In this document: piece after piece, positions 1 to 44,195 of the stretch
How positions within the stretch are numbered: the first letter of the stretch is position 1
Layout of the letters: every line of letters starts with the position of its first letter
Virus record (IMG/VR): IMGVR_UViG_3300027983_000028
Span: 1 to 44,195 of that record
Direction: 5' to 3' (one strand)
Source of the DNA: a virus
DNA length: 44,195 nucleotides
Notes under the pieces: model-generated
What the model was told of the DNA's origin: nothing
Databases searched by the model: none
Seen by the model: the letters and a program-made list of their open reading frames with translations, nothing else
Translations under genes and position numbers: made by a program

Positions 1-253
1 AATACTAACGTCTGTACCTGTGGCTGCATTTGCAAATGTGAATTCATTAACCGCACTGGCCGTTGATGTAAAGATTATTTCTTCATTTCCGTTAGCATCA
101 TATATATCAGCACTACTGGCTGAGTTGAATATCTGCCAATTAGTTCCATCACATACGAACAATATAGCTTCATTCTGGTTTCTAATTGTATACGTTGCAT
201 TTCCATCCAGTGTTTCAGAAGCGTTCCCGTCTATGATTACTGTGTTGCTGCCT
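1..253. repeat. Left copy of terminal direct repeat
   Basis: Bases 1-253 repeat at 43943-44195 with one difference: a at 128, t at 44070. The repeat lies inside the tail-fibre gene, which reads in frame through it, so the molecule closes to a 43,942-bp circle. It may be a genuine direct terminal repeat or the overlap of a circularly permuted genome. The mismatch changes one fibre residue (Phe in this copy, Tyr in the other) and suggests population variation. Confidence 0.95.
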
Positions 254-711
254 GAGTCTGTTTTCTTAACTGCTAGTCTGAACCCATCTCCTGCTGTGGC
301 TGCTGCAAGCAGCGTTACAGTTAGTGTTCCACTTGTAGCGTCTGCTTTGATAAGCTTGTCTCTGTCTGTTTCCAGAACAGTGTAATCACCAGTTTTAGCA
401 ACTGTGGCCCACACTTGAGCGTTTGCTACAGCATTGTCCACTGTCATAATGGAGCTGGTTGGTGGATCACTGGCGGCTAATGTAGCTACAACGAATTTCA
501 TAGACTGGTCAATGTATATGTCTTGATCTAATCGCCCACTGGCGTTTAACGTCATGGGATTACTATTCGCTACGCTCTTAGCGGCTGTGGTGTATGTGTT
601 AGCCTTTGTGGTGGTGCCTGCTTGATATTGAAACAGTTGATATCCGGCAGCCACTGAGCTCCCATCAAAGAATGTTTTCGACTTGTCGTAATATCTTATT
701 GCCTTGCTCAT
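1..711 (-). CDS. Tail fibre/tailspike-position protein, N-terminal part (continues at 43942)
   Basis: The gene begins at ATG 711, which overlaps the stop of the upstream gene as ATGA, and is open to base 1. It continues in frame from 43942 to 43268, giving 461 aa in all. The N-terminus (DGSSVAAGYQLFQYQAGTTT, then NPMTLNASGR) matches the usual head-binding region of phage tailspikes and fibres. A beta-rich region follows (residues about 100-190). Its place after the ejection genes is that of P22 tailspike gene 9. I see no endorhamnosidase-type or other enzymatic domain, so a receptor-binding fibre is the more cautious call. Confidence 0.75.
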   Translation of the reverse strand, partial: MSKAIRYYDKSKTFFDGSSVAAGYQLFQYQAGTTTKANTYTTAAKSVANSNPMTLNASGRLDQDIYIDQSMKFVVATLAASDPPTSSIMTVDNAVANAQVWATVAKTGDYTVLETDRDKLIKADATSGTLTVTLLAAATAGDGFRLAVKKTDSGSNTVIIDGNASETLDGNATYTIRNQNEAILFVCDGTNWQIFNSASSADIYDANGNEEIIFTSTASAVNEFTFANAATGTDVSI

Positions 712-2735
712 TCTTGTTCCTCGGATTTATGTTTCATTGTACCTTCGTCTGTCATGAAGAATCCTGCTCTTGTGGAGGTTCTCTGGATGACACCTGTTAA
801 GTAGTTGTATGTACTGTCTGGCATATTCTTCGTGAGAGCTCCTGTTAGTTTCTTCAATACAGGATGGTTGGCCCACAGTGTTGTAGCTGGATAAGTAATC
901 GTCGCTGCTGCTGCCATTCCTAGTTTACCAAACCCTGTACTCTGTGACTCATTAATGGAAGACAGATATTTGTTAAGCCCTTGTATAGACTTGTAGCTCT
1001 CTCCTAATAGCTCTGGTGTTTTTGTAGCTTCTGATGTTCGCTGTATAAATGATGTTAAATTAATCTTACCGTCTACATCTGAGGCTTCTAGCGCTTCAGC
1101 AATCTTAGCGGCTCTCATTGCTTTGAGTCCCTCGCCGTCCATCAATCCCATCACCTTAGACTTGTTTGTCATCTCTGTATTGCTCATAACATCTTTGATT
1201 AACTTACGAGCTGCTATTTCGTCCACCATAGCTTTCTTAATCTTGGGCATTTCTTCTTGCATCTTATAGAACCTAGAGCTATATTCTTTGGCTGCCATGA
1301 AGTCCTTAAGGTCGTCTCCTGATAGGCTCTTCTGTATTGGGTCCATTAAGCGTGTTCTAATATCTGATAGTTGTCTCACGACGTCCCTGCCCACACCACC
1401 TGTGTCTGCTTTCCTCACACTGGATATAACATCACCTATTGTAGACTGAGCGTTCTTCACGTCATCCACTGTCATGTTCTTCTTAGATAGTATTTTAGTT
1501 AGGATGGTTTGTGATCTGTTGGCTAATGGAATGGCTGACTTAACGTCATTAATTACGGCAAACGCTTCTGAAGCTGTTGACTTAGCCATTTCTGAATCCA
1601 CCATAACGCCTCTGAAAGGTTTGTTCCACATATCCGATTGGCCTTTCTTGATGTTCTGTAGTGTACCTTGTAGCTTAGCTCCTGCGAATTTAATTAAGTC
1701 TTTAGAATACACAGCGTCATTGCCTCCGGATACTTTTCGAACCACTTCGTGTATGTCGTCACCAATACCCTCTATCTGTCGAACGCGTTTCCCTGCTCCA
1801 GTCATTGATGGCAATGAGTCGAAGAACTTGTTGGCAAATGTCTTGCTGGCTCCTTTTTCCATAACGTCACGAGGGAGCAATTCACTAATAGTTTCCCTCC
1901 CTTGCTGAAGCTTTCTAGATTTCTCTGCCCACGTTCCTATCTTAGCTCCCACCATTGGTAGGGCATACGACATAGGGCTGCTTAGAGCGTTTCCTGCTGC
2001 TTCTGTGTTGAGGAGCTGATCTGGATTCTCTGGGTCGTATCGTTGTGATTCCTGAGCTGCAAACAATCCTGCTCCCCCCACACCTGCTGCTCCGTACTTG
2101 GCTGCTGTCTTAAGACCCATAGGAGCCATCTTACCAGCTAGTGAAGCACCCTTGAGCACACCGCCATAGGGACCTGCCATTGGAAGCGTAGCAAGCATCT
2201 CTCCAGCTATCTCTCCTCCCTTAGCATATCCACCTAGTCCGGCTTCTGTGTTTATGGCTTGTTCTTCATCTAATCGTTTATCTGCTGCTTTGAGATTGGC
2301 CCTGCCTTTCTCAGAGGGAATCATTGAGAGGAGCTTATATGTAAAATGTGTTACGCCTCTATGCACCCCTGTATTAATAGCATCCAATTTCTTCATGAAC
2401 CCTGGTTCTTCTCGTTTTTGTTCGACCGGCTTTTCCAAATCCATAATTCCGTCTGGAAGCTTCCCTCCTGCTACAACATTTTCTGACCCTGGAGGAGGCC
2501 CTAGATCCATCACTCCCTGGGGCAACTGATTGCTGCTAGGGGATGAGGGTGGCGCCGAACCAAAACTAGTTAGTGACGCTCCGTATTGATCGCCTGAAGG
2601 GCCCTGTCGAGCCATCTCCGGGTCGCTAAGCATTGGGGAAGGCCTACCCTGTGGGTATGTTGTCTCTACACCTGTAGGGCCTTGAGGGCCTATTGGTGAG
2701 GGCATTCCGTAATTTAGTTCATTTGGATTCTGCAT
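708..2735 (-). CDS. Ejection protein, P22 gp16-like position
   Basis: A 675-aa protein, the largest in the ejection block and last before the tail fibre, as P22 gp16 is. Residues 1-110 are rich in Pro, Gly and Gln. Residues about 165-260 are a Gly/Ala-rich hydrophobic stretch that could insert in a membrane. The remainder is mostly helical and charged, with another hydrophobic stretch near residues 605-625. Proteins at this position are carried in the virion and released with the DNA to help it cross the host envelope. The call rests on gene order, size and composition, since no conserved catalytic motif is visible. RBS: AAGG eight bases before ATG. Confidence 0.6.
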   Translation of the reverse strand: MQNPNELNYGMPSPIGPQGPTGVETTYPQGRPSPMLSDPEMARQGPSGDQYGASLTSFGSAPPSSPSSNQLPQGVMDLGPPPGSENVVAGGKLPDGIMDLEKPVEQKREEPGFMKKLDAINTGVHRGVTHFTYKLLSMIPSEKGRANLKAADKRLDEEQAINTEAGLGGYAKGGEIAGEMLATLPMAGPYGGVLKGASLAGKMAPMGLKTAAKYGAAGVGGAGLFAAQESQRYDPENPDQLLNTEAAGNALSSPMSYALPMVGAKIGTWAEKSRKLQQGRETISELLPRDVMEKGASKTFANKFFDSLPSMTGAGKRVRQIEGIGDDIHEVVRKVSGGNDAVYSKDLIKFAGAKLQGTLQNIKKGQSDMWNKPFRGVMVDSEMAKSTASEAFAVINDVKSAIPLANRSQTILTKILSKKNMTVDDVKNAQSTIGDVISSVRKADTGGVGRDVVRQLSDIRTRLMDPIQKSLSGDDLKDFMAAKEYSSRFYKMQEEMPKIKKAMVDEIAARKLIKDVMSNTEMTNKSKVMGLMDGEGLKAMRAAKIAEALEASDVDGKINLTSFIQRTSEATKTPELLGESYKSIQGLNKYLSSINESQSTGFGKLGMAAAATITYPATTLWANHPVLKKLTGALTKNMPDSTYNYLTGVIQRTSTRAGFFMTDEGTMKHKSEEQE

Positions 2736-2737
2736 GG

Positions 2738-3784
2738 TTACATACCTTGTAAGAATAATTTACGTTCGGCTGCTCGTCTGTTCTCTAACCCTTTAAGTAC
2801 TTTACCGCCTGCCTTGTTGTATTTCAACATGTTATCTGCGGCTCCTTGGTAATCCCCACTGTTTAGTGAGTCAATGACGGAAGAGTTCTTAGTCCAGCCT
2901 GGGCCTACATTATATGTGAACGAAGCTAATGCGTCAACTTGGTTTTGTGTTAACGGCACCGTCACAGCTGATTTGATGTGTTTGGTGTATTCTGGGATTC
3001 GTTGATTGAGCATGTCCATGGCGTCTGATTTTGAAATGCTGGCATCTTTACCTGGAGCCTTGCTGCCGTAGCCGTAACTCCATTGTTTATAATCCCAATA
3101 TGGTTTTTCATAGAAGCCTTCAAACTGGGCTATAGACTTAGCTGCATTGTCTGAAGCTTTCCATGTGCCCGGTTCAAAGAACTTGTTACCACTTGGGTCC
3201 ACTCCTGTGTCATTAGCTAGTTGTAAATCGCCTTGGAATGAAGCACCCTTTGGAGCTCCTTCAATTGTTTTTGTCATGTTAATATCTCCTGGTCCTGCTG
3301 CACGAGCTTTCCCTACCCCGAATGCGTTTGCCATTGTGTCCATTACTTTCGATGGAATACCGCCTTGTGGCTTAGGGGGACGTTGAGGCATTTGCATTCC
3401 ACCATCTAGCGGACTTGTCATTTGATTCATGCGTTGCATTGCATCCGGTATGCCGCCTTGGTTTCCCATTGGTTGTCCCATTGGTCCCTGCATCATAGGA
3501 GCGTTGTTCCCCATTGGATTAGCCATTTGAGGCATACGTTGTTGGCCTGACAGTAGTCCTCCCATTGGGCCACCCATTTGAGGTTGCTGCCCGTAGCCTG
3601 TAGGGTTCATCATTGGTACAGGTCGTTGAGGGGCAATCTTCAAGGGGGCTCCTGCTCCCATTCCTTGGCCTGGTATACCTAGTGCTCCTCCAATGCCTTG
3701 TCCTACGGCTCCCAAGGCTCCACCAACAGCACCTCCGAGTCCTCCTAAGGCTTGTCCTATTCCGCTTAATAATCCACCTAACAT
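2738..3784 (-). CDS. Virion-associated lysozyme (GH24-like domain with Gly/Met/Pro-rich N-terminus)
   Basis: 348 aa. Residues 1-150 are low-complexity, rich in Gly, Met, Pro and Gln with an early GGLGGAVGGALGAVGQGIGG-like hydrophobic run. Residues about 215-348 look like a T4-type lysozyme (GH24): catalytic Glu in AQFEGFYEKPYWD, then SYGYGS where many relatives have TIGYG, NQVDALASFTYNVG, and the closing NRRAAERKLF. It lies among ejection genes and overlaps the upstream stop by one base (TAATG). A peptidoglycan-cutting tool for entry is therefore likelier than a classical endolysin, though it could serve both. There is no cleavable signal peptide of standard form. Confidence 0.75.
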   Translation of the reverse strand: MLGGLLSGIGQALGGLGGAVGGALGAVGQGIGGALGIPGQGMGAGAPLKIAPQRPVPMMNPTGYGQQPQMGGPMGGLLSGQQRMPQMANPMGNNAPMMQGPMGQPMGNQGGIPDAMQRMNQMTSPLDGGMQMPQRPPKPQGGIPSKVMDTMANAFGVGKARAAGPGDINMTKTIEGAPKGASFQGDLQLANDTGVDPSGNKFFEPGTWKASDNAAKSIAQFEGFYEKPYWDYKQWSYGYGSKAPGKDASISKSDAMDMLNQRIPEYTKHIKSAVTVPLTQNQVDALASFTYNVGPGWTKNSSVIDSLNSGDYQGAADNMLKYNKAGGKVLKGLENRRAAERKLFLQGM

Positions 3785-5070
3785 TATTGTGCTCCCCTAG
3801 ATTTTATAGCGTCGTCAATTTGTTTGTCTGTCCAGCCTTGCCCTTTGTAATACTCTCGGGTGGCTTTCATTGTGTTTTCTTGGCTTACGTCTGCTGACTT
3901 AGATTGAATCTCTTGTAGCATCTTGTCTTGATATCCTGGGGAACTAACATCCACACCTTCTCTAAGGAGCTTCTGTCTAGACTCTTTTACGTCGTTGAAG
4001 AATCTTAATAGATTGTCTGCTCGTCCTTTAAACTGTGACTTAGTTGTTGTGGGGCCAATAGACGGGAGAATTTCCTTCAAGAATTCTAATTGTTTATCTG
4101 AGTATTGAACACCAGAGAGCTGCTTGATTGTTGACATGGCGTTCATTTCTGATTGGCCTTTAAACGCACTGTAACTAGCTAGCTTTTCTTTATCTTGAGG
4201 AGAGGGAGCCATTCCTTCCATTCCTGGAACGCCACTCACCCACTCTTGTCCAATTGTTTTCCATTGACCTAACGCTTGAGACCCGAAGAAATTATCTGGG
4301 ACGTTCTTATACATGCTTGACAATTCGTTAATGTTGTCATTGGCCGTTATAATATCTTTCTGCATTTGGGATTTAGTTGGAGCTGTTGCCGCTTGCGACT
4401 CAATAACGGTGCCGTCGGGCAACGTCACTTTGGCACTACTACCTTGTGCTCCTTCTTTCTTATTAGGTCTCATCTTTTGATATTCATTAACTTTACCTAG
4501 CTGTAATATTTTCATGTCCAATGCTGATTTAAATCTCTCTGGACTCAATCCTACAAGCTTCTGTGCTTCGTCTTCATTGATGTAGCCATTTGTGTAAGAC
4601 TCTTTGATGATTTCTGATTGTAGTTCTTGCGCTGCTGGTTCACTATCTACCTGCTCCATGGACAATCTAGCCGATGCTGCAAAGGACCCCATCTCATTAA
4701 TCTTACCTTCGTCCTGCTTAGCTAGTTCTAGTATTTTTGTTCTATGTTCTTCGAGAGCACGTTGCTGACCTTGAGCTTGTTCTGCCATAGCCATCTTACG
4801 TTCATCCATTGCCATGTCATGCTGCTGACCTTGTTGAGCCATGCCTAGTTTCTCTTGCTGCATAGCCATCTGTTGGTCGTCTTGACTCTTGCCCATCAGG
4901 CTTTTGCCTAGATTGGAGAGCATTCCCATCTGTTGGTTTTGTCGTTGTTGATCTAGCTGTTTATATCCTAACAAACCACTGCCAGGTACATGTAGCCCTA
5001 ATCCGCCTGTGTTTCTTCCTGCTACGGCAGCGAGTCCCTGAAAATTCCCTGGATTGACGTTAATTGCCAT
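3784..5070 (-). CDS. Ejection protein, P22 gp20-like position
   Basis: 428 aa. Residues 30-125 are strongly Gln/Met-rich and helical, as in P22 gp20-type injection proteins. The C-terminal half is helical and charged and ends GWTDKQIDDAIKSRG. It lies between the gp7-like and lysozyme genes in the ejection block. The start ATG at 5070 has GGGG upstream, and the stop overlaps the next start as TAATG. Assignment is by order and composition only. Confidence 0.55.
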   Translation of the reverse strand: MAINVNPGNFQGLAAVAGRNTGGLGLHVPGSGLLGYKQLDQQRQNQQMGMLSNLGKSLMGKSQDDQQMAMQQEKLGMAQQGQQHDMAMDERKMAMAEQAQGQQRALEEHRTKILELAKQDEGKINEMGSFAASARLSMEQVDSEPAAQELQSEIIKESYTNGYINEDEAQKLVGLSPERFKSALDMKILQLGKVNEYQKMRPNKKEGAQGSSAKVTLPDGTVIESQAATAPTKSQMQKDIITANDNINELSSMYKNVPDNFFGSQALGQWKTIGQEWVSGVPGMEGMAPSPQDKEKLASYSAFKGQSEMNAMSTIKQLSGVQYSDKQLEFLKEILPSIGPTTTKSQFKGRADNLLRFFNDVKESRQKLLREGVDVSSPGYQDKMLQEIQSKSADVSQENTMKATREYYKGQGWTDKQIDDAIKSRGAQ

Positions 5071-5125
5071 ATGCTATGCCCCTTACCGTCTCGACATGTC
5101 CCATGTCTTTATAATTAATTGCCAT
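5060..5125 (-). CDS. 21-codon bridging ORF between two ejection genes
   Basis: MAINYKDMGHVETVRGIAYGN. Its ATG overlaps the stop of the upstream gene (TAATG) and its end overlaps the next gene's start by 11 bases. Both this ORF and the next gene begin with ATGGCAATTAA, encoding MAIN, so the start region looks duplicated. It could be a real micro-protein or a device for translational coupling. No function is proposed. Confidence 0.35.
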   Translation of the reverse strand: MAINYKDMGHVETVRGIAYGN

Positions 5126-5850
5126 TAGAAATAACCTCCTACGCCTGTGCTAGATTGTCCTAAGCTACCTGCTCCTGTGTCGCCACCACCGAATCCGGCT
5201 GCTGCGTTAGCTGAAGCGATTTGAGCCCCTACGTTGGCTGCGTTCATTAAGTTACTGCCTTGGGCTGCCCCCGTGTTCAACATGCCAGATGCACCAAACA
5301 CACCTTGGTTGGCGAATAAGCTTCCTAGATTGTTTCCTAGGGCGTTGGCTGAGTCGGCACCAGATGTCTGCATACCCATTCCCATGAGTCCTTGAAGCCT
5401 GTTTTGATAATCGGAGAAGAGTCCCATATTCTGTTGTTGGAATTGCCCATATTGTTGATTGGCTAGGTTCTGAGCGTATCCCTGTACATCCCTCATGCTT
5501 CTACCACTCTCTAGGAGCCCTTTAGCTGCATGATTCTTTAATAGCTGTCGTATCCCTTCTTGTTGTTGAAACTCGTAGCCTGGGTCTGCTCTGAAGCGTT
5601 CTGTTGGATCTGCTGAAGCGTCTAACATCTGAGGGTCGCTACCAAACGCTAATCTGTAAGCAGGCGTGTTAAAAAACCTACTCTCTAGTGTCGAAATAGG
5701 CATGGCCCGTTCAAGAGCAATTTCTTGGGCAGGTCGTGGATCACTGAAGTCTCGTTTGTTTTGTTGCAGCCAACGGGACATTTCATCCATTCGTTGGTCA
5801 TATGCCAGCTGCTGCTGTGTACTTAATATACTTTGATCATTTTGTTCCAT
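5125..5850 (-). CDS. Ejection protein, P22 gp7-like position
   Basis: 241 aa from ATG 5850, which shares a TAATG junction with the upstream stop. An alternative GTG start at 5865 adds five residues and has no better RBS. Gln-rich helical segments (residues 85-150, with DPGYEFQQQEGI and KGLLESGRS) resemble proteins annotated as DNA transfer or ejection proteins in other podoviruses. The C-terminus is rich in Gly, Ala, Ser and Asn. Part of the block whose order matches P22 genes 14-7-20-16. Confidence 0.55.
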   Translation of the reverse strand: MEQNDQSILSTQQQLAYDQRMDEMSRWLQQNKRDFSDPRPAQEIALERAMPISTLESRFFNTPAYRLAFGSDPQMLDASADPTERFRADPGYEFQQQEGIRQLLKNHAAKGLLESGRSMRDVQGYAQNLANQQYGQFQQQNMGLFSDYQNRLQGLMGMGMQTSGADSANALGNNLGSLFANQGVFGASGMLNTGAAQGSNLMNAANVGAQIASANAAAGFGGGDTGAGSLGQSSTGVGGYF

Positions 5851-6737
5851 TATACATTCACCCACTTAGGAGCTGAGAACAGCCCTGTCTGATATCCTCT
5901 AGCAATACTGCCCATCTCTGGGGTCCAATATCTAGTTGCTGCGTCATAATCTGTTACAGCACGGCTTGCTTCCCTGGCCTGAGCTGCAATAGCTTTTCTT
6001 TCTGCTTCTGGAATGCTACCGCCACCATAATATCGTCCTTCGTTTAATAGTTGTTTAGACATACCTGCTAATCCTTCTAGATAAGCTTGAGGGCTATCTA
6101 CTTGGAATCCTCCTACGTTTGGAGCTGACATTTGACCTGCTGCTGACATGAAGTTGGCGTATGTTGGATCCATTTGCCCCTTATCGTAAGCTGACTTTCC
6201 GTAATTGATTCGAGCCACCATTTCCCCTTGTTGTCTCACCCTATCTGCTTCTGACATGTTACCCGAGGGTAATCCCGTCACTTTATTGCCACTCAGACCT
6301 GGTTGGTCTCCCCAGCCTCCGAATAGTCCTGATGCCTCGTCTGCTGATATGTCTCCAGCTGTTCGCGCCATATTATCCATAGCACTAACCCTGTTGGCTT
6401 GTTTCTCTAGGGCATTAGCTAACACGAAGCTTCCCATCTCTGGTCGTTCTACAGCCATGCTATCTAAATAGTGATCGAGGCCTGTATATCCTGCGAGCTT
6501 ATATGGAGCGTTACGTGCTTGTGCCACTTCATCGCCTAGTTTGGCCTTGTCTGCTGCCTTCTCTGTGTATTTCTCTGAATACTTAATGGCGCTGCCTAGA
6601 GCTTGATCTAAGAAGTCATTTGCCTTGTTAGCATATCCTGTAGCATCAAATGTTATTGGTGAAGGTTCTGGGCCGCCGCCTCCTCCGAAGCTACCTGCTG
6701 CACCTGCCACTTGACCTATTACGCCCATCATTTCCAT
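5850..6737 (-). CDS. Virion or ejection-block protein of unknown function
   Basis: 295 aa. A hydrophobic, Gly-rich N-terminus (GVIGQVAGAAGSFGGGGG) is followed by a helical alanine-rich region and a Gly/Ser linker near residue 240. It lies between the gp14-like and gp7-like genes, where ejection or internal virion proteins are usual. Start ATG 6737 lies two bases after the upstream stop. I do not recognise a named family. Confidence 0.5.
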   Translation of the reverse strand: MEMMGVIGQVAGAAGSFGGGGGPEPSPITFDATGYANKANDFLDQALGSAIKYSEKYTEKAADKAKLGDEVAQARNAPYKLAGYTGLDHYLDSMAVERPEMGSFVLANALEKQANRVSAMDNMARTAGDISADEASGLFGGWGDQPGLSGNKVTGLPSGNMSEADRVRQQGEMVARINYGKSAYDKGQMDPTYANFMSAAGQMSAPNVGGFQVDSPQAYLEGLAGMSKQLLNEGRYYGGGSIPEAERKAIAAQAREASRAVTDYDAATRYWTPEMGSIARGYQTGLFSAPKWVNV

Positions 6738-6738
6738 A

Positions 6739-7173
6739 TTATTTGTCTCTCTGTAATATAAGTTTGCTGTATAATTTGCCGTCTTTCTCAGAGGCGTTTT
6801 CTATTCTAGCTATCTCTTTAAACCCTAACTTCTTAGCATGTGCTTGTGAAGCTTTATTCCATTCCGGAATCATTGTCATTGCCTGCACGTCAGGGAAGTT
6901 GTCTAATATGTATCCTGTTATTTTGTGGCTACCTGGCCCTCTAAATTTCTTTAACATCCCTAGATGCCAACATATTAACTTGTTTGCCATCCAATGAGCT
7001 GTCGCTATTCCTGCTAACTCTCCGTCTACTAGAAACGGCATGTGCCATACGGCTGGATTGACGGCTACGTCGTCGACAGTGTTGTCTTCTGTCATGTCTT
7101 CCCATATGCCATCAAGTGCGTATATTTTTCTTAGCTTATCTGGATCTTCACATCTGATTACATGTATATTCAT
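6739..7173 (-). CDS. GNAT-fold protein, P22 gp14-like (DUF2824-type)
   Basis: 144 aa. The pattern is that of a GNAT acetyltransferase fold: WHMPFLVDGELAGIATAHW (strands 2-4), a GPGSHKITGYIL segment where the acetyl-CoA loop would lie, then AMTMIPEWNKASQAHAKKLG. Podoviruses carry such proteins between the needle and ejection genes, as with P22 gene 14. The usual R/Q-x-x-G-x-G/A loop is poorly conserved (FRGPGS), so catalytic activity is uncertain. It overlaps the upstream stop by one base. Confidence 0.6.
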   Translation of the reverse strand: MNIHVIRCEDPDKLRKIYALDGIWEDMTEDNTVDDVAVNPAVWHMPFLVDGELAGIATAHWMANKLICWHLGMLKKFRGPGSHKITGYILDNFPDVQAMTMIPEWNKASQAHAKKLGFKEIARIENASEKDGKLYSKLILQRDK

Positions 7174-7940
7174 TATGCCCCCAATAGTGTGTAACCAATC
7201 GTAATGGATGCACCGGATCTATTTTCTATATACACATTACCGTCTGTGTGGCTACTTACAGTGAGCTTTGTATCTGATCCTGTCGTACCTGCTAGTGCTC
7301 CTGTCGCCACTTCTACGGAACTGCCTGACTGGGCTACAATAGCCGTATAACTAGTTGCTATTGCTCCGTATGCCACCACTGCGTTGAACGTGCTAGCTCC
7401 ACTGGTTTGGGGATTGATTATTATTATTCCTGTGTCTTGGTTTGGAGTTACGCTGACTGCTACATCATCTGCTAGTGTTAGTGTGTTCCCGAACAGGCTA
7501 ACGGTGTCTACCCCTGTTCCCAGTGCTGTTCTTACATTTGCATTGTCTGTAACATCTGCAAGGGCTTCTATGCTATCTAACTTAGATCCATCAGATGCGA
7601 CATCTCTTCCATCAACATTCCCTGTAAGGGATATGTTCCCTGTCACTGTCTGGCTTCCTGAGGCTATCGTCCCTGATGTGCTGAGATTCTCTGTCGAGCT
7701 TGTCCAATCTATGTGTTCATTAGCTAGGAAGTTAGTGGTGGCGTCGTGGTTTATACCTGTGTCTTTAACAGTTACTTCCCCGCCCACTGCGACGTTAAAA
7801 TCTGTTGCGTTGAATATGGACGACTCAATAGCGTTGTTTCCGAAATCACGAAAGAACTCATACCATACAGGATGGATGTTGCCTTGCTGCGTCACCATCG
7901 ACAGTCCTATAGGTGGAATTCTCTTTACTGACTTTACCAT
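7173..7940 (-). CDS. Tail needle/fibre-like structural protein (P22 gp26 position)
   Basis: 255 aa. A short N-terminal segment (PPIGLSMVTQQGNIHPVWYEFF) is followed by beta-rich repeats with the fibre motif GNISLTGNVDGRDVASDG, then a Ser/Thr/Gly-rich C-terminus. It comes directly after the gp10-like gene, where P22 has its needle gene 26. The N-terminus is also typical of short neck-proximal fibres. RBS is weak. Confidence 0.55.
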   Translation of the reverse strand: MVKSVKRIPPIGLSMVTQQGNIHPVWYEFFRDFGNNAIESSIFNATDFNVAVGGEVTVKDTGINHDATTNFLANEHIDWTSSTENLSTSGTIASGSQTVTGNISLTGNVDGRDVASDGSKLDSIEALADVTDNANVRTALGTGVDTVSLFGNTLTLADDVAVSVTPNQDTGIIIINPQTSGASTFNAVVAYGAIATSYTAIVAQSGSSVEVATGALAGTTGSDTKLTVSSHTDGNVYIENRSGASITIGYTLLGA

Positions 7941-8009
7941 GAAAAAAGCTCTTTTTGAATTACCATGTCATATTCCGTAAGGGGTTTGATATTAACTGCA
8001 AGTTAATGT

Positions 8010-9479
8010 CTACCATGCTCCGAATGCTCCTTTAGCTCTGGCTTGCATTAAGGCTATGTCTATGGGGTCGCTGATTTCCATTGATATCACCCAGTTACGA
8101 GCCGTACCTAACTTGCTTATCATTGCTCTGTAATCGTATTCGCCTTGCTTGCCTAGTTCCATCATCATCTCTGGTTCGAATGTATTACCGCCATCTAGTG
8201 AATATTTAAGAATCATTACCGGGCTGCTTCCTTGTCCTGATAGTGTTCCGAAGCCTGTGTTCATATCTATTTCTAATTGGTAGACAGATATGTATTTTAA
8301 TTCGTTTTGATATACGGGGGAGGTGCGTGTTAGTTTTCTTATCTCTCCGTCGTCTGTCGTGACGCCTTTGTCTTCTTTAAATATCTTCCCGGAGTACCAA
8401 TCCCCGTAAAGATTGAGTCCCTTGAAGTTTACACAATGTCGCCCTCGGAACATATCTTGAGGCTTATCCCCATTATTGTCAGGATACGGCCTGGTTGATT
8501 GTCTTTCATGCCACATATTGAGTGTTACGTCGTATACATATGTGGAGCCGAGGGCTGGGATGTGTAAAAAATATAGAATGTGTCCGTCTTTAGTGTACTG
8601 AACATATCCTTCGGCATCTTTAGTGTCTGCTTGATTAATGGCTTGTGAGATTGCTGGGGAGCTTATTTGTTTGGATGAATAGTCTGTGCCTAGCATGTAA
8701 ACTTCTGTTTCGCCAAATCTACTGCTTCCTAAGAAGAAGAACCCACCATGCCATGTTGCTAAGCTGTGAGGGGCTGCAATGCCGTAGTACATACTTGTTC
8801 TTGATTGTCTTACAAACGGTGTTGAGCCGTCATTGATATATATTTCTGTTGTCTCATCTCCGAAACAATATATTTCTTCCCTAAACGCCGATACAGCTTT
8901 AACACTATCTGATTTAAACGTTGGGGTGAATACAGAGTCGCCCACCCAATTTGATACATCATTTAACTCACTAAAAGACACACGTCCGTCATTATCAGAT
9001 ATAATAGCATATCCGTCAGAGTATGTCAAGGTTTTTCCACCTGGAAAATCAACGTCTGTTATCTGTGCGAGCACGTCCGTGGACAGGGTGAGATAGTAGG
9101 CTGCGTTGGGGTCCATTATCATTAGCTGACCATTGCCGTTTATCTCCATATACACTTTACAATTACTACCTGCTGCCAGGTTGGACATGGCGCCCATTGA
9201 CGTGCCTGTGCCGTCTACGAATATTTCATATAACGATTGTCCTACGACAGCGAAGCATCTTTCTTGTGTTAACGTTCGGGCAACAAAAAGGCCTCGCACA
9301 GAATCGCCCGTTAAATCAACAAGCTGCGTGAGACCTGGTCGTGGAAATAATGCCATTCTGGTTTTATTCTTTTCTCCCCTGTTCTCATCTGTGATTACAG
9401 GATACCAATTGATTGTTCTCTGAGAATTCCAGTCGGCATATTTGTGGGCGTATGTTCCACCTAGTAAGTCAATTATCAC
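8010..9479 (-). CDS. P22 gp10-like packaged-DNA stabilisation protein
   Basis: 489 aa, close to P22 gp10 (about 470 aa). It starts LLGGTYAHKYADWNSQRTIN and continues through WYPVI and LFPRPGL, the usual opening of this family, followed by beta-propeller-like repeats (GYAIISDNDGRVSFSELND, YYGIAAPHSLATW). It closes the neck after DNA packaging and carries the needle. The start is GTG at 9479, overlapping the upstream stop as GTGA. Confidence 0.8.
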   Translation of the reverse strand: MIIDLLGGTYAHKYADWNSQRTINWYPVITDENRGEKNKTRMALFPRPGLTQLVDLTGDSVRGLFVARTLTQERCFAVVGQSLYEIFVDGTGTSMGAMSNLAAGSNCKVYMEINGNGQLMIMDPNAAYYLTLSTDVLAQITDVDFPGGKTLTYSDGYAIISDNDGRVSFSELNDVSNWVGDSVFTPTFKSDSVKAVSAFREEIYCFGDETTEIYINDGSTPFVRQSRTSMYYGIAAPHSLATWHGGFFFLGSSRFGETEVYMLGTDYSSKQISSPAISQAINQADTKDAEGYVQYTKDGHILYFLHIPALGSTYVYDVTLNMWHERQSTRPYPDNNGDKPQDMFRGRHCVNFKGLNLYGDWYSGKIFKEDKGVTTDDGEIRKLTRTSPVYQNELKYISVYQLEIDMNTGFGTLSGQGSSPVMILKYSLDGGNTFEPEMMMELGKQGEYDYRAMISKLGTARNWVISMEISDPIDIALMQARAKGAFGAW

Positions 9480-10420
9480 TGATAATTCTCCGGAAGAATA
9501 TACAGTTCTGCTTCATCTGAGTCGAAGTCACGCACAATATTCTTGTAGTTGTCTGCCATAGGCTTTATCACTTGTAGCTCTTGAAACTTACCATACGCCA
9601 CACAGAGTTCGACAGCGAGCCCGTAGATTAGGGGCATTGTCCACTCTGTTGGATAATCTAAAGAATCCGTGGAACTGTCGACATCCTCAATGGCCTCATG
9701 ATATGTGAATTCTAGTATTACGTCTACGTCATCAGGACGAGGGAATAGGCTAACAGTGCCGGCCCCTAACAGTTTTTCATAATGATAGTTGATTGGTTTG
9801 CCGTCTGTGGTTTTAATCGGAATACTATTGTATTCATCATAACCAATTTGATTCATCTCAATAGCGACAGTGTTGTTTAAATCATATGTGTTCATGTCGA
9901 GGATTCTAAGGGGTCTGTCAGCTATCTTCGTCGTGTAAACGACAACTGTGGCTCCTGACGCTGCTGCGGCTGTTAGCGTGGCCGTTACAGTGATTTGTGT
10001 GGCAGAATCTACAGACACGATAGTTGTCCACTGTCGTGTGCCGTCGTCTAGTTCTATGCCTACGTAGTCGGCTGCTGTCATGCCTGTGCTTGATGTTACA
10101 GACAGTATTGTTTGACCTAATGCTTCGGCTGCTGACAATGTCGTATTGACATATGAGTTTGTAGCATGCTCTGCCGTAGTACTACTTAGTGAATATTCCT
10201 TGTCTTGATATGCAGGGAACAAGTAGGCTCGCCTTCGATTCCACAGTTGTATCCCTTCGGCTTGCCACAGCTTCATCATACTCTGTAGCATCACTACAGC
10301 GAAAGCATTGTCGTCTGCCCTGGGGGTTTGATTAAGGTTAACCACGTTGGCTAAATGCATGGCTCTTTTTATTAATGTGTCTCTGTCGAGAGCAAAGTTG
10401 TAACTACCCGAAGTGCTCAA
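9476..10420 (-). CDS. P22 gp4-like neck (head-to-tail) protein
   Basis: 314 aa. Helical N-terminus (DRDTLIKRAMHLANVVNLNQ, then MMKLWQAEGIQLW) and C-terminal PTEWTMPLIYGLAVELC match the gp4 family that binds under the portal. Residues about 85-165 form a Thr/Ser/Ala-rich beta insert that makes it longer than P22 gp4 (166 aa). The start is TTG at 10420, with GAGG upstream; no ATG in frame fits better. The gp10-like gene follows with a 4-base overlap. Confidence 0.75.
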   Translation of the reverse strand: MSTSGSYNFALDRDTLIKRAMHLANVVNLNQTPRADDNAFAVVMLQSMMKLWQAEGIQLWNRRRAYLFPAYQDKEYSLSSTTAEHATNSYVNTTLSAAEALGQTILSVTSSTGMTAADYVGIELDDGTRQWTTIVSVDSATQITVTATLTAAAASGATVVVYTTKIADRPLRILDMNTYDLNNTVAIEMNQIGYDEYNSIPIKTTDGKPINYHYEKLLGAGTVSLFPRPDDVDVILEFTYHEAIEDVDSSTDSLDYPTEWTMPLIYGLAVELCVAYGKFQELQVIKPMADNYKNIVRDFDSDEAELYILPENYQ

Positions 10421-10422
10421 TG

Positions 10423-10728
10423 TTATTTCCTCATTAATTTCTTACGTTCTTGAATAGCTTCTGCTATGTATTCTTCAATTGTTTGTCTTGCCCATATCCA
10501 ATACCATCTAAGCGAAGGCATACTACCGAAATATGTTTTGCCGTCTCTGGGGCTGTCCCATTCGTTACCAAATTGTTTTCTATGAGGGAGAGAGTCATAT
10601 AGGCCGCAATGAAGGGCCTTCTTAACGGCGCTGCGCTCTCTTCTGTGCTCACCCTTACTCCAGGCATGTTGTGACTTTCTCGTAGCACTAAGGCCGCATA
10701 TGGGCGTTTTACGTCTGCTTCTACTCAT
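10423..10728 (-). CDS. Small basic phage protein (SRSRRKTPI type)
   Basis: 101 aa, very basic. It opens MSRSRRKTPICGLSATRKSQ, a start I recognise from many small phage proteins of unknown function. It contains several Trp residues (SLRWYWIWARQTIEEYI). Strong RBS GGAGG six bases before ATG. It sits between a membrane-protein gene and the neck genes. No function assigned. Confidence 0.7.
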   Translation of the reverse strand: MSRSRRKTPICGLSATRKSQHAWSKGEHRRERSAVKKALHCGLYDSLPHRKQFGNEWDSPRDGKTYFGSMPSLRWYWIWARQTIEEYIAEAIQERKKLMRK

Positions 10729-10737
10729 GTTGTCCTC

Positions 10738-10762
10738 CTATGTTATACTTAGTATAGCATAG
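10738..10762. repeat. 25-bp imperfect palindrome
   Basis: Arms CTATGTTATACT and AGTATAGCATAG around one central base, with a single mismatch. It covers the end of the upstream membrane-protein gene and the run-up to the RBS of the next gene. It could be an RNA hairpin controlling translation, or a protein-binding site. Confidence 0.5.
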
Positions 10763-11024
10763 AAAGGAATTGCTCGAATACATACTTAAGTGCGAAAGGA
10801 GTGGCCACGCCTGCTACGCCACCTACTATTGTAGCAAGGAAGTCCATCAGCTCTACACCATGGGTTGTTCCAAAATACTTATTTGCTAGAAAGTCATATG
10901 CTTCCTTAGACGCCCCCACCACTACGACACAAGCTAGTGCCGTAATAGGGGAATAATAGAACGTTGCCGCTAAGCAATACCCCACTAAGAAGTGGAGGAG
11001 CTTATCTATTTTGATGAAGTTCAT
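10749..11024 (-). CDS. Small membrane protein, DK..H...GKE-like motif
   Basis: 91 aa with two to three likely membrane segments (residues 8-25, 27-40, 62-85). IKIDKLLHFLVGY and VVGASKEAYDFL carry charged residues inside a membrane context, an arrangement seen in small phage membrane proteins. It could take part in lysis or host membrane change; no family name is certain. Two bases separate it from the upstream 50-aa gene. Confidence 0.55.
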   Translation of the reverse strand: MNFIKIDKLLHFLVGYCLAATFYYSPITALACVVVVGASKEAYDFLANKYFGTTHGVELMDFLATIVGGVAGVATPFALKYVFEQFLSMLY

Positions 11025-11026
11025 GT

Positions 11027-11179
11027 CTACTTCCTTAAATACTGAGCAGCTAACTTAGCATATCCTGCCATTGTGTCTTTTATCTCTGTTGCTTTCTTCT
11101 GTATCATAATTCCTAAATAGGCCGTAATGCCTACCCAAAGGATTGTGTATAATACAAATAATACAATTAATGTTTCCAT
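11027..11179 (-). CDS. 50-aa single-pass membrane protein
   Basis: METLIVLFVLYTILWVGITA begins a clear membrane segment (residues 3-25), followed by a charged helical tail (QKKATEIKDTMAGYAK). RBS TTAGGAA eight bases upstream. It starts three bases after the upstream stop and ends two bases before the next ATG, so it fills the gap exactly. It could be a small holin or spanin-like protein, which is inference from topology only. Confidence 0.6.
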   Translation of the reverse strand: METLIVLFVLYTILWVGITAYLGIMIQKKATEIKDTMAGYAKLAAQYLRK

Positions 11180-11181
11180 GT

Positions 11182-11463
11182 TTATGTTCCTAAGTTAGTT
11201 GCTGTCTCGAAATCAATTACAGCCGTTCCATTAGTGGTGGTTGTGTGATTGATTCGTGTGTATGGGATGTTCTTCTCTAAGCGTGGCGTGTAAGGGATGA
11301 GGCCGTAGTCTATCTTGTCTACGTCATTGGGGCAGACAACTAAGCCTCCCCTTCCTGTGTACGTAGAAAGCTTTGTAGACTCTGAGGCATAACATTTCTG
11401 TCCACATATGTCACAGAATAGTACCCAATCTCCTTTTCTCCCTGGACTAAATCTATCGCTCAT
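11182..11463 (-). CDS. Zinc-ribbon-like protein of the neck region
   Basis: 93 aa. FCDICGQKCYASE has a CxxC pair plus a further Cys, with a fourth Cys in GLVVCPNDVD, so a zinc-binding knuckle is plausible. The C-terminus is polar. Overlaps the upstream gene as ATGA. Proteins with this Zn-like N-terminus occur near phage neck genes; function unknown. Confidence 0.6.
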   Translation of the reverse strand: MSDRFSPGRKGDWVLFCDICGQKCYASESTKLSTYTGRGGLVVCPNDVDKIDYGLIPYTPRLEKNIPYTRINHTTTTNGTAVIDFETATNLGT

Positions 11464-11672
11464 TCTTTAGCCTTTAAGAAGGCCTTAGCGGCAGAGTCGC
11501 TTTCGAACAGCTCTTTGATTTTCACGTCGTCGAATGCTCCATATGTGAACACGTTCTTTCGATAGAATTCCACACCATCCTCTTTGTACACTGTCGATAC
11601 AATAACTGTGGCTTGCTTGGTTTCGTCATTTATTCCGGCCAATTTCGCAGGCAAAGTTTCTTTCGTTAACAT
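11460..11672 (-). CDS. Hypothetical 70-aa protein
   Basis: No family recognised. Mixed alpha/beta with VIVSTVYKEDGVEFYRK and an Ala/Lys-rich end. Good RBS (TTAGGAG) and tight coupling to the next gene support it as real. Confidence 0.55.
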   Translation of the reverse strand: MLTKETLPAKLAGINDETKQATVIVSTVYKEDGVEFYRKNVFTYGAFDDVKIKELFESDSAAKAFLKAKE

Positions 11673-11721
11673 TTGTCTCTCCTAATATGCTTGTTTGGGA
11701 ATGTCTTTTTTAATCCCCTTG

Positions 11722-12363
11722 TTATCGAACACGTCGTGCACCGATAGTTCCAAAAGTAAATGCTCCAGCAGTAGCAAATACAGCTTTAACCATTAAATAA
11801 ATAGTTGTTGTTGAAGAAATAGAAATTCGCTGAGGAACAATAGCCATAGATGTATCAAGCAAACCATTTCCAGTTCGTGGTTGAATCGTTGACCAATAAT
11901 GATTTGCTGGCAAAGTAGCGCTTGTTAAGTTTATGGAGCCAATTACCTGTGTGCACGTAGTAGTTCCCGAGAACGCAAAACCAACACAACCAAATACATC
12001 CCAATCACCCGCAGTTAACTCAATTGAAGTTACGTCGTAAATGGTGGCTGTAGTTAAAGCCGGAAATGCAGTTCTTGCTACGCTTGCCTGTACATACTCC
12101 CCCACACTCCCAGCATTCGCATTATTGTTTGTTGTGGTTCCGATAATGCCTGCTGTACTTGTGAAGTCTAGGCTTGTAGCACTGGCTGCTCCTAATACAG
12201 GGGTTGTGAAGCTAGGTGATACAGTGTCGCTAAGTATATCAAATACGTCTGCTGCTGTACCTACCTTTACGATTGCTCCGGCTGTTGTGTCTATCCAAAT
12301 ATCACCTACTTTCAAGTCATCACTTGCAACTGTCGGTGTGGCGGCCTGTTTGTATATCCGCAT
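11722..12363 (-). CDS. Fibre-like structural protein with beta jelly-roll C-terminus
   Basis: 213 aa. ATPTVASDDLKVGDIWIDTT is a common opening of phage fibre proteins. The C-terminal half (TIYDVTSIELTAGDWDVFGC and TTTIYLMVKAVFATAGAFTF) is a pattern found in small fibre or head-decoration jelly-rolls. Its site between capsid and neck genes suggests a head or neck fibre. The start ATG 12363 has no good RBS. A strong one lies before an in-frame 9-codon ORF immediately upstream that ends in TAA touching this ATG (see the separate entry). Confidence 0.6.
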   Translation of the reverse strand: MRIYKQAATPTVASDDLKVGDIWIDTTAGAIVKVGTAADVFDILSDTVSPSFTTPVLGAASATSLDFTSTAGIIGTTTNNNANAGSVGEYVQASVARTAFPALTTATIYDVTSIELTAGDWDVFGCVGFAFSGTTTCTQVIGSINLTSATLPANHYWSTIQPRTGNGLLDTSMAIVPQRISISSTTTIYLMVKAVFATAGAFTFGTIGARRVR

Positions 12364-12393
12364 TTAATTGTAACTTTTTACCCAACGGGCCAT
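12364..12393 (-). other. In-frame 9-codon leader ORF ended by TAA before the fibre-like gene
   Basis: ATG 12393 with the strong RBS AAGGAG encodes MARWVKSYN, then TAA at 12366-12364, followed immediately and in the same frame by the ATG of the fibre-like gene. Without that TAA the product would start MARWVKSYN. It may be a termination-reinitiation leader, a nonsense mutation, or a sequence error. Confidence 0.5.
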
Positions 12394-12434
12394 GCTCTAT
12401 TCTCCTTGAATGTCATGTAATGGGACTTCTCGCC

Positions 12435-12824
12435 TCAGTCTTTGAAGCGTACGTATAATGTGATGTCGTATCCGTCACCACTTGTTTGGTTCTCTGTAGT
12501 GAGAAGAATATCTCCCGCACCACCTGTTTCAACGTCTACCAGTCGGCCACTCTTACGCCAGTCCATCACTCCGTGTCCTTGTAGAATTGCTATTGTTTCG
12601 TCTGTTGTATGATCCCACTGTAACGCCACTTTCATTGAAAAAACATCATAGACAATCTTCTCAATAGCTAAATGTGTGGGCTCTAGTCCGTTAGGTCCTG
12701 TAAATGTGGACTTATCCACTTTTATAACAGCTGCTTCCCCTGTGCCGTCTGAATCGTTTGTTAAATGTATTGTAGCCCTGTTAGGGGACAAGAATACGGT
12801 TTTTGTAGTCACTGCGTCTGCCAT
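12435..12824 (-). CDS. Hypothetical structural protein, possibly head decoration
   Basis: 129 aa, beta-rich (VFLSPNRATIHLTNDSDGTG and ILLTTENQTSGDGYDITLYV). RBS GGAGCAAATAAATG. It lies within the capsid-to-neck stretch, behind a terminator-like hairpin. Function inferred only from position. Confidence 0.55.
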   Translation of the reverse strand: MADAVTTKTVFLSPNRATIHLTNDSDGTGEAAVIKVDKSTFTGPNGLEPTHLAIEKIVYDVFSMKVALQWDHTTDETIAILQGHGVMDWRKSGRLVDVETGGAGDILLTTENQTSGDGYDITLYVRFKD

Positions 12825-12847
12825 TTATTTGCTCCAATTAGGCTTTG

Positions 12848-12912
12848 TTCCCGTTCGGGTATATTATGTTGTTCACTACTAGTAATATAGCCTTTTATTC
12901 CCGTTCGGGAAT
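12848..12912. repeat. Pair of CCCGTTCGGG hairpins
   Basis: TTCCCGTTCGGG at 12848-12859 and the perfect palindrome ATTCCCGTTCGGGAAT at 12897-12912 each fold as a short stem with a GTTC loop. They occupy the gene gap downstream of the beta-helix gene, next to a terminator-like hairpin, and may shape mRNA 3' ends or stability. Confidence 0.5.
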
Positions 12913-12914
12913 TA

Positions 12915-12941
12915 TAAATAAGGGCCTCCCCGAAAGGAGGC
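12915..12941 (-). terminator. Terminator-like hairpin after the beta-helix gene
   Basis: Read on the minus strand: GCCTCC TTTCGG GGAGGC, then CCTTATTTAT. A six-pair GC-rich stem with a weak U-rich tail, 17 bases after the stop of the beta-helix gene. It probably attenuates rather than fully stops late transcription, since neck genes follow. Confidence 0.5.
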
Positions 12942-12957
12942 AGAAGAACGTTAGTTC

Positions 12958-13926
12958 TTAATCGTCTGCTGAAGCTGTAACCGAAGCGGCTCCACTTCTT
13001 AACACAGAGGAGGTTGATGCGCCTACGTCTTCGCCAGCATAGTTTTCTGAGAAGTACATGGTGTCTGCTACGGATTGTAACACAATGGATGCTACATTAC
13101 ACAAGAATGTGTTCCTTCGAACAACCCCTGTAGTTCCTGTTAGCATCTCGATTACTTCCACTGTACCGACGTTACCTGATGCTCCATTGATGAGCATATT
13201 ATCTTCAATATACACTTCTGTGGACAGTGTGGTGATACCAGCGATGCATGCTTGAGAGTAGTCGCCTACAATCCTATTGCGTCGAATATCAACACCGGCT
13301 GAGGCTCCAGATATTCTTAGACCTACTGCTGCTCCCCCGAGTCCCATATCAATAACACAGTCTTCCATAATGAGGCCGTCACACCCTGCTAGTACGTTAA
13401 CCGCCACTAAGAATTCATCTGTAGTAGTGGTTTCTACGTCAAACGTACAATCTTTAACTAAACAGTCTGTAGCTGCTGCTGACACTCTCAGCCCGTTAGT
13501 TATGGCCGATACGTTGGCATGAAAGTTCATGTTTATAATGGAAACATTACTGGCTCCTACATCTACGATACCTGCTGTAGCTGTGAAGTCAAAGCGTGCT
13601 TGTTTAGCTCCTCGGCCTAAACCGATGAGCGTTACGCCTGCTACATCAAAGTCAACTGTAGCGTCTGCTATAACAGTTTCAACGTGTCCAGGCATAACGT
13701 AAATTACGTCGCCTCGGTTTGCTGTACATTTACCTATAGCGGCATCAACTGTTAGAAATGGTTTTTGATACGTACCTGGATTAGCATCTGAACCGCCGAT
13801 GCCTTTGTCTACTAGTACGCCTGAATTATTCACCCAAAACACTTTACCTGGATGTGGCATCTCTACGGGAACTCCCCGAATAGATACACCTTGGGCAAAA
13901 CCTGTTGGATAGTTTGAAATTGGCAT
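12958..13926 (-). CDS. Right-handed beta-helix protein adjoining the coat gene
   Basis: 322 aa. Residues 40-75 (GGSDANPGTYQKPFLTVDAA, then GDVIYVMPGHVET) are the usual entry to a pectate-lyase-type parallel beta-helix. Rungs follow with regular spacing (VSIINMNFHANVSAI, CLVKDCTFDVET, GLIMEDCVIDMG, VDIRRNRIVGD, VYIEDNMLING). Lying directly behind the coat gene, it is likely a capsid decoration or head fibre rather than a tailspike. No catalytic residues identified. Confidence 0.65.
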   Translation of the reverse strand: MPISNYPTGFAQGVSIRGVPVEMPHPGKVFWVNNSGVLVDKGIGGSDANPGTYQKPFLTVDAAIGKCTANRGDVIYVMPGHVETVIADATVDFDVAGVTLIGLGRGAKQARFDFTATAGIVDVGASNVSIINMNFHANVSAITNGLRVSAAATDCLVKDCTFDVETTTTDEFLVAVNVLAGCDGLIMEDCVIDMGLGGAAVGLRISGASAGVDIRRNRIVGDYSQACIAGITTLSTEVYIEDNMLINGASGNVGTVEVIEMLTGTTGVVRRNTFLCNVASIVLQSVADTMYFSENYAGEDVGASTSSVLRSGAASVTASADD

Positions 13927-13959
13927 TTTGTTGCTCCTAATTTACCCCTGTGGGGAGGG

Positions 13960-13982
13960 GCTATCAAGGATTCCTTGACAGC
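13960..13982 (-). other. Strong hairpin after the coat gene
   Basis: GCTGTCAAGG and CCTTGATAGC pair over ten bases (one G-U) around the loop AAT, 15 bases past the coat stop. A second small CCCC/GGGG hairpin lies next to it. Hairpins here commonly stabilise coat mRNA or limit read-through. There is no U-tract. Confidence 0.55.
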
Positions 13983-13997
13983 TCCTATACAAATTGT

Positions 13998-14915
13998 TTA
14001 CGCGCCTGGCGTACCAACAATACCTCTCCAATCATTGAAGAGCATACGATAACGTTCATAAATACTCACGACCATGTCGTAGGTGTATGGATCGTTATGT
14101 TCTTTACGTTGTAGGCCTTTACGGCTAACTTCGATGAGAGAATCGTCTGCATCAGTGGTGAGGAACCATGCATCGTTGTCTGTGAGTCGTTTCCAGACCA
14201 AATAGCCGTCTACGTCTCCACTTTCATTGATTGCCATTACGTTCCTGTTGGCACTGTCAATCTGATACTTACCTTTCATAATGCGACATGCTTCATACTT
14301 GAGTGCTGTTGGCACTACGAGTTTTTTAGCATTGTACATTGATTTGAGGCCGTCTGGATTGAGGAAATTATCTACAAGAATCGAAGCTGCTTCTAACGCA
14401 TCTTCTGATAAATCAGCTGCTGTTGCTAGAACGTTCGAACTTGTGCCACCTGCTTGAAGTGGATGATCGCCTGCACAAAGCACTTTACCATCTGGGCCTG
14501 TTTCGCCTGAGGTGAATGCATTGTTGAGAATTGCTGCTCGTTGCTCATCCTTGGTGTATACGAGAGATTGTGCAATCCCTTTGGCATACATTGGGAGGAG
14601 GTCTTGATAAACATTATCTTCAATAGACTCCATCGTCAAACGAGCTGCTTTCACGTACGTGTGCACTGCCCATCGAGTGTTGGACTCTTGGTCAATACTA
14701 TCATAAGTGATAGCTGAGCCTTCACCTTTACGTGACGCTTGACCCATTCCAGCGAGCATTACAGATTCGTAGAACCCTTTGTCGCTATCCTTTTTAGTAA
14801 AGATTTGTTCACCAACTGTGCCGTACATTTTTTGAAAATGCTTAACAAAGTCATCAACTCCATATTGTAACGCACGTGGTATACTACCAGTGGTGTGTCT
14901 TCCTGAATTAGCCAT
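13998..14915 (-). CDS. Major capsid protein (Mu gpT-like, HK97 fold)
   Basis: 305 aa. The sequence fits the Mu-like gpT coat family: VHTYVKAARLTMESIEDNVY, then LPMYAKGIAQSLVYTKDEQ, LNNAF and VLCAGDHPLQAGGTSSN, with C-terminal NDPYTYDMVVSIYERYRM. It lies downstream of portal, scaffold and a decoration-like gene. Good RBS (AGGAG nine bases before ATG). Unlike P22, whose coat protein is larger, this is a compact HK97-type coat. Confidence 0.8.
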   Translation of the reverse strand: MANSGRHTTGSIPRALQYGVDDFVKHFQKMYGTVGEQIFTKKDSDKGFYESVMLAGMGQASRKGEGSAITYDSIDQESNTRWAVHTYVKAARLTMESIEDNVYQDLLPMYAKGIAQSLVYTKDEQRAAILNNAFTSGETGPDGKVLCAGDHPLQAGGTSSNVLATAADLSEDALEAASILVDNFLNPDGLKSMYNAKKLVVPTALKYEACRIMKGKYQIDSANRNVMAINESGDVDGYLVWKRLTDNDAWFLTTDADDSLIEVSRKGLQRKEHNDPYTYDMVVSIYERYRMLFNDWRGIVGTPGA

Positions 14916-14918
14916 TTA

Positions 14919-15515
14919 CTATACTCCTGCTGAACCAGCTTCTGCACCTAAGATAGGTTGGTTAATACGCACTAACAAATCTACGTTAGCTGTTCCGAAC
15001 GCGTTATCTGGTCGGTCTACAATACCCACAATTTTAACTTGTAATCCTGCGGCGGTATTTTTGGTGCTAGTGTCTAACTCCATAGCAGACATACCTGTAA
15101 TGGCATTACCTGCGCCCACTACTAAGTCGGCATTTAAGCCTACGTCGGTAGCTGCTGCGTTGCCTCCATCTGCATCTGATTGGATGCGATATACATCTTG
15201 GTGGTTGGCAGGTTTAACTAGCGCGTACATTGCTGTACTTGCTTTTCTGTGTCGAATACTTAAATCCGCACCTGTTGATACCCAGTGAGGCATAAAGCCC
15301 ATCACTACCCCATAAATAGGGTCGGTGGCTGCTGCTTGGATTACAGTGGGGGCAATTGGACATCCTACTACATTACCTGCTGACCCTGCTAGTTTTACAG
15401 CGTCTCCGATAAATGTTGCAGTGCCGTCACCTGAGGCTATAAAGCAAAGTTCTAAGGGTGTTTTGGAAGTGTCTTCGTGAAGAGCGAGTCCAAACGCACC
15501 ATCTACATTCGCCAT
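14919..15515 (-). CDS. Probable head decoration/stabilisation protein
   Basis: 198 aa, beta-rich, Ala/Gly-rich (FIASGDGTATFIGDAVKLAG and PIYGVVMGFMPHWVSTGADL). It is placed just before the coat gene and ends four bases before it. This pairing of an approximately 200-aa beta protein with a coat protein is typical of phage capsid cement proteins; the assignment is by context. Confidence 0.55.
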   Translation of the reverse strand: MANVDGAFGLALHEDTSKTPLELCFIASGDGTATFIGDAVKLAGSAGNVVGCPIAPTVIQAAATDPIYGVVMGFMPHWVSTGADLSIRHRKASTAMYALVKPANHQDVYRIQSDADGGNAAATDVGLNADLVVGAGNAITGMSAMELDTSTKNTAAGLQVKIVGIVDRPDNAFGTANVDLLVRINQPILGAEAGSAGV

Positions 15516-15549
15516 TGTTTGTTTCTCCTAAAATTGAATGTGAAGGGAA

Positions 15550-16005
15550 CTAAATGTTACCTTCGTTAATTTCAGCATCCACAGTTTTGATGTTGTTTCC
15601 GTCCCGTGTAACCTTTCCGCCTCGTTTCTCAATGTTCCGAACATGCAGGTTATCATTATATGCTTTCTTGCTCAACTCGTTTTCTGCGCGTTGGGTTTTG
15701 AGGCATCTCATGAGAACTTGTTCGTGTCCATCAATAGTGTTTTGGATACAAGGCTTAGGTCGAAGAGAATCTCCGTCCTTTGAGTTGGGGGTGAAGTCCC
15801 TATCGTCTTTTGTGTTTGACGTAGTTTCTACCACTTCCCAGCCCATCTTGATATACCGTTCCACTTTGTTGCGGTCGTGTCTGTGGGTGAAAATAACATA
15901 TTTGTATTCGTATTCTGGATCGTAGTCTTCTTCTCGAACCTGGTGAATATCTGTTACAAATAATGTGGGTCTGAATTCCTCTCGTAATTTTTCTTTCTTA
16001 GCCAT
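15550..16005 (-). CDS. Hypothetical capsid-cluster protein
   Basis: 151 aa, charged, with YKYVIFTHRHDRNKVERYIK, then MGWEVVETT. Overlaps the scaffold stop by one base (TAATG). A small virion or assembly protein is plausible. No family recognised. Confidence 0.55.
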   Translation of the reverse strand: MAKKEKLREEFRPTLFVTDIHQVREEDYDPEYEYKYVIFTHRHDRNKVERYIKMGWEVVETTSNTKDDRDFTPNSKDGDSLRPKPCIQNTIDGHEQVLMRCLKTQRAENELSKKAYNDNLHVRNIEKRGGKVTRDGNNIKTVDAEINEGNI

Positions 16006-16907
16006 TACAATTCTCCGTCTTTTCTAAGTTGTGAAATAAAATCTGCTTGTGTATATTGTCTATTACCTTGAGACTCGATGATTCGTTTGGTCGCTTGGTA
16101 TGTATCCTTTAGGTCCTGTGACAATCCTCGAAAGGCTCTGTCTGGACTGGCTGTTCCTGCTGCTGATTTATTCACTGCCGACTGAGAATGAGACATCTGA
16201 GGTGCTCTGGACCTTGATTGGCCTAGTACACGATCTGGATGTTCATATTGCATACGCTTTTCAATCTTTTCTGCTAACTCTTCATAGGTAGCATTTGGAT
16301 ATATGGACTTTAGTTCTTCGTCTATCTGCACGGCTTTCCTTTGTAGATCAGGATTCTGATCATTGAACCAATGCTTGTTTCGCTCATGAAACTGATTAAG
16401 TGCTGCCTGTTGCGCACCCTGCATACTTTGTTGTTGATTGTTTTGTTCTAATGTCTCAGCTCGCGTTATCTCTTTAGTGTAATGCGCCACTGCGTCCATG
16501 TCCATGTCGTCTTTAGCCATAGCTAATCGACCTTGGAGTTCTTGTTTAGCCCTATCGTATTCCCGTTGGGAGGTACGTTGCTGGTACTCAACAAGAGATT
16601 GAATCTCTCTATCCCTCGTATCTAACTTCTTACGCATAGAATAGATTTGTTCTAATATCTTTCCTGTCTTGTCGAATTCTTCAGGGGATTTATATTGGTC
16701 TGGATCTTTTCCCTGTGCGATCCATTCGTCCTTAGATAAGTGGCCATACTTCTTGGCTCTCTGAACGACATCGTCGTCTTCTTGTTCGTTATCCTGACTC
16801 TCGTGTTGTCCTTCTTCCTCGTGTTGACGTTCGTCAACGTGTTCGTCTTGCTGTTGCTCTTCTACAACGTCCTCTACACTTACAAGGTCATCTCTTTCTT
16901 CTTCCAT
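16005..16907 (-). CDS. Scaffolding protein
   Basis: 300 aa. An acidic N-terminus (residues 1-48 almost all Glu, Asp and Gln) is followed by a long coiled coil (residues 80-160) and a basic C-terminal end, the composition of P22-type scaffolds that line the procapsid and leave before DNA entry. It lies between portal and coat genes, as expected. RBS GGAG. No protease is fused to it. Confidence 0.75.
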   Translation of the reverse strand: MEEERDDLVSVEDVVEEQQQDEHVDERQHEEEGQHESQDNEQEDDDVVQRAKKYGHLSKDEWIAQGKDPDQYKSPEEFDKTGKILEQIYSMRKKLDTRDREIQSLVEYQQRTSQREYDRAKQELQGRLAMAKDDMDMDAVAHYTKEITRAETLEQNNQQQSMQGAQQAALNQFHERNKHWFNDQNPDLQRKAVQIDEELKSIYPNATYEELAEKIEKRMQYEHPDRVLGQSRSRAPQMSHSQSAVNKSAAGTASPDRAFRGLSQDLKDTYQATKRIIESQGNRQYTQADFISQLRKDGEL

Positions 16908-16924
16908 CTCAATTGCTCCTACTT

Positions 16925-17266
16925 TTAAGCTCTTTCAATAAATTTAATGCTGTCGTCTGTAACTAAGAAATACTCACCGTCATCGTCCATCTTAGCCGAC
17001 TGATACGCCACAAAGTGAATCATATCTCCAACATTGGGGGGACTAATGTCGTCTCCGTACTTCTCTTTATATCTCACGCCAAACGCATCTGTGGACATTT
17101 TTACCACTCTACCTCTACTGGAGGCGCTCGCAAATGCTTTTTCTTGTGTGATGATTATTAGGCTGTCTTCTGCCAATCCTAAATCCTTCTTTATTTGGGC
17201 TTGATCAATCTTAATGACAATGTGTCCATTGATTGGCTCTCCCTTCAGTATGTCACTCTCTTTCAC
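16925..17266 (-). CDS. GroES-like co-chaperonin
   Basis: 113 aa against about 97 in E. coli GroES. GHIVIKIDQ corresponds to the first strand, EDSLIIITQEKAFASASSRG to the mobile loop with an Ile-rich tripeptide, RVVKMSTDAFG to GEVLAVGNG, VGDMIHFVAY to VGDIVIF, and DGEYFLVTDDSIKFIERA to the closing strand of the family. It probably works with host GroEL to fold the coat protein, like T4 gp31. Starts at GTG 17266 with a strong RBS (AAGGAG). Confidence 0.6.
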   Translation of the reverse strand: MKESDILKGEPINGHIVIKIDQAQIKKDLGLAEDSLIIITQEKAFASASSRGRVVKMSTDAFGVRYKEKYGDDISPPNVGDMIHFVAYQSAKMDDDGEYFLVTDDSIKFIERA

Positions 17267-17343
17267 TTCTTTCTCCTTTATCTTACTGCTATGGTAGTAA
17301 TATACGGGAATCTTCTTTGTTTTTACTTAATTATGTTCATTTC

Positions 17344-17598
17344 TTAATCAATATCACTGCTATCGAGGTAATTTTCGTCTATTTCTTCCTTGATGTTCTT
17401 TATGAAAGAAACAGCACTGTTTAATCCTTCTAATACACCCACTTTGTGTGCGTAGTCCACGGCTATCTTATCTGCTGAGCCATGTTGTAAAAGGAATCCA
17501 CCTGCTATTGATTCTTGTAACTCTTTGGTTTTTTCTTCTAGTAGCTTAATCGCCACTCTCGTTTCGCTGCTGTTTAGCCATAAGTTCCAATCGTTCAC
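17344..17598 (-). CDS. 84-aa helical protein overlapping the portal gene
   Basis: Starts inside the portal gene (53-base overlap) in another frame. Helical, with EEKTKELQESIAGG and VSFIKNIKEEIDENYLD. Its position suggests an assembly helper, but no family is recognised. Confidence 0.55.
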   Translation of the reverse strand: MNDWNLWLNSSETRVAIKLLEEKTKELQESIAGGFLLQHGSADKIAVDYAHKVGVLEGLNSAVSFIKNIKEEIDENYLDSSDID

Positions 17599-19519
17599 GT
17601 TCCACCTCTACTTTGTCTTGTGCTACACGTGCCAGTATGTCCTTATTATCTGCTTCCTGTTGGTCTTTATTTGCCTTGGCTATTAGCATCTTCTGTTTTT
17701 CGTCTGATTCTTCTAGCTTGAGCAAAAACTCTGATTTCTTAATTTCTGTTTTTATGTGTTCTAGTTCTAATTTAGCGCCTTCACGTTGTTCCTGTATTCT
17801 AGCTAGTTCCAACTTACCCATTTGTATTTGATTGTCCATTTGGATTTTCATCATTGCTGGGTCTGGTTGCTGTGGCTGTGGAGGGGCTATTAACTCATCT
17901 GGTCGTTCTATCTGTAAGTCTTCGAATATTCGTCTAGCCATACCTTCCATGTTTAATATGTTAGCTAGTGGTGTTTGCATTAGTTGTTGTAAGGCTTGCA
18001 TTTTGATGAACCTGTGAGCGTCACTACTTTGTGTTGGATCTGCTACAGGGACAATGTCTAAATCATTAGACTGGAATATTTCCTTACTAACTTGAATGTC
18101 TACGTCTGCGTATCTGATGAATCTGTCGTACGTAGAATACTTACCGTATAAATTAAACCTGAGTTTAAATTCTTTCTTCTCTGAGCTAAACAGCTTCTGC
18201 ACCATTGGTTTGAAAGCTCTGCTTCCTTGTTCAATGATGGCTAACATTGTTGTAGCTGGGACGTTCTGTCCTTCTGTATCGCCCATAAGAGCTTGTGTTA
18301 CAAATCCTGTTTCTTTACCTGCCTCTATAAGAAGTCCCAGTAGTGAAAAGAGAACTTGTGATGGCTCTTTAAACGGAAGTGGCATTATCTGTGTTCTAAT
18401 GTCTGTCGTAGGTGGTATTTCTAATTGTGTGAACTTACCTAGTTCTTGTCTTACTTCTCGTTTCTTGGTTTTGAATGCTTTTGTTACAAATCCACCTTGT
18501 TGGTTGGCTAACGTACCACTATCAATAAGTTGACGTAGAATAGATGTTATAGATTTGTTCTGATGGAATAATAAGTGGTTGAGTCCCATGCTGTGGTATT
18601 TACCTGCTGGGTCATCTATACAATGATAGTCAATAATGAATGGCTTACTTACAATCTTCTTAACTTGTCCCTTATCGTTGACATGAATGTCTTCCATATC
18701 GTAAGCGCTGTATATTCCAAGTACTTTCTGTTTGTCTCTGCTGAAGAACACTACATATGGTTCTTCATATCCATCTTCATCTAAGTCGAGATAGCAGAAT
18801 TGTTTAAGCACTTCGTATACGGGATTGGAATCTGTAGCGTCACTGTCGCTACTGATTGTCAAATCTGTTTCTTTCATGTCTATATCGAGAAACTGCCCTG
18901 CTCTCACTTTCTCTACAATGTCGTTAGACGTCATGTAATGTCGAATAGTAATGCGGCGGCATTTCTCTATACAAGAAGTATTATTGTTAATAATGACATC
19001 TTCTGGACTAAGTACTTCACTCAACACTTTGTCTTGATCAGCGTCGTAATAGAGTTCTCTATAGGCTGTTCCCCAAGCACACATCATTTGTATTAACTTG
19101 TGGGATTCTTTTAGCCAAGAGTCGGACTCAACTAATAATTCGTATGAGAAGAAATTACTTACTTGTTTAGCCTTTGCTGCTTTTATTCCATCTGGGTCTG
19201 GTCCCAATACAGCACACTCCACCACTTTGTTGTTTCGCACTAAGTGTGGAATAAGTCGTGAGGCTAGTTGAATTGTGGCTGATGTAAGGAGAGGATAAAT
19301 AACTCTAGAGTGGGCATAGCTTTTGGTTGTTTCTGGGTTAACTTCTGCCTTTATCATTTTAAGGGCTTCTTTATTCATATCTAACCAAGAACGACAGGAG
19401 TCCTCGTCGATATCGAACCCTCGGGCAGCATCTTCAGCTATTTCCTGGAGTTGACTATCCTCTAACATTTCTGCAATGTTGTCTGCGTTTACAAACTTAA
19501 TTAATTTTTCTACTGACAT
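17546..19519 (-). CDS. Portal protein
   Basis: 657 aa, near the size of P22 gp1 (725 aa). Recognisable features are HSRVIYPLLTSATIQLASRL near the start, AWGTAYRELYYDADQDKV, a stem-like KSITSILRQLIDSG, EAGKETGFVTQALMG, and a long Gln/Glu/Lys coiled coil at residues 560-657 that would make a barrel. It forms the 12-fold DNA gate and binds the terminase. Follows terL by four bases. Confidence 0.8.
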   Translation of the reverse strand: MSVEKLIKFVNADNIAEMLEDSQLQEIAEDAARGFDIDEDSCRSWLDMNKEALKMIKAEVNPETTKSYAHSRVIYPLLTSATIQLASRLIPHLVRNNKVVECAVLGPDPDGIKAAKAKQVSNFFSYELLVESDSWLKESHKLIQMMCAWGTAYRELYYDADQDKVLSEVLSPEDVIINNNTSCIEKCRRITIRHYMTSNDIVEKVRAGQFLDIDMKETDLTISSDSDATDSNPVYEVLKQFCYLDLDEDGYEEPYVVFFSRDKQKVLGIYSAYDMEDIHVNDKGQVKKIVSKPFIIDYHCIDDPAGKYHSMGLNHLLFHQNKSITSILRQLIDSGTLANQQGGFVTKAFKTKKREVRQELGKFTQLEIPPTTDIRTQIMPLPFKEPSQVLFSLLGLLIEAGKETGFVTQALMGDTEGQNVPATTMLAIIEQGSRAFKPMVQKLFSSEKKEFKLRFNLYGKYSTYDRFIRYADVDIQVSKEIFQSNDLDIVPVADPTQSSDAHRFIKMQALQQLMQTPLANILNMEGMARRIFEDLQIERPDELIAPPQPQQPDPAMMKIQMDNQIQMGKLELARIQEQREGAKLELEHIKTEIKKSEFLLKLEESDEKQKMLIAKANKDQQEADNKDILARVAQDKVEVERERLELMAKQQRNESGD

Positions 19520-19523
19520 ATGT

Positions 19524-21026
19524 TCAATATCCTGTGAGTGGGTCTATGTCCCTATGTTCTCTATAGTCTTCGTAAGGGTCTTCGTCTTCCTGTTCCATCT
19601 GATCCCTAGACATTGCCACCATCTCGAACTGAGATATTAAGTATCTCATGGCATCTAATAAATGGTCGTCTTGGTTTCTTGCAATTCGGTTGGGGTCTTT
19701 TACGTCGTATCGATATACTCGGAATTCTGATAGGAACATTTCCATGTTAGAAAATATCTTTAATGTACCTGACTCCAACATAGTATACACCTTTCCTATA
19801 CCTGGTGTCAAGCTATTTATTCCTGGAATTAATTCTAGTCCTAATTCTCTATAATGGTCAATACGCATTCGTCCGTCATCTCGACGACCGCCACCTGATG
19901 GATCTGCTATTCCGGGAATCCAATCCCCTTTTTGTTGTACGGCAAATACATGTTGGTAATCTGCCATTTTTCCTTTCTTGTATTCTGCGTGTATGTATAT
20001 AACTTTTGTTACAGGGTCTTGAGCTCCCCATATGGCAGCTGTGTTGTTCCACCCGAAATCTAGTCCGTAGGCTCTCTCATAGTAGTCTGGTATTGAGAAA
20101 GGAGATACAGTTATTTCTTCTTCCATGATGGGATATACACGTCCTGACCCTAATGCTGGAATACCTTTAGATCGAGCGTCTCGCTCGTTTGGTGGATACT
20201 CTGCAAGCATGGCCTGCTTATCTGCTTCTGTTAAATGCGGTGCGTCGTCCTGTGTTACAGGAATAGCATATCGTTCTGGATGTTCTGGGTGTTGTCCCCC
20301 TTCTGGGAATTGCCCATTAGGTAGGAAACGTAATACAACGCTACTGATACCTTTTAAGGGAGTGAATAGCAATAAGCAAATACCTGGATCTTTACGTCCC
20401 TTAACACCCCTGAGTCGTGCTACACACTCTGTGTAAACCTGCTCTGGTGGTTCCTCATCAAATAGAATTAGATCTAATGTGGCTGCTTGGAATTGGTTAC
20501 GTCCCATCTCAAATGTTTTAACTGTAAGCGCACTGGTGCCTCCAGCTTTATGTTTACAGAATATTTGCCCCACAGCTCCTGGAACACCTGGCATTGACTT
20601 AGGGGCTGGACTCAATAAGCTTTTACGTATTAGTCCTGTTCCGTATTCATCGCTTGATCCTCCTAAGAGGCATCCTTGCAACGAATCTTTCCACAAGCTT
20701 CCTGACTCTGCAACAATCCACACTTTAATAGGTTTTTTAAACCTGTGCCCCTCAAACCAATCAGGGTATTCACCTGTCATGTGATATGTAAGTTCTACGG
20801 CACCTGTAAACGATTTACCTGCTCCATTACCTCCTGAGAGCACTCTGAAGCGATGATTGCGTCCTGCCTGGATGAACCCTATGTGTTTCTTGTATGCGTG
20901 CCGTGAGAAGTCTCCTGTGTCCGGAAAAATGCTATCTATAAGATTGTATTTATTATGTTCCGAAACAACTTGTATGGACTCAGCTAGTTCTAGTAGCTTC
21001 TCTCTATTCAGGCTCGCTAGATTCAA
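19524..21026 (-). CDS. terL: Terminase large subunit
   Basis: 500 aa, full length. ATPase domain: Walker A GGNGAGKS near residue 65, Walker B LILFDEEPP near residue 188, and a coupling LLLFTPL. The C-terminal RNase H-like nuclease has YGLDFGW, IADPSGGG and DDHLLDAMRY carrying the expected acidic residues. It pumps DNA into the procapsid and makes the packaging cuts. Starts 23 bases inside the small-subunit gene. Confidence 0.9.
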   Translation of the reverse strand: MNLASLNREKLLELAESIQVVSEHNKYNLIDSIFPDTGDFSRHAYKKHIGFIQAGRNHRFRVLSGGNGAGKSFTGAVELTYHMTGEYPDWFEGHRFKKPIKVWIVAESGSLWKDSLQGCLLGGSSDEYGTGLIRKSLLSPAPKSMPGVPGAVGQIFCKHKAGGTSALTVKTFEMGRNQFQAATLDLILFDEEPPEQVYTECVARLRGVKGRKDPGICLLLFTPLKGISSVVLRFLPNGQFPEGGQHPEHPERYAIPVTQDDAPHLTEADKQAMLAEYPPNERDARSKGIPALGSGRVYPIMEEEITVSPFSIPDYYERAYGLDFGWNNTAAIWGAQDPVTKVIYIHAEYKKGKMADYQHVFAVQQKGDWIPGIADPSGGGRRDDGRMRIDHYRELGLELIPGINSLTPGIGKVYTMLESGTLKIFSNMEMFLSEFRVYRYDVKDPNRIARNQDDHLLDAMRYLISQFEMVAMSRDQMEQEDEDPYEDYREHRDIDPLTGY

Positions 21027-21468
21027 CTATTTCTCCTTCATATATTTCAGGGATTTCTTTGAGGTTGGTGCGAATGTATTCTATTAGTTCTTCGTTTGTT
21101 TGTTGTTTTAATACGGTGATGCTGTCTATGTTAATCTGTGTGTTACTTGTTCCTGAAGCTTTATCGGACCACCCGTGACGAAACTTACCTAAGTCGCGCC
21201 AGAAGTTATAGTCAATGTCCATGTGCTTCATCATTCCAGCCACACCTAAGTCCTCGTGTATCTTCTGGAACATGCCTTCGCCTATATCGCATGCTTCTTT
21301 GAATTGAGGATATTCTTTCTTCCATCTGTAGAATGTATCCTTGGATATTCCCCATCCAGCATATACTTGGACGTCAGACATTCCTGCGGCTTTAAGCTTG
21401 GTGAGCTCTGCTGGCAGCTTGTCTGTATATTTCTGTCCTTTGTTATTTGTTGCGAGACTGGTGGTCAT
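21004..21468 (-). CDS. Terminase small subunit
   Basis: 154 aa. A helix-turn-helix lies at residues 30-56 (MSDVQVYAGWGISKDTFYRW), then a helical oligomerisation region and an acidic tail. It should recognise the packaging site and deliver it to the large subunit, which directly follows. Overlaps its upstream neighbour by 26 bases. Confidence 0.75.
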   Translation of the reverse strand: MTTSLATNNKGQKYTDKLPAELTKLKAAGMSDVQVYAGWGISKDTFYRWKKEYPQFKEACDIGEGMFQKIHEDLGVAGMMKHMDIDYNFWRDLGKFRHGWSDKASGTSNTQINIDSITVLKQQTNEELIEYIRTNLKEIPEIYEGEIVESSEPE

Positions 21469-21688
21469 TGATATAATACTCGAATAGTTTGTCTATCTTG
21501 TTCTTAATTTCCGTAATATCTTCCCTGATGCCGCCTATCTTGTCTTCTATTAATTCCCGAACTTCATGCTTAGGCATATACTGCTTCTGTGTGTCTTCTA
21601 CGCTTCCTAGCCTGTTATGCATACTTCTCAGTACAAACAAAAACACCCCTACAATTAAGGGGCCTGCAATTGATATGATTAAATCCAT
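21443..21688 (-). CDS. Single-pass membrane protein with coiled coil (spanin- or holin-like)
   Basis: 81 aa. Membrane segment at residues 3-22 (LIISIAGPLIVGVFLFVL), then a coiled coil (residues 40-70, EVRELIEDKIGGIREDITEI). The topology fits an inner-membrane spanin or a class III-type holin helper, close to a holin-like gene. No proline-rich region or overlapping lipoprotein gene was found, so the call is tentative. Confidence 0.5.
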   Translation of the reverse strand: MDLIISIAGPLIVGVFLFVLRSMHNRLGSVEDTQKQYMPKHEVRELIEDKIGGIREDITEIKNKIDKLFEYYINDHQSRNK

Positions 21689-21735
21689 TTGCTAATATTT
21701 CCTTACCGGCTTCTTGCTCGGACTTTTGCGTTTCT

Positions 21736-21924
21736 TCATTTTCTTTTCCATGGAATCCCCCATACACTTAGTTCTGGTAGAATGTCTCCGACACTTCTCA
21801 CTTCTATTTCGCCACCTTTAACTAAAGATGATTCTGGATATGCCCATTTAATAAATAGATCCACAACTAGTGGCCAATTCTGTTCGGCTACTTCGGCTGT
21901 TTCCTTTTCGTCTTTAATTATCAC
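21736..21924 (-). CDS. Hypothetical 62-aa acidic protein (GTG start)
   Basis: GTG start at 21924 with GGAGAAGG close upstream. The RBS begins four bases after the CCA end of the tRNA gene. Contains NWPLVVDLFIKWAYPES. No family recognised. Confidence 0.5.
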   Translation of the reverse strand: MIIKDEKETAEVAEQNWPLVVDLFIKWAYPESSLVKGGEIEVRSVGDILPELSVWGIPWKRK

Positions 21925-21938
21925 TGACCTTCTCCATT

Positions 21939-22013
21939 TGGTTGCGGAGGCATGACTCGAACATGCGACCTGAGGATTATGAGTCCCCCGTTCTACCTCT
22001 GAACTACTCCGCT
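21939..22013 (-). tRNA. tRNA-Met-type (CAT anticodon)
   Basis: 75 bases fold as a full cloverleaf: acceptor AGCGGAG/CUCCGCA, D arm GUUC/GAAC, anticodon arm GGGGA-CUCAUAA-UCCUC with CAU at 34-36, T arm GCAUG-UUCGAGU-CAUGC, and an encoded CCA. Bases 1 and 72 are A and A, a mismatch. A 1-72 mismatch is a mark of bacterial initiator tRNA, yet U11-A24 is elongator-like. Elongator Met, initiator-like, or Ile (if its C34 becomes lysidine) all remain possible. Confidence 0.88.
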
Positions 22014-22281
22014 ATAAATAATGAAGGATTTTATGGGAAGTCTCCTTCGAACCCCCTAGCGAATCATTAGGTGCTAGGCTATCTTAATAACACAGGATTT
22101 TGCCCTACCTGGTCAGGAATCCTGAAACCTACTCGATTCTATCGACATCGAATGGAGCCGCCTGGATAGTGGTAGTTCGACATCCTGACACCGGCTGGGT
22201 GTTCTCTTGTCATTTTACACCAGGATTTTTTCTCTCTCGAGAAAAGGATACCCCCCTTAGACGGGGCATGCTTTCCAGCTG
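22014..22281 (-). other. 268-base hairpin-rich interval, candidate structured RNA
   Basis: No convincing gene. Consecutive inverted repeats fill 22053-22266: CCTAGC/GCTAGG (22055-22078), CAGGATT..CCT-GGTC-AGG-AATCCTG (22093-22124), ATCCTG/CAGGAT (22182-22226) enclosing ACACC/GGTGT, TTTTCTC-TCTC-GAGAAAA (22228-22245) and CCCC/GGGG (22253-22266). AAAATCC recurs three times on the minus strand. It lies between holin-like and tRNA genes and is presumably co-transcribed with them. No complete second tRNA could be folded. Confidence 0.4.
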
Positions 22282-22842
22282 TTACTTGCTGGATAATTTA
22301 TCTAGTACTTTATCAAATGTCTTAACGTCATCCCCTGATACGAAGCCTTGTACGGCTCTTAGTGTATCATAGAATGCTTTCTTGTCTGCCACTACTTTGT
22401 CTAATTTAAATTGTCTCTTCTGTTCGAAGAACCTACCTAAGTTAGAGAATATGTTACTTATAACGGGAGCGGATACAGCAATTCCCCACACTGTAAACAT
22501 AATTGTTATACAGCTTTGAACATACCATTCTGGCATGCTTCCTAAATTCTCAAACACTGCTTGCGCACCTGGTGGATATAACACACCTAACATGAACGGT
22601 CCGAACCACATTACAAACGTAAAGTATTTAAAGTTCTGACCTGTAGCTCCTAATGTAGCTTGCGCTCTATTTAATTCCGCTATAGCTATTTCACTGGCTG
22701 CTCTTTGTTTGGCTAGTTCGATGTCGCGTTCAGTTGTCACTTTTAATGTATTGAGCTCGTGCTTAGCTTTAAAATAGTCCCCTATGACACCTGGTATCTT
22801 AGAGAATAAAGCTGTTATGACGGCTATCAATGCTGGAATCAT
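22282..22842 (-). CDS. Holin-like protein (GTA_holin_3TM-like)
   Basis: 186 aa from ATG 22842, chosen for the TAAGGA RBS five bases upstream; a GTG at 22866 lacks one. Membrane segments at about residues 1-15, 65-85 (FVMWFGPFMLGVLYPPG) and 95-120 (CITIMFTVWGIAVSAPVISN), with a charged helix (residues 22-55) between the first two, as in the holin of gene-transfer agents. The C-terminus AFYDTLRAVQG...VKTFDKVLDKL resembles a short motif more often seen at the N-terminus of phage lysozymes. First gene of the leftward late operon. Confidence 0.6.
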   Translation of the reverse strand: MIPALIAVITALFSKIPGVIGDYFKAKHELNTLKVTTERDIELAKQRAASEIAIAELNRAQATLGATGQNFKYFTFVMWFGPFMLGVLYPPGAQAVFENLGSMPEWYVQSCITIMFTVWGIAVSAPVISNIFSNLGRFFEQKRQFKLDKVVADKKAFYDTLRAVQGFVSGDDVKTFDKVLDKLSSK

Positions 22843-22970
22843 TTTAGTCCTTACGTAATAATCCACCGAGGAATGGAGAATCTACTTGATATGTTGAACC
22901 TCTACACCCCGGTGGTAATAATGGATCGCTTGATTGGTCACATCAAGTGAGTTCCCCACCCTCAATATAT

Positions 22971-22999
22971 AGTATACACTAGTTTAACCGACCTGTCAA
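22971..22999 (-). promoter_or_regulatory. Sigma70-type late promoter, proximal
   Basis: TTGACA, 17 bases, TATACT, reading left into the holin-like gene. Same boxes and spacing as the promoters at 23126 and 28784. Its downstream sequence includes GATCCATTATTACCACC, a partial match to the 20-bp element of the other two. Confidence 0.7.
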
Positions 23000-23066
23000 G
23001 CTTTTTTGTTATTTTTATTACAAATATATTTGGCCGGGCCCGCCTTGTACCCTTTAGTAACTAGGC

Positions 23067-23086
23067 AGTATGTTTTAATGGATGAC
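23067..23086 (-). repeat. 20-bp promoter-downstream element, copy B
   Basis: On the minus strand GTCATCCATTAAAACATACT, identical to 28725-28744. Both copies begin 11 bases after the -10 box of a leftward promoter, so they lie at the 5' end of the transcript. Operator or leader signal for the late genes is inferred. Confidence 0.75.
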
Positions 23087-23097
23087 CTCTACCACTC

Positions 23098-23126
23098 AGT
23101 ATACACATGTTTAAAAAAGGTGTCAA
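23098..23126 (-). promoter_or_regulatory. Sigma70-type late promoter, distal
   Basis: TTGACA, 17 bases, TATACT on the minus strand, 127 bp upstream of the proximal promoter. Followed by the 20-bp element at 23067-23086 and preceded, seven bases behind the -35, by three phased CTGTAAA repeats. Confidence 0.7.
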
Positions 23127-23133
23127 GTGTTTT

Positions 23134-23166
23134 CTGTAAATGTACTGTAAAGAAACTGTAAAGAAG
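23134..23166. promoter_or_regulatory. Three CTGTAAA direct repeats, 11-bp period (Pho-box-like)
   Basis: CTGTAAA begins at 23134, 23145 and 23156, exactly one helical turn apart, each followed by four bases (TGTA, GAAA, GAAG). The bacterial PhoB site is built the same way, from 11-bp units starting CTGT. They sit just behind the -35 of the distal late promoter. A host or phage activator, or an iteron, could bind here. PhoB is suggested by pattern only. Confidence 0.45.
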
Positions 23167-23255
23167 TTGACTAATAAGTGTACAAGAGCTGTATTTTTTC
23201 CCGATTACACATGAGTAGGGTACCTATAGATGTGGAGCCCACCTCATGGTACTTG

Positions 23256-23272
23256 CCCCCACCCCCTCCCCC
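23256..23272 (-). other. G-rich tract (possible quadruplex)
   Basis: Minus strand reads GGGGGAGGGGGTGGGGG: three runs of five Gs separated by single bases. This is unusual in a moderately AT-rich genome and lies in the noncoding control region. Confidence 0.5.
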
Positions 23273-23522
23273 TCTGGTCCTGTGGCGAAACAGAAAGTTT
23301 CCTTGAGAGCCACAAGCTTGTTAGTCTAGGGAGACACGCTCTTGTCTCTAGCTTGTGTCTTATTATATTAATGAAGGCTGCTGTTAGCTACAGTGTGCCA
23401 CCATCTAGTGTTTAGGTAGTACCCCGTATGGATACACATGCACGTGCACGTCACAGTACTTCCATGTGCACTCATGTGTGTATGGCTGGCTGTAGAATGG
23501 ACGCACAATGAGGGAGCATAAG

Positions 23523-23654
23523 ATGACATTAAACACCAATGTCGAAACATATAAGGGGCAGGTAGTCATACTGTCTGATACTAAGTGGTTGATACTTAAC
23601 GAACACACTAAGTGGTGGGTGTCCGACGCACTAACACGAGGGTGTGTTAATTAA
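23523..23654 (+). CDS. 43-aa early protein
   Basis: ATG 23523 with GGGAG seven bases upstream. Sequence includes ETYKGQVVILSDTKWLILNE and TKWWVSDALTRG, with two copies of the codons for TKW from the repeat ACTAAGTGG. The first plausible rightward gene; a weak promoter (TTGTCT-16-TATATT) is visible upstream. Function unknown. Confidence 0.5.
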   Translation: MTLNTNVETYKGQVVILSDTKWLILNEHTKWWVSDALTRGCVN

Positions 23655-23667
23655 TTGCGCTGATTGC

Positions 23668-23696
23668 TTGACATCTACTCAAGGGCATACTATACT
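23668..23696 (+). promoter_or_regulatory. Early promoter E1
   Basis: GCTTGACA context, TTGACA-17-TATACT, then TTATACT. Shares the GCTTGACAT opening with early promoter E2, and GCTTGAC with E3. Drives the block of small genes from 23724. Confidence 0.75.
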
Positions 23697-23723
23697 TATA
23701 CTAAGACAAGAGAGGAGACAGGC

Positions 23724-23942
23724 ATGTACACATTACGTTGGAGAATAGCTAACTACTTCAGAGACAATAAGAAGGCTATTACGGAGGCAGTGGTAGTGTT
23801 CTTGCTGACAGTGATGTGGTTGGGAGTGATGAGTGTGTTCTTCCCTTTAGACGCTGTGTTTAAAGCCATATTCATTACGTTCACGATAGCAAGTGGGTTA
23901 ACATTAATATACGGGTTAATCAAAATACTTTGGGAGGAATGA
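23724..23942 (+). CDS. 72-aa membrane protein
   Basis: Start at ATG 23724 (RBS GAGGAG), because an earlier in-frame ATG at 23664 lies in the promoter. Two membrane segments (residues 20-42 AVVVFLLTVMWLGVMSVFF and 47-68). First gene after promoter E1; probably acts in the host inner membrane. No family recognised. Confidence 0.6.
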   Translation: MYTLRWRIANYFRDNKKAITEAVVVFLLTVMWLGVMSVFFPLDAVFKAIFITFTIASGLTLIYGLIKILWEE

Positions 23943-23943
23943 T

Positions 23944-24111
23944 ATGAAACTGCAAGTGTGGGAAGATGAGGAAAAAGAATGGGGATGGAGCATCTTTAAT
24001 ATGTATGGCGATGAGATAGCAACACAAACAAGAATGCTTGAGTCTAGGATAGATGCAAGGCAAGAGGCTTACGCTGCATTGTCTGACTATCCACCGGATT
24101 TTCCAAATTAG
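23944..24111 (+). CDS. 55-aa hypothetical protein
   Basis: MKLQVWEDEEKEWGWSIFNM opens a small acidic, Trp-rich protein ending PPDFPN. It starts two bases after the upstream stop, with GGAGG before the ATG. Function unknown. Confidence 0.6.
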   Translation: MKLQVWEDEEKEWGWSIFNMYGDEIATQTRMLESRIDARQEAYAALSDYPPDFPN

Positions 24112-24120
24112 GAGAACATC

Positions 24121-24243
24121 ATGGATAAAGAAGAAGCATACGCCGTGTGGCTAGACTGGTACGAATACAACGGCAAATATGAAGGATTGGGCAGGTCGGA
24201 AGATGACCAAATAGAGATGTTTGAAGATTGGTGGGAGGAATAG
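24121..24243 (+). CDS. 40-aa acidic protein
   Basis: Rich in Trp, Tyr, Asp and Glu (AVWLDWYEYNGKYEG, MFEDWWEE). RBS GGAG seven bases before ATG. Strong acidity and early placement are what small host-inhibitor or DNA-mimic proteins show, but that is only an idea. Confidence 0.55.
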   Translation: MDKEEAYAVWLDWYEYNGKYEGLGRSEDDQIEMFEDWWEE

Positions 24244-24245
24244 AT

Positions 24246-24425
24246 ATGAAATACTTATTAATAGGGGCAATGATAATGCTTAGCGGTAGTGTCGCAATGG
24301 CAAGCTACGTTGACGTAGTCAAAAGTGACTACGAAAGAGATGGCATGGTGGATTACAAGTGTGTTAACGACTGCTTTAACAATGGATCCAACTGGGACTA
24401 TTGTGTTAGATTCTGTTCATACTAA
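24246..24425 (+). CDS. 59-aa secreted Cys-containing protein
   Basis: ATG 24246 with AGGA upstream. Signal peptide MKYLLIGAMIMLSGSVAMA, then a roughly 40-aa mature part with four Cys (KCVNDCF and YCVRFC), a CxxxC...CxxxC pattern that could form two disulfides in the periplasm. Unknown function; superinfection exclusion or envelope modification are possible. Confidence 0.6.
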   Translation: MKYLLIGAMIMLSGSVAMASYVDVVKSDYERDGMVDYKCVNDCFNNGSNWDYCVRFCSY

Positions 24426-24484
24426 AATAATTACACATCTGTCCTATAGTTAATATAACTGCAAACGATCTTGGAGAGCATGAA

Positions 24485-24622
24485 ATGAAAACATTATTAC
24501 TAGCCTTATTAATGACATTGAGTAGTGTGTCAATGGCAGGGTCACAAATAATAGTGTGTGATCCATATACGGGGCAATGCGAGATGATACTTATAACAGA
24601 TGACGGTGTGGCGATTGATTAA
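24485..24622 (+). CDS. 45-aa secreted protein
   Basis: Signal peptide MKTLLLALLMTLSSVSMAG, followed by a short mature part with two Cys (IVCDPYTGQCEM). RBS GGAG. The second of two adjacent exported mini-proteins. Confidence 0.55.
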   Translation: MKTLLLALLMTLSSVSMAGSQIIVCDPYTGQCEMILITDDGVAID

Positions 24623-24642
24623 TAGCAGCCTAGGAGAACAAC

Positions 24643-24945
24643 ATGACAGGTTTAAAACGTACAGCGCACTCAATGGCCGTAAAAGAGCTCATAGAATTGA
24701 TAACCATCGCATCACTGCTGGCCTTATTGGCAGACGCTACTTGGTGCGGGTATGAGATAGCTAAATATGGCCTTGATGGGTTCTTAGGGGGCATATTCAC
24801 ATCACTAGTAGTAGCTAGCGTCGTAGTGGCGTATGCACTATATAAATACCACACTAAGCAGGTAAAAGCATATCTTCACTTACGGTTTTTGGTATGGCAG
24901 GAGAGTAGGAAACATATAAATAGAAGAAAGATGAAAAATAAATAG
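24643..24945 (+). CDS. 100-aa two-pass membrane protein
   Basis: Membrane segments at residues 17-36 (LITIASLLALLADATW) and 48-66 (GGIFTSLVVASVVVAYALY), with a basic C-terminal tail (RRKMKNK). RBS AGGAG. Last gene of the E1 unit; function unknown. Confidence 0.6.
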   Translation: MTGLKRTAHSMAVKELIELITIASLLALLADATWCGYEIAKYGLDGFLGGIFTSLVVASVVVAYALYKYHTKQVKAYLHLRFLVWQESRKHINRRKMKNK

Positions 24946-24954
24946 ACTAATTGC

Positions 24955-24982
24955 TTGACATCTGTACAGGACATGCTATAGT
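24955..24982 (+). promoter_or_regulatory. Early promoter E2
   Basis: TTGACA, 16 bases, TATAGT, followed at once by TATAAT. The block GCTATAGTTATAAT is shared with promoter E3 (there as GGCTATAGTTATAAT). Confidence 0.75.
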
Positions 24983-24984
24983 TA

Positions 24985-25284
24985 TAATAGAAGGATAAGA
25001 AAAAGAGTGGCAACAAGCAAGAAATGGTGGTAGCAACGGCAGAGCAGCAAGAAAATACAAGGCCTACCGCACCACTGAAAGCCACCGACCTCGGAGAAAA
25101 GAATAGCAGGGCCACAGTAAGAGGGCCTCCGAGGAACTAAGGAGCATTGATTATATTGTCTTCCAGGACTAATAGGCAGAGATGCTGAACGACCGATGGC
25201 AGACAACCAGGGGGACCTGGGATGCGTGCGAATCGTATCATGAGGGCAATATAATGAATGTTCTAACAGAAGAAGGGGAACGAA
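24985..25284 (+). other. 300-base leader after promoter E2
   Basis: No recognised gene. It contains an inverted repeat CCTCGGAG/CTCCGAGG (25089-25096 and 25127-25134) and a CCAGG-GGGA-CCTGG hairpin near 25211-25224. A 38-codon ORF at 25023 lacks a good RBS. A 12-codon ORF at 25255 (MNVLTEEGERNG, GAGG upstream) overlaps the start of the next gene and may couple translation. A structured leader or small RNA is possible. Confidence 0.4.
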
Positions 25285-25491
25285 ATGGCTAATTATAAGA
25301 GTAATAGAAATGGATTAGTGCATACACAAGAGGACTGGGAAGCATTCATCTCGGACTTATATAGCGCTGATGCAGGGGTGCCGGAGCCAGCTGACTCTTG
25401 GGACAGATTTACGAAATATGCTCAACTGGTTAGAACTGAAGACGACACTTGTAAACAGGTGAGCTTAGAAGAATATAACTTGGGGAAATAA
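25285..25491 (+). CDS. 68-aa hypothetical protein
   Basis: Acidic; contains HTQEDWEAFISDLYSADAG. RBS GGGGAA. First long gene of the E2 transcript. No family recognised. Confidence 0.55.
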   Translation: MANYKSNRNGLVHTQEDWEAFISDLYSADAGVPEPADSWDRFTKYAQLVRTEDDTCKQVSLEEYNLGK

Positions 25492-25492
25492 A

Positions 25493-25591
25493 ATGGAAAT
25501 CTTAGCATTGATTGTATTACTGGGGGCAGGCATAACAATGACTGTGGGAGCTGTTGTGTTGGCCGAATGGATACTTAGACAAGTCCATTAA
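25493..25591 (+). CDS. 32-aa membrane peptide
   Basis: MEILALIVLLGAGITMTVGA begins a single membrane segment covering most of the protein, with the short tail ILRQVH. Starts two bases after the upstream stop; GGGG upstream serves as RBS. Confidence 0.5.
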   Translation: MEILALIVLLGAGITMTVGAVVLAEWILRQVH

Positions 25592-25611
25592 GAAGAGAGA
25601 GGAGGGATAAT

Positions 25612-25827
25612 ATGGAATTTCCAAACTATAAAGAATGGGCCCACCTTATACACACATTGATAAAACAGGATAGACGTGTCGAGGTGGAACAAGAGCTTAA
25701 CAAGATATTTGAACAGGGGTATCATTTAGGAGTGAATCACGGGTGGCACATAGAGCAAGAGAAGCACGAAGAGGCTCGTAATATGTATTTAGCGAGTGTT
25801 CATAAAGACATTTTTGGAGACATATAA
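25612..25827 (+). CDS. 71-aa hypothetical protein
   Basis: Helical, charged and His-rich (GYHLGVNHGWHIEQEKHEE). RBS GAGGAGGG. Coupled to the Fis-like gene by TAATG. Function unknown. Confidence 0.6.
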   Translation: MEFPNYKEWAHLIHTLIKQDRRVEVEQELNKIFEQGYHLGVNHGWHIEQEKHEEARNMYLASVHKDIFGDI

Positions 25828-26039
25828 TGAATAACTTACAAGGCATACAGAATGTAAATGAATTATTGAAGGCTATCAACTCTAATAAGTATAAACGTGC
25901 CTTAGAAGAGGCAGAGAAGTATATTTACATGAAGGCTTTCAGAGACGTTCGATATAACCAGAGCAAGGCAGCTGTAGTATTAGGTGTATCTAGGGGTACG
26001 TTTAGAAAGCGGTTGGAAACTTATTTAGAAGAAAAATAG
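25827..26039 (+). CDS. Fis-like DNA-binding protein
   Basis: 70 aa. The C-terminal helix-turn-helix (residues 43-66, NQSKAAVVLGVSRGTFRKRL) closely resembles the Fis family end ([20 protein letters not shown] in E. coli). The preceding region is helical, as needed for dimerisation, though shorter than the 98-aa Fis. A phage regulator of early or late promoters, or a competitor of host Fis or NtrC-type factors, is likely. Confidence 0.75.
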   Translation: MNNLQGIQNVNELLKAINSNKYKRALEEAEKYIYMKAFRDVRYNQSKAAVVLGVSRGTFRKRLETYLEEK

Positions 26040-26048
26040 GCAACTTGC

Positions 26049-26077
26049 TTGACTTTTATACACTGAGAGGCTATAGT
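26049..26077 (+). promoter_or_regulatory. Early promoter E3
   Basis: TTGACT, 17 bases, TATAGT, again followed by TATAAT. Expected start at about 26084-26086, where the structured leader begins. Drives the ClpX-like gene. Confidence 0.75.
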
Positions 26078-26085
26078 TATAATAC

Positions 26086-26168
26086 GGGAAGCGAAATTAC
26101 CTCTGACGAGACAAGGTCTCTCAAGTATAACATCTCTGCCGACAGCGTCAGCAGCTGCTAAGCTTCCC
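26086..26168 (+). ncRNA. Structured 5' leader of the ClpX-like gene
   Basis: GGGAAGC at 26086-26092 pairs with GCTTCCC at 26162-26168, closing the whole leader right at the predicted transcript start. Inside, CTGACG (26103-26108) pairs with CGTCAG (26146-26151), and AGAC/GTCT forms a further hairpin. The AGCAGCTGCT palindrome is also within. It ends about 25 bases before the ATG. It may protect the 5' end, regulate translation or be an sRNA; no known riboswitch is recognised. Confidence 0.5.
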
Positions 26169-26193
26169 ACCTAATTATAACGAGGAGAAGGAC

Positions 26194-27114
26194 ATGAGTA
26201 ATCAAAGAACGTTAGAAGAGCTTAACAAGCTTGTATATGGGCATGAGAGAGCTAAGAAAGTGCTGATTACATTAGTTCAACGTGCTTCAATGAGATATCA
26301 TCAGAAATGGATAAACTTGGACAAGCATCCAATTGAGACAATGAATTGTTTACTAGTAGGGGACAGTGGTACAGGTAAGACGCATTTGATTGAAAGCTTA
26401 CAGAGCATTGTTAAGTTTCCCTTCCTTAGGATTGATGCGACGACATTGACACCTACAGGTAATAACGACGGGGTCAACTCTGCCAAGTTGCGTAAGATGT
26501 TGATAGACAAGGCCAATCTTAGTATATCGTCTAGCTATGGGCCACATAGTGTACAAGGAGCGTTGGACAAGATGGTGGTTTTTGTCGATGAGATCGATAA
26601 GCTGGCTAACTCATTTGATAGTTCAGGGAATTGGAACAAGCACGTACAGGCCAACTTCTTGACATTGATTGATGACAAACATGACTTCAGCGGCGTTAGC
26701 TGGGTGTTTGCAGGAGCGTTCTCAAGCATTGAAAAGTCTAAGACAGAAGGGGGTATGGGGTTTGGATCAGAAAAAACAACAGCTCGCATAACTATCTCGG
26801 ACGAAGAGATTATTAAATCAGGACTGATTCCTGAATTGGTGGGACGGATTGGGCAAGTTGTGTGTCTTGATGAGTTTACTAAAGAGGACTACACTAAGCT
26901 GTTGAACGAGGTTGTGTTGCCTAAGAAGTATAAAGACTTGGACTATTGTGGGATAACCTTTGAGGTTCTTTCTGAAGACGAGATAGACGCAATGGCTGAG
27001 AAGACAGCTAAGAGTGGCCAAGGCGTACGAGGACTATCACGTAATGTAGACAACCATTATATTGAAGCTGAGTTTGACAGAGTGGACCGACCTGCATTAA
27101 CAATGGGGACTTAA
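26194..27114 (+). CDS. ClpX-like AAA+ unfoldase
   Basis: 306 aa, shorter than ClpX (about 424) because the N-terminal zinc domain is missing. YGHERAKKVL (box for nucleotide), Walker A GDSGTGKT (56-63), Walker B VVFVDEIDK (128-136), GMGFG (187-191) where ClpX has GIGFG, GLIPELVGRI (210-219) with the Arg finger, and sensor-2-like GVRGL. The retained MGF loop is the ClpP-docking element of ClpX. Expected to unfold proteins for a ClpP-type partner; a ClpP-like gene lies 320 bp away in opposite orientation. Confidence 0.85.
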   Translation: MSNQRTLEELNKLVYGHERAKKVLITLVQRASMRYHQKWINLDKHPIETMNCLLVGDSGTGKTHLIESLQSIVKFPFLRIDATTLTPTGNNDGVNSAKLRKMLIDKANLSISSSYGPHSVQGALDKMVVFVDEIDKLANSFDSSGNWNKHVQANFLTLIDDKHDFSGVSWVFAGAFSSIEKSKTEGGMGFGSEKTTARITISDEEIIKSGLIPELVGRIGQVVCLDEFTKEDYTKLLNEVVLPKKYKDLDYCGITFEVLSEDEIDAMAEKTAKSGQGVRGLSRNVDNHYIEAEFDRVDRPALTMGT

Positions 27115-27115
27115 T

Positions 27116-27331
27116 ATGAAGAGAACTAGAGCTATAATACTGAAGGAAATATGTGACGAGATATTAAAGATTGTGGAACACGCTGCAGACCCTACAATGA
27201 AGAGCGTCGCATTAGTGGAATACAAGGCAGCTCAAACGGAATTGAGACGCCACTTAGAGGCTAACGCTAGGGACGTAATAGTATATAAGTTGAGGGAACT
27301 AAGGCGAGAGCTACACAGTGCTGAGAAATAA
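27116..27331 (+). CDS. 71-aa helical protein
   Basis: Charged, helical (KEICDEILKIVEHAADPTM, LRELRRELHSAE). It begins one base after the ClpX-like stop, so it is co-translated. Could be an adaptor for the ATPase, an inference from position alone. Confidence 0.55.
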   Translation: MKRTRAIILKEICDEILKIVEHAADPTMKSVALVEYKAAQTELRRHLEANARDVIVYKLRELRRELHSAEK

Positions 27332-27334
27332 GAA

Positions 27335-27353
27335 AAGGCCCTTAACGGGCCTT
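27335..27353. terminator. Bidirectional terminator
   Basis: AAGGCCC-TTAAC-GGGCCTT, a seven-pair stem. The minus strand has the better U-rich tail (TTCTTATTTC) while the plus strand reads CTTAATG. It separates the early operon from the convergent ClpP-like gene. Confidence 0.65.
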
Positions 27354-27433
27354 CTTAATGTACACTATAATAACCCTTAAGCTACTTAGTGCTCACTACG
27401 AGATGTCCTTCTTGAAATATCTGCATTCCTACG

Positions 27434-27982
27434 TCATTTGATGTCTTTTTTAAAGTGGCGCTTCATTCGGGACGGGAGGGTTGGATCGTCATCGTGAATG
27501 TAAATATCCTCTCCTTTGAACATCTTATTGCATTCTGCTTGTGTCAGGAAAGGCTTACATATTCGTTCGAACTTCTTACGGAACACTGTGCGGAAGTTTG
27601 TACCATAGTCTTGCGTTTCGCCACCCTTGCCATGCATCCCACCACTGTAGTCATGGAACATAATATATGTACCCTCTTGGAATAACAGGTCGTCGCCACA
27701 TAAAGCTAGGATAGCTCCCATGCTGTATGTAGGATAGTCCACCACCATTTGAACAGGACATTCAACTCCCCGTATCCTGTCTACTAAATGGAAGCCTGTG
27801 TCACAAGAGCCGCCAGGGGTGTTTAAACGCACTTGTAGCGTATCATTAGGGGTTAGTAAGGGAAGGAGCTTAAACGCCTTCTCGTAGTCTCTAAAGTCTC
27901 CTATACCTCCCACAATCTCTAATGTAACATCTTGACAGACATGTTCCATCTTGTGAATTATGCATCCAATATCATTTGACAT
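27434..27982 (-). CDS. ClpP-like serine protease
   Basis: 182 aa (E. coli ClpP about 193 after processing). Oxyanion and substrate strand LNTPGGS (53-59), nucleophile Ser87 in PTYSMGAILALCG, His110 in YIMFHDYSGG, and an acidic GEDIYIHDDDP near 157-167 for the third residue. No signal peptide, so cytosolic. RBS AAGGAG. It faces the ClpX-like gene convergently, and is co-directional with the L,D-transpeptidase-like gene and its late-type promoter. Could be a capsid-maturation protease, but the nearby ClpX-like partner argues for regulated proteolysis. Confidence 0.75.
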   Translation of the reverse strand: MSNDIGCIIHKMEHVCQDVTLEIVGGIGDFRDYEKAFKLLPLLTPNDTLQVRLNTPGGSCDTGFHLVDRIRGVECPVQMVVDYPTYSMGAILALCGDDLLFQEGTYIMFHDYSGGMHGKGGETQDYGTNFRTVFRKKFERICKPFLTQAECNKMFKGEDIYIHDDDPTLPSRMKRHFKKDIK

Positions 27983-28175
27983 GTGGTTCTCCTTTTAGTG
28001 AGAATTTAGAGGAAACTTGCCAGAAACTAGGCATATTCCTATTAGAATAAGAATGAGGGACTTTCACCCTCTGTGGAAAGCCGTTAGGCTTGTCCTCTTT
28101 CCTGGCAGCACCTTGTCGGGACTTAACGTACTTCATGCGCTGTTAGCGCCTTCACGTGTTCCACCTGCAGCCTGA
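27983..28175 (-). ncRNA. Candidate structured RNA with pseudoknot
   Basis: Minus strand, between the L,D-transpeptidase-like and ClpP-like genes. TGCCAG (28107-28102) pairs with CTGGCA (28023-28018), while AGAGGA (28098-28093) pairs with TCCTCT (28013-28008), an interlocked (H-type) arrangement. Enclosed hairpins: AAGCC-TAAC-GGCTT, GAGGG-TGAAAGT-CCCTC and TTCTTA/TAGGAA. GCGCT-AAC-AGCGC precedes it. GGGTGAAAGTCCC-type hairpins occur in group II intron and HEARO/omega RNAs, but no reverse transcriptase or IscB gene is present. Confidence 0.55.
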
Positions 28176-28694
28176 TTAATAGTAGCAATAGACGGGAACG
28201 CCGCCTTTAATTTTATCTATTAGGTTGGAGCTAATGGCAGGATCTACAGCTAAGCATCCCCAAGAGCAACCGGCTCGTCCTTTATTTAATATATAGTTGT
28301 CTGTAACGTAGTTGGAAGGATGTATAACTACATATCTCACTCTTACGTTTGAATTCTTGCCAGGTTCTAGGCCGTCGAGTCTTAAGCTCTTTCCATGTCG
28401 TCCGTGATAAATATTGCCCGTCTTCATTTTACCCAAGCTAGATTGATGGCTATTTATCTTATTGGAAAACGAGGTGGAATAAGCTTTATCGTTAGGGCTA
28501 GCAGAGCCGCTGCCGTGGGCCACATGATGTGTAGCCGTTACAGTGCCGTATTCGACGACATATAGCCTGTGTCTATATGAAGGCTCCTTGAAGTTCACTA
28601 CAATCATTAATTCGGGAGTGTTGAAAGCTATGTTTGCGGCGTTAATGGCCAGCTGTTTGGCTACGTCGTTGGCCTTTAATTCAGATTTGCGCAC
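28176..28694 (-). CDS. L,D-transpeptidase-like enzyme (YkuD_2 type)
   Basis: 172 aa. SLRLDGLEPGKNSNVRVRYV, then VIHPSNYV (His125) and GRAGCSWGCLAV (Cys147 as nucleophile) follow the murein L,D-transpeptidase pattern. No signal peptide, unlike cellular members, so it would need the holin or disruption of the membrane to reach the wall. GTG start at 28694 with AGGAG upstream. It has its own promoter. It may remodel or cut peptidoglycan at lysis, or resist lysis from without; the direction of its reaction cannot be told. Confidence 0.7.
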   Translation of the reverse strand: MRKSELKANDVAKQLAINAANIAFNTPELMIVVNFKEPSYRHRLYVVEYGTVTATHHVAHGSGSASPNDKAYSTSFSNKINSHQSSLGKMKTGNIYHGRHGKSLRLDGLEPGKNSNVRVRYVVIHPSNYVTDNYILNKGRAGCSWGCLAVDPAISSNLIDKIKGGVPVYCYY

Positions 28695-28724
28695 TATATG
28701 GTGCTCCTGAGTAGTATACTATAT

Positions 28725-28744
28725 AGTATGTTTTAATGGATGAC
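28725..28744 (-). repeat. 20-bp promoter-downstream element, copy A
   Basis: Identical to 23067-23086. It begins 11 bases past the -10 box of the promoter at 28784-28756, in the untranslated leader of the L,D-transpeptidase-like gene. The flank TATATAGTATACTAC adds a short palindrome. Confidence 0.75.
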
Positions 28745-28755
28745 CCTTACCAACT

Positions 28756-28784
28756 AGTATACCAAGAATTACAAATCATGTCAA
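28756..28784 (-). promoter_or_regulatory. Leftward promoter for the L,D-transpeptidase-like and ClpP-like genes
   Basis: TTGACA, 17 bases, TATACT. Same boxes and spacing as the two late promoters at 23.0-23.1 kb. It is back to back with the rightward promoter starting at 28798. Confidence 0.75.
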
Positions 28785-28797
28785 GCTATTTAATTTA

Positions 28798-28825
28798 TTG
28801 ACAAACCACAGAAATAGGGTATAAT
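28798..28825 (+). promoter_or_regulatory. Rightward promoter of the replication operon
   Basis: TTGACA, 16 bases, TATAAT, both consensus boxes. Its -35 lies 13 bp from that of the divergent leftward promoter, so the two may compete or share a regulator. Confidence 0.8.
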
Positions 28826-28856
28826 GGAAGAGTAAACACAAAAACAGGAACTCAAA

Positions 28857-29018
28857 GTGGAAGCACAACTAAACATACAAGACATCATAAAGTTAGCCGC
28901 AGAGTTCAACTTGCCTTGTATCGTAAGGGATAACGAGTTGACTATCTGCGGAGAGATTCAGAACGTTATATTTAAACGACAGGAGAACAACACATGTCAA
29001 CTACAGGAAATTTATTAA
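28857..29018 (+). CDS. 53-aa protein overlapping the SSB gene
   Basis: GTG start with AGGA seven bases upstream. MEAQLNIQDIIKLAAEFNLP opens it. It runs 25 bases into the next gene in another frame. First gene of the replication operon; function unknown. Confidence 0.5.
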   Translation: MEAQLNIQDIIKLAAEFNLPCIVRDNELTICGEIQNVIFKRQENNTCQLQEIY

Positions 29019-29485
29019 CATCACCAACAGGTACAATCCAGTTCTTAGCTTTGAACAAACCAGTAGCTAAGTATATTGGAGATGGAGCACCATTAGTATA
29101 CACCGTTCGACTCAAGTTCGATTCGGCTACTAAAGAGGGAGCAGCCTGGAAGAAATCAATTGAGGATCTCAATCCTAATCTGATTGGCACGAAGCACACA
29201 GATAGCAAAACGGAATTCACCGTAAGAGCAGCCACTAAGTTCGAAGTGAAAGTGACGGATGGCAATGGGAACGAGATGGAAGAAGCACCTATGTTCTTCA
29301 AAGACTCCAAGGGAACAGCTAAGATGATTGTCGCACCGTATACAGGTAATAGTATGGGAGGCTCAATTAACTTGATTGCTGTAGTAGTGGAATCATTAGA
29401 ATCAGGCAGCTCAACAGAAACTAGCGGAAGAGAAGCTAAACTTAATGAACTTAAGGAAGCACTCAAGCAAGCTACGTCGAAATAG
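28994..29485 (+). CDS. Probable single-stranded DNA-binding protein
   Basis: 163 aa, OB-fold-like beta pattern (YTVRLKFDSATKEGAAWKKS, GTAKMIVAPYTGNSMGGSIN, LIAVVVESLE) followed by a charged tail, as in T7 gp2.5-type proteins. The C-terminus (LKQATSK) lacks the acidic end usual in such proteins. It precedes the DNA polymerase behind a strong terminator, so it is probably made in larger amounts. Confidence 0.6.
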   Translation: MSTTGNLLTSPTGTIQFLALNKPVAKYIGDGAPLVYTVRLKFDSATKEGAAWKKSIEDLNPNLIGTKHTDSKTEFTVRAATKFEVKVTDGNGNEMEEAPMFFKDSKGTAKMIVAPYTGNSMGGSINLIAVVVESLESGSSTETSGREAKLNELKEALKQATSK

Positions 29486-29504
29486 AAACAGTTAGTAGTC
29501 GGCA

Positions 29505-29528
29505 GCCGGGGCAACCCGGCATTTTTTT
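29505..29528 (+). terminator. Rho-independent terminator after the SSB gene
   Basis: GCCGGG-GCAA-CCCGGC with a GNRA loop, followed by ATTTTTTT. The clearest terminator in the genome. The polymerase and downstream genes must depend on read-through. Confidence 0.85.
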
Positions 29529-29549
29529 AACTTTAGTAAAGGCAATCAA

Positions 29550-31496
29550 ATGACTACAATCGCTTGTGATTTTGAGACACATCTAATAGGACCGGGAGCA
29601 TTGTTTCCTAAGCCTGTGTGCCTTTCAGCATATGATGGAGAAAATACATTCCTATATAGAGGGAAGGAAATGCAGGAGCATTTAACAAAGTGGCTGAAGA
29701 ACGACACAATCATAGCACACAATGCTGTATTCGAATGTGGGGTGATTATTCACCATTTCCCAGAGCTAACAGAATTAGTGTTCCAAGCCCTAGAAGAGGG
29801 AAGAATTATATGTACAAAGATACGTGAGAACTTAATAGATTTACTGAGAGAGAAGCCAACCAATAGAGCCACATTAGCAGCATGTGTTCTCCACTATTAT
29901 AATAAGGACATATCAGCAAGCAAAGGAGAGGACGCCTGGAGACTTCGCTACGCAGAGCTAGAAGATGTCGAGGAGTGGCCACAAGAGGCAATAGACTATG
30001 CTATAGATGACTCCATATGGGCATACAAAGTGTACTATAACCAAGACGACATTAACAGCAATGCATCTCTTGTGTCAGCAGTGTATCTCAACTTAATGGG
30101 AGCCACAGGATTTAATATAGACCAAGAACGTGTGAAGAATTTAAAAGAAGAAATATTCGTATACTTAAGACCGAGATACAACTACCTAGAAAAGCTCGGC
30201 TATTGCGACTTCTTACCAGGTAAGGAACAACCACGTAAACAAATGAAGAAGCTGAAAGAATACATAGCAGAGCTACCAATCAATAAGAAATACACAGCCA
30301 AGGGAGCCATCAAGGCTACAGCTGAGGCCCTAGAATTTTACCAATCACAAACAACAGATGATATATTAAAAGCATTCTCTGAAATAGCTGTGTACGAGAA
30401 AGTGCTTTCGGCGTTCATATCTAGGTTATCAGGAAATGAAATAATATATTCACAGTACAGCACAACTAAATCAACAGGACGTACATCATCAAGTAGCTCT
30501 AGATTGTTTCCATCATTGAACATACAACAGATGCCACGACAAGTGCCGAACGTATCATATGATATACGAAATTGTTTTGTGCCACGACCTGGGTTTAAAA
30601 TGTTGTCCATTGACTATGCAGGCCTTGAATTATGTGCAACAGCACATCAATTGTATAAAACATATGGACGAAGCAGCATGAGGGACATGCTCAACAGTGG
30701 GGATAAGCCTACAGATATGCATAGCAGGTTGGCAGCTAGATTGAAGGGTGTATCATACGAAGAGTTCATGGTGAAGATAGATAAGGACTTGAGGCAGAAA
30801 GCTAAGCCAATCAATCTAGGATTTCCGGGAGGTATTGGATACGAGACAATGAGAACGCTATTGTGGAGAGATGGAATCAAGACAGAATACACAATACTGC
30901 ATACAGAGAAGAAGAAACGAGAACTATATTACTATCAAACAGAGCTGGCGATGCCAGACCTAAGAATAGCACGTATCAAGAAAGACGAATATGCATTAGT
31001 GAAAGATGAATTAGTAACCTTAAAGAAAGAACTGTTTGCCCTATATCCAGAGCTAGAGTGGTTTCTAAAGGACGGGCATAATAAGTTTTTAGACGGAACA
31101 TCTAAGTGGGTGAAGAACGAGTTTGACGAATGGGAAGAAGAGCCTATGTATACATATGAAGCATATGGACATAAACGTCCTTGGTGCACATACACAGCTT
31201 TGTGTAATGGATATCTAATGCAAACCCCGTCAGCTATGGGAGCCAAGAAGGCTGTCAATCGTGTGATGCGTAAGTACTATAAACACCCAGACGTAAAGCC
31301 ATTAGCATTCATACACGATGAAATCCTATTCGAAATTCGAGAATCTAGAATGGACATAGTGGACGACTTAGCAGATATAATGATAGACGAGATGCAAAAA
31401 GTGCTCTCGTCAGTTCGCATCACGGTGGAAGCATCTATGATGGACTACTGGCAGAAAGCAGATGGGTTCTGGACTAAGCAATATTGGAGTGAATAG
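29550..31496 (+). CDS. Family A DNA polymerase with 3'-5' exonuclease
   Basis: 648 aa, T7 size. Exonuclease motifs DFETH (7-11), [11 protein letters not shown] and [13 protein letters not shown]. Polymerase motif [12 protein letters not shown] (Asp355), motif [18 protein letters not shown] (Arg415, Lys419), motif C HDEILFEI (Asp590). The residue equivalent to E. coli Phe762 is Leu423. The motif continues GFPGG instead of the usual GVLYG. No 5'-3' exonuclease domain. Main phage replicase. Confidence 0.92.
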
Positions 31497-31497
31497 C

Positions 31498-31926
31498 ATG
31501 AAGATAAAACTACTGACAAACACAGCAAGAATACCTAGATACGAAACAGCAGAGGCAGCAGGGATGGACCTAAGAGTGGACTCTACAAGTCCTATAAATA
31601 TATCACCAGGTGATACATTAATGTTAAGCACAGGCGTGGCGATACATATAGACAACCCAGGAATAGCAGCAATGATATTGCCCAGGTCGTCATTAGGACA
31701 TAAGCACGGCATTGTACTAGGCAACTTAGTAGGACTAATAGATTCAGACTACCAAGGAGAACTTAAAATATCTTGCTGGAACAGAAGCGACAAAGAGTAC
31801 ACAATAGCACCGGGGGAGCGAATAGCTCAGATAGTTTTCACGAACGTAATAAGCCCAGAGTTCCAGCTGGTAGAATCGTTTGAGGAAACAGCTAGAGGGG
31901 AAGGCGGATTCGGGAGCACTCAATGA
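31498..31926 (+). CDS. dut: dUTPase
   Basis: 142 aa from ATG 31498. The five family motifs are visible: [39 protein letters not shown] and [11 protein letters not shown] homotrimer that turns dUTP to dUMP and pyrophosphate, keeping uracil out of phage DNA and feeding dTMP synthesis. It overlaps the next gene by four bases. Confidence 0.92.
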
Positions 31927-32573
31927 AAACATACATCGTTAACACAGAAGAGGAATGGCACGCCCTACGAGGCACATGCATCACGGCCAGTAATGCCGCG
32001 ACACTAGTGGGATGCAATCCATACTCGTCACCCAATAAGATGAGGAACCCAGACCCATTCACAGGGAACTCCTTCACAATAACAGGACAGATGCTAGAAC
32101 CTGTAGTGGTTGACATGACCAATCGTGTTCTTGGAACAGAGTTTCAATTGTTTGAACAGGAGAAAAACCAGAAAGTTTTCTACACAGAAGGGCGGCTGGG
32201 AGCCACCCCGGATGCATTTGACGACAACGATAATCTATTGGAGTGTAAGAGCACAAGACCACACACTTTCCATAAATACAGCGGCTACCCACCTTTAACT
32301 TATTTGATACAAACACAAGTGCAAATGGAGTGTACAGGCCTGAATACATGCTACCTTTCGATAATGTCAACAGACCTGACACAAGCAACGTTTGAAATGA
32401 AATGGCCAATAGTTGTGTACAAAGTGTGGAAAAATGATCAACTATGTGCTATACTACAAGAAGAAGCAAAGAGGTACATGGAAAACGATACGTTCAGGGT
32501 TAAGTCTGCCACTAAGAAGAAAGCGCAGCTCTTACTAAGTTTATGTTATGAAAGGGTACACTTCGGAGGATAA
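31923..32573 (+). CDS. YqaJ-type exonuclease/recombinase
   Basis: 216 aa. [18 protein letters not shown] and GQMLEPVV, then [19 protein letters not shown] (the Asp and Glu-x-Lys of the nuclease core) and [13 protein letters not shown]. These are the marks of YqaJ/lambda-exonuclease relatives. It likely resects DNA ends for recombination or concatemer formation. No recombinase annealing partner is obvious, except possibly the SSB-like protein. Confidence 0.85.
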
Positions 32574-32574
32574 T

Positions 32575-32760
32575 ATGGCAGATCAATATGAAGAGAAAGT
32601 ACGTAAAGGCCAAGCATATAATCTTGCAGTGGCTGAGGCAATACACAAAGAGAAGACAGACGATACACAGTTTATATATGAAAGGTTTATTAGGTATTAC
32701 GAACTAGGTGGATTGCTACAACGTCACACAGTGGACGAAATAAAGGAGGCGTTAAAATAA
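32575..32760 (+). CDS. 61-aa hypothetical protein
   Basis: ATG 32575 with GGAGG upstream. Helical and charged (QYEEKVRKGQAYNLAVAEAI). It ends with TAATG coupling to the next gene. No family recognised. Confidence 0.6.
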   Translation: MADQYEEKVRKGQAYNLAVAEAIHKEKTDDTQFIYERFIRYYELGGLLQRHTVDEIKEALK

Positions 32761-33122
32761 TGGGCTCAATACTAGATAGAATAGAAGATGAAGAGCGAAA
32801 CAAGAAGATAGATAAACGCACTTCTATGCTAATGATTGAACAGATGATGAGTGAAGTGGCAGAAGACACAATGAAAGTTTTTGCGTTTGGTGCAGCTAAA
32901 CATCCTGACTCAGGAGACACACCAAACTTCTTAACAGAGAACGGAAATAAATGCAGTGTAAAAGACAGGGGAAGTAGTTGCTTGAGACATTCAGCAGAAT
33001 TGCTGACAGGTAGAACAGAAGACGAGGAGTCCGGATTACATCCAGCGCTCCACTTAATCTCTTCAGCAGCTATTTTATATGCGAGACATAAACGAGGCAT
33101 AATACACACACAGGATAAGTGA
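32760..33122 (+). CDS. dATP/dGTP diphosphohydrolase-like protein (DUF5664-like)
   Basis: 120 aa. FAFGAAKHPDSGDTPNF, then LRHSAELLTGRTEDEESGLH and ALHLISSAAILYARH match the helical H..E..G..DEESG..H..H pattern of phage nucleotide pyrophosphohydrolases. It may trim the dNTP pool alongside the dUTPase. Substrate unknown. Confidence 0.6.
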   Translation: MGSILDRIEDEERNKKIDKRTSMLMIEQMMSEVAEDTMKVFAFGAAKHPDSGDTPNFLTENGNKCSVKDRGSSCLRHSAELLTGRTEDEESGLHPALHLISSAAILYARHKRGIIHTQDK

Positions 33123-33406
33123 TGACTAGTCAAAGTAAGAGAGCAAGTATAACTGAGGCGTTAATCAATGTGGTTAGCGGAATGTTTATTGCATTCGCCC
33201 TATCCCAGCTTGCTCACTGCTACCAAGACGAAATCAGACAATACATATGGGAAGGGTTCACATGGACCCTAAACGTAACGAGCAACATGTTAATGACAGG
33301 TGCAATAACAATATGTTCCATCATAAGGGGATACTTGTGGAGAAGATATTTTAACAGAAGACAACTCAAGAGATATTCCTTAAAAGATAAGGAGAAAACA
33401 AAATGA
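33122..33406 (+). CDS. Two-pass membrane protein (DUF7220-like)
   Basis: 94 aa from ATG 33122, which overlaps the upstream stop by one base. SKRASITEALINVVSGMFIA, a second membrane stretch (TSNMLMTGAITICSIIRGYL) and a basic end RRYFNRRQ fit a small phage membrane family that I know as DUF7220, of unknown role. Confidence 0.6.
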   Translation: MTSQSKRASITEALINVVSGMFIAFALSQLAHCYQDEIRQYIWEGFTWTLNVTSNMLMTGAITICSIIRGYLWRRYFNRRQLKRYSLKDKEKTK

Positions 33407-33594
33407 GCAACAAGCTATCAAATGACCTAAGAGTGTTTTCAGAAGAGCTGTATGCGTACACACACTTCAAGGACACACTAAGCGAAGAGGGAGCCAACAA
33501 GTTAAGGCACAACATGACAATGGATATTAAGCAGTTACAAGAAGAACTAGAAGAGCTGCACACGCAGCTTACAATTGAAACAGTTAACTCGTAA
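33403..33594 (+). CDS. 63-aa coiled-coil protein
   Basis: Overlaps the upstream gene by four bases (ATGA). C-terminal coil DIKQLQEELEELHTQLTI. It precedes prkA by ten bases and may be translated with it. No function assigned. Confidence 0.55.
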   Translation: MSNKLSNDLRVFSEELYAYTHFKDTLSEEGANKLRHNMTMDIKQLQEELEELHTQLTIETVNS

Positions 33595-33604
33595 GGAGAG
33601 GTAC

Positions 33605-35518
33605 ATGAAACTACTTGATGCATACAAGAAGAAGTATCAGCAACATAGGTCGGAGAAGATGACCATGGAGCAATACCTCACCTTGGCCAAAAAGGATAGC
33701 TCCGTATATAGTTCTCCTGCTGAACGTATGTTAAAAGCAATAGGTGAGCCGACGAAGATAGATACGGCTAAGAATCCTAGACTAAGCAGACTGTTCGGTA
33801 ATCGTGTTATTAGAACCTACGATGCATTTAAAGACTTCTACGGACTTGAGGAAGTGGTGGAGCGAATCGTCTCCTTCTTTAAACATGCTGCACAGAACTT
33901 AGAGGAAGCAAGACAAATTCTATATCTATTAGGACCTGTAGGGAGTGCTAAGTCGTCTCTAGTGGAAACACTAAAATCTCTCATGGAACAAGAGCCGATA
34001 TTTATCCTAGCGGATAAGGATGGGAACCCAAGTCCACTACATGAAAGTCCATTAGGTATGCTAAGTAAGGACTTATTAAAGGAGATGGGGATACATTCGT
34101 ACACGACAATAGCAAGTCCTTGGGCAACTAAACGCCTAAAAGAATACGACGGTGACTTGTCAATGTTCAATGTAATTAAACGATATCCTAGTCAGTCGGA
34201 TCAAGTGGCAATATCTAAGACAGAGCCAGGCGATGAGAACAACCAGGACATCTCAACATTAGTAGGTAAGGTGGATATTCGGAAACTTGAACATCATGCA
34301 CAAGACGATCCGGATTCATACAGCTACAGTGGTGGATTATGTCAGGCCAATCAAGGCATGATGGAGTTTGTAGAGATGTTTAAAGCTCCCATTAAAATGT
34401 TACATCCGTTGCTAACAGCTACACAGGAACGTAATTATAAAGGGACAGAAGCCATTTCAGCCATTCCGTTTCAGGGCGTAATCGTAGCCCATTCCAATGA
34501 ATCAGAGTGGGATACATTTAAGAACAATAAGAACAATGAAGCGTTCTTAGATAGGGTGTATACGGTGGAGGTGCCTTATTGCTTACAAGTGGACGAAGAG
34601 CAGAAGATTTATAAGAAGCTTGTAAGTAACAGCACGTTGGTGAATGCGCCTGTAGCACCTAACACATTAGAGATGTTAGCAGAGTTCTGTATTCTTACAC
34701 GGTTGGAAATACCAGAAAACTCTGACGTTGTATCTAAGATGAAAGTGTATAACGGTGAGAACATCAAAGAGAAGGACGCTAGAGCTAAATCGTTCCAAGA
34801 GTATAAAGATGGTTCGTCACTCGATGAAGGGTTCTTTGGATTCTCCACACGATTGGCATACAAAGTACTTGCCGAGGTATATAACTTCGACGCTGAAGAG
34901 ATAGCTGCTGACCCTGTACATCTGTTGTACGTACTAGAAAAGACAGTTAATAAGAGCCGACTAAATGAGGAATTGTCCGAAAAATATTTGGCATTTATTA
35001 AAACGTACTTGGCTCCCAACTATGCTAAGAAAGTGGGTAAGGACATTCAGACGGCCTATTTAGATAGTTATCAAGAGTTTGGACAAGCCATGTTTGATAG
35101 ATACATTGTATTTGCAGATCATTGGATACAAGACAATGACTATAGAGATGTGGATACAGGCCAGATGTTTGACAGGGAACAACTCAGCGAAGAGCTCAAT
35201 AAAATTGAGAAGCCAGCTGAGATAAGCAATCCTAAGGACTTTAGACACGAGGTGGTTAATTTTGCTCTTAGATATCAAGCGACACATAAGGGACACAATC
35301 CTAAGTGGACAGCTTATGAGAAACTAAGACGTGTTATTGAAGCTACAATGTTCAGTAAGACACAAGACTTGCTACCAGTGATATCATTTGCAGGACATGG
35401 TGACTCTTCAGATAAGTCTAAGCACGAGAGTTTCATCAATCGAATGCAAGAGCTAGGATATACGGAACGTCAAGTGAGACGTGTGGTAGAATGGCACTTA
35501 CGTACGCTGAAATCATAA
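33605..35518 (+). CDS. prkA: PrkA-family serine protein kinase
   Basis: 637 aa from ATG 33605 (RBS GGAGAGG); E. coli YeaG has 644. Walker A GPVGSAKS (about 110-117), AAA+ region with HPLLTATQERNYKG, and the characteristic FFGFSTRLAYKVLAEVYNFD segment, then NPKDFRHEVVNFALRYQATH and GYTERQVRRVVEWHL. Cellular homologues phosphorylate proteins under starvation and are co-expressed with yeaH and spoVR, exactly the order here. No truncation. Confidence 0.92.
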   Translation: MKLLDAYKKKYQQHRSEKMTMEQYLTLAKKDSSVYSSPAERMLKAIGEPTKIDTAKNPRLSRLFGNRVIRTYDAFKDFYGLEEVVERIVSFFKHAAQNLEEARQILYLLGPVGSAKSSLVETLKSLMEQEPIFILADKDGNPSPLHESPLGMLSKDLLKEMGIHSYTTIASPWATKRLKEYDGDLSMFNVIKRYPSQSDQVAISKTEPGDENNQDISTLVGKVDIRKLEHHAQDDPDSYSYSGGLCQANQGMMEFVEMFKAPIKMLHPLLTATQERNYKGTEAISAIPFQGVIVAHSNESEWDTFKNNKNNEAFLDRVYTVEVPYCLQVDEEQKIYKKLVSNSTLVNAPVAPNTLEMLAEFCILTRLEIPENSDVVSKMKVYNGENIKEKDARAKSFQEYKDGSSLDEGFFGFSTRLAYKVLAEVYNFDAEEIAADPVHLLYVLEKTVNKSRLNEELSEKYLAFIKTYLAPNYAKKVGKDIQTAYLDSYQEFGQAMFDRYIVFADHWIQDNDYRDVDTGQMFDREQLSEELNKIEKPAEISNPKDFRHEVVNFALRYQATHKGHNPKWTAYEKLRRVIEATMFSKTQDLLPVISFAGHGDSSDKSKHESFINRMQELGYTERQVRRVVEWHLRTLKS

Positions 35519-35525
35519 TAAAATG

Positions 35526-35542
35526 TGGGGCTAAATGCCCCA
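35526..35542 (+). terminator. Attenuator-like hairpin between prkA and yeaH
   Basis: TGGGGC-TAAAT-GCCCCA followed by TTATTG. Five to six GC-rich pairs with a poor U-tract, in the only gap of the operon. Likely reduces, but does not end, transcription. Confidence 0.5.
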
Positions 35543-35557
35543 TTATTGAGGATTAAC

Positions 35558-36691
35558 ATGACTATTATCGATAGAAGAGACAGCAAGAAAAAGTCTGTTG
35601 GGAATAGACAGAGATTCATACGTCGATATAAAAAGCATATCAAACGTAACATACAAGACATTTCTTCAGATAAGGGGATTACAGATGTACTTAACGACCG
35701 TACCATTACCATACCCGATGAGGATGTATCTGAGCCTTCCTTCGGACACGACCCAGCTAGAGGAAAAAGCAAGCACGTACTTACAGGTAATCGAACTCTT
35801 AAGAAGGGCGACCGTGTCGACCAGCCTCCCAAGGACGACGGGAAAGGACCTCAGGGCAGTGACTCGGGAGATGGCTTTGATGAGTTTACGTTCACACTAA
35901 CTAAGGAAGAATTCCTTGAGTTATATTTTAGCGACATGGAACTACCTGATTTCATTAAGGAAAGAATAATAGGATCTACCAAAGAGAAGTGGAAGCGACA
36001 CGGCTATTCTAAAGACGGTATTCCATCACGTCTCGACCTACCTAAAACACTTAAGCAAGCACTGGCTAGAAAAATAGCCACTAAGTCTAAGAGGTTCTTA
36101 GATAACGTAGACATGAGGTATAAACACTTTACGAAGCAGCCTTTCCCAATTAGACATGCGGTGATGTTCTGCATCATGGATGTGTCTGCTTCGATGGGTG
36201 CCAAAGAGAAAGAACTATCTAAAAGGTTCTTCTTATTGTTATATCTGTTCCTACACAAGAGCTATGACAGCATTGATATAAGATTTGTACGTCACACACA
36301 AGAAGCTGATGAAGTGGAGGAGAAAGAGTTCTTTTACGGAACACATACAGGCGGCACAGTGGTATCTTCCGGTCTCAATCTGGTAAATAAAATCATTGAT
36401 GAGGAATATAACTTAGAGCAGACGAACATATACATATCACAGGCATCAGATGGGGACAACTTCTCTTATGACACAGCTAACGTGATAGACTCGTTACATG
36501 AATTGTTAACAAAAGTGCAATACTTTGTATACGTTCAAGTGGATACATATCAAGGCAGAAGACATTACGGAGACAGCTTGTGGGAAATATATGAGCCATT
36601 GATTAAGCAACACGCTAATTTCAATGCCGAGCTTGTGGAGCAGGCCAGTGACATCTATCCTGCATTACATAACCTATTCACAGGAGAGTAG
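35558..36691 (+). CDS. yeaH: YeaH-family (DUF444) von Willebrand A-like protein
   Basis: 377 aa (E. coli YeaH 427) from ATG 35558, with GAGG upstream. N-terminus DRRDSKKKSVGNRQRFIRRY, as in the family. The metal site DVSASMG (Asp208, Ser210, Ser212) is intact, and GTHTGGTVVSSGL follows. Partner of PrkA in bacteria. The N-terminal linker is shorter than in host proteins. Confidence 0.9.
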   Translation: MTIIDRRDSKKKSVGNRQRFIRRYKKHIKRNIQDISSDKGITDVLNDRTITIPDEDVSEPSFGHDPARGKSKHVLTGNRTLKKGDRVDQPPKDDGKGPQGSDSGDGFDEFTFTLTKEEFLELYFSDMELPDFIKERIIGSTKEKWKRHGYSKDGIPSRLDLPKTLKQALARKIATKSKRFLDNVDMRYKHFTKQPFPIRHAVMFCIMDVSASMGAKEKELSKRFFLLLYLFLHKSYDSIDIRFVRHTQEADEVEEKEFFYGTHTGGTVVSSGLNLVNKIIDEEYNLEQTNIYISQASDGDNFSYDTANVIDSLHELLTKVQYFVYVQVDTYQGRRHYGDSLWEIYEPLIKQHANFNAELVEQASDIYPALHNLFTGE

Positions 36692-36692
36692 A

Positions 36693-39038
36693 ATGACTAA
36701 GCCATTATATGAAGGGGCGGAGTGGAACGAGCAGCTCGTGAAAGACACATGGGCTACGATTGATAAAATAGCTAAGGAGAAGTTCGGCCTTGATTATTAT
36801 CCAGAACAGATAGAGTTAATATCTAGTGAGCAGATGCTTGATTGCTATTCTTCTGTAGCTATGCCATTGATGTACAACCATTGGAGCTTCGGTAAGTCAT
36901 TCATTCAGAACGAGAAGAGCTACCGTAAAGGACAGACAGGACTTGCCTACGAGGTCGTAATCAATACAAATCCTTGCATTGCTTACCTGGTAGAAAACAA
37001 CACCATGACGCTGCAAGCACTTGTATTGGCTCATGCGTTAGCAGGTCACGGATCTTTCTTCAAGAATAATTACTTATTTAAGAAGTGGACAGATGCGGAC
37101 ACAATTCTTGACTACCTCCAATATGCTAAAAATTATATTACCAAATGTGAGGAACAGCACGGAGAGGAAAACGTAGAAGCATTCCTAGACAGTTGTCACA
37201 GTTTGCAATACAACTCAGTGGATAAATATAAGAAACCAGGTAAGCTTAAGTCAGAGCTGCAATATAAACGACAACAAGAATGGGAGCAATATCATGAGCA
37301 GACGTTCAATGATTTATGGCGAACTGTGCCCGACAAGAAGGGGCCAGCAACAAAGGCTAAGGCGTCAACACAGTTCCCAGAGGAAAACATTCTATACTTT
37401 ATGGAGAAACATTCTCCTGTTCTTGAAACCTGGCAGCGAGAGATCTGTAGAATAGTTCGTAAATTAGCTCAGTATTTTTATCCTCAAATGCAGACAAGTT
37501 TAATGAACGAAGGTTGGGCTTGTCAAAAAGGAGACTCGGAATATTTATCCCCAACAGGATGGAAACGAATCGATGAGTATGAAGGTGGTGAAGTGGCTCA
37601 ATATAATGAAGATGGCACAGTGGAATATGTAACGCCAACTAACTATATTGTAGAAGACAACAAGGAGTTAATACATTTCGAAGGAGAGAGCTTTGACCAA
37701 TGTGTAACACCCGACCATAGAATTCCTTATATAACATCGAGAGGAAACTTAAACGTTAAAGAGGCTGCTCTACTGCCTGATAACGGACTGTTCATTAAAG
37801 CAGGGCGATTAAAAGGAAAAGGGCTAGACATATCAGAGTTGGAATTAAGATTGATGGTGGCGATTAGTGCTGATGGACACTTCATTCCTAGAACCAACAC
37901 TAATTATGTACAAATGGGATTCACCAAAGAGAGGAAAATAAATCGACTGGAGTGGTTATTAAAAGAAACTGGAATAGAATATAAGAAAACCCAAGGGACA
38001 CAAGGCAGAACATGGATTAACTTCTATGCACCTGAAAGAAACAAGCAATTGTCTGAGTACTACTCTGCATCACAAGAGCAATTAAATGTAATAGTGGAGG
38101 AAGCAACTAAGTGGGATGGTACGGAAAAATCAGGCAGGAGCATCTACTTCGGCAATAATAAGAACAACGCTGATTTCATCCAGTGGGCCATGTCCATGAC
38201 AGGTAGTTCAGCATCGCTTAGACAAGAAGGTAATCTGTATATAGTAGAGAAGCTTCTACGAAGCGTCACCTGTATAGAGAGTACGTCCAGGAAAGAGCTA
38301 GAGGGGCTACATACGGTGTATTGCTTCACAGTACCTTCCGGGATGTTCATGACACGAAGGAACGACAAGGTGAGTGTTACAGGTAATTGTTTTGTACATC
38401 ACATGTTGATGACAGAGATGCACGACCAGGAGTATTTAACAGACGGAGCATATCTAGAATTCTTGCACAACCACTCTAATGTAGTGGCCCAACCCAATTG
38501 GACAGCTAAGCATTACAGTGGCATTAACATATATGCTTTAGGCTTCGCCATGTTTGAAGATATCCGGAGAATATGTTCAAATCCAACAGAAGAAGACAGG
38601 AAGTGGTTTCCGAATATTGTTGATACAGATTGGTTAAAAACTACAAAGTATGTTATGATGAACTTCAGAGACGAATCCTTCGTTCTTCAGTTCTTGTCTC
38701 CTAAGATCATTAGGGATTTTAAATTGTTCACGTTGGAGTTCAATGAGGACAATAACTATCTAGAGGTGGCAGCGACACACGACGATGATGACATATTGAA
38801 AATAAGAAAGAACTTGGCAGAGCACTATGACGTTAACAAGAGGGTGCCGAAAGTGGAGATAGTGGGAGTAGATTGGGATGATGATCGTACACTACATATG
38901 GAGTACACATCAGAAGATGACAAAGTGTTGGAATACAGCACAATGAGCAAGACAGTGGGACATATTAGAAAGCTGTGGGGGTTTGACGTTGAGATGAACT
39001 ACGTAGACAAAGATGGGAACGAGGTGGACATTGTATGA
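36693..39038 (+). CDS. spoVR: SpoVR/YcgB-family protein interrupted by an intein
   Basis: 781 aa precursor; 492 aa after removal of the 289-aa intein (E. coli YcgB 510). ATG 36693 has GGAG upstream. Exteins: LAHALAGHGSFFKNNYLF and DSCHSLQYNSVDKY, then MNEGWA / CFVHHMLMTEMHD, the family signature with probable metal ligands Glu and His-His. C-terminal LEYSTMSKTVGHIRKLWGFD. Third gene of the prkA-yeaH-spoVR set. Confidence 0.92.
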   Translation: MTKPLYEGAEWNEQLVKDTWATIDKIAKEKFGLDYYPEQIELISSEQMLDCYSSVAMPLMYNHWSFGKSFIQNEKSYRKGQTGLAYEVVINTNPCIAYLVENNTMTLQALVLAHALAGHGSFFKNNYLFKKWTDADTILDYLQYAKNYITKCEEQHGEENVEAFLDSCHSLQYNSVDKYKKPGKLKSELQYKRQQEWEQYHEQTFNDLWRTVPDKKGPATKAKASTQFPEENILYFMEKHSPVLETWQREICRIVRKLAQYFYPQMQTSLMNEGWACQKGDSEYLSPTGWKRIDEYEGGEVAQYNEDGTVEYVTPTNYIVEDNKELIHFEGESFDQCVTPDHRIPYITSRGNLNVKEAALLPDNGLFIKAGRLKGKGLDISELELRLMVAISADGHFIPRTNTNYVQMGFTKERKINRLEWLLKETGIEYKKTQGTQGRTWINFYAPERNKQLSEYYSASQEQLNVIVEEATKWDGTEKSGRSIYFGNNKNNADFIQWAMSMTGSSASLRQEGNLYIVEKLLRSVTCIESTSRKELEGLHTVYCFTVPSGMFMTRRNDKVSVTGNCFVHHMLMTEMHDQEYLTDGAYLEFLHNHSNVVAQPNWTAKHYSGINIYALGFAMFEDIRRICSNPTEEDRKWFPNIVDTDWLKTTKYVMMNFRDESFVLQFLSPKIIRDFKLFTLEFNEDNNYLEVAATHDDDDILKIRKNLAEHYDVNKRVPKVEIVGVDWDDDRTLHMEYTSEDDKVLEYSTMSKTVGHIRKLWGFDVEMNYVDKDGNEVDIV
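37521..38387 (+). mobile_element. Intein in SpoVR
   Basis: 289 codons, residues 277-565 of the precursor. Begins Cys-Gln-Lys-Gly-Asp, has the block B motif VTPDHRI (Thr and His) and block F VYCFTVPSGMFM, then VSVTGN before Cys+1 of the second extein. The penultimate residue is Gly where His is commonest. A LAGLIDADG-like motif, LMVAISADGHF, is at 37851-37883; a second clear copy is lacking, so the homing nuclease looks decayed or minimal. Splicing residues appear intact. Confidence 0.9.
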
Positions 39039-39397
39039 GGAAACTTAAAGAGCGCCCATATTGTAGCAACACATTAACTGAGGCAGGATTCTTCGGTATG
39101 ATACGGTCGAACCTAAGACGGCTCTCCCTGAGATGGAAACCTAGAGGTGACTATCTGAATTCTATTAGAAGGCCTAAGGAGAACGGAGGGAGAAGCAAAT
39201 GGGAATATCCATGTCAAGTGTGCAAGCAGTGGTTCATTAGAGCTCACGTCGAGGTGGATCATATAGAGCCTTGTGGCAGCCTAAGAAGCTTTGAAGACAT
39301 AGGACCATTTGTTAAAAGAATGTTATGTGAGAAGGACGGATTCCGTGTATTATGTAAAGAATGTCACCAAGTAGTTACGAACGAGGGGAGGAAATGA
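39035..39397 (+). CDS. HNH endonuclease
   Basis: 120 aa. CQVC, then HVEVDHIEPCGS and RVLCKECHQVV give an HNH core with two CxxC zinc pairs. It overlaps the SpoVR stop as ATGA. It may be a free-standing homing enzyme, possibly linked to the adjacent intein, or a packaging-associated HNH protein, although terL is 18 kb away. Confidence 0.8.
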   Translation: MRKLKERPYCSNTLTEAGFFGMIRSNLRRLSLRWKPRGDYLNSIRRPKENGGRSKWEYPCQVCKQWFIRAHVEVDHIEPCGSLRSFEDIGPFVKRMLCEKDGFRVLCKECHQVVTNEGRK

Positions 39398-39398
39398 C

Positions 39399-39587
39399 AT
39401 GCCGATATATGATTATATGTGTGGAGCATGTAAGGAAACAACAGAGGTGAGACAGAAGTTATCAGATAAGGAGTTAATCAATTGCCCCAAGTGTGGCAAG
39501 AAGAAGCTCATTAAGTTAATATCTCCTGTAGGGTTTCGACTTAAGGGGGACGGGTTCTATAAACCAAGTGAGGTCCAAGATGATTAA
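39399..39587 (+). CDS. FmdB-like zinc-ribbon protein
   Basis: 62 aa. MPIYDYMCGACKETTEVRQK and NCPKCGKKKLIKLISP show the two CxxC pairs and the fold of the FmdB family, followed by SPVGFRLKGDGFY typical of it. RBS GGGGAGG. A putative small regulatory zinc protein. Confidence 0.85.
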   Translation: MPIYDYMCGACKETTEVRQKLSDKELINCPKCGKKKLIKLISPVGFRLKGDGFYKPSEVQDD

Positions 39588-39678
39588 ATTAGAGTGTACA
39601 CATCATGACGGCACGAGAGTGGTTATGGAAGTGGAGAATGTGACAGATATCACCCAGAGACAGTGGATGAACACATAG
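39580..39678 (+). CDS. 32-aa hypothetical protein
   Basis: ATG 39580 lies in the end of the FmdB-like gene; RBS GAGG seven bases before. Sequence begins MIKLECTHHDGTRVVMEVEN. Function unknown. Confidence 0.45.
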   Translation: MIKLECTHHDGTRVVMEVENVTDITQRQWMNT

Positions 39679-39690
39679 AGGCTGAATAAT

Positions 39691-39783
39691 ATGAACATAA
39701 TAGTTAAAGTGGGAATAGTGGATGGGTACATAGTTGCCATATGCTTAGCGGCTCATGCGATAAGTCAAGGGGTGGTGATATGA
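39691..39783 (+). CDS. 30-aa membrane peptide
   Basis: MNIIVKVGIVDGYIVAICLA starts a mostly hydrophobic peptide whose TGA overlaps the ATG of the ClpP-like gene. No strong RBS. Might only couple translation. Confidence 0.4.
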   Translation: MNIIVKVGIVDGYIVAICLAAHAISQGVVI

Positions 39784-40424
39784 AGCGTATTCTAGCTGTA
39801 ATACTGGTGGGGGCGTTAAGCCTTTTTTTATACTCTCAATACGAGAAAAAACTAGAGACAGAAGCGTATACTGTACAGGGGTATAACATTTATTTAACGT
39901 CAGAGATATTTGACACTGACGCATACAGAGGACTCATTGTATTTATTAATGAGCACCAAGACGTTAAAGAGATGAATGTGTATCTAGCAGGTAACGGAGG
40001 TAGTGTGACAAGCTTATTGCAATTGGTGAATGCCATGCGTGCGTCTCCCACTAAGTTTCACGGAGTAGTGTATGGGGACGTATATTCGGCACATGCTGCG
40101 TTGGCCATGAATATGGATTCGCTTACTGTCGTTAACGAAAATATATTGTTTATGTTCCATCGACCAGCTATAGATGTTAATGGTGTAAATGTATTACTAC
40201 CTGTAGTGTGCAACATGGTACCAGAAGGTAGTGTGGACAGGGGAGTGGACATGAAAGGCAAGTGCGAAAGGTATATGAAAGCCGTAGAGAACAGCTCTGA
40301 CGCAATAGTGGGGGCAGCAATCATCAATGCAATGACAGACGAAGAGGTGCAGCGGTATAAAGACGGGGACGACGTTATTCTAACCTATGAAGAAATAGAG
40401 GAGAACAGACATGCAAACCAATAA
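39780..40424 (+). CDS. Membrane-anchored or exported ClpP-like protease
   Basis: 214 aa from ATG 39780 (GGGGTGG upstream). Residues 1-19 (MKRILAVILVGALSLFLYS) form a signal anchor. The core repeats the ClpP layout: AGNGGSV (70-76), Ser103 in GDVYSAHAALAM, His127 in LFMFHRPA. The mature domain would face the periplasm. Only distantly like the first ClpP-like protein. Possible signal-peptide peptidase-like function instead. Confidence 0.7.
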   Translation: MKRILAVILVGALSLFLYSQYEKKLETEAYTVQGYNIYLTSEIFDTDAYRGLIVFINEHQDVKEMNVYLAGNGGSVTSLLQLVNAMRASPTKFHGVVYGDVYSAHAALAMNMDSLTVVNENILFMFHRPAIDVNGVNVLLPVVCNMVPEGSVDRGVDMKGKCERYMKAVENSSDAIVGAAIINAMTDEEVQRYKDGDDVILTYEEIEENRHANQ

Positions 40425-40572
40425 GAAATCAGAAGAGGTGACAGAGTTGGAGCTACTGCCTCATACAGCTAAGAAAACACATGAGGCTGTACTAGCAGTT
40501 AATGACAAACGACTAATCGTTCCGGTGGTGGGATGTCGATATGCTGAACTTAAGTGGGAGCAATTCTTATGA
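40411..40572 (+). CDS. 53-aa hypothetical protein
   Basis: Overlaps the ClpP-like gene end by 14 bases and the next start by four (ATGA). RBS AGGAG eight bases upstream. Includes VNDKRLIVPVVGCRYAELKW. Unknown function. Confidence 0.5.
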   Translation: MQTNKKSEEVTELELLPHTAKKTHEAVLAVNDKRLIVPVVGCRYAELKWEQFL

Positions 40573-41327
40573 AACATTTTTTCATTCCTGATGTCCAAGC
40601 TAAAGACGGCGTCAACTTAGATCATCTCAAGTGGATAGGTCAATACATTGTAGATAAGCAGCCAGAGGTTATTATACAGATTGGTGACTTTGCTGACATG
40701 CCTAGCCTATCTAGTTATGACAAGGGTAAGAAATCGTTTGAAGGCCGTCGCTATAAAAAAGACATAGCAGCAGCGAGGGTGGCGATGGATTATCTGCTAG
40801 GCCCTATGAAGGAGTTCAACAAGAAGGCAGCAGAGAACCATAGAGCACGCTACAAGCCACGAATGGTGATGTGCCTAGGCAATCACGAGGCTCGAATCAA
40901 TCGTGCAGTGGAAGAGTCCGCAGAGCTTGACGGCGTAATAGGCTATCATGACCTGCCATATGAAGACTGGGAAGTACATGATTTCTTAAAACCTGTCTTT
41001 ATTGATGGAGTGTGCTATACTCATTATATGTCCAACCCTATGTCAGGACGACCACTTAGTGGTCAGACGCATAATGTATTGAAGAATGTAGGACATAGCT
41101 TTGTTGTAGGACACACACAGAAGTTAGACGTAGCGACACGACACTTAGCATCTGGGGAACAACAATGGGGAATCATTGCGGGAGCATGTTATTTACATGA
41201 TGAAGAGTATAAGGGATATCAAGGAAACCATCATTGGCGTGGCGTCATAATGTTGAATGATGTTAAGGAAGGCTCGTTCGACCCGATGTTTATTTCGTTA
41301 GACTACTTGAGGAGACGTTATGGATAA
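40569..41327 (+). CDS. Metallophosphoesterase (calcineurin-like)
   Basis: 252 aa from ATG 40569. Metal motifs in order: PDVQ (Asp8), GDFAD (Asp40), GNHEAR (Asn105, His106), THY and GHTQK. A nuclease or phosphatase acting on DNA or nucleotides is likely; substrate unknown. GTG at 40554 is an alternative start, but the ATGA overlap supports the ATG. Confidence 0.8.
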   Translation: MKHFFIPDVQAKDGVNLDHLKWIGQYIVDKQPEVIIQIGDFADMPSLSSYDKGKKSFEGRRYKKDIAAARVAMDYLLGPMKEFNKKAAENHRARYKPRMVMCLGNHEARINRAVEESAELDGVIGYHDLPYEDWEVHDFLKPVFIDGVCYTHYMSNPMSGRPLSGQTHNVLKNVGHSFVVGHTQKLDVATRHLASGEQQWGIIAGACYLHDEEYKGYQGNHHWRGVIMLNDVKEGSFDPMFISLDYLRRRYG

Positions 41328-41490
41328 TTTTTTCGAAGACCTACTCAAAGGTAGCGAGGTTCCTTTTGATAACTTTCGTCCGTTACACGAGAGTGTAGTG
41401 GAGAACCTAGAGAAAAGGATAGCGGCGTTGGAGGTAGAGGTAGCTGCTCTCAAGAGGCCTGCAGTTATATATCTATCGTACGAGGGCTAA
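41320..41490 (+). CDS. 56-aa coiled-coil protein
   Basis: MDNFFEDLLKGSEVPFDNFR, then the coil ENLEKRIAALEVEVAALK. RBS GAGGAG. Overlaps the upstream stop by eight bases. Unknown function. Confidence 0.55.
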   Translation: MDNFFEDLLKGSEVPFDNFRPLHESVVENLEKRIAALEVEVAALKRPAVIYLSYEG

Positions 41491-41493
41491 GTT

Positions 41494-41886
41494 ATGCATT
41501 TATGGGGAGACAAAGATTTTGATTGGAAGTCCCTTGACGAGGCTGGCCACTACCTAGAGAAACAATGTAGACGCTGGGCTCGACTAGGCGTACACACTAA
41601 AGAGAAATATGGCACCCTTAGAGTGGATACATGTGGTGCCTATTGGAGCTCCTGGCCTATTCACGGATGGGTATATCCAGGCCACCATTACTATCAATGG
41701 CCAAGGTGGATGATTTCCAAATTGGAATATCCGATGTGGAATGTATTTAGCTTTATGGGAGTGACGTCATTGGTTAATACATATCAGAGATCTGTGTTAA
41801 AACATTTCTGGAAGAAGGCTGCGAATAAGTGGCCTCACATTGCAGAAGAAATACTTGACGAATATGAATGGGAGACAGGGCAATGA
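41494..41886 (+). CDS. 130-aa Trp/Tyr-rich hypothetical protein
   Basis: HLWGDKDFDWKSLDEAGHYL, then RRWARLGVHTKEKYGTLRVD; many aromatic residues (WPIHGWVYPGHHYYQWPRW). I know similar uncharacterised phage proteins with the KEKYGTLR segment, but no function. Four-base overlap with the next gene. Confidence 0.6.
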   Translation: MHLWGDKDFDWKSLDEAGHYLEKQCRRWARLGVHTKEKYGTLRVDTCGAYWSSWPIHGWVYPGHHYYQWPRWMISKLEYPMWNVFSFMGVTSLVNTYQRSVLKHFWKKAANKWPHIAEEILDEYEWETGQ

Positions 41887-42245
41887 GAGAACTTAAAGTG
41901 AGGATATGGCAGGATAGGAAGAAAGAGATGGGAGCCGCTATGTCAATGATGGAAGTGGTGAGACTACCTAGAATTAAATCCCTTCTGAATACAGCCGAGA
42001 TTATACAAGGTACAGGTGTGATGCTCGACGGGAAAGAAATATATGAGGGGGACATAATTGTATACACGGACGAGTATTACGATGAGCGTCTGGCTGTTGT
42101 AACATATTCAGGTAGTGGATTTAAGTTCGATCATATATTAGTAGAGAACGTAAAGAATTGGCCAGAGGTCACAGTGGTGGGGAACGTATATGAAAACCCT
42201 GAGTTGCTAGAAGAATGTTCTTTCTTGACAGGAGCCCATATATGA
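41883..42245 (+). CDS. YopX-family protein
   Basis: 120 aa from ATG 41883 (ATGA). MRELKVRIWQDRKKEM and GVMLDGKEIYEGDIIVY are the YopX start and core, with TVVGNVYENPELL at the end. Function of the family is unknown; common in phages. Confidence 0.85.
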   Translation: MRELKVRIWQDRKKEMGAAMSMMEVVRLPRIKSLLNTAEIIQGTGVMLDGKEIYEGDIIVYTDEYYDERLAVVTYSGSGFKFDHILVENVKNWPEVTVVGNVYENPELLEECSFLTGAHI

Positions 42246-42282
42246 GAATACAATGTAACGACATAATAACTAGGAGAAGTAA

Positions 42283-42387
42283 ATGAAAAAGTTAATAATG
42301 AAAGTTAAACATCTGATGGGCCACGTAGTTCACTATGTGGTGAGGTTGGTTAGAGCATTGATGGGTAGAGAGTGTTGCGAGAAATAG
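42283..42387 (+). CDS. 34-aa basic peptide
   Basis: MKKLIMKVKHLMGHVVHYVV opens a cationic amphipathic peptide with CC near the end. RBS AGGAG. A 14-codon ORF at 42242-42286 bridges it to the YopX-like gene through ATGA overlaps on both sides. Confidence 0.45.
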   Translation: MKKLIMKVKHLMGHVVHYVVRLVRALMGRECCEK

Positions 42388-42398
42388 GAGACATAGCT

Positions 42399-42608
42399 AT
42401 GTTAGCTGTAGGAAATGAAGAGTTAGGAAAAACAATTAAGGAAGGAGACCTCATCACTGACGGCAATGTGAAAGTAGTTGTAGCTTTTAGCTACTCCGAC
42501 GATGGAGAGTTTTCTATAGGGACATTCACTAAAGGGAATGAGTCATACGTTGTGTCCGTCAATGGGCAGCTTCTAAAGGGATGGAAGCCTGTGTTAACAG
42601 AAATGTAA
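42399..42608 (+). CDS. 69-aa hypothetical protein
   Basis: ATG 42399 with GGAG upstream; a TTG/GTG at 42372 is less likely. Beta-rich small domain (LITDGNVKVVVAFSYSDDGE and FSIGTFTKGNESYVVSV). Last gene of the rightward operon. Confidence 0.6.
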   Translation: MLAVGNEELGKTIKEGDLITDGNVKVVVAFSYSDDGEFSIGTFTKGNESYVVSVNGQLLKGWKPVLTEM

Positions 42609-42645
42609 TAGCCACCCTAGAGGCTAGCGTAAACGTTCAATGAGA

Positions 42646-42669
42646 GGGCTCCTAGGGGCCTTCTTTCTT
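42646..42669 (+). terminator. Terminator of the rightward operon
   Basis: GGGCTC-CTAG-GGGCCT, with one or two G-U pairs, followed by TCTTTCTT. It lies 37 bases after the last rightward gene. Confidence 0.6.
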
Positions 42670-42677
42670 ATGGGCGT

Positions 42678-42700
42678 AAAAAAGCCCTCACTAGGAGGGC
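42678..42700 (-). terminator. Terminator of the leftward late operon
   Basis: On the minus strand GCCCTC-CTAGT-GAGGGC followed by TTTTTT. A standard rho-independent terminator for the late genes that end at 42837 and for any transcript started from 42826-42854. Confidence 0.85.
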
Positions 42701-42819
42701 CAATCTATTAGCGTGGGGGTTGATCATGTTCCGCTCCGCTAATTCTACAGGGAATACAATAATAGCCGCCCGGCCATTAAGGAGACGGATCACCTCCTTT
42801 GCTCATCACTGTGGATGGA
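42678..42819 (-). ncRNA. Candidate 140-nt small RNA with extended Shine-Dalgarno sequence
   Basis: A promoter at 42854-42826 and the terminator at 42700-42678 would frame about 140 nt. It contains AAAGGAGGTGATCC, complementary to nearly the entire 3' end of bacterial 16S rRNA. That sequence is partly held in a hairpin, AAGGAG/CTCCTT (42779-42799). Micro-ORFs MSKGGDPSP and MAGRLLLYSL, coupled by TAATG, also occupy it. Could be a ribosome-binding decoy, a coupled leader, or chance. Confidence 0.35.
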
Positions 42820-42825
42820 ATATAT

Positions 42826-42854
42826 ATTATAACCTATTAATAATCTTCGTGCAA
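42826..42854 (-). promoter_or_regulatory. Putative leftward promoter inside the end of the last late gene
   Basis: TTGCAC, 17 bases, TATAAT on the minus strand, overlapping the final codons of the 143-aa gene. The -10 is perfect and the -35 weak. No gene of normal size lies between it and the terminator. Confidence 0.45.
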
Positions 42855-43268
42855 GTCTAAATCCTTTGGCCACGCCTTATGTGGTTTTTTTACATCTAGG
42901 AGCTTCACGTCAAAGTTCTGGGGAATATCCCTCAAGTCCTTCTTCCTAGCCTCCAATACTTTGAGCACGTCTGGTTGTGTTATGTTCCGCATCATTTCCA
43001 TATCGAGTTCTTTTAGTTTCTCGTTTCGTTTTTCTCTGATGCGACTCATGTGAATTTCTTCTGCCTTATCCTGTCTCACTTCTAGTGCGTGTCCCCAGGC
43101 GTCTCTGAACAACCTATTCTCTGGTAGCTTGGGAGGCTCGGATAATATCTCGTAGGTACTTCCGGGCTTTTCATTTAAGTATCTAGTAATACAGTCCTTG
43201 ACGTCTCCTTTAATGTGTTGCATTACTGATACACCACCGTCTTGCCTTTTAAATATTACGTATTGCAT
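42837..43268 (-). CDS. Tail-fibre assembly chaperone-like protein
   Basis: 143 aa. A helical charged region (residues 60-115) ends LRDIPQNFDV, which resembles the ending of small fibre-assembly proteins, then a short tail. Directly follows the fibre gene with a one-base overlap (TAATG) and is the last gene of the late operon. Could also be a virion protein. Confidence 0.5.
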   Translation of the reverse strand: MQYVIFKRQDGGVSVMQHIKGDVKDCITRYLNEKPGSTYEILSEPPKLPENRLFRDAWGHALEVRQDKAEEIHMSRIREKRNEKLKELDMEMMRNITQPDVLKVLEARKKDLRDIPQNFDVKLLDVKKPHKAWPKDLDLHEDY

Positions 43269-44195
43269 TATTGATCTCCTAAGAATGTCAACCCTATAAA
43301 GCTGTAATCACCTAACGTTCCGCTAGAGTTATTCACTTGAAAGTCTGCTATGCCTGCCGCTAGTGGTGTTGATGTCTGCAAACTACATATAACAGCTACA
43401 GATGTGTTCGCTGCCGGGCCTGCACATGCTGCCACTGTGTATGTGGCGTCTGAGAAGTCTGTAGCAATTATTACGGAAAAAACCCCTGTCCCTTCATCCG
43501 TCACCGACGTAATGTTATAACTGCCTGTTATTGCAGGTGATCCAGATTGGTTGTAATTAAGCCAGGCCTTTGCTACTCCAGGGTTATAACGCACCATATC
43601 GGGGGCTACATACGTGTCTTCATTTGTCTCTGCTTCCATGGCTGTTTGGTTTGCTTGAGACACAACAGATGACCAAGCTAGAGTGCCTGATGCATTAGTA
43701 GATAGATATTGACCTGACGTGCCATCCCCATCTGGTAGCACTAAAGATAGACTAGTTGTTACAGCTGCTGGAGATTTGAACCCCATGTAGTTTGTGCCGT
43801 TGTCTGAGTCTTCTAACAGTCGTAACTCACCTGCTCCTGTAGCTCCATTACCTACGGTTAGGGCCGCTCCTGTAATATCTACGGTGCCTGTGCCCTTAGC
43901 TGTAATGTCTATGCCGACGTTTGTATCGCCACCAGAGGCCGTAATACTAACGTCTGTACCTGTGGCTGCATTTGCAAATGTGAATTCATTAACCGCACTG
44001 GCCGTTGATGTAAAGATTATTTCTTCATTTCCGTTAGCATCATATATATCAGCACTACTGGCTGAGTTGTATATCTGCCAATTAGTTCCATCACATACGA
44101 ACAATATAGCTTCATTCTGGTTTCTAATTGTATACGTTGCATTTCCATCCAGTGTTTCAGAAGCGTTCCCGTCTATGATTACTGTGTTGCTGCCT
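43268..44195 (-). CDS. Tail fibre, C-terminal part (joins the gene at 1-711)
   Basis: Open at the right end; bases 43942-43268 give the last 224 codons of the 461-aa fibre. Contains the fibre repeat GELRLLEDSDNGTNYMGFKS and LSLVLPDGDGTSGQYLSTNA, common in marine-type phage fibres, then a beta-rich receptor-facing tail ending DYSFIGLTFLGDQ. The 253-base repeat covers its first part here. Confidence 0.75.
   Translation of the reverse strand, partial: GSNTVIIDGNASETLDGNATYTIRNQNEAILFVCDGTNWQIYNSASSADIYDANGNEEIIFTSTASAVNEFTFANAATGTDVSITASGGDTNVGIDITAKGTGTVDITGAALTVGNGATGAGELRLLEDSDNGTNYMGFKSPAAVTTSLSLVLPDGDGTSGQYLSTNASGTLAWSSVVSQANQTAMEAETNEDTYVAPDMVRYNPGVAKAWLNYNQSGSPAITGSYNITSVTDEGTGVFSVIIATDFSDATYTVAACAGPAANTSVAVICSLQTSTPLAAGIADFQVNNSSGTLGDYSFIGLTFLGDQ
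43943..44195. repeat. Right copy of terminal direct repeat
   Basis: Same as 1-253 except t at 44070 for a at 128. Encodes part of the tail fibre. Confidence 0.95.

Follow-up and report, generated by a model that had tools for sequence, protein, structure and literature searches.

Introduction

The three genes described here have cellular counterparts in a highly conserved and biochemically unexplained starvation operon, prkA–yeaH–spoVR, which has been demonstrated in R. etli (PMC3188799). Starvation-responsive expression and a quiescence phenotype are known for the cellular genes (PMC4664914, PMC3188799), YeaG (PrkA) and YeaH jointly quiesce metabolism (PMC10954441) and three residues of E. 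coli YeaG (K116, R232 and K426) have been shown to matter (PMC4664914). In viruses, spoVR has been recorded as an auxiliary metabolic gene of a marine oxygen-minimum-zone virome, where it was interpreted as a spore gene (PMC8940887), and SpoVR and PrkA have been recorded in the Ralstonia jumbo phage RsoM2USA (PMC8504454); the available parts of these two papers treat the genes singly, with no description of a module, a clade or an intein. In the literature outside subscription journals, we found no paper that treats the phage trio as a module, combines SpoVR, YeaG and YeaH or connects an intein with SpoVR.

Results and discussion

Gene content of the locus

The window analyzed here comprises 44,195 nucleotides and is the stretch from position 1 to 44,195 of the IMG/VR virus record IMGVR_UViG_3300027983_000028. 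It contains an intact prkA–yeaH–spoVR module in the cellular order, with all genes on the + strand: prkA (33605..35518; 637 residues), yeaH (35558..36691; 377 residues) and spoVR (36693..39038). Each ATG start (33605, 35558 and 36693) is preceded by a purine-rich ribosome-binding site (AAGGAGAGG for prkA), and these starts and sites make the interval 33605–39038 given in a preliminary description of this sequence exact. The proteins match the Pfam families AAA_PrkA (E = 4.6e-157) and PrkA (1.1e-58), DUF444 (7.1e-125) and SpoVR (1.1e-145) with SpoVR_C (2.1e-12), and all three pass the NCBIfam equivalog cut-off. These E-values, together with the occurrence of the trio at one locus in related viruses, exclude chance as its source.

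The preliminary description placed the genes in a podovirus, and the genome is genuinely podovirus-like, with the trio embedded among DNA-replication genes. Upstream, on the same strand, lie a family A DNA polymerase (29550..31496; Pfam DNA_pol_A, 2.7e-22) and a YqaJ/RecE-like exonuclease (31923..32573; identified by profile matches and from relatives). Downstream, a free-standing HNH endonuclease (39035..39397, + strand; phrog_1985, 2.1e-24) overlaps the spoVR stop codon and is followed by a metallophosphoesterase (40554..41327, + strand; phrog_221, 2.6e-61). The polymerase, exonuclease and phosphoesterase genes keep their positions around the trio in relatives, and an HNH endonuclease is found near the corresponding place in six of these (L003, L004, L005, L142, L149 and L174).

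PrkA and YeaH

PrkA combines a MoxR/NorQ-like AAA+ ATPase with the PrkA C-terminal helical domain (residues ∼437–637), which is all-helical in the AF2 model. Its Walker A motif, GPVGSAKS, has alanine in place of the usual glycine before the lysine, as in the Thermus phage phiLo, and alignment shows that K116, R232 and K426 of YeaG are all conserved. The top VIA matches of the model are NorQ (Z = 14.8 over 243–246 residues with an r.m.s.d. of 3.6–3.7), from structures of NorQ–NorD VWA complexes, and CbbQ (Z = 14.3). The AAA+ core is thus clear, and the subclass is left undecided since the remaining AAA+ classes trail NorQ and CbbQ by only 1–2 Z units.

YeaH is a VWA protein of the DUF444 family. 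Its metal-ion-dependent adhesion site (MIDAS) is complete, with D219, S221, S223, T278 and D309 invariant in an alignment of 21 sequences, as is to be expected for the VWA adaptor of a MoxR/NorQ–CbbQ-type ATPase, which YeaH probably is. The phage protein lacks a coiled-coil insert of ∼40 residues that is present in cellular YeaH. It is also the least conserved member of the trio, and used alone as a probe for close relatives it returned no matches. A search for solved structures related by sequence to YeaH or SpoVR gave none that was convincing.

SpoVR and its intein

The SpoVR residues H116, H121 and E280 are invariant in 64 sequences and this H/H/E set provides candidate metal ligands. G120 is likewise invariant and the residue after the first histidine is alanine, valine or cysteine; the catalytic glutamate of an HExxH motif was never present in the SpoVR sequences inspected. 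By VIA, the top matches of the SpoVR model are zinc metallopeptidases (among them LTA4H, tricorn F3, M32, M3 and ACE) with Z scores of 8–12.5, which are moderate values given that the protein is mostly helical. No PDB entry was matched significantly by Foldseek. The zincin lead comes from the VIA ranks and the conserved residues only, and SpoVR is accordingly a predicted zincin-fold metal-binding protein with weaker support than the NorQ-like fold of PrkA.

The Walker A, MIDAS and SpoVR NEGWA...HH motifs quoted in the preliminary description are all present, and all three genes are intact. Its statement that they are near full length needs correcting for spoVR: it overlooked that this gene is over-long owing to an intein of 289 residues (37521..38387, + strand), from Cys1 to Asn289, inside the invariant NEG-A motif. 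The intein splits the motif as NEGWA/CFVHH (the slash marks the insertion site), so that SpoVR is made as a 781-residue precursor and would have 492 residues after splicing. The N-extein (36693..37520, + strand) covers positions 1–269 of the Pfam SpoVR profile and ends in NEGWA, with its boundary set by the intein match; the C-extein (38388..39038, + strand) begins with CFVHHMLM and carries the second stretch of the profile and SpoVR_C.

The assignment is based on an end-to-end match to phage inteins, with residues 1–289 covered among the matches listed and at least 80% of the intein covered in 204 phage records; the host proteins of the matching inteins are RtcB, primase and PhoH. The hallmarks are Cys1, a block-B TxxH (TPDH), a C-terminal asparagine and a +1 nucleophile, in the pattern C...TPDH...GN/C. 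The penultimate histidine is not present, the intein ending in Gly-Asn (VTGN); L221, L222 and L302, which are related phage inteins, end in the same way, and this marks the ending as a known variation that does not disqualify it. A stretch resembling a LAGLIDADG motif (LMVAISADGHF) occurs within the intein, which has no Pfam endonuclease match. The intein is absent from SpoVR of the relatives. It is predicted to interrupt the active or metal site of SpoVR, and splicing would be needed first to restore that site. Elsewhere, one viral PrkA bears an intein at sensor 1.

Proposed function

In starved cells, PrkA and YeaH act as a metabolic brake that maintains viability. We propose that the trio was acquired long ago from a bacterial prkA–yeaH–spoVR operon and inserted among replication genes, that PrkA–YeaH forms an AAA+/VWA machine that remodels or activates SpoVR once the intein has been removed, in an arrangement likened to NorQ–NorD and CbbQ–CbbO working on a metalloprotein client, and that the phage copy supplies the quiescence function to infected, nutrient-limited cells, which would stay viable and productive through slow viral replication. 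We assign a probability of about 0.5 to this reading as a whole, that is, a vertically kept phage module with PrkA–YeaH as a motor on SpoVR and quiescence supplied to the infected cell. Operon context and the SpoVR model suggest SpoVR as the client; against this, the Enterobacterales loci examined had no SpoVR gene next to yeaGH. The suggestion in the preliminary description that the genes permit replication in slow-growing cells is plausible.

The phage proteins might instead compete with or poison the host PrkA–YeaH–SpoVR system, releasing the brake and waking a starved host. Mixed complexes are conceivable at about 60% identity to the cellular proteins, and E. coli without yeaGH recovers faster from starvation (PMC4664914). 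A poison subunit, however, needs one gene and tolerates a dead site, whereas here three genes and the tested catalytic residues are under strong constraint, which makes this alternative rather unlikely. Among the proteins compared between relatives, PrkA shows the highest conservation (71–79% identity versus 57–63% for PolA), and dN/dS is low for both PrkA (0.013) and YeaH (0.17) in the pair L138/L139, the only pair used since dN/dS is saturated between most members of the lineage.

The preliminary description suggested a rewiring of host phosphorylation or stress physiology; in a kinase version of this, PrkA would phosphorylate host proteins and so reprogram stress signaling. The family name agrees with such a version, as do a report of in vitro kinase activity for recombinant E. 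coli YeaG (as cited in PMC4664914) and the loss of function of YeaG K426A (PMC4664914), a lysine that the phage protein retains. Against these stand the lack of any Pkinase (Hanks-type) match in a Pfam search at E = 0.01, the helical C-terminal model, the AAA+ remodelers as best structural matches and a 2026 study in which B. anthracis PrkA had no detectable kinase activity (PMC13001217). The phosphorylation proposal is weakened to the point of being improbable, and PrkA most likely serves as the AAA+ motor in a pair of the MoxR/NorQ type rather than as a signaling kinase.

Slightly less probable again is a role in shielding infected cells against superinfection or the defenses of the host; the position of the trio among early and replication genes and its wide spread over unrelated phages would suit it, but PADLOC defense models match none of the three proteins, the phenotype of the cellular trio concerns starvation and a defense role is absent from the literature examined.

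Conservation and origin

In at least 12 related viral contigs the trio sits at a single locus, with the polymerase and exonuclease genes on one side and the phosphoesterase on the other. One of the relatives has a 127-bp terminal repeat, the joint of which falls inside prkA. In sister phages the trio is not present at the corresponding locus. The podovirus lineage forms a single clade (SH-aLRT 100) in each of the PrkA, YeaH and SpoVR trees, in line with the viral clade that the preliminary description predicted, and no cellular PrkA among those found exceeds about 62% identity to the phage protein. Host DNA mis-joined to, or lying by chance in, one phage does occur, as in the Enterobacter phage LAU1 record, which begins with a yeaG–yeaH pair that groups with Enterobacterales, but for this lineage it is refuted by the relatives, the terminal repeat, the separate clade and the absence of any GC or compositional border around the trio. 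Neither observation named beforehand as fatal to phage carriage, a mis-join or such a border, was made, and the trio is most likely a functional module that belongs to the core genes of an uncultured podovirus-like lineage and is inherited vertically within it.

Side-by-side occurrence of the three families in viral genomes proved to be widespread. The trio is present at 76 of the 80 best viral SpoVR loci, and it also occurs in several huge-phage clades and is annotated in cultured Thermus phages, so that phage carriage is less exceptional than had been supposed. A single clade uniting all the viral sequences was rejected (p-AU = 0.003), and the viral trios stem from several acquisitions. That phages have taken up the trio more than once and conserve it strongly, in many cases with all three genes present and ordered as in cells, is an argument that the proteins work together as a single machine and that viruses infecting nutrient-limited cells gain from controlling host quiescence. 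The idea of a complete AAA+/VWA/metalloprotein 'quiescence machine', repeatedly captured as a core replication-region module that holds starving infected cells viable, productive and at low metabolism, with SpoVR as a zincin-fold metalloprotein of a new kind and client of PrkA–YeaH whose predicted metal site is repeatedly invaded by inteins, is more ambitious and is offered tentatively, as possible but doubtful. The phage set yields testable hypotheses: PrkA–YeaH would be a NorQ/CbbQ-type AAA+/VWA motor and not a kinase, SpoVR would contain a metal site, and inteins would mark functionally critical residues, at NEG/C and NEGWA/C of SpoVR and at sensor 1 of one viral PrkA.

Comparison with known systems

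Overall, the preliminary description of a complete, conserved, phage-borne starvation/stationary-phase module is supported by families, residues and relatives. The cellular operon of Proteobacteria (Shewanella, Pseudomonas and R. etli) has the same three families, order and key residues, with identities to the phage proteins of about 55–62% for PrkA, 33–45% for YeaH and 46–53% for SpoVR. The phage trio differs in its separate clade, the YeaH without a coiled-coil insert, the intein in SpoVR and the replication-gene setting. Huge phages (LR756504, LR745206 and several IMG/VR clades) share the gene order and 56–59% PrkA identity but form separate clades, and some of their SpoVR proteins have inteins inserted two residues earlier (NEG/C). 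The Thermus phages phiYS40, phiLo, MN1 and Lalka8 are alike in having all three families in one cluster, but are unrelated phages with the order YeaH–SpoVR–PrkA and about 25–30% identity; the genes are mostly annotated as serine kinase or AAA ATPase, SpoVR and hypothetical protein. NorQ–NorD and CbbQ–CbbO, in which a MoxR AAA+ protein and a VWA protein activate metalloproteins, differ as follows: phage PrkA has no sequence-level membership in NorQ/CbbQ and carries the extra C-terminal helical domain. They nevertheless provide the best matches to the PrkA model and, like the phage locus, pair the ATPase with a VWA partner gene bearing a MIDAS motif.

Genomic context and phage origin

The 44,195-base virus record consists of a minus-strand arm that carries terminase, portal, other head, tail and lysis genes and a plus-strand arm that carries AAA+, family A polymerase, dUTPase and YqaJ/RecE-like exonuclease genes. 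In the plus arm, consecutive Pfam matches to PrkA, DUF444 (YeaH) and SpoVR bear out the preliminary description of three adjacent genes, prkA (33605–35518), yeaH (35558–36691) and spoVR (36693–39038), with ATG start codons at 33605, 35558 and 36693, each 3′ of a purine-rich ribosome-binding site. A gene for a free-standing HNH endonuclease shares bases with the stop codon of spoVR, and a ClpP-like protease with a hydrophobic N-terminus is encoded a little downstream of the trio (39741–40424).

A mis-joined host contig is refuted for this lineage by 12 other viral contigs that hold, at one locus, a PrkA 71–79% identical to that of the window, and by a relative of 44,161 bases (the contig with loci L135 and L142) with a 127-bp terminal direct repeat, the joint of which lies inside prkA, as expected for a closed genome. 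Host-like composition at the borders was not seen, the GC content of the trio (40.7–41.5%) being similar to that of neighbouring genes. Where the contigs are long enough, the gene order in the relatives is polymerase, exonuclease, (small ORFs), prkA, yeaH, spoVR, (HNH) and phosphoesterase, and the longer ones carry terminase. Every contig found that spans the locus and encodes a polymerase at least 57% identical contains prkA. The trio is absent from the more distant L140 (polymerase identity 45%) and from two phages sharing only the phosphoesterase neighbourhood: L145 (exonuclease, short ORF, HNH, phosphoesterase) and L141 (exonuclease, HNH, other ORFs, phosphoesterase). A weakly proteasome-like ORF lies upstream of the L145 HNH gene. 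In three relatives a further metallophosphoesterase gene separates yeaH and spoVR (L003, 11250–12056; L004, 12603–13397; L005, 9706–10497).

Inteins in SpoVR

The spoVR gene had been described as near full length; its frame is in fact ∼290 residues too long owing to an overlooked intein. The intein (37521, Cys, to 38387, Asn; 289 residues) ends in GN|C rather than HN|C, and its excision in silico restores the conserved motif NEGWA|CFVHH. It matches end-to-end, with identities of up to 34%, inteins of phage RtcB ligases, primases and PhoH proteins; such relatives occur in many phages, and the annotation of one of the proteins that carry them reads 'intein-containing topoisomerase primase'. A related intein adjoins the sensor-1 asparagine of PrkA in another viral contig, L302 (about 2663–3628; LSH|C...VTGN|SNEQE). 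No intein was found in SpoVR of the trio-bearing viral contigs related to the window. SpoVR of L026 and of huge phage LR756504 carries different inteins, and their insertion point, NEG|C, precedes that in the window by two residues (L026, 13298–16069; L116, 16543–18450); of those in L026 and L116, one has LAGLIDADG domains and the other is a mini-intein. L025 SpoVR reads NEGCATF and has no intein. At least two separate invasions, at NEG|C and at NEGWA|C, have thus struck one SpoVR motif, which suggests a critical site.

Evolution and spread

The predicted viral clade holds for the window phage and its relatives, which are monophyletic in each of the PrkA, YeaH and SpoVR trees (SH-aLRT 100) among huge-phage and gamma-, alpha- and betaproteobacterial sequences, but not for viral sequences taken together, for which one clade is rejected (p-AU 0.003). 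The latter suggests several acquisitions, within the limits of quick trees and sparse cellular sampling. The nearest cellular PrkA found is only about 61–62% identical; thus, the trio is not a recent pick-up.

A profile search gave 292 SpoVR relatives on viral contigs, and the best 80 loci show the three families side by side, in the order prkA–yeaH–spoVR, in about 76 cases; in several of the others spoVR begins near the locus end, so that truncation alone may account for the missing upstream genes. Terminase was present on 11 of 20 contigs checked, so not all are shown to be viral. Thermus phages and L031–L035 have the order yeaH–spoVR–prkA. The Enterobacter phage LAU1 record (L121; MN688132.1) opens with yeaG–yeaH (1–3308), which groups with Enterobacterales in the PrkA tree and is probably host DNA flanking a prophage. 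A complete trio on Novosphingobium plasmid p4 (L134), typed as conjugative, indicates that the trio also moves on other elements.

Individual trio genes in viruses are already known, as are annotated neighbours of this kind in Thermus phage records: two reports note spoVR as a single gene in an oxygen-minimum-zone virome (PMC8940887) and SpoVR and PrkA in phage RsoM2USA (PMC8504454). The searchable literature yielded no description of the phage trio as a module, of its viral spread or of SpoVR inteins.

Predicted function

The PrkA model (pLDDT 84, pTM 0.79) aligns best with NorQ from NorQ–NorD VWA complexes and with CbbQ (Z 14.8–14.3); other AAA+ motors follow within one to two Z units, so that a MoxR/NorQ type is a lead rather than proof. 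The C-terminal part is modelled as all-helical and has, like the rest of the protein, no kinase profile match in Pfam. The literature on PrkA as a kinase is mixed, with activity reported for E. coli YeaG and undetected for B. anthracis PrkA (PMC13001217). YeaH keeps every MIDAS residue. The SpoVR model of the relative L004 (pLDDT 84, pTM 0.82) gave no significant Foldseek match, and its ranked VIA structure-comparison list is dominated by zinc peptidases (LTA4H, tricorn F3, M32, M3 and ACE). His116, His121 and Glu280 (of NEG-A) are invariant among 64 SpoVR sequences. SpoVR was not classed as a gluzincin peptidase because the usual HExxH glutamate is absent from these sequences. Taken together, the models and conserved residues suggest an AAA+ motor (PrkA), a VWA adaptor for it (YeaH) and a metalloprotein client of both (SpoVR).

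YeaG and YeaH jointly quiesce E. coli metabolism under nitrogen starvation (PMC4664914, PMC10954441). The trio makes up a single operon in R. etli, where (p)ppGpp induces prkA more strongly than any other gene (PMC3188799). By analogy, expression of the phage trio alongside the replication genes could preserve the viability and productivity of a nutrient-limited infected cell. The opposite role, release of the host's metabolic brake, seems unlikely, and a role in competition more doubtful still.

Among known systems, the modelled motor of this putative motor–adaptor–client set resembles NorQ and CbbQ most closely. YeaH of the lineage differs from cellular YeaH in lacking a charged coiled-coil insert of about 40 residues, of which L006 YeaH retains a short remnant.
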